Of a DNA stretch of 64,000 nucleotides, positions 1 through 64,000 are shown piece by piece. A program made the position numbers and the translations under genes. The stretch comes from Ostreibacterium oceani. GTDB taxonomy: Bacteria; Pseudomonadota; Gammaproteobacteria; Cardiobacteriales; Ostreibacteriaceae. The stretch lies in NCBI RefSeq assembly GCF_009362845.1, contig NZ_WHNW01000001.1:269889-333888 (forward strand), given 5' to 3'. Under the pieces are notes generated by a model. That model searched no databases, had not been told where the DNA came from, and was given only the letters and a program-made list of their open reading frames with translations. Every line of letters begins with the position of its first letter. Position 1 is the stretch's first letter.

Positions 1-272
1 CACTGCCTATCAACGGTCATACCAGGTACTTGGACGGGTAATCCAGCGGCCATCGCGGATAATCGCCCAATATTGTAATACTGAGTGCCCTCTGGCAGGG
101 CGCAGCCCATAATGACATCATCAATGGATTCGGCTTGTAAGCCACTACGCGACACCGCATGTGTAATGGCATGACCAAAAAGGCTGGGCGCGGTAATATG
201 TTGTAATCTGCCTTTGTAAGCGCGTCCCATCGGGGTTCGCGCATAAGCGACAATGTAGGCAGGTGATGACAT
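1..272 (-). CDS. Thiolase (acetyl-CoA acetyltransferase family), N-terminal part only
   Basis: Reading the minus strand from the ATG at 272 gives about 90 residues beginning MSSPAYIVAYARTPMGR, with the thiolase N-terminal features VAYARTPMG, a DDVIMGCALPEG-like segment and an NIGRLSAMAAGLP segment. The window ends at GMTVDRQ, just before where thiolases carry the catalytic cysteine (VDRQCSSG in the family), so the active site is outside. The start overlaps the stop of the upstream deacylase gene as TAATG, so the two are translationally coupled. In this operon a thiolase would cleave the beta-ketoacyl-CoA made by the CoA-transferase. Family assignment is firm; the exact substrate is inference. 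Confidence 0.85.
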   Translation of the reverse strand, partial: MSSPAYIVAYARTPMGRAYKGRLQHITAPSLFGHAITHAVSRSGLQAESIDDVIMGCALPEGTQYYNIGRLSAMAAGLPVQVPGMTVDRQ

Positions 273-1537
273 TATTGACTCCTTGGCGTTAAACCGCACC
301 AGTTTTCGATAAATCGTGCGTATACTTTGGTAATGTTGCGCAGAGACGCCAGTTCAACATATTCATCAAAGCCATGATAGCCTTGGCCTTTGGGACCATA
401 AACTAACGTTGGTGTTTGCTGATAAAGCCCATAAAAACGGGCGTCCGTTGTCGCAGTGATGGGGCCTTTTTTCAGTGAGTCATTAAAGACCAGCTGGTGT
501 GCTGCTGCGAGCACTTTTTCGGCATCAGTGTGTCGTGGCAAACGATAACCTTCGGCTAAAAAACCATGATAACTCAATTCTGGTTGGGCACGCCCTACCA
601 AGTCGTTGTCTTTTTCTAATTGCTGTAAGACCGCAGCAATTTCGGTTTGTCTTGCTGATAAGTCATCGCCTGGATACATTGCGATGCGCAGATTTAACAC
701 CGCCCATGAAGGCACCGAAGAGGTCCAGTCACCTGCGTTAAATTGTGCCACATTGAGGTTAATCGGATGCGAATGCTTGGCATAAGCTGCGTGGCTGTGT
801 TTTTGTGCATTCCATTTTTCTTCAAGCTGTCGATAAGCGGCAATGACTGGCAACATGGCCTCGATGGCATTGACACCAGCGGTTGCTTGCTCGGCATGAA
901 CAGGCAATCCTTTTAATTTAATCTGGAACCAAATGACGCCCAGTTGTTCTGTGACTAACACCTCATTAAATGGTTCACCAATAATCACCGCGTCGGCTTG
1001 ATAACCCGCGGCCAAACACGCTAATGCGCCATTACCAGTGCATTCTTCCTCGACAACGGATTGTAGGTAGACGGGTGCATCGGGTTGCATGCCTGCGGCA
1101 TGGATAGCCCGTAGCGCGTAAAGCGACGCCACTAAGCCTGCTTTCATATCAGAGCTGCCGCGCCCATATAATTTCCCTTGCTTTACTTCACCGCCATACG
1201 GATCGACCGACCAGCCGGCAAGCGGACCTTCAGGCACTACATCAATATGCCCATTAAAAATTAATGAGCGACCTTTTCCTGTTTGGTTGCCATAATGTCC
1301 AATACGATTAAACATACCGTCATAGGATACGGTCGCTGGTGAAAAGCCACGTAAGTGTGAAATGTTATTTAATTCAATGGGAAGTACATCGACTTGTTGG
1401 GCATCTTTTTGCATTGCCTCGTGCATCATTTTTTGTGCAGTCTCTTCGAGGCCACGCGTTGACTTTGTCGCCACCAAGCTTGATAAAAAGGTAGTTTGCG
1501 CTTCAAATAAATCATCAACCCATTGATCTAAATTCAT
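272..1537 (-). CDS. M20-family deacylase (ArgE/DapE-like, YodQ-type)
   Basis: 421 residues. The M20 metallopeptidase signature is visible: FNGHIDVVP (about residue 94; His and Asp metal ligands), GRGSSDMKAG (bridging Asp), VVEEECTGNGA (catalytic and ligand Glu), IGEP, and a C-terminal GYHGFDEYV with the last His ligand. Such enzymes hydrolyse N-acyl amino acids with two Zn ions in the cytoplasm. The start has a strong AGGAGG ribosome site. It follows the CoA-transferase B gene by 12 bases and overlaps the thiolase. The gene order matches Bacillus subtilis yodT-yodS-yodR-yodQ, where the deacylase is thought to act in catabolism of acetylated beta-lysine. Substrate here is inferred from order only; simple acetylornithine deacetylase activity is the alternative. 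Confidence 0.8.
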   Translation of the reverse strand: MNLDQWVDDLFEAQTTFLSSLVATKSTRGLEETAQKMMHEAMQKDAQQVDVLPIELNNISHLRGFSPATVSYDGMFNRIGHYGNQTGKGRSLIFNGHIDVVPEGPLAGWSVDPYGGEVKQGKLYGRGSSDMKAGLVASLYALRAIHAAGMQPDAPVYLQSVVEEECTGNGALACLAAGYQADAVIIGEPFNEVLVTEQLGVIWFQIKLKGLPVHAEQATAGVNAIEAMLPVIAAYRQLEEKWNAQKHSHAAYAKHSHPINLNVAQFNAGDWTSSVPSWAVLNLRIAMYPGDDLSARQTEIAAVLQQLEKDNDLVGRAQPELSYHGFLAEGYRLPRHTDAEKVLAAAHQLVFNDSLKKGPITATTDARFYGLYQQTPTLVYGPKGQGYHGFDEYVELASLRNITKVYARFIENWCGLTPRSQ

Positions 1538-1549
1538 TAAAACCTCCTA

Positions 1550-2200
1550 CTAGGTTAAATCAGGTGCCAATCGAAAGGGTGCTTCAGTGTTGGCTTTGAT
1601 TGCTTCAACGCAATAGCCAGCGAGCGTTTCACGTAATATCAATCCGTCTTTATCAATATCAAAAACCGCTTGCTCGGTGATAATGCGATTAACACAGCGG
1701 TGACTGGTTAGTGGAAAGGTGCAGTGTGACAAAATTTTGGCACGGCCTTGTTTGTCTTGGTGACGCATTAAGACGACGAGTTTTTTGGCACAGCTTGCAA
1801 TTTCAAGCGCCCCGCCCATGCCCGTTTTTTTTGCCCCAGGGACATGCCAATTCGCCAAATCGCCAAATTGTGAGACTTGGAATGCGCCCAAAAACGCCAA
1901 ATCGACATAGCCGCCGCGAATTAAACCAAAAGACAGGGCACTATCAACAAACGAGGCGCCTGGCACCACGTCGACATACGCCCCACCAGCATCCATACAA
2001 TAGGCATTCGCTTGTTCGTGGGGTAGCGCTTTACCAACACCAATTAGGCCATTCTCCGAAAGAATCATCGGTGTTTGCGCTGCCGCTAAGTGTTGGGTTA
2101 ACTGTTGCGGCAAGCCAATGCCTAAATTAACCAGCAAATCTTGCGTGACCTCTTGTGCCGCGCGATTTAAAATGACTTCATTAGCGTTTAATTGGCTCAT
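1550..2200 (-). CDS. CoA-transferase family I, subunit B
   Basis: 216 residues. It contains ILSENGLIGVG, the SENG motif that holds the catalytic glutamate of family I CoA-transferases (AtoA, ScoB, YodR), and a VDVVPGASFVDSALSFGLIRGG segment typical of the B subunit. It transfers CoA from an acyl-CoA donor to a short-chain 3-oxo acid. The start codon lies 20 bases inside the subunit A gene, in a different frame, with AGG just upstream, so A and B are translationally coupled as expected for a heteromer. Length equals the family norm (about 217). Confidence 0.87.
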   Translation of the reverse strand: MSQLNANEVILNRAAQEVTQDLLVNLGIGLPQQLTQHLAAAQTPMILSENGLIGVGKALPHEQANAYCMDAGGAYVDVVPGASFVDSALSFGLIRGGYVDLAFLGAFQVSQFGDLANWHVPGAKKTGMGGALEIASCAKKLVVLMRHQDKQGRAKILSHCTFPLTSHRCVNRIITEQAVFDIDKDGLILRETLAGYCVEAIKANTEAPFRLAPDLT

Positions 2201-2870
2201 AATCCTGACTCAGGTGATTGATTTTAGCCACGTGGTTGACCACCACGCCCGACATGTGTACTTGTGGTGGTGCTATCTGACCGATGCCAACCAGTGACTT
2301 GCACTCTAATAAGGTCAACTTTGCCGCCATTGCCATTAGCGGTGCAAAATTTACCCCAGCGGTATTAAACTGTGCATTGCCAAAGGTATCGGCTTTTTCA
2401 GCATGGATAAGCGCCACATCAGCAAAAATTGCCGGCTCAAACAAAACGGTTTCATCGCCTATCGTTATTTTTTCGCGCAATTGTTCATAATCGGTACCCA
2501 GTCCTATGGTGCTTAAAAATCCCTTAACACCAATACCTGCAGCACGAATTCTCTCAGCAAGAATACCCTGAGGTACGAGCTCAACGGCTAACTGATTCGA
2601 CTCGGCTAACTCCATCGCCAATGGATTTAGCCCGATATGGGTTGCGATGAGTTTTTTGACGCGGCCTTTGGCAATGAGTTTATCAATTCCGATGCTGGTT
2701 TCATTGGCATCGTTTTTAATCAGCGTGAGCTGGCTTTGTCCTTGATTGAGTAATTCATCAATTAACGTAAACGGCGTGCCTGATGAGCCAAACCCACTGA
2801 CCATTATCGTCGCCCCATTAGGAATTTGTTCCACCATCGTCGACAGTGCCGTTGTTTTATCCATCATCAT
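2181..2870 (-). CDS. CoA-transferase family I, subunit A
   Basis: 229 residues, the usual length for AtoD/ScoA/YodS-type subunits. The N-terminal glycine-rich loop VSGFGSSGTPFTLIDEL (about residues 23-40) is the oxyanion-forming GxGxxGTP region, followed by the conserved LIKNDANE-type and TIGLG segments. It forms the active transferase with the B subunit encoded immediately downstream. Three consecutive ATG codons occur at the start; none has a clear Shine-Dalgarno, so translation may be coupled to the aminotransferase gene ending 20 bases upstream. Confidence 0.86.
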   Translation of the reverse strand: MMMDKTTALSTMVEQIPNGATIMVSGFGSSGTPFTLIDELLNQGQSQLTLIKNDANETSIGIDKLIAKGRVKKLIATHIGLNPLAMELAESNQLAVELVPQGILAERIRAAGIGVKGFLSTIGLGTDYEQLREKITIGDETVLFEPAIFADVALIHAEKADTFGNAQFNTAGVNFAPLMAMAAKLTLLECKSLVGIGQIAPPQVHMSGVVVNHVAKINHLSQDYEPIKR

Positions 2871-2890
2871 GTTTTATTGTTTATTTTGGG

Positions 2891-4258
2891 TTATTTTGGG
2901 TTATTTTGTGCTATTTTCTGATAATGTGTGTCAAAAGTCGTCAGCGCTTTCGTCAGCAAGCCCAATAGCTCATCGCACTGTGCGTGTGTAATAATTAATG
3001 GTGGGGCAATTAAAATATGATCGCCTGCAATGCCATTGAGGCTTTTACGGGGATAAACCAACAGCCCCTCATCGTAAGCCATATCAGTAATTGTCTGGCT
3101 AACTTTCCAGTCATTTGGAAGCGGTGTTTTGCTGGCTTTGTCTGCGAATTCGATGGCAAGCAATAATCCGCGCCCGCGCACATCACCAATCCAATCAAAG
3201 CGTTCGCTTAATTGCTGTAATTGTGCCAACAAGTATTCACCTTGCTTGGCAGCATTTTCTACTAAGCCTTCATTATCGATAACATCGAGCACCGCACAGC
3301 CTGCTGCACAGGCGAGTGGGTTGCCTGCATAGGTAAATCCATGCATAAAGCCACCGTTTGAAAGCACAGTCTCGACCATTTCGTCTTTGGCAACAATGGC
3401 GGCGAGTGGGGCATAGCCAGCGCCCAGTCCTTTGGCAAGACAAATCACGTCGGCATCGATTTGCCAATAGTCAGCCGCCAACCAGCGGCCCGTGCGTCCA
3501 ACGCCACATAGGACTTCGTCTAGTATCAAAGGAATGCCGTACTGTTTACATATCGCTTGAATGCGTGGGAAATAACTGTTATGAGGGACTTCGGCGCCTG
3601 TACTCGCCCCCCCAATGGGTTCAACAACGAAACCTGCAATGCGATGCGCACCGATGGCTAATATGTTGGTCTCTAGTTCGTTTGCACACGCAATTGCGTG
3701 TGATTCGGCCGTGTGCCCCTCTGGAATGCGGTACTGCGTTGGTGATGGGATTTTTGGGTAAAGCTGATACGTGCCTTCAAAAGGTTTTTGCAGTGGCTGA
3801 TAGCCCGTCAAACTCAACGCGCCCAATGTAGAGCCATGATAAGACGGCAAACGACTAATGAAAATCGTGCGCTCGTGTTCACCACGGTGAAAGTGGTATT
3901 GACGTACCAATTTCATCGCCGATTCAACCGCCTCAGAACCGCCTGATACAAAAAACACACGATCAAGCCCTGGCGGCATATGCGCCACAATTTTATAGCC
4001 TAAATCAATCGCTGGTTGGTTTTCAAACTGGGTGCGGTAGCTAAACTGGAGCTGGTCAATTTGTTCATGCATTGCAGCAAGTACCGCTGGATGCGAATGC
4101 CCCACTTGAACGACTGCTGCACCGCTACAACCATCTAAATAACGCTTACCATCGTTTGCGGTAATGTATATGCCATTCGCGTGAGCAGCGATGGGCTTAT
4201 GCCCATGGCTAATATAAAACGTTGGTGATTTTTGAGTTGTATTTTTTAACGCATTCAT
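2891..4258 (-). CDS. Class III pyridoxal-phosphate aminotransferase (YodT-like)
   Basis: 455 residues with the class III fold markers: GCSGAAVVQVGHSHP near residue 44, FVSGGSEAVESAMKL (phosphate-binding), LILDEVLCGVGRTG (Asp that pairs with the PLP ring nitrogen) and CLAKGLGAGYAPLAA (the Schiff-base lysine). Members transfer an amino group from an omega- or beta-amino acid to pyruvate or 2-oxoglutarate. It is the first gene of the five-gene operon and lies about 37 bases downstream of a strong predicted transcription start. The order aminotransferase, CoA-transferase A, B, deacylase equals Bacillus yodT-S-R-Q. Substrate is not determinable from sequence alone. Confidence 0.85.
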   Translation of the reverse strand: MNALKNTTQKSPTFYISHGHKPIAAHANGIYITANDGKRYLDGCSGAAVVQVGHSHPAVLAAMHEQIDQLQFSYRTQFENQPAIDLGYKIVAHMPPGLDRVFFVSGGSEAVESAMKLVRQYHFHRGEHERTIFISRLPSYHGSTLGALSLTGYQPLQKPFEGTYQLYPKIPSPTQYRIPEGHTAESHAIACANELETNILAIGAHRIAGFVVEPIGGASTGAEVPHNSYFPRIQAICKQYGIPLILDEVLCGVGRTGRWLAADYWQIDADVICLAKGLGAGYAPLAAIVAKDEMVETVLSNGGFMHGFTYAGNPLACAAGCAVLDVIDNEGLVENAAKQGEYLLAQLQQLSERFDWIGDVRGRGLLLAIEFADKASKTPLPNDWKVSQTITDMAYDEGLLVYPRKSLNGIAGDHILIAPPLIITHAQCDELLGLLTKALTTFDTHYQKIAQNNPK

Positions 4259-4301
4259 TTGTCTATCGTGTGTCAGTTAACCCATAACAGGCATTATCCA
4301 C

Positions 4302-4331
4302 ACTATAGCAACAACCCATATATTATGTCAA
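4302..4331 (-). promoter_or_regulatory. Sigma70 promoter of the aminotransferase/CoA-transferase operon
   Basis: On the minus strand TTGACA (4331-4326) and TATAGT (4307-4302) are separated by 18 bases, giving a start near 4295 and a leader of about 37 bases before the ATG at 4258. The -35 is embedded in an AT-rich partial dyad (ATACACTAT / ATAATATATG) that could be a LysR-type site. The match to consensus is direct; regulation is inference. Confidence 0.7.
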
Positions 4332-4344
4332 TAGTGTATATAAA

Positions 4345-4630
4345 AACTATTTAATATGTATTTGGGTCATAATCTAAAATCGCGAAAAATTGACCCACAG
4401 ACTGACTACCATGATTATAGGGAGTGGTAAGATCGGATAGAAGCAGATGAATAAAGAATCAGCCATGGTGATTGCTTTCTTCATAATACCTTTTGGAAGG
4501 AAAATGAAGGCGCTGCTTGAGCTCAAGACAAATTGAGTTTGCTCTAAATTACGCTTTTTAAGGAGTCAATACCCATTTTTCTGTCTGCTTGATATCACTT
4601 GATTTCGTGTTTGTTAGTGTTTGTCAGCGG
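4345..4630. other. Intergenic region, no gene seen
   Basis: Between the catabolic operon promoter and the LysR gene. It has stop codons in all frames and no hairpin with a T-run, tRNA-like fold or recognisable element. It contains the 3' untranslated side of the LysR gene, so a regulator-to-operon gap is the simplest reading. Confidence 0.5.
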
Positions 4631-5572
4631 TTAAATTTCACTATGAAACAACAACGCTGGTGACAGTGTAGAAGGCAGTGTTATTTTGCGCGCGGTAAGG
4701 CTTTTTTCAATGCTGTGTAGCAATTGATTAATATCATGGTTGTCTAGCCAGTCTAGGCGGCAAATCAGATGAATATCCAGCGGCATTAAGGGTGTTAGCG
4801 GAATAATACTAACTTTGGATAAGTCGCTCATATCGCTTGCCGTAAGTAGATTAAGCACTGCAATCCCTAGCCCTTGTTCGACCAGCCCAACAATTGCCCC
4901 GACATTGGCAATGATTTTGGCTTGTTTGAATAAATCGGGGTCAATTTTGTCGACCCAAACGCCAGCTATTTCTAGTTTGCTAGGAAAAATGACTTGTGTT
5001 TTGATGATGTCGTTGATTGATAAGGTTGTCCGACTGGCTAACGGGTGATTATTGTTAACCACACAAACCAACGGTGTTTGCATAATAGGAAAATGATGGA
5101 CTGCCGGCGTAATTTCAGTGAGCCGCGCGACCAACGCCATATCGAGGTTGCCCGCATTGACATCTTCGCATAATGCTTGGCTAGAGCGAATATCCAAGCG
5201 GATGCTGCAATCGGGTTGGACCTGTCGATAATGCTGGATAATCTCTGGCGCAAAACGCAGAGAAAGCCCCGTAGGGACACCAAACCGCAGTTCTTTGATG
5301 CCTTGCTTAATGGTTGAAATACTTTCATCAAAGACAGACAGTGCTGCAATTAATTTATCGAGCTCGGTAAGGAATTTGTGCCCTTCTTGTGTCAGCAGCA
5401 ATTGTTTTTTTTGTCGATAAAATAGTTTAAAATCTAAGTGCTTTTCGAGCATTTGAATGGCTCGGCTCACGGCGGATTGATTCATATCAAAATGCTGTGC
5501 GGCCTTATTCATCGACCCTTCTTTGATGATTTCTTTGAAAATAAGTAGTTGGTTGAGCGTGTATTTTTTCAT
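4631..5572 (-). CDS. LysR-family transcriptional regulator
   Basis: 313 residues, standard length. The N-terminal winged helix-turn-helix (residues 1-60) begins MKKYTLNQLLIFKEI and contains MNKAAQHFDMNQSAVSRAIQ as the helix-turn-helix. Residues 90-300 form the periplasmic-binding-protein-like effector domain (RFGVPTGLSL, MALVARLTE, GLGIAVLNLL). It is encoded on the same strand as, and upstream of, the catabolic operon and is the obvious candidate regulator. A 6-bp inverted repeat (5574-5588) lies immediately before its start codon, in place of a ribosome site, and could be used for autoregulation. Confidence 0.88.
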   Translation of the reverse strand: MKKYTLNQLLIFKEIIKEGSMNKAAQHFDMNQSAVSRAIQMLEKHLDFKLFYRQKKQLLLTQEGHKFLTELDKLIAALSVFDESISTIKQGIKELRFGVPTGLSLRFAPEIIQHYRQVQPDCSIRLDIRSSQALCEDVNAGNLDMALVARLTEITPAVHHFPIMQTPLVCVVNNNHPLASRTTLSINDIIKTQVIFPSKLEIAGVWVDKIDPDLFKQAKIIANVGAIVGLVEQGLGIAVLNLLTASDMSDLSKVSIIPLTPLMPLDIHLICRLDWLDNHDINQLLHSIEKSLTARKITLPSTLSPALLFHSEI

Positions 5573-5573
5573 T

Positions 5574-5588
5574 ATGCTATTTTAGCAT
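5574..5588. promoter_or_regulatory. Small inverted repeat at the LysR start codon
   Basis: ATGCTA-TTT-TAGCAT lies two bases upstream of the LysR ATG (5572). A dyad so close to the start could be an operator or a translational hairpin. Only the symmetry is seen; function is a guess. Confidence 0.3.
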
Positions 5589-5658
5589 CAAAACGCCTAA
5601 AAAGTGTATTATTTACATCAGGCATTATGTTTGCTGCGGGTATTTATTGCGCGGCTTT

Positions 5659-5702
5659 ATTGGGTGATTTTATTGGGTGATTTTATTGGGTGATTTTATT
5701 GG
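5659..5702. repeat. 13-bp tandem repeat, three and a half copies
   Basis: The unit ATTGGGTGATTTT is repeated three times exactly (5659-5697) and then begins a fourth time (ATTGG). It sits in the gap between the LysR gene and the end of the metal-transport operon. It is one of several short exact tandem duplications in intergenic gaps of this window. Confidence 0.9.
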
Positions 5703-5733
5703 ACGGCTATTAGATGGCTGCTATACGGCTTCA

Positions 5734-6606
5734 TCAGTTTGTCGTCACGTGTTTTTGCATCAATCGGTTGAGGGGCTTGGTAAGGCGTTGAGTGAATAAA
5801 AACACCCCACCCAAAACAACGGTGATGCATCCTGCGATAGATAAATCAGCAGCATACGCAAGCCAATAACCTGAAATGGAAGCAATAATTGCAATAAAAC
5901 TCGCGACAATCAATAGGTGAGACAGCCGATGGGTGATTAAATAAGCCGTCGCTGCGGGTACAATAACAAAGGCAATAACCAAAACGGCGCCTACTGCGTC
6001 AAAGGCACCGACGGTTGTTAGCGACGTGACCGCCATCAAGCCATAATGGATTATCTGAGGAGACAACCCCAGTGTCAGCGCGAAACTTGCATCAATCGTG
6101 GTTAGTTTGAGTGCGTTATAAAACAAACCAAGCAACAGCAAATTAATCAACAATATCGTGCCCATGACCCAGATGGCTTTGGGCCCTAAATCTACGCCAT
6201 TTATATACCAGCGATTAAATGGCGCAAAAGTCATTTCACCGACCAAAACCGCATCGATATCCAAGTGAACCGTCTCGGCATAGCGACTAATCAACACTAC
6301 CCCTAAGCTAAACAGCGCAGGGAAGACTAACCCAATCGCTGCATCGGCTTTGACCAACTCGCTTTGTCTTAACCATTCGATTAAGACCACTGCCAATAGC
6401 CCGCTGGCGGTTGCTGTGATCATTAATAAAGGTGAGCCCAAATCCTGATGCAGGAAAAAGCCGATCACAATACCAGGCAAAATCGCGTGTGATATGGCAT
6501 CCGATATCATCGCCATTTTTCTGAGCACCAAAAAACAACCTGGGATGACACAGGCTAAGGCGACCAAAATGGCTAATAACTGAATTTCGATCTGTGCAGC
6601 GGTCAT
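5734..6606 (-). CDS. mntD: Metal ABC transporter permease (ABC-3 family, MntD/TroD-like)
   Basis: 290 residues, highly hydrophobic with about eight or nine membrane segments. ABC-3 family landmarks are MAMISDAISHAILPGIVIGFF near the N-terminus and VGAFDAVGAVLVIAFVIVPAATAYL in the second half. Last gene of a four-gene importer operon; its start overlaps the stop of the preceding permease by four bases (ATGA). With the other permease it forms the inner-membrane channel. The manganese assignment comes from the adjacent MntR gene, not from the permease itself; zinc or iron cannot be excluded. Confidence 0.78.
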   Translation of the reverse strand: MTAAQIEIQLLAILVALACVIPGCFLVLRKMAMISDAISHAILPGIVIGFFLHQDLGSPLLMITATASGLLAVVLIEWLRQSELVKADAAIGLVFPALFSLGVVLISRYAETVHLDIDAVLVGEMTFAPFNRWYINGVDLGPKAIWVMGTILLINLLLLGLFYNALKLTTIDASFALTLGLSPQIIHYGLMAVTSLTTVGAFDAVGAVLVIAFVIVPAATAYLITHRLSHLLIVASFIAIIASISGYWLAYAADLSIAGCITVVLGGVFLFTQRLTKPLNRLMQKHVTTN

Positions 6607-7739
6607 GACTGATGGTTTCCTATGATTAGCGGTTTTGGTGCTGCACAGTTAGCTTGTTCGGCATTTATCCATTCGTCAATGATTGATTTTCCGTAGGCGG
6701 TGAGCTGCCAGCCGTCTGCTTGTTGGGCGATGGCGCCTGTTTTTTCTAGGTGCTGGTAGGTGCTTTTAGAAAAATGTTGGATAAATACGCTGGTAGCGGG
6801 TTGGTTAGGTTGCATTTGCTGATAAAGGGTAAATAATAATTGTGAGGCGAGAATTTGCCGTTGGTTTTTTCGCCGTTGCCAATACCTTGCCGCGATACCA
6901 CGGTTAGGAGCGATAATAAACGTGATTAGCGCAAAAAGCGTTGCCACGAGTACAATGGCAGGCCCCGTTGGTGTGTTATCGATGGTGACACTAAATGCAA
7001 CGCCCAAAATACCGGCTAATCCACCAAAAACGGCGCTTAGCATTACCATGGTGCCCAATCGGTTCGTCCACTGTCTAGCGGTTGCTGCTGGGGCAATTAG
7101 CATCGCACTCATCAGTACAACGCCAACACTCTGTAAACCAATGACAATTGCAATGACGGTTAAACTGGTCAGCAGTAGGCGTAACCAATGACTATGAAAC
7201 CCCAATGTTTGGGCATAATCGGGGTCAAACACGACGAGTTTAGCTTCTTTCCAAATCAGCAATAAAACCAATATCGCTAAGCCACACCACAGTGCCATAA
7301 ACAGGACATCCTGCGCCAGCAGCGTAGCAGCCTGACCAAACAAATAACGCTCAAGCCCAGACTGTCCTGCGTTGCCCTGTTTTTGTACCAAAGATAGCAA
7401 GACAATGCCCAAACCAAAAAACACCGACAGCGCAATACCGAGCGCGGCATCAGTTTTTAATCGGCGGGTTTGCACAATAGAAAGTATCCATAAGCTTGCT
7501 ACCACACCGCTTGCCAGTGCGCCGACGAACAGGATATTCGCTGATTTGTCGCCTGTTATGATAAACGCAAGGACAATGCCGGGGAGCGCCGCATGCGAAA
7601 TCGCATCGCCCAACAGGCTTTCACTTTTGAGCAGGGTAAAACACCCCAGCGCACCGCTCAGTAACCCCATCATCAGCACACCCAAGAGGATGACCCGCAG
7701 GCTATAGTCGGTCAATAATAAAAATAGGGCCTCGAGCAT
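6603..7739 (-). CDS. mntC: Metal ABC transporter permease with C-terminal cytoplasmic extension (MntC/TroC-like)
   Basis: 378 residues: an ABC-3 permease core (residues 1-285, with LGDAISHAALPGIVLAF and LQSVGVVLMSAMLIAPAATA) followed by about 90 soluble residues. The tail (QILASQLLFTLYQQM, then YQHLEKTGAIAQQADGWQLTAYGKSIIDEW) looks like a winged helix-turn-helix of the DtxR type, with the helix-loop-wing pattern ending in a LTxxGK-like wing. Some Mn/Fe transporters (Bacillus MntC, Treponema TroC) also carry a C-terminal extension on one permease. Its function is unknown; it might sense metal or contact the ATPase. Pairs with the smaller permease encoded next. Confidence 0.78.
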   Translation of the reverse strand: MLEALFLLLTDYSLRVILLGVLMMGLLSGALGCFTLLKSESLLGDAISHAALPGIVLAFIITGDKSANILFVGALASGVVASLWILSIVQTRRLKTDAALGIALSVFFGLGIVLLSLVQKQGNAGQSGLERYLFGQAATLLAQDVLFMALWCGLAILVLLLIWKEAKLVVFDPDYAQTLGFHSHWLRLLLTSLTVIAIVIGLQSVGVVLMSAMLIAPAATARQWTNRLGTMVMLSAVFGGLAGILGVAFSVTIDNTPTGPAIVLVATLFALITFIIAPNRGIAARYWQRRKNQRQILASQLLFTLYQQMQPNQPATSVFIQHFSKSTYQHLEKTGAIAQQADGWQLTAYGKSIIDEWINAEQANCAAPKPLIIGNHQS

Positions 7740-7764
7740 GCGTTAACCCGTTAATACGATTGGA

Positions 7765-8595
7765 TTATACGTTGTCACACTGAGCGCCAGTTGAAGCAAA
7801 CACCGCTGAAAAGCCGCGCGCTGTAACATGAGGGCTTGCATAAGTTTGGTGGATATTTTCATCTGTAAATACGGCATCAACTGGACCACAGGCAATGCAT
7901 TGCACATTCAGCAGCGTTACCCAATTAAAATAATGCGGCACCGTCTGTAAATCATGGTGCACAACAATGACGGTTTTGCCTGCATCTGTCCATTGTTGCA
8001 AATTAGCCATCATGGTTTTTTCCGTCACCGCGTCAACGCCTTGAAAAGGCTCGTCTAGTAAATAAATTTGTGCGTCTTGAACAATAGCGCGGGCTAACAG
8101 GACGCGCTGCTGCTGCCCACCCGATAGCTGGCCGATAGGGCGCATCGATAACCCTGTCATATCAACGGCTGCGAGCGCGTCCATGGCTTGTTTTTTTGCT
8201 TTGCTATCTGGTCGCTTAAACCAACCAAGTTTCCCATAGGTGCCCATCATAACCACATCAAGCACGGTGGTAGGGAAATCCCAATCAATGCTCCCTTTTT
8301 GTGGAATATAAGCAACCTGTTGGCGTTGCCGTTGATACGGTTGGTTCAAAAAATGCACTTGGCCACACAACGGTTTAACCAGCCCGAGCAGTGACTTAAT
8401 CAAGGTAGTCTTACCCGCGCCATTAGGCCCAACAACACCCATTAAAACACCGCACGGAATGGAGAGGTGAATATCCCAGAGCACGGGTGTGTCGCCATAA
8501 GCAACCGTCAAATTGGTCACGCGAATGGCGGGCGCTGGGTGCGTCTCTGAGATCATTTCTGAGGTCGTTTCTGAGATGTTTTTATTTGCTGTCAT
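7765..8595 (-). CDS. mntB: Metal ABC transporter ATP-binding protein (MntB-like)
   Basis: 276 residues. Walker A is GPNGAGKTT (about residues 56-64), the Q-loop is in YIPQKGSIDWDFP, the signature is LSGGQQQRVLLARA, Walker B is IYLLDEPFQGVD and the switch His lies in VIVVHHDLQTV. The QKGSIDWDFPTTV segment is typical of the Mn/Zn/Fe chelate (cluster 9) importer ATPases. The N-terminal 25 residues carry an ISETTSEMISE duplication that has no counterpart in the domain core. It powers the two permeases encoded downstream. Confidence 0.85.
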   Translation of the reverse strand: MTANKNISETTSEMISETHPAPAIRVTNLTVAYGDTPVLWDIHLSIPCGVLMGVVGPNGAGKTTLIKSLLGLVKPLCGQVHFLNQPYQRQRQQVAYIPQKGSIDWDFPTTVLDVVMMGTYGKLGWFKRPDSKAKKQAMDALAAVDMTGLSMRPIGQLSGGQQQRVLLARAIVQDAQIYLLDEPFQGVDAVTEKTMMANLQQWTDAGKTVIVVHHDLQTVPHYFNWVTLLNVQCIACGPVDAVFTDENIHQTYASPHVTARGFSAVFASTGAQCDNV

Positions 8596-8610
8596 TTGGT
8601 TAGCGTTACC

Positions 8611-9711
8611 TCAGTGCATTGACAGTTGCATGGATAGTGCCTGGACGATTGTGTTGACATTGTGCAGGTACATGCCGACATAGGTGCCAACATCAGGCGG
8701 GGTTGCGTTAGTTTCGTTGGCTTTATTGGCTTTATTGGCATTGTTGCTATTATTATTGCTGTTATCGTTGTCGTTGTGGTTTATATCGGTTGCAGTTGGC
8801 TGCCCCAGCGAATCAGCGTAGAGTTCCCCGCCTATTTTTACTGCGCCACCTCTGGCATGAACAGCGGCTTGTAAGGCTTTGATATTTCTGACAGGAATCG
8901 CAGACTCGATAAAAATGGCAGGGATATTTTGCGCGACAATAAAATCAGCTAAGCGCTGGACATCTTTGATGCTGGCTTCGCTGGCTGTATTGATGCCTTG
9001 CAAACCAACGACCTGAAATTGATGCGCGCGGCCAAAGTATTGAAATGCATCGTGCGCTGTTACTAAAATACGCTTTTCGATGGGCAAGGTGTCGATTTGT
9101 TGTTGTATTCGTATTTTTAATTGGTTCAGTTCGCCTAAATAACGGTCGCGTAATCGTACGTATTCGGCTTCGTTAACCGTATCATAAGCAATTAATTGGT
9201 CGCTGACAAAACGGGTTACAGCCATCCAGTTATCTATCGATAACCAAATATGCGGGTCATAGTTGCCTGGGTAATCAACAGAGTCAATGCGGTCTTTGGG
9301 GGGAATCGCATCAACAATGGCCACGACAGTTTTGCCTGAGCGCTGCATATTGGCGAGTAATTCAGTGAGTTTGCCTTCTAAATGCCAGCCGTTATAAATA
9401 ATCATATCGGCTTGTTGAAATTTATTCACATCTCTGGCGCTGGCTTTATATAAATGCGGGTCCACACCAGGCGCCATTAGCCCATTGACAGTAACGTGTT
9501 GCCCGCCTAGTTGTTTGACTAAGTCGGTAATCATTGTGGTGGTGGTTAGGACGGTTATTTTGGACTTGCTGGGCTTTGCATGGGAGGCTGCATGGGGTGT
9601 CGCTGATAATTTTTGCGGTTGATTGCGCGCATCATCAGCCTGAGCGAATGAAAAAAGCAATAACAACAGGGCAAAACAAGCGCAGGATAGGCTTCGCTTT
9701 GCAGAATTCAT
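8611..9711 (-). CDS. mntA: Metal-binding periplasmic protein (ZnuA/TroA/MntA family)
   Basis: Start chosen at ATG 9711, nine bases after AGGAGG (an in-frame TTG lies at 9717 but is too close to that site). A signal peptide (MNSAKRSLSC, hydrophobic core, AQA cleavage) is followed by the cluster 9 fold. Likely metal ligands are in APGVDPHLYKAS, YDPHIWLS, VTAHDAFQYFG and GGELYADSLG, a His-His-His-Asp pattern as in TroA, which fits Mn or Zn. A loop of about 30 residues rich in Asn, Lys and Ala (NDNDNSNNNSNN onward, encoded around 8700-8790) is inserted before the C-terminal PPDVGTYVGMYLHNV. First gene of the operon; MntR context favours manganese. Confidence 0.82.
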   Translation of the reverse strand: MNSAKRSLSCACFALLLLLFSFAQADDARNQPQKLSATPHAASHAKPSKSKITVLTTTTMITDLVKQLGGQHVTVNGLMAPGVDPHLYKASARDVNKFQQADMIIYNGWHLEGKLTELLANMQRSGKTVVAIVDAIPPKDRIDSVDYPGNYDPHIWLSIDNWMAVTRFVSDQLIAYDTVNEAEYVRLRDRYLGELNQLKIRIQQQIDTLPIEKRILVTAHDAFQYFGRAHQFQVVGLQGINTASEASIKDVQRLADFIVAQNIPAIFIESAIPVRNIKALQAAVHARGGAVKIGGELYADSLGQPTATDINHNDNDNSNNNSNNANKANKANETNATPPDVGTYVGMYLHNVNTIVQALSMQLSMH

Positions 9712-9745
9712 TGACAATGACCCCTCCTAAAATAAGTAGCGCACG

Positions 9746-9775
9746 CTTATAAAATTAGCCTAGGCTAATAAACAA
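9746..9775 (-). promoter_or_regulatory. Promoter of the metal importer operon
   Basis: On the minus strand TTGTTT (9775-9770) and TATAAG (9751-9746) are 18 bases apart. The spacer contains the palindrome described separately, so a bound repressor would block RNA polymerase directly. Confidence 0.65.
9754..9769. promoter_or_regulatory. Putative MntR operator
   Basis: ATTAGCCTAGGCTAAT is a perfect 16-bp palindrome lying in the intergenic space between the importer operon and mntR, exactly in the predicted promoter spacer. DtxR/MntR-family regulators bind palindromes of this type (the GCCTAGGC core recalls DtxR boxes; the E. coli MntR box is AT-rich flanked AGCAAAGGCT). Binding by the adjacent MntR is inference from position. 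Confidence 0.7.
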
Positions 9776-9851
9776 CGTATAGACTACGATATTTAGGGTG
9801 ACTTTGCAATTATTGGTTGAAAAAAAATGGCAAATCGCCAATAATAAGGCC

Positions 9852-10298
9852 ATGAAACGCCCTAAAGACATGGCACAAACACTGCCGACAGAAACAGACC
9901 AAGCCCGCATTTTTAGCCACGTTCGCAACGCCAATGACAGCGAAGTGACAGAGGATTATGTTGAACTGATTGCAGATTTGTTGGATAGCCAAGGCGAAGC
10001 GCGTGCGGTTGATATTGCAAAACGGATGGGCGTAACAGGCCCAACAGTAAACAAAGCGCTGGCACGTTTAGTCAAAGAAGGACTGATCGACAAACAACCC
10101 TATCGTTCGATTTTTTTAACCACCGCAGGGCGAGAATTGGCCGAAAAATGCAAATCACGCCACGTGATTGTGCGCGACTTCTTGTTGTCACTTGGGATTA
10201 GTAAAGCCGTTGCTGAACGCGATGCAGAAGGCATCGAACACCATGTTAGCGCAGAAACCCTACAGGCAATGAAAGCCGCTTTGATGCGACAAGATTGA
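9852..10298 (+). CDS. mntR: MntR manganese-responsive repressor (DtxR family)
   Basis: 148 residues from ATG 9852, which matches the length and N-terminal spacing of E. coli MntR; an in-frame GTG at 9798 would add 18 residues. Residues 33-100 are the winged helix-turn-helix (EDYVELIADLLDSQGEARAVDIAKRMGVTGPTVNKALARL has the family pattern) and residues 105-148 the metal-binding dimerisation domain with RHVIVRDFLLSLG and DAEGIEHHVS, holding His and Glu ligands. It represses Mn uptake when Mn is bound. Divergent from the importer operon with a palindrome between. No SH3 domain, as in enteric MntR. Confidence 0.9.
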   Translation: MKRPKDMAQTLPTETDQARIFSHVRNANDSEVTEDYVELIADLLDSQGEARAVDIAKRMGVTGPTVNKALARLVKEGLIDKQPYRSIFLTTAGRELAEKCKSRHVIVRDFLLSLGISKAVAERDAEGIEHHVSAETLQAMKAALMRQD

Positions 10299-10430
10299 TG
10301 ACGTAACATTGAGACAAAACACTGATGACACAACATTGATGAAATAATTCAACGATAGGGTATTGCTTTAGTTGTCGTTGCCTGAAAATTGCCTAGTCGG
10401 ATGCTTAAAAATCAGAATGCTGATAAAACA

Positions 10431-10467
10431 AAAAGACGCACAGCCCAAAGTGGGCTGTGCGTCTTTT
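10431..10467. terminator. Bidirectional rho-independent terminator
   Basis: A perfect hairpin with 17-bp arms (AAAAGACGCACAGCCCA and its complement) and a 3-base loop, flanked by A-run on the left and T-run on the right. It lies between the convergent mntR and the secreted-protein gene and can serve both strands. Confidence 0.95.
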
Positions 10468-10505
10468 CTATTCGTCGTTATAATAACGAGTGAAAGGTTT
10501 GCTGG

Positions 10506-12038
10506 TTAGGCGTGTGTTGTAATCTCGCGGCGCTTGCTCTCGCGGCGCATTACGGTAAACGCTATGCCCGCCAATCCCGATAGTGCTAAGACTAAACTGG
10601 TTAAGCCAGTCGAAGGAATGCTAACTGCGCCACCAGCACCGCCCGCTAACGGCACAAGCGTCCAAGTATCAGTTAGTAACTGTAATTCATACGTAACACC
10701 ACCTGCGGTTAGGGTGGTTCCACCGCCTTCTAAAACGGCGGTACCCGGCGCGCCATTAACCGTAACCAGAGGTATATTGGTATTGTCAGAATTCGCTGGG
10801 TCTAGATTGCTAAGCGCTAGCGTTAATTGTGCGGTATTATCGCCTGTAATGGTGAGTAAGTCAGCGCTATGATCAGCTGTATTTATATCCAAAGCAACAG
10901 TGCCTGTGTTATTAAAATTACCCGTTACGGTTGGCGTGTCATCGGTTGCCCCATCGACTAGTGTGACGCGGTTGCTATTTGCTAATTCATTACTGACCGT
11001 GACAACGGCTTGGTCGAATAATCTGAGCTCGCCTGCGTTGGTCAACAATGCGGTTGTCATGCCCAGCGTCGTACCAATTTCTAATATGGAATCAGGGTCA
11101 ATATCAACTAAATCGGTTACCGCGGTCGTTAATCCTAATGTGACGATGCTAGCAGTCAAGTTTAGTGTCTCCCAATTGAGCAAATCAGGTGGCGTGCCTT
11201 CCCAATTTTCAAAGGTAAAGGTGTCAACGCCATCACCACCATCAATCGGCGCGTTTAGTGCCACATGTGTCGTGAGTGGACCTGAAAAAGTACTGTTGAC
11301 TAAAACCGTATCATCGCCAGCGCCAGCATTAATGTCATCAACACTAGCAGAATCACCGACTGTCATTGCATCATTGCCATCACCGCCGTCAATTAATCCA
11401 ACAACGGTCGCATCACCAGACACGGTCAGAGAATCATCACCTAAACCACCAATCAAATCGCCTGTCACATCCGTAAAGCTAACTGACAGCGTGTCATTGT
11501 CATCGCCACCATCAATATTACCCGTAACAACTGAACGCCTAACGGGTGGGCCCATGCTTTGCGTAAATGTCAGCGTATCATCGCCCGCATTACCGAAAAC
11601 ATCGCCATTGACATTAATGCCAACCACATCAGCGGTATCATTACCATCACCGCCAGTCATATTTCCACTGATGGTTAATTCTCGCCCTGTCCCCGATTCA
11701 TTATTGGTAAGCGTGTCATCGCCACCTTGTAAATCTAAACCAGTGGCACCCAACGTTGATGTAATCAGCTCAAGGTGAATGGCATCAGTAATCGTGATGT
11801 CTAGAGGGGCTGCCTGAATCCTTACGCCTGCACCTGATTCAGTTACAACAATTGAATCTACAGCATTATCAGTCAAGGAATTAATATTAACACCTGCTAT
11901 ATTAGCACCATTTAATGTGCATTTGTCGCCTGCAAGCGTCCCAACGCTAGCGCAAGCAACAGTTTGCGCTTTTGCAACCGTTAGTGCGCCTAGCGCTAGT
12001 GTGGTCATGACGACCGATAAGCCCCATTTTTTGTTCAT
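10506..12038 (-). CDS. Secreted RTX-like repeat protein with IPST-type C-terminal sorting tail
   Basis: 510 residues, no named family. A signal peptide (MNKKWGLSVVMTT, hydrophobic core, AKA cleavage) is followed by two cysteines, then residues 95-270 with at least seven glycine-aspartate repeats of the form GGxGNDTLTV (GGDGNDTADV, GNAGDDTLTF, GGDDNDTLSV, GGLGDDSLTV, GGDGNDAMTV, AGAGDDTVLV), like Ca-binding RTX nonapeptides. A Thr/Asn-rich beta region follows. The end has IPSTGLTSLVLALSG, a hydrophobic stretch and an Arg/Lys cluster, the layout of CTERM sorting signals rather than a type I secretion signal. The protein is very acidic and poor in Lys until the tail. A paralogue lies at 63.4 kb. 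Function (surface protein, matrix or adhesin) is inference. Confidence 0.75.
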   Translation of the reverse strand: MNKKWGLSVVMTTLALGALTVAKAQTVACASVGTLAGDKCTLNGANIAGVNINSLTDNAVDSIVVTESGAGVRIQAAPLDITITDAIHLELITSTLGATGLDLQGGDDTLTNNESGTGRELTISGNMTGGDGNDTADVVGINVNGDVFGNAGDDTLTFTQSMGPPVRRSVVTGNIDGGDDNDTLSVSFTDVTGDLIGGLGDDSLTVSGDATVVGLIDGGDGNDAMTVGDSASVDDINAGAGDDTVLVNSTFSGPLTTHVALNAPIDGGDGVDTFTFENWEGTPPDLLNWETLNLTASIVTLGLTTAVTDLVDIDPDSILEIGTTLGMTTALLTNAGELRLFDQAVVTVSNELANSNRVTLVDGATDDTPTVTGNFNNTGTVALDINTADHSADLLTITGDNTAQLTLALSNLDPANSDNTNIPLVTVNGAPGTAVLEGGGTTLTAGGVTYELQLLTDTWTLVPLAGGAGGAVSIPSTGLTSLVLALSGLAGIAFTVMRRESKRREITTHA

Positions 12039-12092
12039 GTTATTCTTTCCTCATTGTTGTAAATCTATTATTTAAAGCCAATTGAATAACGG

Positions 12093-12153
12093 TTCATTAA
12101 GCTATTCATTAAGCTAGTTAACCGAAAAAATACTAGATTAAAATACTAGATTA
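12093..12153. repeat. Two adjacent short tandem duplications upstream of the secreted-protein gene
   Basis: TTCATTAAGCTA is duplicated exactly (12093-12116) and AAATACTAGATTA is duplicated exactly (12128-12153). They lie in the leader/promoter region of the secreted-protein gene. The 214-base gap has no other gene. Confidence 0.9.
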
Positions 12154-12252
12154 AGAAATTAATCAATCAACAGAGTAACAGCTAACTAAATCAAAAACAA
12201 CACAGCAGAATAGACCTCTATCTTACGAATATCGCTTATTTTTTCGTTACAT

Positions 12253-12777
12253 TTAAGGTTTGTACAATGCGACGGCATCTTCAACGGCCGTTAGGGCCTC
12301 GGCTTTGTTACCGTAACCGTCGAGTTTGACCCATTTGCCTTGGTCTAAATCTTTGTAATGTTCGAAAAAATGTTTGATTTGGTCTAATACCAATTCAGGG
12401 ATGTCCGTGATATCTTGCATATTGGCATACATTGGGCAGGCTTTTTCAGTCGGCAGTGCGAGTAGTTTGGCATCTTCGCCTGCTTCATCGGACATATGCA
12501 GTACGCCAATCGGTCGTGCTTCAATCACGCAGCCAGGCACCAACGGCTCAGGTGTGAGTACCAACACGTCTAATGGATCACCGTCGCCGCATAGGGTATC
12601 AGGCACATAGCCATAATTAGCGGGGTATTGCAGCGCGGTTTTCATAAAGCGGTCAACGGTTAAGCACTGTGTGTCTTTGTCAACTTCGTATTTGACGGTG
12701 CCTGCATAGGCAGGGATCTCGATAATGACGTTAAAGCGGTTCGGGGTGTCTCCTCGGGTGACTTTGCTTAGGCTCAT
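12253..12777 (-). CDS. ppa: Inorganic pyrophosphatase (family I)
   Basis: 174 residues, matching bacterial family I enzymes (E. coli 176). Hydrolyses pyrophosphate to phosphate in the cytoplasm. The signature DGDPLDVLVL (residues about 65-74) carries the Mg-binding aspartates; FNVIIEIPAYAGTVKYE, YGYVPDTLCGDGDP and the KDLDQGKWVKLDGYG region are also conserved. A GGAGGAAAT ribosome site precedes the ATG. Single-gene unit, separate from smpB by about 110 bases. Confidence 0.96.
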   Translation of the reverse strand: MSLSKVTRGDTPNRFNVIIEIPAYAGTVKYEVDKDTQCLTVDRFMKTALQYPANYGYVPDTLCGDGDPLDVLVLTPEPLVPGCVIEARPIGVLHMSDEAGEDAKLLALPTEKACPMYANMQDITDIPELVLDQIKHFFEHYKDLDQGKWVKLDGYGNKAEALTAVEDAVALYKP

Positions 12778-12887
12778 ATTTCCTCCAGTTAGTTTAGTGT
12801 GTTTTTAGTGCGTTAAATGTCATTGAATGCGTGGGTTAGGCAGGTGGGCTAGGCAACAACGTCTCTGCTGATTTAGCCACGAGATGA

Positions 12888-13364
12888 TTATACTTTATGG
12901 GTTTTCATCATTCGCGCTTTATCGCGTTGCCAGTCTTTTTGTTTTTGATCGGCGCGTTTATCGTAGGATTTTTTACCTTTTGCAATGCCGATTTCGCATT
13001 TGACCTTGCCGCGTTTCCAATAAAGCGATAACGGAATAATGGTATAGCCGTCTCGTTCTTTTAGTCCAATCAGTTTGCTAATTTCACGCCGATTTAATAA
13101 GAGTTTTCGTGTACGTAAATAATCAGCATTGACGTGTGTTGATGCCGAAGTCAGCGGGATGATATGGCAGCCAAATAAATAGACTTCATCGTTTTTGACG
13201 GTTACGTAACTTTCTGTCATCTGAACTCGCCCTTCGCGTAATGATTTAACCTCCCAACCGAGCAGCTGCAAGCCTGCTTCGAAGGTTTCTTCGATATGGT
13301 AATCAAAACGCGCTTTTTTGTTTTTAGCGATTTGATTGGGACTGGTTGGTTTCTTTTTTGACAT
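12888..13364 (-). CDS. smpB: SmpB, tmRNA-binding trans-translation protein
   Basis: 158 residues. Conserved N-terminal [21 protein letters not shown], the [11 protein letters not shown] motif that binds tmRNA, and the basic C-terminal tail [23 protein letters not shown] that enters the decoding centre. It delivers tmRNA to stalled ribosomes. Divergent from ratA-ratB with a gap of about 50 bases, the same arrangement as in enterobacteria. The ssrA gene itself is not in the window. Confidence 0.96.
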
Positions 13365-13415
13365 GATGCTATTATGATACGCGAATTAATTGCGCTAATT
13401 ATAACGTGAAAACAC

Positions 13416-13868
13416 ATGCCACACATCATAAAAACACAAAACAGTCCGTATAGTGCTGAAAAAATGTTTGAATTGGTCGCCAATTTTCAAGCATATCCTG
13501 ACTTTTTGCCGTTCTGCACCGCAGCGCACGGCGAGCCAGTCGCACCCAACGAAGTGCATGGCACTTTGTCGATTCACAAAGGCCCGTTCACCAAGTCATT
13601 TACCACACATAACACCATGTACCCCGACGAGACACCTAAAAAAATCGCCATCGCGTTGGTCAATGGGCCTTTTAGCCAGTTAACAGGCGAATGGCGGTTT
13701 GTTGATACGGCAAGTGGTAGTGAAGTGACGCTAGACTTGCAGTATCAAATGGCGACTGGTTTTTTTAACCAAGCGTTGAGTGGGGTATTTGATTGGATTG
13801 CCAAATCAATGGTGGATGCTTTTTGCCAAGAGGCACATCGGCGTCACGCCCAAGAAAAAACCGATTAA
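13416..13868 (+). CDS. ratA: RatA/COQ10-family START-domain protein
   Basis: 150 residues, single polyketide-cyclase/START fold. MPHIIKTQNSPYSAEKMFELVANFQAYPDFLPFC is the family opening, and the end has GVFDWIAKSMVDAFCQEA. In E. coli RatA was described as inhibiting 70S ribosome association; relatives (Coq10) bind quinones, so the true role may be in ubiquinone function. Divergent from smpB and followed ten bases later by ratB, as in enterobacteria. Confidence 0.9.
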   Translation: MPHIIKTQNSPYSAEKMFELVANFQAYPDFLPFCTAAHGEPVAPNEVHGTLSIHKGPFTKSFTTHNTMYPDETPKKIAIALVNGPFSQLTGEWRFVDTASGSEVTLDLQYQMATGFFNQALSGVFDWIAKSMVDAFCQEAHRRHAQEKTD

Positions 13869-13878
13869 GCCCATAACG

Positions 13879-14178
13879 ATGACAGCAAAACTATCCGCAT
13901 CTGATACATTAATCGCGATTGAAGTTGCCTATGCAACGCCTGCACGCCAAATGATTATTCCGCTACAAGTATCGCCACAAACATCGGTGAGGGCTGCGAT
14001 TCAGCAGTCAGGGATACTTGGATTTTTCCCTGATATTGTACTAGAAACAGCGACGGTTGGGATTTGGAGCAAGGTTTGCGAACCGAACCAAATCGTTCAG
14101 GCAGGCGATCGTATCGAAATTTATCGACCATTGGTGATTGACCCGATGGAACAAAGACGGCAACGCGCCAAAAAATAA
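13879..14178 (+). CDS. ratB: RatB/RnfH-family ubiquitin-like protein
   Basis: 99 residues from ATG 13879, ten bases after the ratA stop. The frame is open further upstream inside ratA, but family length and position support this start. It has the RnfH pattern IAIEVAYATPARQMIIPLQV, ILGFFPDI, VGIWSKV and GDRIEIYRPL, a beta-grasp fold, with a basic tail (RRQRAKK). The role is not well established; it is a constant partner of ratA in gammaproteobacteria. Confidence 0.9.
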   Translation: MTAKLSASDTLIAIEVAYATPARQMIIPLQVSPQTSVRAAIQQSGILGFFPDIVLETATVGIWSKVCEPNQIVQAGDRIEIYRPLVIDPMEQRRQRAKK

Positions 14179-14267
14179 CAGCGAAAAACACAGCGAAAAA
14201 TAACACCACGCGACTAAGCTGCTGCGTTGTGATTTAGCGGTTGGCTTAGCGGTTGATTGAGCTGATG

Positions 14268-15248
14268 CTATGGATGCTGCAATGTCATTAATAAATAAAC
14301 GCTATAGCCGATGTAGCCAGCGAGCAGCATGCCGCCTTCTTTTCGGGTGATTTTCGCCACGCCTTTAATGCCAAAGGCAAATACCCATAACATGATGGTC
14401 AACACAACACAGGCAACAAAATCGCGCTGTAAAAAGATGGGGCTGACCGTCATAGGTTTAATCATACCCGCCAAGCCAACAACAGCCATTGAATTAAAAA
14501 GACAAGACCCAATAATGTTACCGAGGACAATATCGGGCTCGTTTTTTTTGGCCGCCGCAATGGCAGAAGCCAGCTCAGGCAGAGACGTACCAATGGCGAT
14601 AATCGTCAAACCGATGATTAAATCACTTAAGCCAAAAAACTGGGCAATAGCGACGGCGCCTTTGACCAAAAAATGCGAACTAATCAGCAATAATAATAAG
14701 CCAATACCTAAGGACAGTATGGCTTTTGAGAGTGGTTGTTGGGCGGATGTACTTTCTTTTTCATTGATTTCCTGAGTGATTTCTTGTGTTAATGCATCGT
14801 CTTCATTGCCGTAATAGGCAGAGAAAATTAGAATAATAAACATGCCAAAAAACATCGCCGCTGCCTCTATCCGATTAATTTCTCGGTCGTAAAAAAAAGC
14901 AAAACTCAGCAGCAAAATCACCAATAACCACGGAATCTCTCGGCGGACAATACGCGAACTGACTGACAGCGGATAAATTAAGGCGGTAATCGCAAGCACC
15001 AAGCCAATATTGGCGATATTCGAACCATAGGCATTACCGACTGCAATTCCTGAATTCCCACCCAAAGAGGCCAGTGCAGAGACCGCCAGTTCTGGTGCTG
15101 ATGTGCCAAATCCGACAATTAGCATGCCGACCAGTAGCGCTGGCATGCCAAAGTGGCGTGCCGTTGCTGATGCGCCGTCAATAAATCGATCCGCACTCCA
15201 AATGAGGACAACTAACCCGACAACCACAAATAACCCATTGATTAACAT
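14268..15248 (-). CDS. Calcium/sodium antiporter family membrane protein (YrbG-like)
   Basis: 326 residues from ATG 15248, which has a GAGG site; the frame stays open upstream through the uppP end but that part has no family similarity. Ten predicted membrane segments in two inverted halves, each with the CaCA alpha-repeat: VGFGTSAPELAVSALASLGGNSGIAVGNAYGSN-type and AIGTSLPELASAIAAAKKNEPDIVLGNIIGS-type motifs containing the ion-binding Glu and Asn. A charged loop (EDDALTQEITQEINEKEST) separates the halves. Exchanges cations across the inner membrane. Ends 18 bases after uppP, same strand. Confidence 0.88.
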   Translation of the reverse strand: MLINGLFVVVGLVVLIWSADRFIDGASATARHFGMPALLVGMLIVGFGTSAPELAVSALASLGGNSGIAVGNAYGSNIANIGLVLAITALIYPLSVSSRIVRREIPWLLVILLLSFAFFYDREINRIEAAAMFFGMFIILIFSAYYGNEDDALTQEITQEINEKESTSAQQPLSKAILSLGIGLLLLLISSHFLVKGAVAIAQFFGLSDLIIGLTIIAIGTSLPELASAIAAAKKNEPDIVLGNIIGSCLFNSMAVVGLAGMIKPMTVSPIFLQRDFVACVVLTIMLWVFAFGIKGVAKITRKEGGMLLAGYIGYSVYLLMTLQHP

Positions 15249-15265
15249 TTTTTTATTACCTCGAA

Positions 15266-16063
15266 TCAGAGCAAAAATAACACAATTACGCCAGCAAGCA
15301 CCAAGCGGTAAATGACATAAGGCATCATGCCAAAACGGTTTAAAAACCGCAAGAAATAATGAATCGCAGCGATGGCGGTCAGAAAAGACAAGACGGCGCC
15401 TAGCAAAAAATGCAGCCAAGGAATCGACGATACCGTTAGCGCATCATTGCTGATTTTCGCAAGCGTTGCCAAAAACGTAATAGGCACGGCGAGCAAAAAC
15501 GAAAACCGTGAAGCCGTTTGTCTATCATAACCAAGAAATAATGCCATCGTAATGGTCGCACCGCTTCGCGATGTGCCTGGGATGAGGGCAAGCGCTTGGG
15601 CGATACCGATGAGCAGGATATTTTTTAAGGTTAATTGGGTCATGTCTTTGTCCTCTCGTCCTACTTTCGCCGATAGCCAGAGTAATACGGCAAATCCGAT
15701 GGTGGTTGCGACAATAATTTCGGGGCTACGCAAATGACTATCCACGATATCCAGCAAAAATAGCCCGAACAGCGCGGCAGGGATTGTGCTTATAACCAAA
15801 AACCACCCCATGCGGCTTTGCCCAACAGATTGGCGCTTGAGGAGAGAATGTGTCGTGTCGCGCGAAATGACCCATAAATCATGCCTAAAATAAATCACGA
15901 CCGCGCACAAGGTCCCAACGTGTAACGCCAAATCAAAGGCAGTGCCTTGGTCTGGCCAGCCAAAAAAGTCTGAAGCCAAAATCAAATGGGCTGAACTTGA
16001 AATAGGTAAAAATTCAGTAATGCCCTGAATAATAGCGAGAAAAATAGTTTGCAGTAAATCCAC
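15266..16063 (-). CDS. uppP: Undecaprenyl-diphosphatase (BacA/UppP)
   Basis: 265 residues, eight-segment membrane protein. Family motifs are QGITEFLPISSSAHLIL (residues about 14-30; catalytic Glu and Ser region) and LIPGTSRSGATITMALFLG (the PGTSRSG motif with the essential Arg/Ser). It dephosphorylates undecaprenyl pyrophosphate on the periplasmic side to recycle the lipid carrier for peptidoglycan. First gene of a unit with the antiporter gene. Confidence 0.95.
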   Translation of the reverse strand: MDLLQTIFLAIIQGITEFLPISSSAHLILASDFFGWPDQGTAFDLALHVGTLCAVVIYFRHDLWVISRDTTHSLLKRQSVGQSRMGWFLVISTIPAALFGLFLLDIVDSHLRSPEIIVATTIGFAVLLWLSAKVGREDKDMTQLTLKNILLIGIAQALALIPGTSRSGATITMALFLGYDRQTASRFSFLLAVPITFLATLAKISNDALTVSSIPWLHFLLGAVLSFLTAIAAIHYFLRFLNRFGMMPYVIYRLVLAGVIVLFLL

Positions 16064-16113
16064 ACGATTTCCTATGTTGCTTAATGATGTTTGCCGATGT
16101 CGGTTGCCGTTGC

Positions 16114-16142
16114 TTATTATCGTTAATTTTCACAAAAAACAA
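16114..16142 (-). promoter_or_regulatory. Probable promoter of uppP
   Basis: On the minus strand TTGTTT (16142-16137) and TAATAA (16119-16114) are separated by 17 bases, about 50 bases before the uppP start codon. Confidence 0.45.
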
Positions 16143-16222
16143 AACGTCTTTGTGACAAACAGCGTGGTACGGTGCGGTACGTCTTGGCGCGAAAGACAAA
16201 AAGCATCGCCGCATAGCAAAAA

Positions 16223-16272
16223 CCATACAGTAGCAACACACAGTAGCACTATGCAGTAAAACCACGCAGTAA
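16223..16272. repeat. Degenerate short tandem repeats between uppP and the PHP gene
   Basis: About four imperfect copies of a 14-base unit centred on CAGTA (CAGTAGCAACACA, CAGTAGCACTATG, CAGTAAAACCACG, CAGTAAAGC). The 280-base divergent gap holds no other gene that I can see. Confidence 0.6.
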
Positions 16273-16343
16273 AGCTACAGACAAATTGACGCACAGGTGA
16301 TTTTAATTGCCAATTAAGCAGGGTTGCTTTACACTGCCGTGCT

Positions 16344-17393
16344 ATGCAGCCCACCCATTTATCGACTGATTTGCTGAATCACGCCTTTTCCGCCTTTCCT
16401 GATGGTAGCCAAATTGGTAGCCGCATCGATAGCCATATTGATAGTCAAGGGGATGGCTCTCAGATTAGCGAAAAGACAAGCGAAAAGATAAGCGAAAGCG
16501 CAGACACAGACACAGACACAGGCGCAGATAATTGTACCAGCGCTGTCGCCAGTGTTGTCGATTTGCACTGCCATACAACGGCTTCTGATGGTGAATTAAC
16601 ACCCCGCGAATTATTGTTACTGGCAAAATCGGTCGGTATTCGCCTGTTAGCTATCACCGATCACGATACGCTTGCTGGTTATAACGAGTTACAGGCGTTA
16701 ATCACACAATCGCCGCAAAATACCGCATTACATCTTGTCTGTGGGTGCGAATTTTCTAGCGCTTGGCAAGGGGTTGGTGTGCATATTGTTGGGCTAAATT
16801 TTGATGCCAACCATCCTCGGGTGACTGATTTAATTCACTATCAACAGGCGGCGAGAGCCAGCCGTTTGGCAAAACAACTCAAGCAACTGGCTGCCTTGCA
16901 GATGCCAATGACCGTTGAGGAAGTGAGTGCTTTTGCCGCACACCAAAATATCGGTCGTCCTCATATTGCACAGTGTATGGTAGCCAAAGGGTATGTGGAT
17001 AGTCCTGCCAAAGCCTTTAAAAAATACCTTGGCCGCGGAAAACTAGGTGATATGCACCAATACTGGGCGCCATTGCCACAAATAATCGACACCATTAATC
17101 AGGCAGGTGGTATTGCGACGATTGCTCATCCGGCGCAATATCGCATGACGCGCAGCAAAATGCACCGCTTTGTGCGCGATTTTGTTGGGTTTGGTGGTGG
17201 CGCTATCGAAGTCGCTACGGCAGGGCAGCCAGCGGATCAAATCGAAAAATTCGCTTTGATTGCAAAGCAATACGGGTTATATGCGAGTATCGGTAGTGAC
17301 TTTCATCGCCAGCGGCGTTACCACCCGATGTTAGGGAAAATTGCACCGCTACCCAAAGATGTCATCCCTGTATGGCATGGATTTAATGTGTAA
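16344..17393 (+). CDS. rnm: PHP-domain phosphoesterase (YciV/RNase AM-like)
   Basis: 349 residues. From residue 72 it is a PHP domain: DLHCHTTASDGELTPRELL, AITDHDTLAGY, GVHIVGLNFD, IGRPHIAQCM, IAHPAQYR and GSDFHRQ, which supply the metal-binding His and Asp residues. E. coli YciV (RNase AM) is a 5'-3' exonuclease acting on rRNA 5' ends, 293 residues. Here the first 70 residues are a low-complexity extension (IGSRIDSHIDSQGD, SEKTSEKISES, TDTDTDTGA) with no in-frame ATG before the domain, so the extension is probably translated. It is separately transcribed from the divergent uppP. Confidence 0.85.
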   Translation: MQPTHLSTDLLNHAFSAFPDGSQIGSRIDSHIDSQGDGSQISEKTSEKISESADTDTDTGADNCTSAVASVVDLHCHTTASDGELTPRELLLLAKSVGIRLLAITDHDTLAGYNELQALITQSPQNTALHLVCGCEFSSAWQGVGVHIVGLNFDANHPRVTDLIHYQQAARASRLAKQLKQLAALQMPMTVEEVSAFAAHQNIGRPHIAQCMVAKGYVDSPAKAFKKYLGRGKLGDMHQYWAPLPQIIDTINQAGGIATIAHPAQYRMTRSKMHRFVRDFVGFGGGAIEVATAGQPADQIEKFALIAKQYGLYASIGSDFHRQRRYHPMLGKIAPLPKDVIPVWHGFNV

Positions 17394-17408
17394 TTCACCG
17401 TTAGTTTA

Positions 17409-17436
17409 TTGCATGTCACCACCCTTGTGCTAGAAT
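17409..17436 (+). promoter_or_regulatory. Promoter of the BAX-inhibitor-1 gene
   Basis: TTGCAT (17409-17414), 16-base spacer, TAGAAT (17431-17436) with an extended -10 TGC just before it; about 50 bases upstream of the chosen ATG. Confidence 0.6.
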
Positions 17437-17490
17437 AAGTGCTATCAATTTTTATTAACCCGTTTGAATTTTAATTTTGGAGTCAATACC

Positions 17491-18222
17491 ATGAGTAATA
17501 TGAATTATATGGACCTCAGCTCGGATAAAGTCATCGCCTATGCCGATGCCGATACCCGCCAGAAGTTTATCAAAAAAACCTACTTTCATTTAGCATTGGC
17601 GATTGCGTTGTTTGCCATGCTTGAGACCATTATGTTGCAGATGGGGCTAGGTCATCTTGCCGTTAGCGTGCTTTCGACGATAGGCGTTTTTGGCTGGCTG
17701 GGTGTACTACTTGCTTATGGCTTTATTTCGCATATTGTTCACAAAAAAGCCCACGAATCAGTGACAGGTCAGCAGCAATATATTTGGTGGGGAATCGGAA
17801 TTTTTGCCGAGGCCATTATATTTTTACCCATCATTGCAATGGCGCTTTATTACACCCCAGCTGATGCGAATGTGCTAAGCCACGCCGCGGTTATTACCAT
17901 CGCGATGGTCGTCGGTCTGACGGCTGTTGTGCTATTTACTGGCAAAGACTTTTCTTTCCTGCGCCCTGCCTTAACGATTGGTTTTTTTGTTGCCATTGGT
18001 CTTATTATCGCCAGTGCCTTATTTGGCTTTACTTTAGGTTTGGTCTTTTCAGGCGCAATGATTATTTTTGCGTCAGCAGCCATTTTATACGAAACCTCTA
18101 AAATCCAGCACCACTATCACGAAAGCCAGCACGTCGGTGCGTCTTTGGCGCTATTTGCGAGCGTTGGCTTGCTATTTTGGTATGTTATTCAGTTTGTCAT
18201 GGCGTTTACTGGTGGTGAATAA
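17491..18222 (+). CDS. BAX-inhibitor-1 family membrane protein (YccA/YbhL type)
   Basis: 243 residues from ATG 17491, nine bases after GGAG; a TTG at 17464 would add nine residues without support. Seven predicted membrane segments after a short cytoplasmic N-terminus (SSDKVIAYADADTRQKFIKKTYFHLALAIALFA). The last half has the family pattern with ILYETSKIQHHYHES and acidic residues in the final segments, used for Ca leak in characterised relatives. E. coli YccA modulates FtsH; YbhL is a relative of unknown role. Followed by a terminator. Confidence 0.9.
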   Translation: MSNMNYMDLSSDKVIAYADADTRQKFIKKTYFHLALAIALFAMLETIMLQMGLGHLAVSVLSTIGVFGWLGVLLAYGFISHIVHKKAHESVTGQQQYIWWGIGIFAEAIIFLPIIAMALYYTPADANVLSHAAVITIAMVVGLTAVVLFTGKDFSFLRPALTIGFFVAIGLIIASALFGFTLGLVFSGAMIIFASAAILYETSKIQHHYHESQHVGASLALFASVGLLFWYVIQFVMAFTGGE

Positions 18223-18271
18223 CCTTGGTATCCCACGCTAATGGTTGAGTAATCGTTGAGTAATCGTTAAC

Positions 18272-18294
18272 AGCCCGATTCGTCGGGCTTTTTT
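18272..18294 (+). terminator. Rho-independent terminator after the BAX-inhibitor gene
   Basis: AGCCCGA-TTCG-TCGGGCT followed by TTTTTT; a classic UUCG tetraloop hairpin with a T-run on the plus strand. Confidence 0.92.
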
Positions 18295-18369
18295 AGTGCG
18301 GTATTGACCTTGCTTTTGCCATCCGATACCCTAGTGTTAACTAACAATTAACAATCTTGCCGAGTTTTT

Positions 18370-19725
18370 ATGACACATGCCCATTCGCCCTCTCTCAGCT
18401 CCCTTCATCCAACTACCCCAATGACGGTATTTAAATCGCGTCGCGACCGGCTATTAAAGGCAATCGGTGAAGCAATTTTGGTCTTGCCCGTAGCCAGCGA
18501 AGCAATACGTAACCGAGATGTATATCATGCGTTTCGCCAAGATAGTGATTTTTTGTATCTCAGTTATTTTTTAGAGCCCAATGCGGTGCTGGTGCTGGAT
18601 GGCAAGACGCAACAATCGACGTTATTCAGCCGTCCCTTAGATGAATTACACGCGATTTGGGAGGGCGATATTATTGGTCAGCAACGCGCACAGCGCGATT
18701 ATTTATTCGATGCTAGCGATGAGATAGCACGGTTTGATGCATTTTTACTTGAGCAGTGTTATTTGCATGACACCCTGATTATGCCGTTTAGTCGCTATGC
18801 TGATTTTGACAGCCGGGTGTTGACTATTATCGAGCAAGCGAAAGCAACGCGCCGCGCGCGTGCACCTCAGCAGTTATTGCACAGCGATCAGTTTATTCAC
18901 CCGATGCGGTTGATTAAAGATGAATACGAAATAGCCGCCATGCAGCATGCCGCTGATATCTCAATCGAGGCGCACAAAGCCCTGATGCAACAAACACAGC
19001 CAGGGCAATATGAATACCAATTAGCCGCACGACTAGACTATCAATTCAGACACCATTTTGGTGTAGAGGCGTATGGCCATATTGTTGCCTCAGGCAATAA
19101 CGCCTGCACCCTGCACTATCGAAAAAATAATGCCTTGCTGCGTGATGGTGATTTGTTACTGGTGGATGCAGGCTGTGAGTACCATGGTTATGCCGCTGAT
19201 ATTACAAGAACGTTTCCCGTTAACGGTCGATTTACCCAATCACAAGCCGCCGTGTATCAATGGGTGCTGACAGCGATGGAGGCGGCACTTGCTGCGGCAA
19301 AGCCAGGGAATTCGATTCGCTCACCACACGAAGCGGCAACACACGTGTTGATAGAGGGTATGTTGGCGCTAGGGCTTGTCTCAGGGACTGCCGAACAAGT
19401 ATACGCGGATAAAACCTATCAGCGCTATTTTATGCATGGCACCAGCCATTGGTTAGGTATTGATGTGCACGATGTTGGAGACTATAAAACGCAATCTGAC
19501 GAAGATGTCCAGCTACAGCCTGGAATGGCACTGACCATCGAGCCAGGACTTTATATCCGCGCTGACGATGAATCTGCCCCCGAAGCCTTACGGGGTATTG
19601 GCATTCGTATTGAGGATGATGTCATTATTACGCCTGATGGCCACCTTAATTTGACGGGCGCCACACCAAAATCAATCGACGCGATTGAAGCGTGTTGTGC
19701 TGACGCAGCGCGTGAGATTAATTAA
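18370..19725 (+). CDS. pepP: Xaa-Pro aminopeptidase (aminopeptidase P)
   Basis: 451 residues (E. coli PepP 441). N-terminal creatinase-like domain (RNRDVYHAFRQDSDFLYLSYF) then the M24 pita-bread domain. Metal ligands are visible: DAGCEYHGYAADITRTFP (two Asp), MHGTSHWLGIDVHDVG (His), TIEPGLYI (Glu) and IGIRIEDDVII (Glu). Cytoplasmic Mn enzyme that removes N-terminal residues preceding proline. In many gammaproteobacteria it precedes ubiquinone genes; here it stands alone. Confidence 0.95.
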   Translation: MTHAHSPSLSSLHPTTPMTVFKSRRDRLLKAIGEAILVLPVASEAIRNRDVYHAFRQDSDFLYLSYFLEPNAVLVLDGKTQQSTLFSRPLDELHAIWEGDIIGQQRAQRDYLFDASDEIARFDAFLLEQCYLHDTLIMPFSRYADFDSRVLTIIEQAKATRRARAPQQLLHSDQFIHPMRLIKDEYEIAAMQHAADISIEAHKALMQQTQPGQYEYQLAARLDYQFRHHFGVEAYGHIVASGNNACTLHYRKNNALLRDGDLLLVDAGCEYHGYAADITRTFPVNGRFTQSQAAVYQWVLTAMEAALAAAKPGNSIRSPHEAATHVLIEGMLALGLVSGTAEQVYADKTYQRYFMHGTSHWLGIDVHDVGDYKTQSDEDVQLQPGMALTIEPGLYIRADDESAPEALRGIGIRIEDDVIITPDGHLNLTGATPKSIDAIEACCADAAREIN

Positions 19726-19753
19726 CCTTAATATTCGTTTTATCAATCTGTTC

Positions 19754-19815
19754 TGCTTTTTTTTATGTTTTTCGGTATAATGACGCCATTTAGTCAGCAT
19801 GAAATCATGCATGAT
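19754..19815 (+). promoter_or_regulatory. Probable promoter and 12-bp palindrome before gspA
   Basis: A perfect TATAAT at 19776-19781 with only a weak -35 (TGCTTT, 19754-19759). Just downstream is the palindrome ATCATGCATGAT (19804-19815) inside a CATGA-rich stretch. A regulator site is possible but not identified. Confidence 0.45.
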
Positions 19816-19890
19816 GTCAACATGACGGTAATCAACATAAACGGAATAATTCCTTATCTGAGGTCGCTATTCTTAAACTAGACGAGATTG

Positions 19891-22344
19891 ATGTATAACG
19901 AGCATTTTGGCTTTAATGAAGCCCCTTTTTCAATTTCTCCTGACCCTCGTTTTCTCTATATGAGCGAGCGTCATCGTGATGCGCTGGCGCACTTAATTTA
20001 TGGTGCTGGCGAAAACGGTGGATTTGTGCTGTTGACTGGTCAGGTCGGCACAGGGAAAACCACGTTGATTCGCTCGCTACTGTCACAAAAGCTTGAAAAC
20101 ACCGATATTGCAATGTGCCTGCATTCTGGGTTGTCGGTGATTGACTTTGTTGCATCGGTTTTGGACGAGCTTGGCATCGACTATGTTCCCAATCCGTCAT
20201 CGCTCAAACCGCTGGTTGATGCGCTCAATCGTTATTTGCTAAGCGCGCACGCGAATGGCCGTCAAACCGTATTGATTGTCGATGAAGCACAAAATTTAAG
20301 CCGTGAAATACTAGAGCAAGTTCGCCTGCTAACAAACCTAGAAACAGATAGCCAAAAATTACTGCGCATTATTTTGGTGGGGCAAGAAGAGCTGCAAGCA
20401 CTCATTAATCGCGATGATTTGCGTCAGTTGTCCCAGCGTATTACCATGCGTTATCACTTGACCGCACTCAACCCGAGCGAAGTAAACGAATACGTCGCGC
20501 ACCGCATCAAAGTCGCCAAGGGCAACCCCAGTGTATTTGCCGCATCCGCTACGCGACAAATTTACAAACTAACTGGTGGAATACCTAGACTAATCAATGT
20601 CCTATGCGACAGGGCTTTGTTGACTGCTTATAATGAAGGCGTTTATCGCGTCTCGAGTAAACACATTCAAAGCGCTGCTGAAGAAACCTTGCCGTTAAAA
20701 ACGCAAACAACACCAGCAAAGCGCCGAACGGGCGCGGGGTTTGGTTTGGGGCATGCTATTGCGTTACTACTGGTTGCTGGTGGCAGTTATGGTGCTTATC
20801 GCTACTCGCAAGAGGGTGATCAGTTTGTCGATACGATAACGAGTCGTTGGCCGCTCTCGGTGTTAGCGATTTGGCAAGATACGCCAAGCCAAGCGCTCGA
20901 TACGACCGATGTGTCTAATGCAGGTGACCGTACGGACGCAGCAAACGGAAGCGACAAACCATCGGCAGCGCTAACGGACGCGCAAACAACTTTGCAAAAA
21001 ACCGCGTTGGTGGCAGATTCACAGGCAGATTCACAGGTAGGCCCAGCAAGAGCGCCTCAGCCAGAGGCGCAGCCTGACCTTAGCGCAATCGGTATTTCAT
21101 CGGTGGGTTTGGCAGACAGTTCAACGCAAGAAGCGCCAAGTAACACTGATGTCGCTGGCAATGACAGCGGCAATGACAGCGGCGATGAAAGGAGTGGCGA
21201 ACCGAAAGCGGTTGCTGATATTGCATCTGACAATGCCAGCTCTGACAATGTGGTTTCACGTGAAACCAACTTATCGGAGGCGCCCAAAAATCCAACAAAC
21301 AATACGCCAGTAAACGATGCGCCAACAGACAATCCGCCAACAGACAATCCGCCAACAGACATTGCCAATGCTGATGAATCGCCTGCTAGCCGCCTTGCTA
21401 TCGAAGCCGACGAAGCCCTTAAAGCCGACCGTAGCGAAACAAGCTCAGCAACAGCAACGCCCGACGGCACGTCAGAAGTGGCAACGCCTACCGATGTAGC
21501 CGTGATAAGTACCGAACCAAGCACGATAAATATCGATGATAGTGCAGTAAATAAATCGACAAATAAAGCGACAAATAAAGCAGCGCCCACCGCAAGAGTA
21601 TCTGCCACAAAAACGGCAGATGAAAACGCGCAGGCGCAAGAGCTATCTGTTTCAAATCCGCCCACTTCAAATTCATCTAATGCAAAGCCACCCATTGCAC
21701 CGACCTGGCGAACAGCCAAATTGGGGCAAACCGATGGCGTTGTTACGCTACTAAGAGACTGGCAGTTGCCTACCGCGATACCCGCTAACCAAACGGCATG
21801 CCAGTTCGCAGAAACACACAACATGCGATGCGTCAATGGTCGCGGTGGCTTTCCTGTACTAAGGCAAATCAATCGGCCTGCACTACTGGAGTTAACCGAC
21901 GCAGACAATAAACAATGGTTGCCCGTTCTCGCGCTCAGCAAAACCCATTTGACTGCGACAATCGATGGCCAGCCCACCGAGGTTGGGTTTAATGAGATAG
22001 CGCCTTATGTGACTGGTCGATTTGTTGTGCTGCTGGAAGCGCCAAATGTTTCGTTACAGATACCGCCTGGCTTTGAGGGTGAGCAGGTTCGTTGGTTGCG
22101 CCAGCGGATTGCCATTGCAGAAGGCCGTGATTTTCGTGATATCAATGAATCTTTGCGTTATGACAACGCGCTGGTTGATAAAGTAAAACAGTTTCAAGAT
22201 CAGCGACAATTGTTGGTCGATGGCATTGTTGGTAACGAAACCCTACAATACTTGTTTAATGTCGTGGCAGACGAGAATACGCCACTTTTAAGTCGTACCA
22301 TTCGTTCGGCTACGGCAATAAAAGCTACCGAAGTCGAGCAGTAG
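19891..22344 (+). CDS. gspA: GspA/ExeA-type AAA ATPase with peptidoglycan-binding C-terminus
   Basis: 817 residues from ATG 19891 (a TTG directly precedes it). Residues 1-270 are the ExeA AAA domain: NEHFGFNEAPFSISPDPRF opening, Walker A GQVGTGKTT, Walker B VLIVDEAQNLS and the GGIPRLINVLCDRALLTAY end. A membrane segment (IALLLVAGGSYGAY) follows near residue 290, then about 330 residues of low-complexity Ala/Asp/Thr/Pro linker with TDNPPTDNPPTD repeats, then a conserved periplasmic region (TACQFAETHNMRCVNGRGGFP onward) ending in a peptidoglycan-binding_1 domain (VKQFQDQRQLLVDGIVGNETL). With GspB it helps pass the type II secretin through the cell wall. A parS-like palindrome lies in the linker. 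Confidence 0.9.
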   Translation: MYNEHFGFNEAPFSISPDPRFLYMSERHRDALAHLIYGAGENGGFVLLTGQVGTGKTTLIRSLLSQKLENTDIAMCLHSGLSVIDFVASVLDELGIDYVPNPSSLKPLVDALNRYLLSAHANGRQTVLIVDEAQNLSREILEQVRLLTNLETDSQKLLRIILVGQEELQALINRDDLRQLSQRITMRYHLTALNPSEVNEYVAHRIKVAKGNPSVFAASATRQIYKLTGGIPRLINVLCDRALLTAYNEGVYRVSSKHIQSAAEETLPLKTQTTPAKRRTGAGFGLGHAIALLLVAGGSYGAYRYSQEGDQFVDTITSRWPLSVLAIWQDTPSQALDTTDVSNAGDRTDAANGSDKPSAALTDAQTTLQKTALVADSQADSQVGPARAPQPEAQPDLSAIGISSVGLADSSTQEAPSNTDVAGNDSGNDSGDERSGEPKAVADIASDNASSDNVVSRETNLSEAPKNPTNNTPVNDAPTDNPPTDNPPTDIANADESPASRLAIEADEALKADRSETSSATATPDGTSEVATPTDVAVISTEPSTINIDDSAVNKSTNKATNKAAPTARVSATKTADENAQAQELSVSNPPTSNSSNAKPPIAPTWRTAKLGQTDGVVTLLRDWQLPTAIPANQTACQFAETHNMRCVNGRGGFPVLRQINRPALLELTDADNKQWLPVLALSKTHLTATIDGQPTEVGFNEIAPYVTGRFVVLLEAPNVSLQIPPGFEGEQVRWLRQRIAIAEGRDFRDINESLRYDNALVDKVKQFQDQRQLLVDGIVGNETLQYLFNVVADENTPLLSRTIRSATAIKATEVEQ
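21251..21268. other. Variant parS-like palindrome inside gspA
   Basis: TGGTTTCACGTGAAACCA is a perfect 18-bp palindrome carrying the invariant parS centre TTTCACGTGAAA; it differs from canonical parS (TGTTTCACGTGAAACA) by T-to-G on one arm and the symmetric change on the other at positions next to the ends. It codes for VVSRETN in the variable linker. Confidence 0.7.
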
Positions 22345-22345
22345 C

Positions 22346-23524
22346 ATGTCACAAATTTTAGATGCCATCGATAAAGCCGAAAAGTTACGCCAAGACGCGC
22401 TGGCAAACAGAACACTAGACGATGAAGGCAAGTATCACTTGCTTTCACAGGCAAAATCGCGGCAATCACGATTGAAAGCGCTCAAGTTACCGATATTGAT
22501 TTTTATCGCCTTGGGCGTGGGCGCAACAGGCGCGTACTATGTGAGCGGGGCAAATAACAAACGAGCGGCTCAGGTTGGTGTAGGTGGTTTGACATCAAAT
22601 AATCAGGTTGACGTGTCTGTAAGCCAAGCACCAACAAGCCAAGCACCAACAAAGCAAGCACCAGATAACAGTGAGCAGCCAGCGATACCAACAGCGAATC
22701 AGCACAAAGATAACGCTACAAAGGGCTTGGCAGACACAGCAGAGCCACTCGCAGCAGAGTCGCTCGTAGCAGAATCAGGAGTAAATCAGAATATATTGGC
22801 TGACGAAGCCGCTACCCAGCTCGCTACCCAGCCCGCTACCCAGCCCGCTACCCAGCCCGCTACTCAACCCGCTGCTCAGCCCGCTGCTCAGCCCCCTGCC
22901 CCTACTCCGAATGAAATTAGCAGTGAAGTCAGCAGCCAAATTAGTAAGAATGCTAGCGATCGAAGCCAGCTTGCCAGCTTGGAGATGGCAACAGACGAAA
23001 CAAGGCCCAATCGCGAAGCCCTCGGTGAAGCATTAGTAGAGTTAACGCCTATTTCAGACGCCTCTAATTCAAGAGACACTAATGGCGTTGATAAAAAAGG
23101 TGTTGTAACAGAGTTGATTGCCTTGACCGCATTAACGTCTTCCGCTCAGTCGCAGGCTAAAAATAAAACCACCAGTACAAAGAAATTAGACAATACGTCG
23201 AAGTCCACCACTAACCCACGGGTTAATGAGGTAGCGTCGAAAAATAATTATCGACCAAACGCGGCAAATGCCAATCAGCCAGTTGCGGTGACTAGCGCCA
23301 GCGCCAAAAACAACCCGCAGGCAACGCCGGCGTGGAAAAAGTCGATACAAATTAGCGCATTAGTCTATGATGATAATCAGGCAAAACGGTTTGTTCTAAT
23401 TTCAGGCGCGAAGGTTTTTGAAGGCGGGCAAATTCCTAGCACGCAGACGCGTGTGGTGAGAATTCTACCCACAGGAATCATTATCAATGATGGCGGCGGT
23501 GATGTGCTGATTAGCACGCACTAA
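22346..23524 (+). CDS. gspB: GspB/ExeB-like general secretion protein B
   Basis: 392 residues, starting one base after the gspA stop. Short cytoplasmic N-terminus (MSQILDAIDKAEKLRQDA), one membrane segment (LPILIFIALGVGATGAYYVSG, residues about 48-68), a 240-residue low-complexity periplasmic linker, and the C-terminal GspB domain (KKSIQISALVYDDNQAKRF, EGGQIPSTQTRVVRILPTGI). Partner of GspA. The linker contains seven tandem 12-base units encoding ATQP/AAQP repeats. No gspC-N genes are in the window, so the rest of the secretion apparatus must be elsewhere. Confidence 0.87.
   Translation: MSQILDAIDKAEKLRQDALANRTLDDEGKYHLLSQAKSRQSRLKALKLPILIFIALGVGATGAYYVSGANNKRAAQVGVGGLTSNNQVDVSVSQAPTSQAPTKQAPDNSEQPAIPTANQHKDNATKGLADTAEPLAAESLVAESGVNQNILADEAATQLATQPATQPATQPATQPAAQPAAQPPAPTPNEISSEVSSQISKNASDRSQLASLEMATDETRPNREALGEALVELTPISDASNSRDTNGVDKKGVVTELIALTALTSSAQSQAKNKTTSTKKLDNTSKSTTNPRVNEVASKNNYRPNAANANQPVAVTSASAKNNPQATPAWKKSIQISALVYDDNQAKRFVLISGAKVFEGGQIPSTQTRVVRILPTGIIINDGGGDVLISTH
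22811..22894 (+). repeat. Seven tandem 12-bp units in gspB
   Basis: GCTACCCAGCCC and close variants repeated seven times, encoding Ala-Thr-Gln-Pro or Ala-Ala-Gln-Pro. In-frame copy-number change would alter only linker length. Confidence 0.93.
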
Positions 23525-23575
23525 ACTACGGTTGACGCAATCCCAGCTGGTCAAATGTTTACTACCATCTGCATC

Positions 23576-23602
23576 AGTTTTAGCAGTTTTAGCAGTTTTA
23601 GC
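23576..23602. repeat. Three exact 9-bp tandem units before tmcA
   Basis: AGTTTTAGC is repeated three times in the gap between gspB and the preferred tmcA start. Its presence supports this stretch being non-coding. Confidence 0.9.
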
Positions 23603-23615
23603 GGCGCGTACGGCA

Positions 23616-25895
23616 ATGGATTCACGTGAAACAACAGTGGTGCCTTCGCGACTTGCTCGGTGTGTTATCTTACATGAAGCGACTGAGGCAGGCTGCCCAC
23701 TAGAACAGTTGCAAGCATACCTGAAAAAACAGGATAAAAGGCTCAATATAGCAGAAACCACAGTCATCGACTTAATATCGGATGGTAATCAAACACGGTG
23801 GCTAGGCCAAGAACTAGGCGACACGGTGGTTATTTTTAACTATAATTTGAACCTGAATAACTGGCTGTGCATACTAAACTGTATTCGTGGCGGACATACG
23901 GTATACCTTGTTTATGTGCATCATACGCTAACGAAGGCGCAAAATTGCTTGACGGTGCAAACTACGCTTCCACGATTAGCCGATGTACAGCTAGCCGATG
24001 TACAGCAGGTGGTCAATCCATTTGTCCATCAGGTATTGCTACCCCAGTTGCGGCAAATAGCATTGGTACCCAAAGTAATAGCAAAGATAACACCAAAGAC
24101 AGCGCTAAAAGCAAACGAAATAATACCAAAAGCATCAAATAACAATGGCTTGCGCGATGAGCAAGCCGAAATATTACAGTTTTTTTGCAGTCACCGTAAC
24201 CTTGATGGCTATGAAATGTGCCAAATCATCGGCAAGCGCGGGACAGGCAAATCAACACTGCTGGGTCAGTTGGCCGAGTTATATTGCCGCAACGGACAAC
24301 AGGTGGTAATTGTCGCACCGAGTCGAGGTTCGGCAAAAAATTTACTGAGTCAGCTAGCAAATGTTTCACGTGAAACATGGCAATTTCTCGTGCCTGATAA
24401 AATAACAACACTCACGAAAAGCAAAATACGCTTTGATGTGCTAATAATAGACGAAGCAGCTACACTGCCTAAGGCGTTTATGGATTACGCTATAGCAGCG
24501 TGTAAAAATAACGCAGGCCAGTTGATTGCCGCAACCACAACCGATGGTTACGAAACAACGGGGCAAAGTTATCGAGAGCATTATCTTGAAACCCCATCAA
24601 AAGCAGTCAGGATTTTTCAACTACAGCAAATACAGCGTTTTGCGTGTGACGACCCCTTATTTTTGCTAACGCAGCAATTTATCCCCACAGAGTCGGTCTC
24701 TGCTGTTGCGTTACCAGACGGTGTGCACATGATGGATACCCAATCGGTTATTGATGCAGGTATCATGCAAGGTTGCCATGCATTATTGCAAAAAGCGCAT
24801 TACAAAAGCACACCAAATGATGCAATGGCGCTTTATAATCGCCCTGCATGGTTTGCAATTGCTGTTAAAAATAATTGGATTTGTGCGGTTGCTTATGTAT
24901 TGATAGAATCCTTACCAGCGGAGGTTCAGCTTGACGAGTTGATAGCAGGTCGGCGACGTGTGAAATCCGCGTTTACGCAACAGTCGGTATTGGCTGCTTA
25001 TGGTCATATTGGCGCCCAAATGGATACTGTCGTACGATATCCCATCGCAAGAATTGTTAGAATCGTTACTGCACATGAGCAACGTCGTTGTGGGTATGCA
25101 ACAATGCTCGTCAATGAAATTGAAAAGCACTTGCTGGAAAAGTCAATTACGATGATGAGCGCATCATTCAGTGCGCGTGAATCGAGTTTGCGTTTTTGGT
25201 GTTCGGTCGGGTTTACGCCCGTTAAGTTATCCTTATCATTGAATAAATGGGACAATTTACCTGCGATATTGATGTTACGCGCGGTAGATCAACATGCGTG
25301 CTATCCAGCGGTAACTAAAACACAGTCAATTCACAAACAGGTAGCCCATAAACAGGCAATCCACGCACAGACAGTCCATACACAGACAATTCATACACAA
25401 GAAATCAAGCAATTGTATAATTTTTTCCAGCACCATGTCGCTTGTTATCAAGCCTTTTATCAGACCAGTCAGGCGGCGCAGCGGACACTACAGACATTAA
25501 TGGATTTAGACGTCGCCATTAAAGCTAATATGGAAACGAGTATTGCAGCCAATATTGCAGCCGATATGGTAGCTAACAGGCGCAGTACGATGACTGCCAA
25601 TAGACAGGCATCACAACAAAAAATAGCAGAAACATCATTGGATGAAATGGATTTATTAAATGAAATTAATAAATTAGAAAAAAGTCATCGGCCAGCGTCG
25701 TATTTTTTACCCGTATTGATTAACAGTCCGTGTTGGAAGCGATGGCAGCAGCTGCAGCAACAACCGTTAGGTGAAATCCAGCATCGTATCCTGACCTATT
25801 TGCCATTTGAGGCGATAAAAAAGTCAAACCAACCAATAATTAAGCAGCTGTTGACGCAGTTAGCGGCAACAATCAAAGCGAATCGCAACGCTTAA
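23616..25895 (+). CDS. tmcA: TmcA, tRNA(Met) cytidine acetyltransferase
   Basis: 759 residues from ATG 23616; an in-frame TTG at 23532 would add 28 residues that consist mainly of the tandem repeat, and the ATG places the conserved TRWLGQELGDTVVIF segment at the family distance. Helicase part: Walker A GKRGTGKST, DVLIIDEAATLP, IAATTTDGYETTGQSYREHYL. GNAT acetyltransferase part: RIVTAHEQRRCGYATMLVNEIE. It acetylates the wobble cytidine of elongator tRNA(Met). Longer than E. coli (671) because of inserts, including a HKQ/HTQ repeat (IHKQVAHKQAIHAQTVHTQ) after the GNAT domain. Two parS-like sites lie within it. Confidence 0.88.
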   Translation: MDSRETTVVPSRLARCVILHEATEAGCPLEQLQAYLKKQDKRLNIAETTVIDLISDGNQTRWLGQELGDTVVIFNYNLNLNNWLCILNCIRGGHTVYLVYVHHTLTKAQNCLTVQTTLPRLADVQLADVQQVVNPFVHQVLLPQLRQIALVPKVIAKITPKTALKANEIIPKASNNNGLRDEQAEILQFFCSHRNLDGYEMCQIIGKRGTGKSTLLGQLAELYCRNGQQVVIVAPSRGSAKNLLSQLANVSRETWQFLVPDKITTLTKSKIRFDVLIIDEAATLPKAFMDYAIAACKNNAGQLIAATTTDGYETTGQSYREHYLETPSKAVRIFQLQQIQRFACDDPLFLLTQQFIPTESVSAVALPDGVHMMDTQSVIDAGIMQGCHALLQKAHYKSTPNDAMALYNRPAWFAIAVKNNWICAVAYVLIESLPAEVQLDELIAGRRRVKSAFTQQSVLAAYGHIGAQMDTVVRYPIARIVRIVTAHEQRRCGYATMLVNEIEKHLLEKSITMMSASFSARESSLRFWCSVGFTPVKLSLSLNKWDNLPAILMLRAVDQHACYPAVTKTQSIHKQVAHKQAIHAQTVHTQTIHTQEIKQLYNFFQHHVACYQAFYQTSQAAQRTLQTLMDLDVAIKANMETSIAANIAADMVANRRSTMTANRQASQQKIAETSLDEMDLLNEINKLEKSHRPASYFLPVLINSPCWKRWQQLQQQPLGEIQHRILTYLPFEAIKKSNQPIIKQLLTQLAATIKANRNA
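23618..23633. other. Degenerate parS-like site at the tmcA start
   Basis: GGATTCACGTGAAACA matches canonical parS (TGTTTCACGTGAAACA) at 14 of 16 positions; the right half is perfect. It begins two bases after the tmcA ATG and encodes DSRET. Confidence 0.5.
24362..24377. other. Perfect canonical parS site inside tmcA
   Basis: TGTTTCACGTGAAACA is identical to the consensus chromosomal parS bound by ParB; the symmetry extends one base each side (24361-24378). It encodes NVSRET between the two halves of the helicase domain. With the variants at 21251 and 23618 it makes a cluster spanning about 3.1 kb. Confidence 0.85.
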
Positions 25896-26005
25896 GTCGC
25901 AGTTGAGGTGTCGTTACGTTAAGGAGGCGGTTAAGCGCAGTTAAGCGTGTAAACCATGCATCCAAAAGTGTGGTTGCCCCCTTTGTCGCTTAGTCCCCTT
26001 TGCCG

Positions 26006-27652
26006 CTAACCCCCTTCTCGCAATGAAATGGTTTGGTTAAATCGTCGTTGACCATTGAGTTTTTCCGCATCATAGGTAAAGTACCCAATGCGTTCAAATT
26101 GATAAGTCAAACCAATGGGTGCATCGGCCAGTGCAGGCTCTAGTTTAGCGGTATCGATAATACGCTTTGAATTGGCATTGATTACATCAGTAAAATGCTC
26201 AGATTTCATTGGGTTAGGCTCTGTAAACAGGCGGTCGTATTCAATCACGCAGGCATCTATCGCGTGCGGTTTTGAGACCCAATGGATAACCCCTTTTACT
26301 TTCCGACCATCGGCGGGATTTTTGCCTAGCGTGTCTGAGTCATAGTGGCATAATAGCTCGATGGGCTCCCCTGTTTTTTCATCAAAAATAATCTGTTCGC
26401 AGCGAATGACATAGGCGCCCCGCAGTCTGACTTCGCCGCCTAATACAAGGCGTTTGAATTTGTTGTTGGCCGTTTCTTTGAAGTCTTCACGCTCAATATA
26501 GAGATGTTTGCTAAATGGAATTTGCCTCGTGCCCATTTCAGCATTTTGAGGGTGATTAGCGATGGTTAGATTCTCTACGGTCTCTTCGGGGTAGTTAATC
26601 AAAGTGACGGTGATTGGATTGATCACCGCCATACGTCTGGGGGCATGGCTATTTAGTGTATCGCGAAGCAAGCCATCAAAAAACTCCATTTCGATGGTTG
26701 CGTCTTTTTTGGTGATGCCAATTTTATGGCAAAAATCACGGATAACCTGGGGTGGAACACCGCGTCGGCGCATACCTGCAATCGTTGGCATGCGTGGGTC
26801 ATCCCAGCCGTCAACATGGCCTTTTTCTACGAGTTGGATGAGGCGGCGTTTAGATAATACCGTGTACTCTAATTGTAGTCTGGCAAACTCAATCTGGCGT
26901 GGCTGACACGGGGTATTTAGTACCCGAATAAACCAGTCATAAAGCGGTCGGTGGTCTTCGAATTCTAACGTACACAATGAGTGCGTAACCCCTTCTATCA
27001 TATCAGATAGGCCGTGTGTAAAATCATAAAGCGGATAAATGCACCAGTGGTTACCCGTTCTGAAGTGATGCGCGCGACGGACACGATAAATAACAGGATC
27101 GCGCATATTCATGTTTGGAGACTGCATGTCAATTTTGGCACGAAGCACAGCGTCTCCATCCGCGTATTCACCATCACGCATTTTTTTAAAATGGGCTAAG
27201 TTTTCATCCACACTGCGCTCACGGTAAGGGCTCTCGGCGCCAGGCTCAGTTAGTGAGCCCCGCCCTAGTCTGATGGCTTCGGTTGTTTGGTTATCAACGT
27301 AAGCAAGCCCCGCTTCAATTAATTGTACGGCAAGCTGGTAAAGCGTCTCAAAATAGTCCGAAGCAAAACAAAGCGCGTCCCATTGATAACCTAGCCATGA
27401 AATGTCTTCTTTAATGGCGTGCATGTAGGTTTCTTCTTCTTTTTCTGGGTTCGTATCATCAAAACGGAGATTGCATTTGCCGCCAAACTGCGCGGCTAAT
27501 CCAAAATTAAGACAAATTGACTTAGCATGACCGATATGTAAATAGCCATTTGGCTCAGGCGGAAAACGCGTCTGAATGGCTTGGTGCTTGCCGTTAGCCA
27601 AATCGGTATCGATAATTTCTTGGATAAAGTTGTGGATGGTTTCGTCGGTCAT
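26006..27652 (-). CDS. glnS: Glutaminyl-tRNA synthetase
   Basis: 548 residues (E. coli 554). Class I motifs are FPPEPNGYLHIGHAKSICLNFG (HIGH) and VLSKRRLIQLVEKG (KMSKS equivalent, here LSKRR); ITKKDATIEMEFFDG and the two C-terminal beta-barrel anticodon domains (NKFKRLVLGGEVRLRGAY) are present. Charges tRNA(Gln) in the cytoplasm. Divergent from the transglycosylase gene with a 104-base gap containing a small hairpin. Confidence 0.97.
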   Translation of the reverse strand: MTDETIHNFIQEIIDTDLANGKHQAIQTRFPPEPNGYLHIGHAKSICLNFGLAAQFGGKCNLRFDDTNPEKEEETYMHAIKEDISWLGYQWDALCFASDYFETLYQLAVQLIEAGLAYVDNQTTEAIRLGRGSLTEPGAESPYRERSVDENLAHFKKMRDGEYADGDAVLRAKIDMQSPNMNMRDPVIYRVRRAHHFRTGNHWCIYPLYDFTHGLSDMIEGVTHSLCTLEFEDHRPLYDWFIRVLNTPCQPRQIEFARLQLEYTVLSKRRLIQLVEKGHVDGWDDPRMPTIAGMRRRGVPPQVIRDFCHKIGITKKDATIEMEFFDGLLRDTLNSHAPRRMAVINPITVTLINYPEETVENLTIANHPQNAEMGTRQIPFSKHLYIEREDFKETANNKFKRLVLGGEVRLRGAYVIRCEQIIFDEKTGEPIELLCHYDSDTLGKNPADGRKVKGVIHWVSKPHAIDACVIEYDRLFTEPNPMKSEHFTDVINANSKRIIDTAKLEPALADAPIGLTYQFERIGYFTYDAEKLNGQRRFNQTISLREGG

Positions 27653-27703
27653 ATTATTTAAGTATTTTCAAATCAGAAGGCTTATTATATAATTTTTGTT
27701 GTA

Positions 27704-27720
27704 AAAGGGCGATGCCCTTT
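27704..27720. other. Small perfect hairpin in the glnS/lipoprotein intergenic gap
   Basis: AAAGGGC-GAT-GCCCTTT, seven-base arms and three-base loop, preceded on the minus side by an AT-rich TATATAAT. No T-run follows on either strand, so a terminator is unlikely. Confidence 0.4.
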
Positions 27721-27756
27721 CGTCATCGTCATGCTAAATAAAAATAATAACGCACT

Positions 27757-28362
27757 ATGAAAATACAAATTACCCACACACAAAAACTCATTTTTCTTTT
27801 TTTAGTTAGCTTGTTAGGTGGTTGCAGCAGCATTCCAAAACAAGCCGAAAGCCTAGACAATGCGTGCAGTATTTTAGATACACACAAAAAATGGCGCAGT
27901 GCGTTTGACCAAACCTTTAAAAAATACGGTGTACCACCACATGTCGTGATGGCATTTATGCACCAAGAATCTCGATTTGTCCATGACGCTCGCCCACCTA
28001 AGAAAAAAATTCTGGGTATTCCAACGCAGCGACCATCAACGGCCTATGGTTATGCACAGGCGTTGGATAGCACTTGGGATTGGTACCGAGACAAGACAGG
28101 TTACCGAGGCGCCAAGCGAGACCATCTCCCCGATGCCGTTGACTTTGTCGGTTGGTATATTAATGAAAACCATCGGCGAACGGGTATATCCAAGTGGGAC
28201 GCAGCAAATCAATATTTCGCTTATCACGATGGCACAACAGGTTTTTTAAAAGGAACACACAAAGAAAAAGCCTGGTTACTTAACGTGGCACAAAAGGTCA
28301 ATACGCGTGCGAGCATGTATCGCAGGCAGCTAGCGGCTTGTTATAAATACCCTGCCCTCTAA
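27757..28362 (+). CDS. Lytic transglycosylase-like lipoprotein (SLT domain)
   Basis: 201 residues. A lipoprotein signal peptide ends in LLGGC (Cys about residue 23). The SLT-like domain follows: FKKYGVPPHVVMAFMHQESRF with the likely catalytic Glu in HQESRF, then RPSTAYGYAQALDSTWDWY and DAANQYFAYHDGTTGFLKGTH. It would cleave peptidoglycan glycan strands from the outer membrane. Single gene, divergent from glnS. Similar small lipoproteins are common in gammaproteobacteria without an assigned name. Confidence 0.8.
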   Translation: MKIQITHTQKLIFLFLVSLLGGCSSIPKQAESLDNACSILDTHKKWRSAFDQTFKKYGVPPHVVMAFMHQESRFVHDARPPKKKILGIPTQRPSTAYGYAQALDSTWDWYRDKTGYRGAKRDHLPDAVDFVGWYINENHRRTGISKWDAANQYFAYHDGTTGFLKGTHKEKAWLLNVAQKVNTRASMYRRQLAACYKYPAL

Positions 28363-28446
28363 TGTCGGCGGGGGGTTACGTGTCTTTACAATATAGTTAT
28401 CAGCTCCGCACGATAGTCAGTGGTGCGTATTTATTGGGCAAGCCGC

Positions 28447-29145
28447 ATGCATGAACCCATTTGGTTGGCGCCATATGATGTGTTGGCATTTCCTGATGCT
28501 AGGCAGGCAATGCGTGAACCCGACGGGTTGCTTGCTGCTGGCGCAAACTTATCGGTGATTACCCTAAAATCGGCTTATGAACAGGGTATTTTTCCTTGGT
28601 TTGAGGGTAATCAGCCTATCTTATGGTGGTCGCCTTCGGTGCGCGCCCTATTGCCAACAAAAGCGGTGCATGTGAGCAAAACGATGCAAAAACTGATCCA
28701 GCAAGAACGCTTTACAGTAACCGTAGATCAGGCGTTTGCAGCCGTTGTTGCCGCCTGTGCCAAGTCAACTGACACCCGCACATCAACGTGGATTACCGAG
28801 GATATGCGTGTCGCTTATTGCAGGTTGCACGCGCATGGTATGGCGCATAGTGTTGAAGTTTGGGACGGCAAAGGTCAGCTGTGTGGCGGGCTTTACGGTG
28901 TATTTGTGAAAAATTTGTTTTGTGGCGAATCGATGTTTAGCCAAGTTGCTAATGCCTCTAAGCTGGCACTAATTTGGCTAGGTCGGTTTCTAGCAAAGCA
29001 CGGGTGTTGCTATATTGATTGTCAGCTGCCGACGGCCCATTTGACGCGTATGGGTGCAAAAAATGTGCCAAGAGAAACCTTGCTATCAATTTTGGCGACA
29101 ATGCAACCGAATACTAGATTAATTAATGCGGCATGGGCAACATAA
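28447..29145 (+). CDS. aat: Leucyl/phenylalanyl-tRNA-protein transferase
   Basis: 232 residues from ATG 28447; GTG codons at 28420 and 28423 would add nine residues and cannot be ruled out. Family motifs are AMREPDGLLAAGANLS, AYEQGIFPWFEGNQPILWWSPSVRALL, GGLYGVFVKNLFCGESMFS and CCYIDCQLPTAHLTRMGA. It adds Leu or Phe to N-terminal Arg/Lys of proteins for the ClpAP N-degron pathway. Its stop overlaps the ruvX start (TAATG). Confidence 0.93.
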   Translation: MHEPIWLAPYDVLAFPDARQAMREPDGLLAAGANLSVITLKSAYEQGIFPWFEGNQPILWWSPSVRALLPTKAVHVSKTMQKLIQQERFTVTVDQAFAAVVAACAKSTDTRTSTWITEDMRVAYCRLHAHGMAHSVEVWDGKGQLCGGLYGVFVKNLFCGESMFSQVANASKLALIWLGRFLAKHGCCYIDCQLPTAHLTRMGAKNVPRETLLSILATMQPNTRLINAAWAT

Positions 29146-29540
29146 TGACCACAATTTTAGCGATTGATTATGGGCAAAAAAAAATTGGATTGGCTGTGGG
29201 GCAAATGATTACCCAGACCGCACAGCCACTAGATGTTATTTTTATAAAGGGAGATTTTTGGTTAAAAATTAACAAGATATTCAAAGAGTGGCAGCCAGCT
29301 GCAGTCGTTATTGGCGAGCCTAAGTTAGCCGATGATACCCCTCACCCGCTAGAAAAATTGATAGAAAGCTTTATCTTTGAGTTAAAAAAAAGGTATAATG
29401 TTAAGATATATCGAGAAAATGAGGCATTTACATCGTTTGAAGCCAGCCAATATCACACGGGAGCTAATTACAATAAGCCCGTTGATGCACACGCCGCAGC
29501 CATTATTTTGGAAAGTTGGATGCGCGCCAACCATGCTTAA
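29145..29540 (+). CDS. ruvX: RuvX/YqgF, RNase H-fold pre-16S rRNA nuclease family
   Basis: 131 residues from ATG 29145, overlapping the aat stop. The RNase H fold starts ILAIDYGQKKIGLAVG with the first catalytic Asp; AVVIGEPKLADDT replaces the more usual VGLPLNMDGT, ENEAFTSFEAS carries the second acidic residue and KPVDAHAAAIILESW the last Asp. YqgF processes the 5' end of 16S rRNA. In Pseudomonas the yqgF gene also lies close upstream of pilG, so this neighbourhood is conserved. The divergent central motif may mark a fast-evolving variant. Confidence 0.88.
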   Translation: MTTILAIDYGQKKIGLAVGQMITQTAQPLDVIFIKGDFWLKINKIFKEWQPAAVVIGEPKLADDTPHPLEKLIESFIFELKKRYNVKIYRENEAFTSFEASQYHTGANYNKPVDAHAAAIILESWMRANHA

Positions 29541-29573
29541 TCGACGATGCCAGATACAGAGTGGAGAATGTAG

Positions 29574-29954
29574 GTGACGCAACAAACTAATAATAAAAAA
29601 GTGCTCGTCGTTGATGATTCTGAGACGATTAGGCGGACAGCAGAAGCGCTACTCAAAAAAGAGGGGTACGAAGTCGGTGTTGCCGAAGACGGCTTTCAGG
29701 CGTTTGCAGCAATTGTGGATTTTAGCCCCAGTATTATATTTTTAGATATCATGATGCCGCGCTTAGATGGTTATCAGGTCTGTTCTGTGATAAAAAACAA
29801 TCCAGAGTATGAGCATATTCCTGTCATCATGCTGTCTAGCAAAGATAATATTTTTGACAAAGCCAGAGGTCGGGTTTCGGGTTCGGAGTTTTTTATGAGC
29901 AAACCGTTCTCCAAAGAAGAGCTAATCAATGTGATTAATCAGCATTTGAAGTAG
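29574..29954 (+). CDS. pilG: PilG, twitching motility response regulator
   Basis: 126 residues, single receiver domain. Start is a GTG with GGAG upstream. Phospho-acceptor Asp in IIFLDIMMPRLDG (about residue 60), acidic pocket VLVVDDSETIRR, switch Ser/Thr in VIMLSSKDN and Lys in FFMSKPFSKEE. No output domain, as in Pseudomonas PilG, which acts on pilus extension and cAMP. First of the six-gene Pil-Chp cluster, 34 bases after ruvX. Confidence 0.93.
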   Translation: MTQQTNNKKVLVVDDSETIRRTAEALLKKEGYEVGVAEDGFQAFAAIVDFSPSIIFLDIMMPRLDGYQVCSVIKNNPEYEHIPVIMLSSKDNIFDKARGRVSGSEFFMSKPFSKEELINVINQHLK

Positions 29955-30016
29955 CGACTATTGAACGCCGCTATCCGACTTAAATAAAAAACACAGCATA
30001 AGAGATTAAAACAGTT

Positions 30017-30388
30017 ATGGCAACAATATTAGTAATTGATGACTCGCCAACGGAAGTACAGACAGTCACTAAAATTTTAGAAAAAGCAGGGCACGCAGTT
30101 AAGTGGGCAAATAACGCAACCAAAGGCATAGAACTGAGTGCCGCGTTGCTGCCTGATTTAATATTAATGGATGTTGTTATGCCAGGCATGAATGGCTTTC
30201 AAGCGACACGAAAGATTGCACGTAGCGAACAAACAAAGCACATACCAATTATTATGCTGACAACCAAAGATCAAGAGACGGACAAGATATGGGGTATTCG
30301 CCAAGGCGCAAAAGACTATATTGTTAAGCCAGCAGAAGCAAAAGAGTTGTTAGCAAAAATTGATGCGCTGATTGGCCCACAATCTTAG
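30017..30388 (+). CDS. pilH: PilH, twitching motility response regulator
   Basis: 123 residues, single receiver domain: ILVIDDSPTEVQ, LILMDVVMPGMNG (phospho-Asp about residue 52), IIMLTTKDQETDK and YIVKPAEAKE. The DDSPTE and PGMNGFQATRKI features match PilH rather than PilG. Believed to act as the second response regulator/phosphate sink for pilus retraction. 62 bases downstream of pilG. Confidence 0.92.
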   Translation: MATILVIDDSPTEVQTVTKILEKAGHAVKWANNATKGIELSAALLPDLILMDVVMPGMNGFQATRKIARSEQTKHIPIIMLTTKDQETDKIWGIRQGAKDYIVKPAEAKELLAKIDALIGPQS

Positions 30389-30406
30389 AAAAAGACGCGA
30401 CACACT

Positions 30407-30910
30407 ATGCCAAAAACAAAACAATCGTTTCAGTATCTAGCGCGACTGGCGGCACATAAAAAAAGAGATGAGCGTCTAGTCGATGGCGTGGGTCAGCAGA
30501 CGTTTCTTTGTACGTTGGTTCAGGGGAAAAAGCTACACATCCCCATCCATGAAGTCAAAGAAATCATCCCAAAACCCAAGCCAGTCAAGATAGGTCACAC
30601 GAAACAGTGGTTTGAAGGGTTGATTAAAGTACAGGGCGATATTTATAGCGCGGTAAATATCGGCAAGCTGATTTATCAGTCAACGACAACCGAAAAAAAC
30701 ACCTTCGCCGTTGCCTTATCGCAACGCGATGGGAACTATGCGCTTTTGGTGCATAATGTTTTGGGCATCATTCAGACGGGCAGCCTAGAAAAAATTAGCA
30801 CGTCAGAGTATCTAGACACTTATCAGACCACTGATGCACAAGAAATAGATATTTTACCTATCCAACAATTAATTGAATCAACAGAGTTTACGCATGTCTC
30901 TGTGTTTTAA
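30407..30910 (+). CDS. pilI: PilI, CheW-like adaptor
   Basis: 167 residues with a single CheW domain (residues about 30-160: FLCTLVQGKKLHIPIHEVKEIIP, FEGLIKVQGDIYSAVNIGKLI, YALLVHNVLGI). It couples the receptor PilJ to the kinase ChpA. Position pilH-pilI-pilJ is the standard order. Confidence 0.9.
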   Translation: MPKTKQSFQYLARLAAHKKRDERLVDGVGQQTFLCTLVQGKKLHIPIHEVKEIIPKPKPVKIGHTKQWFEGLIKVQGDIYSAVNIGKLIYQSTTTEKNTFAVALSQRDGNYALLVHNVLGIIQTGSLEKISTSEYLDTYQTTDAQEIDILPIQQLIESTEFTHVSVF

Positions 30911-30931
30911 CGCAACAGTAAGAGCATTATC

Positions 30932-33004
30932 ATGAAGAGCAAAAATAAAGTAAATAAAAGCAATCAGGGAAATAACAACAAACAAGGGGGTTCTATTCGA
31001 ACCTTAGTTTTTTTGCTCGCTGTCATCAGCTTATTAGCAAGTATTAGCCTTGGTTGGTTTTATAAAAAATCGCTGGACACAGTTGAAGAAGCCAAGCAGG
31101 CTGTCGATGAGCAAATTTCGCTGTCCAGCGGGTTTTCTTTGGGGTACTTGCAGGCCGTCAAAGGTAATGCAAACCAAGCCGATCAAATCAATCGAAATAG
31201 TCAAAAATTTGGCGGTATTTTGCAGAGGCTGCAGGCTGATGAGTTAGGCTTGGGGATTGATGCCGCGCAACAAAGCATTTTGACACAAGTCGATAAAGAT
31301 TGGTATACGATGCGCAATTATTTAGATAATGTCGTTAATGCCAAATCGGCCATTTCAGTCGTACACGAAGTGACCCCTGAGCTGTCTACTTTGGCTTCAG
31401 AAATCAATTTATCAGCAACCAAGATTCGTAATTCACTCGATCAATTTCAAAATATTGCCAAGCTGTCGGCAAACTTAACGGCACTCTCTAGCGTCGTTAA
31501 TAACATTGATAGCCAAGCCCAAAAAGTGTTACTCGGTGGTAACGAAGCGAGAGATGCCTCAGTTAAGATTGGTGAAAATTTGGGTGAGTTTTTTGCGGTG
31601 ATAAACGAAGTAGATCAAGAGGTAAAACGACAAGGCAGTATTGTTTTTAACACCCCCAAAGACCTAGATGAGATTGATGTGCTGACAGCCAAGACTACGG
31701 CGTTTCAGATTGCATTGGCAGATTTGACAAGCTACATGCCGCAGTTTATTCAGGTTAACAGTGCGGCGAATGACATTGATAGCCAAGCGACTCGGCTAAC
31801 TAGCTCGCTACGTGAGTTAAAAGAGACTTATACCAATCAAAATGTATCACCGCTTAGCCCATTACCTCTGAGCTACGAATATCTCATTGCAATTACTGCG
31901 CTGTTGGCGCTGGCCTTTTTTGCGTTATGGGCTTGGCTACAATACAAAAACGGAGAGCGGCTTAGAAAAGAGGCGGATCGATTACGTAAGGCCGAAGAAG
32001 AACAAAACAAAAAAAACCAAGAAGCGATTTTGCGTCTAATGGATGAGTTAGCGAACCTATCTGATGGTGATCTGACTGTCGAAGCGCAAGTAACCGAAGA
32101 CTTCACAGGCGCGATAGCGGATTCGGTTAATTACACCGTTGAATCGATGCGTGGCATGGTTGGTACGATTACCCATACATCCAAACAGATTGATACCGCC
32201 ACAGAATCAACGCAGGGGGTTTCACGCTTGTTAGAAGACTCGTCCAAGCAACAAAGTCAACAAATTTCACAAGTTAGTGAAGTCTCAAGGCTTATGTCTG
32301 ACTCGCTGAATGAGATCGCAAAGAACACGGATTCGTCAGTAGAAATCGCTCGTTCATCGGTGGACTTTGCCCAAGACGGAAGAAATCGTGTTAGATCAAC
32401 GATTAAAAGCATGAACGATATTCGAGAGAATATCCAAGACACGGCGAAACGAATTAAACGCCTCGGGGAGAGTTCACAAGAAATTGGCGATATCGTTGAG
32501 ATTATCAAAGGAATTGCTGATCAAACAAACGTTCTCGCACTCAATGCGGCAATCCAGGCTACCTCAGCAGGCGAGGCTGGGCGAGGCTTTGCTGTGGTTG
32601 CAGACGAAGTGCAACGCTTGGCTGAGCGCTCGGCGAACGCAACAAAACGTATCGAAGTGTTGGTTAAGACCATCCAAGCAGATGCTAACGAAGCCGTTGC
32701 TTCTATGGAAAGCTCAACCAAACAAGTGGTGACAGGAACCAGTGTTGCAGAAGAAGCAGGACAATCACTAGATAAAATCGAAAATGTTTCCCAGAATTTG
32801 GCAAATTTGATTGTCAATGTGTCTAAAGCCACTCGAAACGCAGCGGGAATGTCTGCCGGCGTCGCGCAAAGCATGGATGTGCTAACTTCGCTTAACAGCA
32901 AAACGCGAGACGATGTGAAAAGTGCGGTAAAATCGGTTGATAATCTGCTTGAGTTATCGAGTTCGTTGCGCGATTCGGTTTCTGGGTTTAAATTGCCGAA
33001 CTAG
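30932..33004 (+). CDS. pilJ: PilJ, methyl-accepting chemoreceptor for twitching
   Basis: 690 residues. A lysine- and asparagine-rich cytoplasmic tip ([17 protein letters not shown]), first membrane segment ([20 protein letters not shown], about 25-44), a 260-residue periplasmic PilJ domain with two repeats containing [11 protein letters not shown] and [10 protein letters not shown], a second membrane segment ([20 protein letters not shown], about 312-331), HAMP, and the cytoplasmic coiled coil with the kinase-tip hairpin [34 protein letters not shown]-type signature. Senses surface/pilin signals in Pseudomonas. Twenty bases after pilI. Confidence 0.93.
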
Positions 33005-33035
33005 GCAATTTAAGTAAACGGCGACGAGAAAACGA

Positions 33036-36000
33036 ATGCTGACCTATATTAGCGAAAACTTATTGACTAGCGTCAAGTCGGAGATGCTGACCACGCTAGA
33101 TAAAACTGAGAATCGGGTTGCCGATATTTTTGAGTTTGGCGAGACGCACGGCTCAGAGGAAGTGATTCAGCAGATTCATAGTGTTCGTGGCGCACTATTA
33201 ATGCTTGCGGAAAAAGAAGCCGCCAGCTTATGTGACAGTATTTTACAGAGTATTAAAGATGCCATCCACCATGCGGCGTTTGAAAACGACGAATTGGCGG
33301 CGGCTTTTTTAAGTCTAAAGCAATACGTTATCTCGCTTTCCGCGAGTAAAAACGACACCTCGTCATTAATTAAGGCGCAAACGGGGCTTGCTACGCAAAA
33401 CAACGCACATCATTTTGGCGAAGACGAGCGTGCTATGCTAAAAAAGGCTGCCGACAAATTGCATGAATTAGGCGAATCTGATGATGAGGCATTATGGCAA
33501 TCTGTTTACAAGATAACCAAGGCAATCATTGGGTTAGTTAAAACGCTAGAGTCGTATGAGTTTATTTGGCTAACACAGCAGCTAAGTATTTTGAATATCA
33601 AACAAGAGATTAGTACTGAGGCAGCAGATAAAACACGCTACCTTACAACCTTTGCAAACTATCTATTACAGATTTCAGCGCACGGCGAAGCCTTAGGTTA
33701 TTACGAACCAGCGCAGCCTGTCATCGATCAATTGCAAGCGCTTACAAGCAATACAAGCAAGGCGCTGAAAAATGATTTTTCACCGCCTGCGTATAGTTTA
33801 CTGGCAGAGGATAGCGACATTAGTATCGTTTTTCCCATTTCAGCAGAAACCATAGAAACCATCGCTTTTTTAATTAAAAAGGAATTGGCGGTTTGTAAAA
33901 ATGCATTCGAAAATGCGCTTGCTGAGGATAAATTATCCGATAAATCAGTGCGTGCCAGTTTAAAAGCAGGAATGCACCTGCCAAAAGCAGCGTTTCATTT
34001 ATTGGCGTTTTATCCGGGTAATGCGCTAATCTATGATACAGAAACGATTTTGGATAACGGCCAATTTAATGCTGAGCAAATTGCTGAATATGCAAGAAAT
34101 TTAGTGCTAATTGAAGATGCGCTTTGGGGGTTGAAATACCTTGATAAAGACGGCGTTATCAATGCCCAAGAAAACCTTGAGAGGCAACAAGCACACGCTT
34201 TGTTTATGGTTGCAAATGCGGCAAAAGTCATCGTTGCTGATATGGGATATCACTTTTTTAAAGGTACCCGCGATCAGTTACTGGAACGATTTGATTCGCC
34301 CCAGCATTTAGATTTTATTCAGATTGCGAGCCAAGTACATCAATTTATGGCAGCTAGTCTATTATTGGGAGAAGATAAATTATCTAAATTGCTGGCGAAA
34401 ACTGAGCAAGCCCATTTGTTCGTTAGCGCACAGCCAGAGCTTATGCAGCAAAAACCCATTGCTAATGCTTATCTGGACTTGCTCGTTAGCTACGAAGTCG
34501 CTTTTGACCAGCTACATTCTGCCATGGCAGTCGATCGTCGCGCGTTAAAATTACTTGAAAACACACAAAAAAGATTTGCTTCAGTGATTAAATTTAGCGC
34601 TGATCAGGCCGTCGACGCGCCTTACGTGAGTCACACCAGCGCATCGAGTCAAGCAGACGAACCGTTTGATGGAATGACCGATGATGCGCTATTAACGGAC
34701 GGGCAGCAAGGGGCGATAGATAGCTTGCACGGGGAAGGTTTCAACACCGCGCAATCGGCTTTAGAAAAAGGCAGTACTGCACAAACAAATGGCGATGCAA
34801 GTGGCGATGCAAAAGCCGCCGACCAAGGGGTGCCCGCTGGCGAAGGTGGGCTGGGCGACAGCAGTGCTGGTTCAAGCCATTCCGATTCAAGTGGCTCGGG
34901 TTATGCCAGTCGAGCGGTGATAAATGAAAATATTCATTCACTTGCAACGGACGAAGTTGATGAGGAAATCCTCGACATTTTCCTTGAAGAAGGGATGGAT
35001 ATTGCCAAAAAATTAGCAGTGCTTGTCCCGAAATTGAAAGACAATTATTTTGACGAGACACTAGCGGGCGAGATACGCCGTGCCTACCATACCCTAAAAG
35101 GCTCTGGTCGAATGGTCGGTCTGAATGTTTTTGGTGAGTTTGCTTGGCAGCATGAAGAGCTATTTAACCGATCGCTGGCAGGCGAGTTCGCATTAAACGA
35201 TGATGCTTATGATTTGTTAATCAAATCAAATGAATTAATCAACCAGACCCTTAATACAAATCCATTTGCTGAAGACCGTGCTGCGCTGCTCATGGCGGCA
35301 GCGAGAGTCGAAGCCCTAAGAAATGAGCTATTGGGTAAAGACAAAAATGCGCAAGACATTAGTTCACTCAGCGAGTCTGATTTAGAGAGGCTAGCGGACA
35401 AGGTCGGCCAGTCAAAGGCACGGCAGAGTAGCGATGAACAGGCGATTGCGACGTTAGCCCAGCACCCTGCACTCGCTGATTCGGCGGATGGTGGGGAAAA
35501 CCACCATGAGAAAAAATCGACGGCTGGTAACGTGGTTGATGAAAATATTGACAAAATTGCCCAGACAGCGCAGTTAGTCGCGCAATCTGGTGATGTTGAT
35601 AGTCGCGATATGAGTGCGATGCTAAAAGCATTGGAACAAATCGACACCTCGAATCTCAATAGTGAACAATCGCAGATTTATGATGGGTTAACCGACATTG
35701 AAAATAGGTTGAGCGATTCTTGGAATAATCTGCCCTCACAGCAAAGCGCAGAAAAAATCGCAGGCGCGCTGAGCGCAATGGCCAGAGACAATTTAGCCGC
35801 ACAATTAGACGACACATTAGCCGATATTGATGAGATAAAATCTGCGTTGGCGCAACCCAAGATTGACTCGACTGAGACTGCAATCGATCATTTATCAAGC
35901 GCAACATCAAATGCGACTCAAGCACAATCGCTGTTTGACGCTTGGGCGCAAAACGGATTTGACTTTGGTGATGCATTTACGCGCTTAAAAGGCAATGTGA

Positions 36001-39000
36001 TTGAGACTGAACACCTTGTCAAGTCAGCCCAGCTAGATAATGTTGCACCGTTAGCTGAAAAGACCAGAGAAACACTCGACCAAGTTGAAACCAGAGCAGA
36101 TAAAGATAAGCCGCTAACGCAATCGGTTACGCAACCCATCGCCAATGCCATTACAGAAATCAGCCAGTTGCTGCAAAGCATTCAATCTGGGAAAACTGGC
36201 GCGCGCATTAACCCACAGACCTTGCAGGCGCTAGATACGGCGGTTGATGAGCTGAATAAAAACTATCAGCAAGTCCGATCTGCGTTGTCAGCAGCGGATA
36301 GTGAGGCTGCGACGGGTGAAGCAAGCGCGTCGGAGATAGACACTGCGGGAACAAACAGCGAAAACCAATTACCCGATCAGCCGACGACTTCGCCATTTAA
36401 TCAAACGCCTAGCACAGCAGCCGTTGATACAAGCGTTACAGACGAAGAGCAGCCGCTGCCTCAAGGTCGGCAAAAGGGTAGTGAACAAGTCGCCACGTTC
36501 TTGGAAACAGCAAGACCAAAGGTCCAAGCTTCCAAGTCCAATTTTTCTGAATGGGAAGCGTCCGCATTTCAGGCACGCGTTCCGCTCAATAAATTGCGCG
36601 ATAACATCGATGAGGTCAAGCGCGCAGGCAATCAAATAGAATACATTGACAATCAATTAGTTACCCAGTCGCTAACTGACACGTTAGATCAAGTCGCAGA
36701 CCACCCTGAACCCCCTCAGCCAATAGTGACTGAGCCAGTAAAGTGGGCGATTGATGATTTAGACCGTATGCACGAAGATTTGGCGAGTGGCAAGTCAGGA
36801 GAAGCGCGACCAGAGATTCTAGATGCGTTAATGCAAGCAAATTTGTCAATGCAACCACAATCAAGCGCAGCCCAGCAGCCACATTCAGATACGGCTGGGT
36901 TTGATATTAAACAGGTTGCACAGCAAATTATTGACGATTTGGGTACGGGAAATGAAGCAAACTACGATGCGGTAAGTCATGCAGCGTCATTTGGACAAAC
37001 GCTTGCACAAACCGCGCCACAAACAATGTCCCCGCCGCAAGTGCCCTCGCAGCAGGTGCCCTCTCAGCAAGTGCCTATACCACAGGCACCTGTGTCAAGC
37101 TACTTGGGTCAGCCGGGCGAGCTAACCCAGCAGTTAGAAAAATTTAAAAAAGCCTTATCGTCAAACGCGCCAAGTGAGTCAAAAAATGCGCTTGAATCTT
37201 CAGATTTGTCTTCAGGCCAGTCTGCTGACCAAGCATCATCGCTACCGTTTGATTTTTCTGAAGCAATTGATTCGGTTTATGATATTGAAGCGTCCATTGA
37301 CGAAAAAAATGCGCCATCATGGACTTGGGATATGCTAGCCAGCATAGAAGATACATTAATTGGTATGCAAGGCAAGGCTTTGTCTCCCGCTAATGCAGAC
37401 CTGCAAAAAGTCGAAAAAGCGCTAGACGCACTGGCAGATTCAAGCCGAGTGACGCCTAAGATGGCGAAAAATATCATCAATGATCTCATGGGGCTTCGCG
37501 CAGGGCTTCCTGGGCGAAGACAATACAGCGATACCCTTGAGAAATTCAATGAGCGCGCTGAGGACATTATTGAATCGACCGATACGGCTTATGCTGATTG
37601 GGCTTCTGCTGGATTTACCCCTGATGTTGAGTCGTTGGATAGCCTCATTGATCAAGTTGGTGCCATTAATCAAGTGGCAAACGAGGTAGACTACGGTGAA
37701 GCGGCAGAGCTATCCAGCCTGGTCGATTCGGTGCTAAATCGGATTAAATCTGAGCAAGTTAAGCCGTTTACCCCCGTTTCGGATAGCGTAAGCGAAGCGC
37801 TGGAGGAAATTGCCAGCGCGAAAGCGCGTGTCGACACAGGTAGCCGTAGTGAAAAATACCCTGAGCTACTTTCCGACTTAGACAGCCATGCGAAGGCTGA
37901 GCAAATAGGAGAGCCAATCTCAGGGTTGAATCAAGGCGCTGCATTAGTAGGACAAGCGGATTCACAAGATTCACAAGACGATTCACAAGACCATGCGAGT
38001 TCGGGCCATGCGAGTGACGCCAATACAGCAGACTTGGCACTCTCAGCGAAAAACACAGTACAGAAATCAACGCAAGCAGCAGCGCAAGACTACGAAAGCA
38101 GTAAAGACCAAAGCAGTAAAGACCAAAGCAGCCATGAAGCGCTTGTTGCGCCCGAATTGCCAGCGGCACAAGTCGCATTTTCTGAAAGGGCAGAGCAGCC
38201 CATTTCGAGTTCGAAGCAGCATTATAGTGCATGGCAAGCGGAAAATTATAACGCAAGCGAGCCGCTACAAGCGCTGACCACTGACGTACAGGGCATCAAC
38301 GAAGCGGCACAAGTCGCCGCGTATCAAGATGCAGAAGATTTAAGCCAGCATGTGACGGATATATTATCTCGGCTAGCGCAAGAGCAGGTTGTTCCTTCGA
38401 CAGCGACGGCGCAAACGATTGAATCAGCGTTGAATGAATTTTCGGGAATTCAAGAATCAACTGGGCAGGGTAAAGTGGCAACGGTTAGTCAAACCGTTGT
38501 CCAGCAGACACAAAAACAAGCACAAACTGAAGTACTAGGCGAGCCGATTTACACGAGTTTATCTGAGTCAGCGCTATCTGAGTCAGCGCTATCCGAAGCG
38601 GCGCTAAATACGCTAGACGCAAGTACCACATCAGGCGCAAGCACTGCATCAGCACCAGTGGAGAAGGCGACTTTTGATGCAAGCCGTCCTGAAATTAAAT
38701 TAGACCAAGTCGATGACAATATAAAAACGGCCCTTTCTGACGCGCATGCTAGCCTAGTTCCTGACCAAAAACCTGCCGCAAGTCCTGATGGAAATGCTGA
38801 TGGGAATGCTGATGGGAATACTGATGGGAATGCTGATGGAGCGCTTGGTACATCGTCGGCTATAGACGCAACGAATTCGTTGGATTTGGATATGGCATCC
38901 ACGGTTTATGAGGCTTTCGCTAGACAAGCACCGCAGCACATCGAGCGTTCATTTGAACAATTTGAAGATTGGCAAGCCAGTGACTTTGTAGACCAAGCAC

Positions 39001-42000
39001 CTTTGCAAGGACTACATAGTAGCGTAGATACGATTACTGATATTGCTAAATCAAGTGAGTTTCAGTCAGGCACGCGTTTAGGAGAAGCAGTCAGTGAGGT
39101 CCTGAGCCAAATTGCGAGAGACGGACTTACACCCGATGAAATTACGACAGACTATATTAAATCATCACTAGAAGCATTCCAGCAAAGTAGCCAAGCGATT
39201 CAAGCCCAAGCATCAGAAGGGGTTGAAATCGATGATGCATTAATTGATAGCGTTAGAAATCAAGCCATTGCGATTGCGGCGCAACAAAATCAAGAGACTG
39301 AATCTCAAGCAGGCAAAGCCGATACCGCCGCAACTGATGCCAGCGAAACCGATACCAGCGAAACCGACACCAGCGAAACCGATACATCAGGTGCCGCTGA
39401 GGCACCAGCGCTTAGCATGGCATCTCAAGTTTATCAGGAATTTGCTGATCAAGCACCACCATATATCGAACAGTCATTCGAACAGTTTGAAGACTGGGAA
39501 GCCAGTGCATTTACTGATCAGTCTACGTTGATTAATCTAAACGATAGCGTGGCAAAAATAACCCACATCGCTAAATCAACTGCATTTGATTCGGCGTTTC
39601 AACTTGGCGAAGCGGTTGGCGGGGTGCTTGGACAATTGGCGCAGCGCGACCAAGCACCGAATACTGAAACGACCGAAGCCATCGAAGCCTCATTAAGCGC
39701 CTTTGATTATAGCGCCAAAGCGATTCAAAATAATGCAGACGACATTGACATTGATCCGGCACTCATTGACCGCATTAATGCGCAGAAGGATTTGTACCCG
39801 ACTGATGCGATCGACGAATTAGGCGTAATGCCAACAGAGGATGCCGAAGCGCAGTCTGCTGAAACAGCGAATGAAATAGCGAATGAAATAGAGGCAGAGG
39901 GTGAAGTAGCAGCCGAAATAGCAGCCGAAAGAGCAACTGAAGTTGGCATTGAGGATGCGACGCCAGAGGCGCGCGCAGACGATGAGGCGGAGGCAACCCA
40001 GCAGCCATACTCCGTTACCGATGAAAACTCACACGCCTTTGGTGATGATGCCGATGGAGCCGTGGCATTTAATGACCCGAACAACCTAGACAGTACCATC
40101 TTAGATATTTTCATCGATGAAGCCAAGGAAATCCTGCAGCGTAATGAAATAAGCTTGCAAGAGTGGGGCGCATCGCACGATAATTTGAGCGCAGTACAAG
40201 AGCTGCAGCGTGGTATGCACACCCTAAAAGGCGGTGCGCGAATGGCAGAGATGACGGTTTTGGGTGATTTGTCGCACTACACTGAGAGTTTGTTGGATTT
40301 GATTGTTGAAGGCACCATTGCTAACAAGGACGCTGCGCATGTACTGCTGTCAGAAGGTCACGAGATTTCAAAAGACATGGTGTTTGCTGCAGAATCGAAG
40401 CGTTATATTTATGCTTCACCCCATTTTTTGCAGCGCCTTAGCGACTTTATCGAGAAAGAAACAGGCAAAGGGCTTGATATTAAAGCCCCAACGCGAGAAA
40501 TTGCTGCGGTTGATTTAGAAAGTCGTCCAACGCCTGCACAAACCACCAAAGACAAGTCTACAACGACTAAGAAGCCTTACAACATCCGTCTGCAATCGGA
40601 TTTGATTGAGAAACTATCCGCGTTAGCGGGAGAAGACGCGATAACTCGCGCGCGAATAGAGCGTAGCACAACCGAGCATGGTTTTCAGTTATCCGAATTG
40701 ACGCAAACGATTGTTCGTGTTTCTGAGCAACTACGTCGCTTAGAAAATGAAACAGAGACACAGATTTTATTCCGCCATGAAACCGACTTGCTCAAAGAAG
40801 AGGAGTTTGATCCGCTAGAGCTCGACCGTTTTTCGGAGATACAACAATTATCACGTTCGCTTTCTGAGTCGATTGATGATTTAGGCAATATTCGTGAGAC
40901 GCTGCATAATCAGTTAGACGATGTCAAGCAGGCGTTACGTGAGCAAGGCAATATTCAGCGTGAATTACAAGACAGCATCTTGTCAGCGACATTGGCAAGG
41001 TTTGATACGCTGGAATCGCGGCTCGCTCGGATTGTCGATCAAGTCGCAAATGAGCAAGGCAAGGAAGTGGAGTTACAAATTTATGGCGGTCAAGTTGAAA
41101 TTGAGCGCAATATGCTTGAAGATTTGCTCCCTGGATTCGAGCATACCATTAGAAATTCGTTGGCGCATGGTATTGAATTACCACAAGACAGAGAAGCGGT
41201 AGGCAAGCCCCGCAAAGGCCGTATTCGTATCGGAGTTAGGCGAGAGGGCGCAGAAGTCTGGTTTGTTATCGCAGATGATGGCTGTGGTGCTAATTTGTCT
41301 CGTATCCGCAATAAGGCTGAAAAACTGGGTATATTAGATGCCGATAAAGCCAACGACAAAAACTACCTTTTACAGTTGTTGTTTGAGCCAGGTTTTAGTA
41401 CGGCCGAAACCACCACACAGTTATCGGGACGAGGGATTGGTTTGGACGTCTTGCGTGAGGTCGTTCATGCGCGCCAAGGCAGTATCGAGATTGAAACCGA
41501 AGAAAACAAAGGCATGGCTACTTCGATTCGCCTCCCATTTACTATGTCGGTCACAGACGCGTTGATTGTCAAAATCGGCGAATATACTTATGCAACACCG
41601 ATTGCATCGATTGAAGGGGTTGCCAGAATTTCAATAGAAACTTATGGCAAGTTTGCCAACGGTGAAGTGGTTTACCACCACTACGGACAAAAGCGCTATC
41701 GACTCGAAAGCTTGTTAAATTATATTGACCCGAATGCAGAAAAAGTCAATTCGGCATTCGGTGTTCCTGTGTTGTTAATTCGTGTTGGGTCTGAACGACT
41801 GGCGTTAGAGGTCGAAGAGATTTACACGCGCCAAGAAATCATTATAAAATCGGTCAATATTCAATTAACCACGATTCCAGGTGTCGTTGGCGCCGCTATT
41901 TTGGATAATGGTCAACCCGTTGCTGTTGTTGAAATGGCAACACTGGGTCGGCAATTCTTACAACATCTGGCGATGGATACCCCGCAGCAAGTATCGTTAG

Positions 42001-42410
42001 TTCAACAGAATAAAGAAGAAGCCCTAGAAACGCGACTCAAAGTCTTGGTCGTTGATGATTCGATTACCATGCGCAAAATCACCACCAAAATTTTGGCGCG
42101 ATACGATATCGAAGCGCAAACCGCCAAAGATGGTGTTGATGCCATTAACGCCATTGCTGACTGGATACCCGACCTCATCTTATTAGACATAGAAATGCCA
42201 CGGATGGATGGTTTTGAGTTTGCGACACATGTCAGAAACGATAGTATTTACGAACATATCCCAATTATTATGATTACTTCGCGACACGGCGAAAAACACC
42301 GTAGGCGCGCGGCGAACATTGGCGTAAATGGCTATTTAGGCAAGCCCTATACCGATGATGTATTAATCAAAGAGATAGAGTCTGTCTTAGACACAAAATT
42401 AAAAAGGTAA
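33036..42410 (+). CDS. chpA: ChpA, giant CheA-type histidine kinase of the Pil-Chp system
   Basis: 3124 residues; Pseudomonas ChpA is about 2470. Domains: an N-terminal FimL/Hpt-like region (1-560) lacking a clear phospho-His; one true Hpt near residue 685 (AYHTLKGSGRMVG); six degenerate Hpt-like repeats between about 956 and 2250, each with F-x-x-W and L-x-x-x-V-x-x-I but no HTLKG; a second true Hpt near 2395 (MHTLKGGARM); a dimerisation coiled coil; HATPase (about 2690-2835) with RNSLAHGIE, ADDGCGAN and GRGIGLD; a CheW domain (about 2840-2980); and a receiver domain (2999-3124) with VVDDSITMRK and LLDIEMPRMDG (Asp 3051). Low-complexity linkers with short tandem repeats join the Hpt-like modules. 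It phosphorylates PilG and PilH. Confidence 0.93.
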   Translation: MLTYISENLLTSVKSEMLTTLDKTENRVADIFEFGETHGSEEVIQQIHSVRGALLMLAEKEAASLCDSILQSIKDAIHHAAFENDELAAAFLSLKQYVISLSASKNDTSSLIKAQTGLATQNNAHHFGEDERAMLKKAADKLHELGESDDEALWQSVYKITKAIIGLVKTLESYEFIWLTQQLSILNIKQEISTEAADKTRYLTTFANYLLQISAHGEALGYYEPAQPVIDQLQALTSNTSKALKNDFSPPAYSLLAEDSDISIVFPISAETIETIAFLIKKELAVCKNAFENALAEDKLSDKSVRASLKAGMHLPKAAFHLLAFYPGNALIYDTETILDNGQFNAEQIAEYARNLVLIEDALWGLKYLDKDGVINAQENLERQQAHALFMVANAAKVIVADMGYHFFKGTRDQLLERFDSPQHLDFIQIASQVHQFMAASLLLGEDKLSKLLAKTEQAHLFVSAQPELMQQKPIANAYLDLLVSYEVAFDQLHSAMAVDRRALKLLENTQKRFASVIKFSADQAVDAPYVSHTSASSQADEPFDGMTDDALLTDGQQGAIDSLHGEGFNTAQSALEKGSTAQTNGDASGDAKAADQGVPAGEGGLGDSSAGSSHSDSSGSGYASRAVINENIHSLATDEVDEEILDIFLEEGMDIAKKLAVLVPKLKDNYFDETLAGEIRRAYHTLKGSGRMVGLNVFGEFAWQHEELFNRSLAGEFALNDDAYDLLIKSNELINQTLNTNPFAEDRAALLMAAARVEALRNELLGKDKNAQDISSLSESDLERLADKVGQSKARQSSDEQAIATLAQHPALADSADGGENHHEKKSTAGNVVDENIDKIAQTAQLVAQSGDVDSRDMSAMLKALEQIDTSNLNSEQSQIYDGLTDIENRLSDSWNNLPSQQSAEKIAGALSAMARDNLAAQLDDTLADIDEIKSALAQPKIDSTETAIDHLSSATSNATQAQSLFDAWAQNGFDFGDAFTRLKGNVIETEHLVKSAQLDNVAPLAEKTRETLDQVETRADKDKPLTQSVTQPIANAITEISQLLQSIQSGKTGARINPQTLQALDTAVDELNKNYQQVRSALSAADSEAATGEASASEIDTAGTNSENQLPDQPTTSPFNQTPSTAAVDTSVTDEEQPLPQGRQKGSEQVATFLETARPKVQASKSNFSEWEASAFQARVPLNKLRDNIDEVKRAGNQIEYIDNQLVTQSLTDTLDQVADHPEPPQPIVTEPVKWAIDDLDRMHEDLASGKSGEARPEILDALMQANLSMQPQSSAAQQPHSDTAGFDIKQVAQQIIDDLGTGNEANYDAVSHAASFGQTLAQTAPQTMSPPQVPSQQVPSQQVPIPQAPVSSYLGQPGELTQQLEKFKKALSSNAPSESKNALESSDLSSGQSADQASSLPFDFSEAIDSVYDIEASIDEKNAPSWTWDMLASIEDTLIGMQGKALSPANADLQKVEKALDALADSSRVTPKMAKNIINDLMGLRAGLPGRRQYSDTLEKFNERAEDIIESTDTAYADWASAGFTPDVESLDSLIDQVGAINQVANEVDYGEAAELSSLVDSVLNRIKSEQVKPFTPVSDSVSEALEEIASAKARVDTGSRSEKYPELLSDLDSHAKAEQIGEPISGLNQGAALVGQADSQDSQDDSQDHASSGHASDANTADLALSAKNTVQKSTQAAAQDYESSKDQSSKDQSSHEALVAPELPAAQVAFSERAEQPISSSKQHYSAWQAENYNASEPLQALTTDVQGINEAAQVAAYQDAEDLSQHVTDILSRLAQEQVVPSTATAQTIESALNEFSGIQESTGQGKVATVSQTVVQQTQKQAQTEVLGEPIYTSLSESALSESALSEAALNTLDASTTSGASTASAPVEKATFDASRPEIKLDQVDDNIKTALSDAHASLVPDQKPAASPDGNADGNADGNTDGNADGALGTSSAIDATNSLDLDMASTVYEAFARQAPQHIERSFEQFEDWQASDFVDQAPLQGLHSSVDTITDIAKSSEFQSGTRLGEAVSEVLSQIARDGLTPDEITTDYIKSSLEAFQQSSQAIQAQASEGVEIDDALIDSVRNQAIAIAAQQNQETESQAGKADTAATDASETDTSETDTSETDTSGAAEAPALSMASQVYQEFADQAPPYIEQSFEQFEDWEASAFTDQSTLINLNDSVAKITHIAKSTAFDSAFQLGEAVGGVLGQLAQRDQAPNTETTEAIEASLSAFDYSAKAIQNNADDIDIDPALIDRINAQKDLYPTDAIDELGVMPTEDAEAQSAETANEIANEIEAEGEVAAEIAAERATEVGIEDATPEARADDEAEATQQPYSVTDENSHAFGDDADGAVAFNDPNNLDSTILDIFIDEAKEILQRNEISLQEWGASHDNLSAVQELQRGMHTLKGGARMAEMTVLGDLSHYTESLLDLIVEGTIANKDAAHVLLSEGHEISKDMVFAAESKRYIYASPHFLQRLSDFIEKETGKGLDIKAPTREIAAVDLESRPTPAQTTKDKSTTTKKPYNIRLQSDLIEKLSALAGEDAITRARIERSTTEHGFQLSELTQTIVRVSEQLRRLENETETQILFRHETDLLKEEEFDPLELDRFSEIQQLSRSLSESIDDLGNIRETLHNQLDDVKQALREQGNIQRELQDSILSATLARFDTLESRLARIVDQVANEQGKEVELQIYGGQVEIERNMLEDLLPGFEHTIRNSLAHGIELPQDREAVGKPRKGRIRIGVRREGAEVWFVIADDGCGANLSRIRNKAEKLGILDADKANDKNYLLQLLFEPGFSTAETTTQLSGRGIGLDVLREVVHARQGSIEIETEENKGMATSIRLPFTMSVTDALIVKIGEYTYATPIASIEGVARISIETYGKFANGEVVYHHYGQKRYRLESLLNYIDPNAEKVNSAFGVPVLLIRVGSERLALEVEEIYTRQEIIIKSVNIQLTTIPGVVGAAILDNGQPVAVVEMATLGRQFLQHLAMDTPQQVSLVQQNKEEALETRLKVLVVDDSITMRKITTKILARYDIEAQTAKDGVDAINAIADWIPDLILLDIEMPRMDGFEFATHVRNDSIYEHIPIIMITSRHGEKHRRRAANIGVNGYLGKPYTDDVLIKEIESVLDTKLKR
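35900..36250 (+). repeat. ChpA degenerate Hpt-like repeat 1
   Basis: Residues about 956-1072: LFDAWAQNGFDFGDAFTRL then GNVIETEHLVKSAQ. Aligns by eye with the other repeats and with the helix A/B part of the C-terminal Hpt, but lacks HTLKG. Confidence 0.55.
36479..36840 (+). repeat. ChpA degenerate Hpt-like repeat 2
   Basis: Residues about 1149-1269: NFSEWEASAFQARVPLNKL then DNIDEVKRAGNQIEY. The phospho-His position is occupied by a non-His residue. Confidence 0.6.
37517..37890 (+). repeat. ChpA degenerate Hpt-like repeat 3
   Basis: Residues about 1495-1619: AYADWASAGFTPDVESLDSL then DQVGAINQVANEVDY, LSSLVDSVLNRI. Confidence 0.6.
38164..38500 (+). repeat. ChpA degenerate Hpt-like repeat 4
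   Basis: Residues about 1710-1822: HYSAWQAENYNASEPLQAL then TDVQGINEAAQVAAY, LSQHVTDILSRLA. Confidence 0.6.
38785..38840 (+). repeat. 12-bp tandem repeat in a ChpA linker
   Basis: About four copies of GATGGGAATGCT-like units encoding Asn-Ala-Asp-Gly repeats between degenerate repeats 4 and 5. Similar short duplications occur at 38556-38600 (LSESALSESALSEAAL) and 39338-39390 (SETDTSETDTSETDTS). Confidence 0.85.
38890..39260 (+). repeat. ChpA degenerate Hpt-like repeat 5
   Basis: Residues about 1952-2075: SFEQFEDWQASDFVDQAPL then SSVDTITDIAKSSEF, LGEAVSEVLSQIA. Very close to repeat 6, so a recent duplication. Confidence 0.65.
39415..39780 (+). repeat. ChpA degenerate Hpt-like repeat 6
   Basis: Residues about 2127-2249: SFEQFEDWEASAFTDQSTL then DSVAKITHIAKSTAF, LGEAVGGVLGQLA. 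Nearest neighbour of repeat 5 in sequence and place. Confidence 0.65.
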
Positions 42411-42416
42411 TATACG

Positions 42417-42890
42417 GTGGAAAATTTAGAAGTTTTGTTTATTCCTATTGGTCAACGGGCCATTATTGTGCCGAAAAGTTTGATTGAATATATCTTGCCT
42501 TATGCACCGCCGTTACCCTCTGAGTACGCACACCCAACCTTGGTAGGCTCGTTAATCTATAAAAATAGAAAAGTCCCCGTGATGGATTTAGCCAAATTGG
42601 ATGACGAAAATCCCCCCAGTGCTAAAAAACACCCAAGCGGCGAGAAAAATAACTTTCGCTTAATCATTGTGTCCTCTGTTTCAGAAGCCAGTCCTTTTTT
42701 GAGTTATGCACTGATTGCAACTGCGCCGCCTAGAATTTTTAATATCGCCGCCAATACGGTAGAAGAGCTCGATGAACCCCATTCTGATTTATTTTATAGT
42801 AAAATAAAGTTTGGTAGCGAATTGTCGTATCAATACGCCTATGTCCCAGCGCTAGACAACATTGAGTCTAGCATTTTGGCAACCCACTAA
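42417..42890 (+). CDS. chpC: ChpC-like second CheW-type adaptor
   Basis: 157 residues with a GTG start after AAGGT, six bases from the chpA stop. A divergent CheW fold: LFIPIGQRAIIVPKSLIEYILPY, LVGSLIYKNRKVPVMDLAKL and FLSYALIATAPPRIFNI. Matches the position and character of Pseudomonas ChpC, a second CheW that links other receptors to ChpA. No ChpB methylesterase or PilK methyltransferase gene follows, so receptor adaptation genes are missing here. Confidence 0.8.
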   Translation: MENLEVLFIPIGQRAIIVPKSLIEYILPYAPPLPSEYAHPTLVGSLIYKNRKVPVMDLAKLDDENPPSAKKHPSGEKNNFRLIIVSSVSEASPFLSYALIATAPPRIFNIAANTVEELDEPHSDLFYSKIKFGSELSYQYAYVPALDNIESSILATH

Positions 42891-42902
42891 TGGTTTAAAA
42901 TA

Positions 42903-43868
42903 ATGCAAACAGACGAATACATTGATATTGAACAGCCGATTGTTGAATTACAAGAAAAAATCCATGAGTTAAAAAAACTCTCTGAAAACAGCGATATTGA
43001 TATTGGCATTGAGGATGAAATGCAGCGCTTAGAAAAAAAATCTCAAGCGCTTACCAAAGAAATTTTCTCAAAATTAACGCCTTGGCAAACTGCCAAGCTA
43101 GCACGGCACCCGTTGCGACCGTATGCGCTAGATTATATTGAAAAAATCTTCACATCATTTAATGAAATACATGGCGATCGCACATTTGCTGACGATAAAG
43201 CTATTGTCTGTGGGATTGCGATGCTCGAGCAACAACCCGTGATGGTTATTGGGCAGCATAAAGGCAGAAGCACCAAAGAAAAAGTTTATCGCAACTTTGG
43301 TATGCCGAGGCCAGAGGGCTATCGCAAAGCGAAACGTGCCATGCATTTAGCTGAGAAGTTTTCATTGCCCATTATCACATTCATCGATACACCCGGTGCT
43401 TATCCAGGTATTGGGGCAGAGGAACGTGGACAAAGCGAAGCGATCGCCGCCAATCTTTATACAATGGCGTCTCTAAAGGTGCCGATAATTTGCACCGTTA
43501 TTGGTGAAGGTGGGTCTGGTGGTGCGCTGGCAATCGGCGTAGGCGACCGTGTTTTTATGCTAGAAAATAGTATTTATTCTGTCATTTCTCCCGAAGGCTG
43601 TGCGTCTATTTTGTGGCGTAGCGCTGAGCACGCCAAGGATGCTGCCGATGCGATGCACATTACAGCAAAAAAACTCCAAGTGCTAGATTTAATCGATGAT
43701 ATTATCCCAGAACCGCTAGGCGGCGCACACCGAGATATTGATGAAACGGCAGCGGCCATCAAAAAAACGATTACCAGCGCGTTAGCTGACATTTCAGCCA
43801 TGGATACTGATAGCATGCTTGAAAAGCGCTATACGCGTATTCGCCAGTTTGGATTTTTTGACACTTAA
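42903..43868 (+). CDS. accA: Acetyl-CoA carboxylase carboxyltransferase subunit alpha
   Basis: 321 residues (E. coli 319). N-terminal helix FEQPI-like region ([17 protein letters not shown]), [38 protein letters not shown] and [12 protein letters not shown], then [23 protein letters not shown] and [17 protein letters not shown]. Transfers the carboxyl group from biotin to acetyl-CoA with AccD in fatty-acid synthesis. 12 bases after chpC; its end overlaps tilS. Confidence 0.97.
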
Positions 43869-45201
43869 TCTAGCAAAAACCATCAAGCCGTTTATTAGCA
43901 CGGCTAGCAGGCGTATCGTTGTCGCGTATAGTGGCGGTCGAGATTCGCATGTATTGTTGCATGCAATAGCAGCGCTCCGCCAAACGGCGGGTTTTTCGTT
44001 GCCAATTGTTGCCATCCATATCAACCATCGATTGCATCCTGATGCGGATGCTTGGGTGGTTCATTGTCGGCAAGTCTGTGCGGCATTATCGTTACCTTTT
44101 ATTACCGAAACCGTACTATCGCGTCCAAAAACAGGGGAAAGCATTGAGAGTTTTGCTAGGAAAGCACGCTATCAATTAATCGCAACGCACCTTAAAGCGG
44201 GCGATATTTTTGTCAGTGCGCACCACCAGCGCGATCAAGCGGAGACGTTTTTGCTACAGTTGATGCGCGGTGCAGGGCTTGATGGATTGTGCGCAATGCC
44301 GTTAGTGCGCCCGTTTTCTATGGCAACGATTGATGGCAATTTGCCCCAAATGCAGCACGATGAAGGGCAACAAACCCAGGCAATTTATCTGCGCCCCCTG
44401 CTGAACACAGCGTACGAAGCAATTGAGCAGTATGCTAAACAGCACCAGTTAACCTATATTACCGACACCAGCAACGCTGATTTGCGATTTAATCGCAATT
44501 ATATTCGCCATTGCGTATTACCCGATTTAACGGTTCGGTTTCCGCATGCAGTAGAATCGATTTGTCGCAGTGTGCAGTGGTTACAAGAGCTTGACGGTGA
44601 GGCGCCTCCTAGCCAATTACGTATCAGTTATCTAGCCAGCTTGTCGAGCATCAAAAGAAAACAAGCCATTAGAGCAGCCATTAAACAAAAAACAGGATAC
44701 GCACTGAGCCAAAACCAAACCGATTACTTGATGACGCATTTTTTCAGTGCAGCCAAAGATAAGCATCCAACACTTACCGTTGGGCCCTATTTAATTAGGC
44801 GATTTAATGATGAGATGGTGGTGACACTGCCAATGCCAGTTGATACAACGGGTTTTCCTGCCCAAAAAATCACCGTTGGCATGCCGTTTTTTACACCAGT
44901 TGGTGCCATACAGTGGCAGGCCGGCGAAGGTGGGCTATCACCAAACCAACCACTACGCGTTGATAAGCTACATTTTTCTGATAAGTTTCGTCCGCATAAC
45001 CGCCGCCACCATCAACCCATTAAAAAACTACTTGCACAGGCACAAATACCACCGTGGATAAGACCGTTTATACCTGGGCTTTATGACAATAAAACATTAG
45101 TGGCTATACCGAGTCTTGGTGTGCATGATGACTTTTTCTCTCAGTCTAAAGATGCGGTATTGCCAAGTTGGCAAGTTGATGAAAAATTTGTTAAACTGTA
45201 A
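43858..45201 (+). CDS. tilS: TilS, tRNA(Ile)-lysidine synthase
   Basis: About 447 residues. No ATG is available before the PP-loop; in-frame TTG codons occur at 43819, 43849 and 43858. The last gives MTLNLAKTI, resembling the E. coli opening, and overlaps accA by 11 bases; 43819 overlaps by 50. PP-loop is [13 protein letters not shown], followed by [39 protein letters not shown] and [13 protein letters not shown], with a C-terminal substrate domain. It converts the wobble C of tRNA(Ile2) to lysidine, an essential step. accA-tilS order is conserved in gammaproteobacteria. Confidence 0.92.
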
Positions 45202-45235
45202 CCCCTGACTTAGGGCGCTTAGGTAGGGTGTTTAG

Positions 45236-46974
<1,739 letters not shown>

Positions 46975-46975
<1 letters not shown>

Positions 46976-47814
46976 TGCAACTATGTCACTTTAAGGCAGG
47001 CATTGATCAGCCATTTTTTCTCATTGCGGGTCCATGTGTTCTCGAATCAAAGGCGCTTGCTTTTGAGACGGCAGACTACTTGCAACAAATAACAACGGAA
47101 CTGGGCATTCCGTTTATTTATAAATCGTCATTTGATAAGGCGAATCGTTCTTCTGTACAGAGCTATCGTGGGCCGGGCCTTGAAAAAGGGTTACAGATTT
47201 TAGAAGCAGTCAAATCAACGTTTAACGTACCAGTGCTCACCGATGTCCATGACGACACACCGCTCGCTGAGGTTGCCAGCGTGGTAGATGTCTTGCAAAC
47301 GCCGGCTTTTTTGTGCCGTCAGACCAATTTTATCCAGCGAGTCGCGAGTTTCGGAAAGCCCGTCAATATTAAAAAAGGTCAGTTTTTATCGCCGTGGGAA
47401 ATGCAAAATATCACGGAAAAAGCACAGGCAACGGGTAATAAGCAAATCATGGTTTGCGAACGAGGAACGAGTTTTGGTTATAACAATTTAGTGTCAGATA
47501 TGCGGAGTTTGGCGATTATGCGGCAAACGAATTGTCCGGTTGTCTTTGATGGCACGCATTCTGTTCAGCTGCCTGGCGGACAAGGCAAAGCCTCTGGCGG
47601 CCAACGCGAATTTGTGCCTGTGTTGACACGGGCAGCGGTTGCGGCGGGTGTTGCAGGCTTATTTATGGAAACACACCCCAACCCTGATAAAGCGCTATGT
47701 GACGGCCCCAATGCGTGGCCACTAGACCAAATGCACGCCCTGTTGCGTACATTAAAAACAATCGATGAGACGATTAAGCGCCAACCGCTTCCTGAAACCA
47801 TTTATTTATCGTGA
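46975..47814 (+). CDS. kdsA: KDO-8-phosphate synthase
   Basis: 279 residues from ATG 46975, overlapping the pyrG stop (TGATG) with GGGGAGGG upstream. [65 protein letters not shown] and [12 protein letters not shown] are family signatures. Condenses arabinose-5-phosphate and PEP in the first step of KDO synthesis for lipopolysaccharide, which marks the organism as having an outer membrane. Confidence 0.97.
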
Positions 47815-49116
<1,302 letters not shown>

Positions 49117-49248
49117 CGCGTTTAGTTGGCGCTCTGTCTAGCGCTGTGTCTAGCGATGGGCTTGGCTATGGGCTTGGCTACGTGAATGGTTATAGTTGCA
49201 GTATTTCGTCAATAGGTTGTCATCACTTTTGTTTGCATAGGAGAAAAA

Positions 49249-49578
49249 ATGAAGCGCTTACTAAAAACGTCAATAGGGTTTAGTTTATTCGTCTTATCCT
49301 TAGGCGTGCTTGTGGTGGCAAATTACCATGTATGGAAACAAGACCAAGTGTACGAGCAAGAAATACGAGATTTGCAACAACAGCTGTCATTGCAACAGCA
49401 AGAGAATGAAAAAATTGCCGATATTAATGACCGCCTAAAGCAAAAAATAGACAGTCTAAAGCTAGGCAGCTATGAAATGATAGAGGAAGAAGCCAGAACT
49501 GGGTTTGGTATGGTTGGTGAAGATGAAACCTTTTTTCATTTTAAGCAGCCAGACAGCGACGAACCGCCGCAAAAATAA
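49249..49578 (+). CDS. ftsB: FtsB, division septum protein
   Basis: 109 residues: short cytoplasmic start (MKRLLKTS), one membrane segment (IGFSLFVLSLGVLVVANYHVW), then a Gln/Glu-rich coiled coil (EQEIRDLQQQLSLQQQENEKIADINDRL) and the conserved EEEARTGFGMVGEDETFFHF end. Partner of FtsL and FtsQ in the divisome. The eno-ftsB gap (about 130 bases) is filled with imperfect short repeats (GCTCTGTCTAGCGCTGTGTCTAGC-like halves) and no gene. Confidence 0.92.
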   Translation: MKRLLKTSIGFSLFVLSLGVLVVANYHVWKQDQVYEQEIRDLQQQLSLQQQENEKIADINDRLKQKIDSLKLGSYEMIEEEARTGFGMVGEDETFFHFKQPDSDEPPQK

Positions 49579-49651
49579 TCTATACCAAGAATTGCCGTAT
49601 CGTTTATACTGCTTTCTTCTTATCAGTTAACTAAATAAATATCAAAATAAA

Positions 49652-51019
49652 ATGACAATCCAGTTCAAGGCAATAAAACAAAATCTCATTATCCTGTGTC
49701 TGTTTGTTTTTGTGAGTGGCGGTATAGGGATGGCGACTGAACAGATAGAAAATAACGCGTCTGACAAGCCATCCCCAAAAACGACAAAAGAAGCGACAAA
49801 GGAAACCACAAAGGAAAATGCACAGGAAACCGTGCAAGAAGCCGTGCAAGAAAATTCGCAATCATCCGAGGCTAACCAGCCACCAGAAACCCACAATCAA
49901 CCTCAGGCTATACCGGTGATGGTCGTGGAGATTGCTCCAGCGGCTGCGCACACCAGAGCGACATTTCCAGGGCGTGTTTCTGCCTATCGACGGGCTGAAG
50001 TCCGCGCACAGATCACAGGGATCGTCAAAACGCGGGATTTTATCGAAGGTTCAGCAGTCGCTGCGGGCGATACGCTATTTACCATAGAAGACGAGAGTTT
50101 ATCCGCTATTTTGCGCGCTCGCGAGGCAGATGTGGCACAAGCCAAAGCCAGCTACGAGCTAAGCCAGCAAACGATTAAGCGTTACCAAGAGCTACTAAAA
50201 ATGGGTGCAGTCAGCCGCCAAGAATTTGATCAATTTAGCGCACAAAATAAGCAAGCCAAAGCCGCCTTAGCCCAAGCCAGCGCCAACCGAGATTTGGCAA
50301 AAATTAACCTAGGCTATGCGACCGTTGTCGCACCGATTGCTGGGCGTATTGATCAAGCATTAGTTACAGAGGGGGCATTGGTTAATGCCAATACAACGCA
50401 GCTTGCAACGATTGAACAGATTGATAAAGTCAATGTGGATTTTACCCAATCCAAGGGCGACCCGAGTCACCTACAAAGCCAATTCCAGCGTGATAATATT
50501 ACGGTCAATATAGTTGATGCCAGTGGGGAAATAATCGCCGAGAACGGGGAATTACAATTTGCCAGTCAACGTGTCGATGAAGCGACAGGCTCGGTTAGAC
50601 TGCGTGCAGTATTTGAAAACCCAGATAAAGTTTTGCTACCCAATATGTTTGTGCGAGTACAAATCAGTCAAACACTGGATGAGAAGGTGATTAAATTGCC
50701 ACAGTCGGCCGTTGCGATAGGTCCGAATGGCCCTTTCGTCTATCAGGTTGAAAATCAGAAATTAAAACAAACGCCTGTGGTGTTGGGTGAGATGGATGAA
50801 GCATCATTTATTATTGAATCAGGATTAGCAACGGGTGCGCGCATTGCTATACAAGATGTCACAGGCGCGTTGCGGTCACAAATGCCTGTTATGGGTTTGA
50901 CGGCTGAGGAGTTTGCTCAAATGCAGGCATCAGCAGCGCCGCCAAGCGAGCCCACAAACCAGCCTCCAAGCCAAGGCGAAAACTCGCTTGAACCAGCAAA
51001 TACGGACGAGTCAAACTAA
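49652..51019 (+). CDS. RND efflux periplasmic adaptor (AcrA-like)
   Basis: 455 residues. N-terminal signal or anchor (LIILCLFVFVSGGIGMA), then a 60-residue low-complexity linker with KETTKENAQETVQEAVQEN repeats, then the membrane-fusion core: FPGRVSAYRRAEVRAQITGIV, FIEGSAVAAGDTLFTIEDE, a long hairpin of helices (QAKASYELSQQTIKRYQELLKMGAVSRQEFDQF), GYATVVAPIAGRIDQALVTEGALV and a C-terminal beta barrel. It links the pump to the outer-membrane channel. No clear lipobox, unlike many AcrA homologues. Its stop overlaps the pump start by one base. Confidence 0.9.
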   Translation: MTIQFKAIKQNLIILCLFVFVSGGIGMATEQIENNASDKPSPKTTKEATKETTKENAQETVQEAVQENSQSSEANQPPETHNQPQAIPVMVVEIAPAAAHTRATFPGRVSAYRRAEVRAQITGIVKTRDFIEGSAVAAGDTLFTIEDESLSAILRAREADVAQAKASYELSQQTIKRYQELLKMGAVSRQEFDQFSAQNKQAKAALAQASANRDLAKINLGYATVVAPIAGRIDQALVTEGALVNANTTQLATIEQIDKVNVDFTQSKGDPSHLQSQFQRDNITVNIVDASGEIIAENGELQFASQRVDEATGSVRLRAVFENPDKVLLPNMFVRVQISQTLDEKVIKLPQSAVAIGPNGPFVYQVENQKLKQTPVVLGEMDEASFIIESGLATGARIAIQDVTGALRSQMPVMGLTAEEFAQMQASAAPPSEPTNQPPSQGENSLEPANTDESN

Positions 51020-54000
51020 TGGCACAGTTTTTTATTGATAGACCTCGCTTTGCTTGGGTGATTGCTTTATTGATTTTAATCGCGGGTTATATTGCGCTAA
51101 CAAATACGGCAGTTTCTGCTTATCCCAATATTGCACCGCCCAATGTAACTATCCAGGCGGTTTATCCAGGCGCTGCCGCAAAAACGATTGAAGACACGGT
51201 GACCACCGTGATTGAGTCAGAAATGACCGGCATTAAAGGATTAAAATACGTAGAGTCCACCTCGAGCAGAGCAGGTACAGCAACCATCAATTTAACCTTT
51301 GAAACAGGTACCGATATTGATTTGGCGACATTGGCCATCCAAAATCGCCTCAAGCGTGTCGAAGCAAAACTACCCACCCCTGTCATAAACCAAGGGCTTC
51401 AGATTGGAAGTCAGCGTCGAGATTTTTTGATGGTGATTGCCTTATATTCCCCCAACGGCACTTACAACCAGTATGATTTGGGTGATTATATTGACGAGTA
51501 TATCTTGCAAGATATTCAGCGGTTATCTGGTGTTGGGTCAGCACAGCTTTTCGGCTCAACTTATGCCATGCGTATTTGGATTGATCCACAAAAAATGTAT
51601 GCCTTTGGCGTGACGCCCAATGATATTATCAGCGCCATACGTGCGCAAAATGCGCAATTAGCGACGGGCGAATTAGGCGCATTGCCAGCGCCACCTGGAC
51701 AACAAATTAACGCAACTATTTTAGTGCCGTCACAGATTGCTAACGTAGAGGCCTTTGGTGAGGTTGTTGTGCTATCAAGCGATAGCGGCGCAACCGTAAG
51801 AATCCGAGACATTGGTCGAGTTGAGCTGGGGGCAGAAAGCTATGCAACCAAATTGATTTTAAATGGTCAACCCGCATCGGCTTTTGCCGTCAGGCTAAGT
51901 AATTCAGGCAATGCCTTAGCAACGGCAGAAGCAGCCAAAGCCAAAATGGCGGAACTATCCGCATTTTTCCCAGACGACATGGCGTGGATTGTCCCCTACG
52001 ATACCTCGTTGTTTGTTGACATTGCGGTTAATGAAGTCAAACTGACGCTAATCGATGCTATTCTGTTGGTTACGCTGGTTATTTTTGTTTTTTTACAAAG
52101 CTGGCGCTCAACAATTATCCCACTAATTGTGGTGCCAATTTCTTTGCTCGGTGCGGTGCTTGCTATTTATAGCTTTGATTTTTCAATTAATCTACTTACG
52201 CTATTTGCGATGGTTTTGGTCATTGGTATTGTTGTCGATGACGCCATATTGGTGGTGGAAAACACGGTTAGAATTATCGACCAAGAAGGGCTTACGCCTT
52301 ATCAAGCCACTAAAAAATCGCTAAAACAAATCACAGGCGCCGTGATTGGGACAACCGCCGTATTATTTGCGGTATTTATCCCCAGCGCATTTATCCCAGG
52401 CACGACTGGAGAAATTTATAAGCAATTTGCCTTAACCATTACGATGTCGGTGGCGATTTCGAGTTTTTTAGCATTATCGCTAGCGCCAGCGATGGCACAA
52501 ATGTTATTAAAGCCCAAAAAAACAACGCCAGGTGTCTTATTAAGGCCGTTCGTATTGCTGGGCAATGGATTTAATTTGGTATTAGAGAAAATTACAAACG
52601 GGTATATTTGGTTGGTTAGGGGCATTTTGACTAAAGTCGGTATGGTATTTATGCTGTTGGTTTTTGCAGGGGTACTTGCAAGCATAACCATACTGTATCA
52701 AAAACTCCCCAAGAGCTTTTTGCCCGCTGAAGACCAGGGGTTTATTGTGGTGTTAGGACAGTTGCCAGCGGGTGCAACCCTAGAACGAACGCAAGCCTTT
52801 TCCAAACAATTAGATGACTGGTTTTTGGCCTTGCCTGAGGTAGAAAATACCATTACTGTCAATGGGTTTAGTTTTTTTGGTGTCGGTCAAAATGTGATGA
52901 TCAGCTTTATTGACTTAAAGCCATGGGATGAACGAATTGCCAACGGCTGGCGTAGTGCCGATGAACTGATTAATTTCGCCAATACTCCACAAGGGATTTG
53001 GCAATTCTCTGGACAAGGGTTTGGTTTTGCGCTGAACTTGCCCCCGATACCCGGCCTCGGCAATACAGATGGCTTTTCGCTCAATTTGCAAAATCGCACA
53101 AACGATGCAGCGTTGCTGGATGCTGCCGTTGGGCAGCTACTACAGGCACTTAGTGCCGATGGTCGCGTGCTTGGTCCACGGGTCAATGCGCTGGCGCCAA
53201 TTCCACAAATACAAATCGACATCGATCGAGACAAAGCACAAACGTTAGGGATTGATATTGGTGAGTTGAACTTCACGTTGCAGGCGGCTTTGGGGGCATC
53301 CTATGTTGATGACTTTGTTGACCAAGGGCGTATTCGCCAAGTTTGGGTTCAGGCAGACAGCGATACGCGCTCATCGATCAATAACATTATGGAATTACAA
53401 ATTCGAAATCGTACTGGCGGACTGGTCAAGCTCAAAGAAATCGCCGATTACCAATGGGTACAAGGCCCTGCTGCACTCAATCGATTTAATGGGTTGTCTT
53501 CGGTAGCGGTGACAGGTAGCCCCGCACCAGGGCTAAGCTCAGGAGATGTTTTGGCATTAGTTGAAGCGCTTGCTGCTAAACTACCTCAGGGCATTAGTTA
53601 TGAGTGGTCAGGCACGTCACTCGAAGAAAAAACCTCAGGGAATATCGCATTAGTTATTTTTGTTTTTTCGTTGGTGGTAGCATTTTTGGCGTTGGTTGCA
53701 CTCTATGAAAGCTGGAGTATTCCTGTGGCGGTCATTTTGGTTGTGCCATTGGGTGTTTTGGGGGCGGTTTTAGCCGTGACTTGGCGCGGTTATCCAAATG
53801 ATGTTTATTTTACTATTGGATTAATTTCTATTATTGGGCTTGCGACCAAAAATGCAATTGTTATTGTTGAATTTTGTCTTGATTTGCAAAAAGAAGGGAT
53901 GCATCTCCGCGATGCGATTATTACAGCCTGTCGACAACGTTTTCGCCCCGTTATTATGACATCGATGGTGTTTATACTAGGCGTGATGCCGCTTGTGTTT

Positions 54001-54189
54001 TCAGAAGGCGCAGGCGCTGCCAGTCGTCGCGCAATCGGTACTGGCGTTTTAGGCGGTATGCTGAGTGCGACCACACTGGTGATTTTATTCGTTCCTGTTT
54101 TTTATTATCTTATCCGTTGGTTAATCCCTGCTAAACCGAATAAAGCGCTGATGAATCAACCTAATTTTAGTGAAACCCATGAAACCTAA
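51019..54189 (+). CDS. RND efflux pump, inner-membrane transporter (AcrB/HAE1 family)
   Basis: 1056 residues, twelve membrane segments and two large periplasmic loops. MAQFFIDRPRFAWVIALLILIAG opening; proton-relay acidic residues in IGIVVDDAILVVENT (membrane segment 4) and the Lys in IGLATKNAIVIVEF (segment 10). PNIAPPNVTIQAVYPGA, TDIDLATLAIQNRLK and ILGVMPLVFSEGAGAASRRAIGTGV are family features. Exports hydrophobic compounds or drugs driven by protons. Overlaps the outer-membrane gene by 11 bases. Confidence 0.95.
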   Translation: MAQFFIDRPRFAWVIALLILIAGYIALTNTAVSAYPNIAPPNVTIQAVYPGAAAKTIEDTVTTVIESEMTGIKGLKYVESTSSRAGTATINLTFETGTDIDLATLAIQNRLKRVEAKLPTPVINQGLQIGSQRRDFLMVIALYSPNGTYNQYDLGDYIDEYILQDIQRLSGVGSAQLFGSTYAMRIWIDPQKMYAFGVTPNDIISAIRAQNAQLATGELGALPAPPGQQINATILVPSQIANVEAFGEVVVLSSDSGATVRIRDIGRVELGAESYATKLILNGQPASAFAVRLSNSGNALATAEAAKAKMAELSAFFPDDMAWIVPYDTSLFVDIAVNEVKLTLIDAILLVTLVIFVFLQSWRSTIIPLIVVPISLLGAVLAIYSFDFSINLLTLFAMVLVIGIVVDDAILVVENTVRIIDQEGLTPYQATKKSLKQITGAVIGTTAVLFAVFIPSAFIPGTTGEIYKQFALTITMSVAISSFLALSLAPAMAQMLLKPKKTTPGVLLRPFVLLGNGFNLVLEKITNGYIWLVRGILTKVGMVFMLLVFAGVLASITILYQKLPKSFLPAEDQGFIVVLGQLPAGATLERTQAFSKQLDDWFLALPEVENTITVNGFSFFGVGQNVMISFIDLKPWDERIANGWRSADELINFANTPQGIWQFSGQGFGFALNLPPIPGLGNTDGFSLNLQNRTNDAALLDAAVGQLLQALSADGRVLGPRVNALAPIPQIQIDIDRDKAQTLGIDIGELNFTLQAALGASYVDDFVDQGRIRQVWVQADSDTRSSINNIMELQIRNRTGGLVKLKEIADYQWVQGPAALNRFNGLSSVAVTGSPAPGLSSGDVLALVEALAAKLPQGISYEWSGTSLEEKTSGNIALVIFVFSLVVAFLALVALYESWSIPVAVILVVPLGVLGAVLAVTWRGYPNDVYFTIGLISIIGLATKNAIVIVEFCLDLQKEGMHLRDAIITACRQRFRPVIMTSMVFILGVMPLVFSEGAGAASRRAIGTGVLGGMLSATTLVILFVPVFYYLIRWLIPAKPNKALMNQPNFSETHET

Positions 54190-55684
54190 TTTGCACGTTT
54201 TATCTGTCTTTGTCGGTCTGTTGGCGGGCGTTATGACAGGGTGTACGAATTTAACACCGCAATTTCAGCGTCCTGAATTGCCTGTGGCCGATCAATTCAC
54301 CAGACAGCCCATCAATAAATCCACCAGCCAAACCGAGGTATCAAGCGTAGATGCACAGGCCTTTTCTTTAGTGGGTTGGCAACAGTTTTTTAATGACGAA
54401 GTCGCGCAGCAATTAATTACGCTGGCCCTAGCCAATAACCGTGATTTAGCTATTGCGGCAGCAAATGTCGCCGAAATGAAAGGGTTGTATCGCATCCAGC
54501 AAAGTGAAAACCACCCACGGTTTACGAGTAATCTCGACAGCACGGTCAGCCGACCGAGTGTTAACGTAACGGGTTCGGATGAAATAACCAGACAATATGG
54601 CGCGCAAATTGGCCTCGTTTCGTATGAAATTGATTTTTGGGGACGGGTGGCGAGTTTGCGTGAGGCGGCGCTCGCTGACTATTTTTCACAGATTGCGGCA
54701 CAAAGAGCGACGCGAATTAATGTGATTGCAGAGACAGCAAATGCGTATTACGCGTGGCTGATGGCCGCAGAAACGTTGGCGTTGGCCGACAAAACACTGG
54801 CGAATCGCCGCGAATCACTGAAACTAATTGAAGCGAGAAATTCTGTGGGCCTTGCCTCACAACTCGATGTCACACAAGCGCAAATTGCAGAATCCAGTGT
54901 TAAAAGCCAAAAAGCCAACGCACAAAGAAACCTAGCCGCATTATCGGCAGTGCTGACCCAATTAATTGGTAAGCCAATTGACGACCTATTAGATCCCACC
55001 GAATCATTAGCGACACAGGTGCTGAATTTGGATATCCCAGATGGCTTATCGACCGAGGTATTGCTGGGTCGCCCTGATATTATTCAGGCTGAATTCGCAC
55101 TAAAAGCCGCCAACGCAAGAATCGGGGCGGCACGCGCTGCATTTTTCCCACAGATTAATTTGCTGGGGAGCGGTGGTTTTGCGAGTGCTTCGTTAGACAA
55201 TTTGTTTGAATCAGATGCGTTGACTTGGTCATTTGCACCCAGCTTGCGTTTGCCACTGTTTAATCAGCAGATTGACGCAAATTTGTCGGTAGCTGAAGCA
55301 CGCAATCAAAAAGCGGTGGCGGAATATGAAAAAGTAATACAGACGGCATTTGCAGAAGTTTATACGCAGTTACTCGCGAGAAAAGCCCTTGCCGATGAGC
55401 GCCAAGCGCAACAAGACTTGGTGGCAGCTGAGAAAAAGCGGCTGCGCTTATCGAAAGCGCGATACGAAGCTGGCCTTGCCAGTTATTTACCCGTACTAGA
55501 AGCCCAACAAGCATTATTTGCAGCGGAACAAAGTTTACTTGCGATACAAAAAGATCTGCTCAGCGCCAACATCATGCTGTACAAAGCATTAGGTGGCGCA
55601 GACCAAGAGAACCCATCCCCGAAAAAACCATCCCAAAAAAACGCAGCTCAAGCGCATGAAGCAGCGAATAAAGCAGCGAAATAA
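54179..55684 (+). CDS. Outer-membrane efflux lipoprotein (OprM/NodT family, TolC-like)
   Basis: 501 residues from ATG 54179; a GTG at 54170 would add three. Signal with lipobox MTGC (about residue 22). Two tandem outer-membrane efflux domains with long helices: ALANNRDLAIAAANVAEMKGLYRIQQSENHP and ALKAANARIGAARAAFFPQINLLGSGG, and AYYAWLMAAETLALADKTL. Forms the trimeric exit duct of the tripartite pump encoded just upstream. The last 30 residues are charged and repetitive (PKKPSQKNAAQAHEAANKAAK). Confidence 0.92.
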   Translation: MKPNLHVLSVFVGLLAGVMTGCTNLTPQFQRPELPVADQFTRQPINKSTSQTEVSSVDAQAFSLVGWQQFFNDEVAQQLITLALANNRDLAIAAANVAEMKGLYRIQQSENHPRFTSNLDSTVSRPSVNVTGSDEITRQYGAQIGLVSYEIDFWGRVASLREAALADYFSQIAAQRATRINVIAETANAYYAWLMAAETLALADKTLANRRESLKLIEARNSVGLASQLDVTQAQIAESSVKSQKANAQRNLAALSAVLTQLIGKPIDDLLDPTESLATQVLNLDIPDGLSTEVLLGRPDIIQAEFALKAANARIGAARAAFFPQINLLGSGGFASASLDNLFESDALTWSFAPSLRLPLFNQQIDANLSVAEARNQKAVAEYEKVIQTAFAEVYTQLLARKALADERQAQQDLVAAEKKRLRLSKARYEAGLASYLPVLEAQQALFAAEQSLLAIQKDLLSANIMLYKALGGADQENPSPKKPSQKNAAQAHEAANKAAK

Positions 55685-55819
55685 GCAGCACGTAACGAAT
55701 CAACCTACGAAGACTAAATTTTATCGCATGATAATCAACTTTACATTTAATAATCAATATACTGGAATAAGAGGTGCTTAGCGTAATGACTGCTTAATGT
55801 CATGGCGTGAAAATAAATT

Positions 55820-56293
55820 ATGTCCATTGAAATAGAACGAAAATTTTTGATAGTCAATCAAGCGTGGCGTAGCCACATCAAAGAAGATCAGCATATTACC
55901 CAAGGCTATATCAAAACGGAAGATGCAACGGTCCGGATTCGCTGTTATCACGATGATAAAACAGGACTAATTACCGTCAAAGGTAAACGTGAAGGCATCT
56001 CTCGACTAGAGTTTGAATACCCAATACCCTACACAGATGCCCAAGAAATGCAGGAAAAACTATGCCAGTCTCGTTTAGTCGAAAAAACGCGTCACCTGAT
56101 TGAATATCACGGCATGTTATGGGAATTGGATGAATTTCATGGGGATAATGAAGGACTTTTTATTGCTGAGATTGAGCTATCAGCGGTTGACCAACCCTTT
56201 GATTTGCCTGATTGGGTCGGTGAAGACGTGAGTTTTGATAGCAAATATCGTAATTCTCGGCTCTGTGTTTTTCCCTATAAAGACTGGGAATAA
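55820..56293 (+). CDS. CYTH-domain triphosphate tunnel protein
   Basis: 157 residues. Begins MSIEIERKFLI, the EIERKFL motif of CYTH enzymes, with charged strands IKTEDATVRIRCY, GLITVKGKREGISRLEFEY, ELDEFHGDNEGLFIAEIEL and DVSFDSKYRNSRL forming the tunnel. Bacterial short members are inorganic triphosphatases; an adenylate cyclase role is unlikely at this length. Single gene, about 130 bases after the efflux operon. Confidence 0.9.
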   Translation: MSIEIERKFLIVNQAWRSHIKEDQHITQGYIKTEDATVRIRCYHDDKTGLITVKGKREGISRLEFEYPIPYTDAQEMQEKLCQSRLVEKTRHLIEYHGMLWELDEFHGDNEGLFIAEIELSAVDQPFDLPDWVGEDVSFDSKYRNSRLCVFPYKDWE

Positions 56294-56310
56294 CGGGTTT
56301 ATCTTTAGGG

Positions 56311-56805
56311 TCAGTTGTCTAGGGAGTTGACGCGATGGATGGGTTGCTGTAATTCGTTTTTTGTATTTTCTTTTACCCATTGTGTCGTGCCTTGGGCGGT
56401 TTCTTTTTTCCAAAAAGGGGCTTGGTGTTTGAGTAATTCCAGCAAGTGTTGGGTCGCTTGTGTCGCATTGGCGCGATGCCCAGCGCACGCTGATATAACG
56501 ACCAGAGCCTCGGTGGGCGTGACATGCCCGACACGGTGTGCGATAACCAGTTGATTAAGCGAAAAATCGTTGATGGCTGCTTCTCCCATGGTGCGCAAGA
56601 CGTTTTCTGTCATGGTTGGGTAATGGTGGATTTCCATCGCCGTAACGGCGCCATCCTCGCGGTAGTCTCGCATGTAGCCAATAAATATCGACTGAGCGCC
56701 CGTGATTGGCATAATCGGCTGGGTTTGTTTGATTAATGCATAAGGGTCAAAGGTAGCGTCACACAGTGTAATGCAAAGGGCAGACTGGTCTGTTAGGCGA
56801 GTCAT
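56311..56805 (-). CDS. moaE: Molybdopterin synthase catalytic subunit MoaE
   Basis: 164 residues. MoaE motifs: GAQSIFIGYMRDYREDGAVTAMEIHHYP, IAHRVGHVTPTEALVVISACAGHRANA and LLKHQAPFWKKET with the active-site lysines. With MoaD it inserts sulfur into cyclic pyranopterin monophosphate to give molybdopterin. Convergent with the CYTH gene and 49 bases downstream of moaD. Confidence 0.93.
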   Translation of the reverse strand: MTRLTDQSALCITLCDATFDPYALIKQTQPIMPITGAQSIFIGYMRDYREDGAVTAMEIHHYPTMTENVLRTMGEAAINDFSLNQLVIAHRVGHVTPTEALVVISACAGHRANATQATQHLLELLKHQAPFWKKETAQGTTQWVKENTKNELQQPIHRVNSLDN

Positions 56806-56854
56806 TTGCTTGTAGGTGAATTTTTAGCGGGCACGCAGGCAACCTCAACCACCC

Positions 56855-57088
56855 TCAACCACCCGTCACTGGTGGGAAAAAGGCTAACTCTACACCATCA
56901 TCAACGGCATCGGTTAGACTGGCGTAGTTAAAATTAATAGCACAAAGGGTATTGGGCTTCATTGGTTTGTCAGGATTTAAAAATTCCCATACCGACTCGA
57001 CGGTCATATGCTGCTGAGGCGGGAGGGTTTCTTCATTTTTTCCTAGCTCATCCGCGATTGATGCAAGGTATTTAACTGTGATAGTCAT
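56855..57088 (-). CDS. moaD: Molybdopterin synthase sulfur carrier MoaD
   Basis: 77 residues from ATG 57088 with AGGAA ten bases upstream. Ubiquitin-like: ITVKYLASIADELG, CAINFNYASLTDAVDDGVELAFFPPVTGG, ending in the required Gly-Gly that is adenylated and thiocarboxylated. Operon with moaE. Confidence 0.93.
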   Translation of the reverse strand: MTITVKYLASIADELGKNEETLPPQQHMTVESVWEFLNPDKPMKPNTLCAINFNYASLTDAVDDGVELAFFPPVTGG

Positions 57089-57142
57089 TATCAATGTTTC
57101 CTTCGGTAGGTTTATAAAACCATTATAAGCTGAATCGTGGAT

Positions 57143-57184
57143 AAAAAAAACCCCCAGCGTCGCGGAATCGCAAGCCAGGGGGTT
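57143..57184 (-). terminator. Rho-independent terminator after groEL
   Basis: On the minus strand AACCCCC pairs with GGGGGTT across a partly paired stem, followed by a run of eight T. It lies just past the groEL stop. Confidence 0.85.
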
Positions 57185-57202
57185 AGCGTTAGCGAGGTAG
57201 GC

Positions 57203-58882
<1,680 letters not shown>

Positions 58883-58942
58883 TTAGTTGACTAATTAAAA
58901 GATAATGTAATTAAATAGATAACACAAATTCTATACGATTGG

Positions 58943-59230
58943 TTATTCAATTATTGCCATGATTTCATCTTCGCGCATAACGAGCAACGTATCGTCATCA
59001 GATTTAACTTCGGTGCCTGCGTATTTGCCAAATAGGACTTTGTCACCGACTTTGACTGCCATTGCTGATGTATTGCCATTGTCTAAAGTCTTGCCATTTC
59101 CGACAGCAATGACTTCGCCACGGGATGGTTTTTCGGCTGCAGAGCCTGGTAAAACAATACCACCTGCAGTGGTTGTTTCTTCGTCTTCACGCTTTATGAT
59201 GACACGATCATGTAAAGGACGTAATGCCAT
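58943..59230 (-). CDS. groS: Co-chaperonin GroES
   Basis: 95 residues from ATG 59230 ([14 protein letters not shown]), with AGGAG upstream; the open frame before it does not match the family. The mobile loop [19 protein letters not shown] and the [26 protein letters not shown] end are conserved. Lid of the GroEL cage. Confidence 0.97.
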
Positions 59231-59374
59231 AGTATTTTCTCCTAAAGTAAAGTTGGTGTTATGAAAAATAGGTCTATAAAAATTGTTGCAGCAATGGCGT
59301 CGAAAGTATTGCGAGTCCGCAAGGTAGTGCAATATAACGCAATATAAACAAAACCACTGTGCTGGTAGTTAACT

Positions 59375-59402
59375 AATTGGCGACATAAAAACGGATTTCA
59401 AG
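59375..59402 (-). promoter_or_regulatory. Sigma32 (heat-shock) promoter of groES-groEL
   Basis: On the minus strand CTTGAAA (59402-59396), a 13-base spacer, and CGCCAATT (59382-59375), close to the RpoH consensus (CTTGAAA, N11-15, CCCCATNT). It gives a leader of about 137 bases. No CIRCE inverted repeat is visible in the gap, so control by sigma32 rather than HrcA is suggested. Confidence 0.7.
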
Positions 59403-59570
59403 GGGCGGCATTCATTTTTTTTGATTTTCTTAGCACGCGGATAAATCAGCTTGCGATTAATGGTGATGAGATAAGCGCGCTAAACAGAAGCTAGATGAAA
59501 GGATAAGGATTAAGACAAATTGGGTTGAAAAAATGGTGGGCTTAAATCGATGTGAGTGATTGAAAAAATC
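59403..59570. other. Intergenic stretch, nothing recognised
   Basis: Between the groES promoter and the small membrane protein gene; AT-rich with no coding frame, hairpin with T-run or known element. Confidence 0.4.
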
Positions 59571-59837
59571 CTAAAAAATTAACCCAATCAGTTTTCCTAA
59601 CCCAAAGCAGATGGCAGCCAGCACAAGCTGACTAATCAGCACGCCGATAAAGACAACAGCAGAATTCATTTCTGCCTTGCCCATGACCTGTTTCCAATCG
59701 TTGCCTTTGACAATGATATAAGCAACCGAGAGGACAACCGCCGCTGGAAAGATAAGTAACCAATGATAGCCCATTGCCGCCAAAACAATAATAACAAGGA
59801 GTAGGGCGTAAAAGGCGAGATATTTGATGTTTTCCAT
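59571..59837 (-). CDS. Small three-segment membrane protein of unknown function
   Basis: 88 residues: YLAFYALLLVIIVLAAMGY, LLIFPAAVVLSVAYIIVKG and FIGVLISQLVLAAICFGLGKLIGLIF are membrane segments; the loop between the last two is KGNDWKQVMGKAEMNSA. I do not recognise the family. Hydrophobicity pattern, a GAAAATAT-like stretch before the ATG and length support a real gene. Lies alone between groES and serS. Confidence 0.6.
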   Translation of the reverse strand: MENIKYLAFYALLLVIIVLAAMGYHWLLIFPAAVVLSVAYIIVKGNDWKQVMGKAEMNSAVVFIGVLISQLVLAAICFGLGKLIGLIF

Positions 59838-60140
59838 GAAATCCGTTATTAACTGTTGTTAAATGATGTGGTGATTACCCGTATTTATGTTGCTTGCTGT
59901 GTTACTTGCTTGTTGTTTTTTGCTGGGTTGTTTGTTAGTGAAGATAAAAAATAAATTCGATAACAAATTGCTATACTGCCATTATAGCGCATTGATGGAT
60001 TCGTTTAAAGCTAAAAAATTGCTACAATTTATCGGTGAGACAATCTTTAGGCGTTAGTTTTTGTGCTATTGGTGTTAAAATAGGGGAAATGTTTATTGCA
60101 AAATAAACGGATTTGAACCGCTAAACCCTGAGATGAGATT
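59838..60140. promoter_or_regulatory. serS upstream region with possible extended -10 promoter
   Basis: TGCTATACT at 59969-59977 is an extended -10 with a poor -35; a second TGTTAAAAT lies at 60073-60081. The left end contains degenerate TTGCTTG/TTACTTG repeats. No T-box or tRNA-like element is visible; none is expected in this group. Confidence 0.35.
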
Positions 60141-61430
60141 ATGCTAGATCAAAAACTATTTAGACATCCAGAAACGCTATCCGCGTTAAGTGATAGCTTA
60201 GCAAGGCGAGGCTTTGCCTTAGAGGTCAATCGCATTAGTGCGTTAGAAAACCATCGTGCCGAGCTACAAAGCAAAACAGAGCAGCTACAAGCCAAACGTA
60301 ACGAAACGTCACAACAAATCGGCATCATAAAAGCGCAAGGCGGTGATATTCAGCCATTGCTTGATGAAGTCGCAGGTCTAGGCGATGCACTCAAAATTGA
60401 CCAAGCGCAATTGCACGATGTGCAAGAACAACTGCAAGCCATCTACCTATCTATCCCTAATGTATTAGATGATAGCGTGCCTGACGGTGACAGCGAAGAC
60501 GATAACGTAGAAAGCCATCGCTGGGGCGAATTACGCCATTTTGAATTCACGCCCAAGGCACACCCTGATTTAGACAAGATTGGGCTGGATTTTGAATCTG
60601 CAGCCAAAATATCAGGGGCACGTTTTGCCGTGTTAAAAGGCGGATTAGCACGATTGCATCGTGCCATCGCCCAATTTATGTTGGATGTGCAAACCCAGTA
60701 TCATGGCTATACAGAGGTTTACGTACCGTATTTGGTCAGTGGCGAAGCGATGCGTGGGACCGGGCAGCTACCCAAATTCGAAGCCGACTTATTTAAAATC
60801 GAGGGCAAAGTGGCTGGCGATCAGGATTTTTATCTCATCCCAACGTCAGAAGTGCCCGTGACAAATTTAGCGCGAGATAGTATTTTTGATGAGCAAGACT
60901 TGCCGCAGAAGTATGTTGCACAAACACCGTGCTTTCGTTCAGAGGCGGGTTCGCATGGTCGCGATGTTCGTGGATTAATTCGCCAGCACCAATTTGAAAA
61001 AGTTGAACTGATTCAATTCACCAAACCCGAAGATTCATTCGACGCCCTAGAATCGATGCGCGAGCATGCTGAAGCGATTTTGCAAAAACTGAAATTACCC
61101 TACCGCGTTGTCACGTTGTGTAGCGGTGACATTGGGTTTTCTGCGAGCAAAACCTACGATTTAGAAGTTTGGCTGCCCGGTCAAGGCCAATACCGAGAAA
61201 TTTCTTCAGTGTCTAATACGCTCGATTTTCAGGCGAGACGGATGAAGGCGCGGTATAAAAATAAACAGACAGGCAAAACAGCGTTTATTCACACCTTGAA
61301 TGGCTCGGGGCTTGCTGTCGGGCGCACGTTAGTTGCCATTATTGAAAATTACCAAGAGGCTGACGGGTCGATTACCGTCCCCGAGGCATTAAGGCCCTAT
61401 ATGAACGGTATGGAGCGAATTCAGCTATGA
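60141..61430 (+). CDS. serS: Seryl-tRNA synthetase
   Basis: 429 residues (E. coli 430). N-terminal coiled-coil arm ([32 protein letters not shown]) then the class II core: motif 2 [29 protein letters not shown] and motif 3 [19 protein letters not shown], plus [22 protein letters not shown]. Charges tRNA(Ser) and tRNA(Sec). Confidence 0.97.
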
Positions 61431-61774
61431 TGCATTGGTTGCGACAATGGTTTAAAAAAAACGACAAAGACAGTAACTGGATTGCCGATGTTTCTATTGC
61501 AGGGTTGCAGCACTATCGCGGCAATGATTTGGCGGAGCTGATTAAAATCGGCGACGAGCTGCAATTAGCGCAGCAGCCAGACAATCAACACGATGCCCAT
61601 GCGATTGTGGTGCTGTGGCACAACAATAAAATCGGCTATATCCCGCGCGCACTCGCCAAAGAAATCAACCAACAAATTGAATCGGGCGTTCCCATTGCGG
61701 CAAAAATTATTGATTTGAATTCGGTTAGGTTTGGTCGAAAGTGGATAAAAATTCGATTGTCCGCACGGGCATAA
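61427..61774 (+). CDS. HIRAN-domain protein
   Basis: 115 residues; ATG overlaps the serS stop (ATGA). The HIRAN pattern is visible: [53 protein letters not shown]. This fold binds DNA 3' ends in Rad5-type helicases; stand-alone bacterial versions have no established role. Translational coupling to serS is seen; a functional link is not implied. Confidence 0.82.
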
Positions 61775-61892
61775 TACGGGCATAATACGACCTCAAACGA
61801 AGGCAACATTGATTAACGCAACCTAGTGCGCGTTAATCAATTCGGCTAGCCCAAACCCAGCCAACCAAAATCAAAACCTAACGGAGCCAATC

Positions 61893-62828
61893 ATGTCAAT
61901 TAAGTCCATGCTAATCAAGCCTATGCCAATCAAACTTATGCCAATCAAACTTATGCCAATCAAACTTATGCCAATCAAGCCCTTTTTAACCATTTGTTTT
62001 TTATTATTTTTGTCCCACGCCAAAGCTGATGTCACGATTGCCTCAACCACCTCAACACAAAACTCAGGATTATACGACTATTTAATCCCGATACTCGAAA
62101 AAGAAATCGGCGAATCCATCAAAGTCGTCGCGGTTGGTACAGGGCAAGCATTAAAGCTCGGTGAGAATGGCGATGCCGACTTGCTGATTGTACACGCGCC
62201 TAAAAAAGAAATTGAATTTGTCAGCGCAGGGCATGGTGTGGATAGACGCCCCTTTATGTACAATGAATTTTTTATCGTCGGCCCGAGTGAAAACCCAGCG
62301 GGGTTAGCGGTCGGTCAGGATGTAAAAACCGCGTTTGCGGCGATTGAGGCAGCAGGCCAAGCGGGTGAATTAACCTTTGCTTCGCGTGGCGATGACAGCG
62401 GCACACACTTTAGAGAGATGATGATTTGGGATGCCGCTGCAATTGCCCCTCAAGGTGATTGGTACTTGCAGACAGGCTCTGGCATGGGCGCGACGTTAAA
62501 TATTGCGGCAGGGAAAAATGCGCATACCTTGACTGATAGCTCAACGTGGTTAAACTTTGCTAACAAGCAAAACCTAGTTAAGTTGTTTGCTGGGAACCCC
62601 ATTTTATTTAATCAATATAGCGTGATACGCATTCCAAAAGAAAAATATCCGCATGTTAATGACGATAAAGCAAAACAAATCGCTGATTGGCTGGTCTCTG
62701 AGACGGGGCAAAGTGCTATCAATGCTTATCACATCAAAGGCGAACAAGCGTTTACCGCTAATGCTTCAGATGCTGCCGCCGCTGAAGCCGCTGAAGAAGC
62801 CGCCAACGCTAGCGAAGCGAGTAATTAA
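61893..62828 (+). CDS. Tungstate/molybdate-type ABC substrate-binding protein (TupA-like)
   Basis: 311 residues. The signal peptide has an unusual positively charged N-region made of repeats (MPIKL), then FLTICFLLFLSHAKA as core and cleavage. The mature part has TIASTTSTQNSGLYDYL, LLIVHAPKKEIEF, and LTFASRGDDSGTHFREMMIW, the oxyanion-binding TTST and DDSGTH motifs of TupA. No permease or ATPase gene follows, so the partners are elsewhere or the protein is orphan. The C-terminus is an Ala/Glu/Asn tail (ASDAAAAEAAEEAANASEAS). moaE/moaD lie 5 kb away, consistent with oxyanion cofactor use. Confidence 0.85.
   Translation: MSIKSMLIKPMPIKLMPIKLMPIKLMPIKPFLTICFLLFLSHAKADVTIASTTSTQNSGLYDYLIPILEKEIGESIKVVAVGTGQALKLGENGDADLLIVHAPKKEIEFVSAGHGVDRRPFMYNEFFIVGPSENPAGLAVGQDVKTAFAAIEAAGQAGELTFASRGDDSGTHFREMMIWDAAAIAPQGDWYLQTGSGMGATLNIAAGKNAHTLTDSSTWLNFANKQNLVKLFAGNPILFNQYSVIRIPKEKYPHVNDDKAKQIADWLVSETGQSAINAYHIKGEQAFTANASDAAAAEAAEEAANASEASN
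61923..61978 (+). repeat. 15-bp tandem repeat at the start of the tupA-like gene
   Basis: ATGCCAATCAAACTT is present three times exactly (61923-61967) with a fourth, nearly complete copy. Each unit contains an in-frame ATG and encodes Met-Pro-Ile-Lys-Leu. Confidence 0.95.
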
Positions 62829-62878
62829 TTGAATGATTGGCAATGTAGCGTTTGCGTATGCCTATTTAATAATAAATC

Positions 62879-62905
62879 ATCGGCGCCCATTCAATGGGTG
62901 CCGAT
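62879..62905. other. Hairpin between the TupA-like and YcgN-like genes
   Basis: ATCGGCGCCCAT and ATGGGTGCCGAT form a 12-bp stem with one mismatch and a three-base loop. No T-run follows on either strand, so an intrinsic terminator is doubtful. Confidence 0.5.
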
Positions 62906-62934
62906 CTGAGGAAAAGTGGAGCTAGCTAATCTAA

Positions 62935-63375
62935 ATGCAACAACGGTCAAAAACATTTTGGAACACGACACCGCTTAACGTGTTATCCGAGGCGGAGTGG
63001 GAGGCGCTTTGCGATGGTTGCGGCAAATGCTGCCTGCACAAGCTAGAAGACGAAGACGATGCGACCGTTTATTATACTGATGTGGCTTGCCATTTATTAG
63101 ATTTGCAGCAATGTCGTTGTAGCGATTATGCCAATCGGCACATCAACGTGCCTGATTGTATTGCGTTTAATTATGACGACATCCCCAATATGCCGTGGTT
63201 GCCTGACACGTGTGCTTATCGGTTGCGTTATTATGGTGAGCCCTTGTATGACTGGCACTATCTGATATCAGGTGACCGCCAAACCGTCCATCAAGCCAAC
63301 GAATCCATTCGTGACTTTGCAGTACTCGACAGTGGTCAGGATTTGGTGGAGCATGTTTTACACTTTAAACCCTAG
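62935..63375 (+). CDS. YcgN-family cysteine-cluster protein (UPF0260)
   Basis: 146 residues. WEALCDGCGKCCLHKLED holds the CxxCxxCC cluster shared with Fe-S or Zn proteins of this family, and further cysteines occur in DVACHLLDLQQCRCSDY, NVPDCIAF and PDTCAYRL. Family length is about 150. Biochemical role is unknown. Converges with the secreted-protein gene on the other strand and overlaps its 3' end by 11 bases. Confidence 0.87.
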   Translation: MQQRSKTFWNTTPLNVLSEAEWEALCDGCGKCCLHKLEDEDDATVYYTDVACHLLDLQQCRCSDYANRHINVPDCIAFNYDDIPNMPWLPDTCAYRLRYYGEPLYDWHYLISGDRQTVHQANESIRDFAVLDSGQDLVEHVLHFKP

Positions 63376-64000
63376 TGCATTGACGAGCCTGTCTTCGCGC
63401 AGCCGCAGTCGTTGTTGCCATAACCATTGTTGCCATCGCCGCGAACATCATCACGAGCATAACGGCTAACAACCCCCAAACAGACGTACTCGGGATTTTG
63501 GCAATCATTGGCGTGCCATTGGCGCGTAAAAACCAGTTGTTGCCCACCAAGACTAATTCATACGTCACGCCGTTAATGGTTTGCATGGTGGTGCCATTAG
63601 GCAGGGTAAAATCGCCTGCGGCGGTTGTGCCGTTGACGGTCGCAACGAGGACATCATTCCCCGTTGCAGGGACGGCGCTGATGGGATTGGGGCGAATCGC
63701 AATGCTAGCGCCTGTGCTGCCACCTGTCACGGTCAATACATCGGCGATGTCTGTGCCTACATCAATGCTGATTGCCAGTGTGCCACTGCCTGTTAAGCTA
63801 CCGTCAATCGTTGCCGTGCCGGTTGCCGTACCGCTTTGCATATTTATCGTGCCGTCATTGACCACATCACCTGTGATGGTTAAGGCATCGGCTAACACCG
63901 CCGTACTCGTGCTATCCGTGGTGAGTGTCTCCGTAGTAAGATCCATGGCAAAAGTCACATTAGCACCATTAATGACATTGGTTAATTCCCAATTGACCAT
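63365..64000 (-). CDS. C-terminal part of a second secreted protein with IPST-type tail
   Basis: About 211 residues visible; the reading frame reaches the window edge and a Met at the very end is probably internal. It is Thr/Asn/Gly-rich with short beta-type units (ADALTITGDVVNDGTINMQSG, IDGSLTGSGTLAISID, ADVLTVTGG) and shares with the 10.5 kb protein a LPNGTTMQTINGVTYELVLVG / GGTTLTAGGVTYELQLL module. It ends IPSTSVWGLLAVMLVMM, a hydrophobic stretch and an Arg-rich end, the layout of IPTLxxWG CTERM tails. A role as surface or matrix protein is inference. Confidence 0.75.
   Translation of the reverse strand: MVNWELTNVINGANVTFAMDLTTETLTTDSTSTAVLADALTITGDVVNDGTINMQSGTATGTATIDGSLTGSGTLAISIDVGTDIADVLTVTGGSTGASIAIRPNPISAVPATGNDVLVATVNGTTAAGDFTLPNGTTMQTINGVTYELVLVGNNWFLRANGTPMIAKIPSTSVWGLLAVMLVMMFAAMATMVMATTTAAARRQARQCTRV

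Follow-up and report, generated by a model that had tools for sequence, protein, structure and literature searches.

The window, a 64,000-nucleotide stretch of the Ostreibacterium oceani genome (positions 269889 to 333888 of contig C1), carries a segment with the gene order pepP-gspA-gspB-tmcA-glnS, in which three parS-like palindromes lie within the gspA- and tmcA-like genes (Table 1). An earlier note on this DNA had placed three such sites within 3.1 kb and had found no further copy in the window by eye. Scanning the window with the 16-mer at up to three mismatches returned exactly these three sites, confirming both the positions and the lack of another copy. In site 1, the 16-mer aligns at 21252 to 21267, inside the 18-bp palindrome, with two mismatches and an exact 14-bp core. 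Site 2 retains an intact right half-site and reads ATG GAT TCA CGT GAA ACA in its codon context. The 16-bp parS consensus is therefore represented by one perfect site and two sites with two mismatches each. Among database proteins, GlnS had its best match in Aliikangiella marina (58%), whereas a search with TmcA gave no relative. Further along the window, positions 33036 to 42410 form a single very large open reading frame of 3,124 amino acids.

Table 1. Window coordinates of the three palindromes and of the genes in and between which they lie
Feature	Position	Strand	Description
gspA/exeA-like host gene	19888..22344	+	AAA ATPase with peptidoglycan-binding domain; PF13401, PF01471
parS site 1	21251..21268	.	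TGGTTTCACGTGAAACCA, 18-bp perfect palindrome, located in the linker of gspA (VVSRETNL)
gspB-like gene, flanked by the host genes	22346..23524	+	PF16537
tmcA-like host gene (tRNA-Met cytidine acetyltransferase)	23532..25895	+	start probably ATG 23616
parS site 2	23618..23633	.	GGATTCACGTGAAACA, 2 mismatches (14/16), at the tmcA start
parS site 3	24362..24377	.	TGTTTCACGTGAAACA, perfect consensus, inside the region coding for the TmcA helicase domain (NVSRETW)

All three sites lie in frame within coding sequence, as the earlier note had stated, and each of them encodes the peptide SRET. The same note had assigned the sites to flexible regions, a description that suits sites 1 and 2 but is only approximate for site 3. 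Site 1 falls within the low-complexity linker that joins the ATPase and peptidoglycan-binding domains of GspA, and among the three sites it is the only one held by a plainly disordered linker. Site 2 lies immediately 3' of the first in-frame tmcA ATG (23616), the probable start codon, and site 3 coincides with a three-residue insertion relative to Escherichia coli TmcA (PDB 2zpa), inside the helicase domain.

The shared peptide raises the question of whether the palindromes are products of chance or by-products of SRET coding that bind nothing. SRET is in frame at three of three sites, the TGA frame is forbidden so that two coding frames are possible, and three loose matches arose in 2 of 100 shuffles of the window alone. 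The codons, however, do not follow from the peptide: SRET occurs six times in the DNA examined, and the TCA CGT GAA codons, a set with an expected frequency of 0.037 given the peptide, are confined to the three site copies. We also searched the whole genome (2,176,553 bp in 36 contigs; completeness, 100%), in which the three window sites were the sole matches to the 16-mer at up to two mismatches and again the only matches to the 14-bp core at up to one mismatch, while a reversed control pattern gave no match in the whole-genome scan. For comparison, we permuted the palindrome 300 times at constant composition and searched 1.85 Mb of the genome with each version, obtaining a mean of 0.53 matches; 12 of the 300 reached three matches anywhere, and none placed three matches within 3.2 kb. 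Even scatter through the genome, which the earlier note had named as the outcome that would count against a partition zone, is thus absent, and the only sites cluster within 3.1 kb.

Relatives argue in the same direction. One of them (G003) packs three sites into 2.9 kb, located in or next to ruvB and an acyltransferase gene; the site in the acyltransferase gene likewise encodes VSRET. We found no orthologous gspA/tmcA block in the parS loci of the relatives, except for a TmcA of 24% identity near the sites of one genome (G018), and direct conservation of parS within the gspA and tmcA genes of relatives was rejected for that reason. The site sequence and its clustering therefore recur in unrelated genes, a pattern that fits selection on the DNA. 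Taken together with the codon usage and the permutation results, this leaves an origin by chance or by peptide coding scarcely credible.

A single ParB protein passes the family cutoff in the genome. It carries ParB_N and HTH_ParB domains and is encoded within a pepA-rsmG-parA-parB-atpI-atpB... locus on contig C9, not on the contig of the window. The arrangement rsmG-parA-parB-atp is the classical chromosomal par neighborhood, and the genome thus has a chromosomal parA-parB operon. Alignment to Caulobacter crescentus ParB (6t1f) shows R173, T179, T184, and G201 at the recognition positions, and the GERRxR motif is present. R173 and G201 (the RxxG signature) are reported to be absolutely conserved in ParB orthologues, while Noc has Q/K/K/R at the four positions (PMC7383237). 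The recognition residues are thus of the parS type and not of the Noc or NBS type (Q173/K179/K184/R201). Considering that R173 and G201 are both present, the protein is expected to read parS. The earlier note had also counted the absence of a ParB gene among the outcomes that would speak against it; the organism has a chromosomal one.

The same assembly, rated 100% complete, was searched for SMC, ScpA, and MukB. No SMC protein exceeded the cutoff (best score, 26 bits versus 567), and neither ScpA nor MukB was found. The Smc-ScpAB part of an SMC-ParB-parS loading system was accordingly not found, a result in which an artifact of contig breaks may play a part. The lineage seems to be without Smc, ScpA, and MukB.

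The earlier note had proposed that the cluster is a nucleation zone for chromosome partition with oriC nearby. The dnaA gene, adjoining dnaN, is found at C1:218194-219471, outside the window and 72 to 75 kb from the parS sites; sucCD in turn adjoins dnaA-dnaN (C1:216889-221934). Cumulative GC skew has a local minimum at C1:258469, 11.4 kb before the start of the window, placing the parS sites at +32.7 to +35.8 kb from it. Mean skew is -0.085 across the 112 kb to the left of this minimum and +0.042 across the 114 kb to the right, where it is weak at first (mean of +0.016 from 258 to 300 kb). Among the contigs analyzed (1.85 Mb of 2.18 Mb), C1 is the only one with a minus-to-plus switch, and the remaining long contigs keep one sign throughout, apart from C7. 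On C7, the skew turns from plus to minus at 33.6 kb, a position that coincides with the single dif-like site (C7:31097), and this match supports such a reading of the skew.

C1 contains a second flip, a sharp plus-to-minus change at 146.6 kb. A compound copy of a multicopy insertion sequence (IS) with an integrase-core transposase occupies C1:145549-146658, exactly at this flip, and the same IS makes up the ends of eight further contigs. Because the flip point is an IS shared with eight other contig ends, an inversion or misjoin of part of C1 is likely. We rejected a terminus at this position, given that C7 has both the dif-like site and a plus-to-minus switch and that the flip on C1 coincides with a repeated IS. 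Elsewhere, mnmG (gidA) is split near residue 302 between C10:100641-101692 and C5:1-1064, and since both contig ends carry ends of one and the same IS, an insertion in mnmG is likely. C1 also holds TGTGCATTA repeats, mostly at 21-bp spacing, at positions 172789 to 173175 beside a reading frame of 2,739 amino acids.

Collectively, the origin likely lies near C1:258 kb, although this is not proven. The nearby oriC of the earlier note fits dnaA at 72 to 75 kb and a skew minimum at 33 to 36 kb on the same contig, but the exact oriC is not pinned down by these landmarks, with the second, IS-linked flip on C1 and no clear DnaA-box array found in the region of the minimum. Instead, DnaA boxes cluster most strongly, within the DNA analyzed, at C11:58951 in a 1.1-kb intergenic region. 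The surrounding interval (C11:58725-59812) has several DnaA boxes (TTTCCACAGAGTTATCCACAGCTTTATCCACG...TTTGTGGGTAACTC) and is a possible oriC or DnaA-titration site. The dnaA-dnaN intergenic region, which contains DnaA boxes in same-order relatives, has none in this genome, and it was rejected as oriC on that ground.

These observations bear on an alternative in which ParB does load at these parS sites, whereas oriC lies somewhere else, such as at the C11 boxes, and genome rearrangement has left the cluster not especially close to it. The box cluster on C11, the dnaA-dnaN region devoid of boxes, and the IS-linked rearrangement visible on C1 all lend it some weight. However, skew stays positive across C11:58951, no contig but C1 showed a minus-to-plus switch, and the position of dnaA and a skew minimum near the sole parS cluster would have to be a coincidence. 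We consider this alternative unlikely. In same-order relatives with both features on one contig, parS and dnaA are separated by 3 kb (G019), 24 to 31 kb (G002), and 73 to 91 kb (G007), and in the closed genome among them (G002) the sampled skew switches near dnaA. Two genomes of a family in the same order (f2; G016 and G020) have more degenerate parS-like sites located hundreds of kilobases from dnaA. Placing oriC by synteny with the closed genome was rejected, as gene order is too scrambled; the par-atp block of C9 alone stays near the origin of that genome.

We conclude that the three palindromes are, with high probability, the chromosomal centromere (parS cluster) of the ParABS system of the host. 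Computation gave the three sites and showed them to be unique and clustered; it also gave the ParB gene with its parS-type reading residues and the joint presence of dnaA and a skew minimum on the contig of the sites. Binding, spreading, segregation, and the equation of the skew minimum with oriC are what we infer. Counting against this conclusion are the C1 flip at 146.6 kb, the weak right-hand skew, the C11 DnaA boxes, and the f2 sites far from dnaA. The nucleation zone near oriC of the earlier note is largely supported by the unique cluster, ParB, dnaA, and skew, with oriC itself unproven and ParB loading a prediction. Most likely, ParB from the rsmG-parA-parB-atp operon on C9 loads at the three sites, of which those at 24362 (perfect) and 21251 (18-bp palindrome) would be strong and the one at 23618 weaker. 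By analogy with known systems, ParB dimers at parS would close as CTP-dependent clamps and spread across gspAB-tmcA, and ParA would then draw the origin-proximal segment poleward after replication. In Pseudomonas aeruginosa, parS must sit in a zone of ~650 kb around oriC (PMC5098823).

ParB could alternatively act here mainly on the expression of gspAB-tmcA and not in segregation. Site 2 overlaps the probable tmcA start, and P. aeruginosa ParB is described as repressing promoters adjoining parS3 and parS4 (PMC5521831). Such a role is nevertheless highly improbable, since the genome has no other parS sites to serve segregation, a promoter-like site was looked for around the tmcA start and not found, and the host genes vary in relatives, so that regulating them is not the conserved feature. 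A more specific form of the centromere reading is possible but tentative: a free-standing ParABS system with a single, wholly intragenic three-site cluster, one site of which overlaps the tmcA start, and in which ParA alone would move the origin and no classical condensin would be loaded.

These results give a probable position for the centromere in a little-studied gammaproteobacterial lineage and indicate where in the fragmented assembly to look for oriC. They also illustrate how parS is kept as a DNA word while its carrier genes change, a principle that is well known. The Bacillus subtilis Spo0J-parS consensus is TGTTTCACGTGAAACA, identical to the perfect site here, and the closest solved structures to the ParB of this genome include Spo0J. 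B. subtilis differs in having about ten parS sites (PMC7022226), which load SMC there, compared with three sites and no SMC or ScpA found here. The four parS1-4 sites of P. aeruginosa lie <16 kb from oriC, and one near-origin site is enough (PMC4368675). That system similarly combines perfect and mismatched sites in a small cluster; it differs in its preferred sequence, TGTTCCACGTGGAACA, and in the location of parAB, which is ~7 kb from oriC there and on a separate contig here. The nearest precedent is chromosome I of Vibrio cholerae, a gammaproteobacterium whose condensin is MukBEF. As in O. oceani, it has three sites, the natural parS1 sites, which lie ~65 kb from oriCI (PMC4091711); the host genes are different, and MukB was not found in O. 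oceani. Apart from the mildly unusual failure to detect either Smc-ScpA or MukB, the cluster is an ordinary case of a known system, in which intragenic, origin-proximal parS clusters have already been described.
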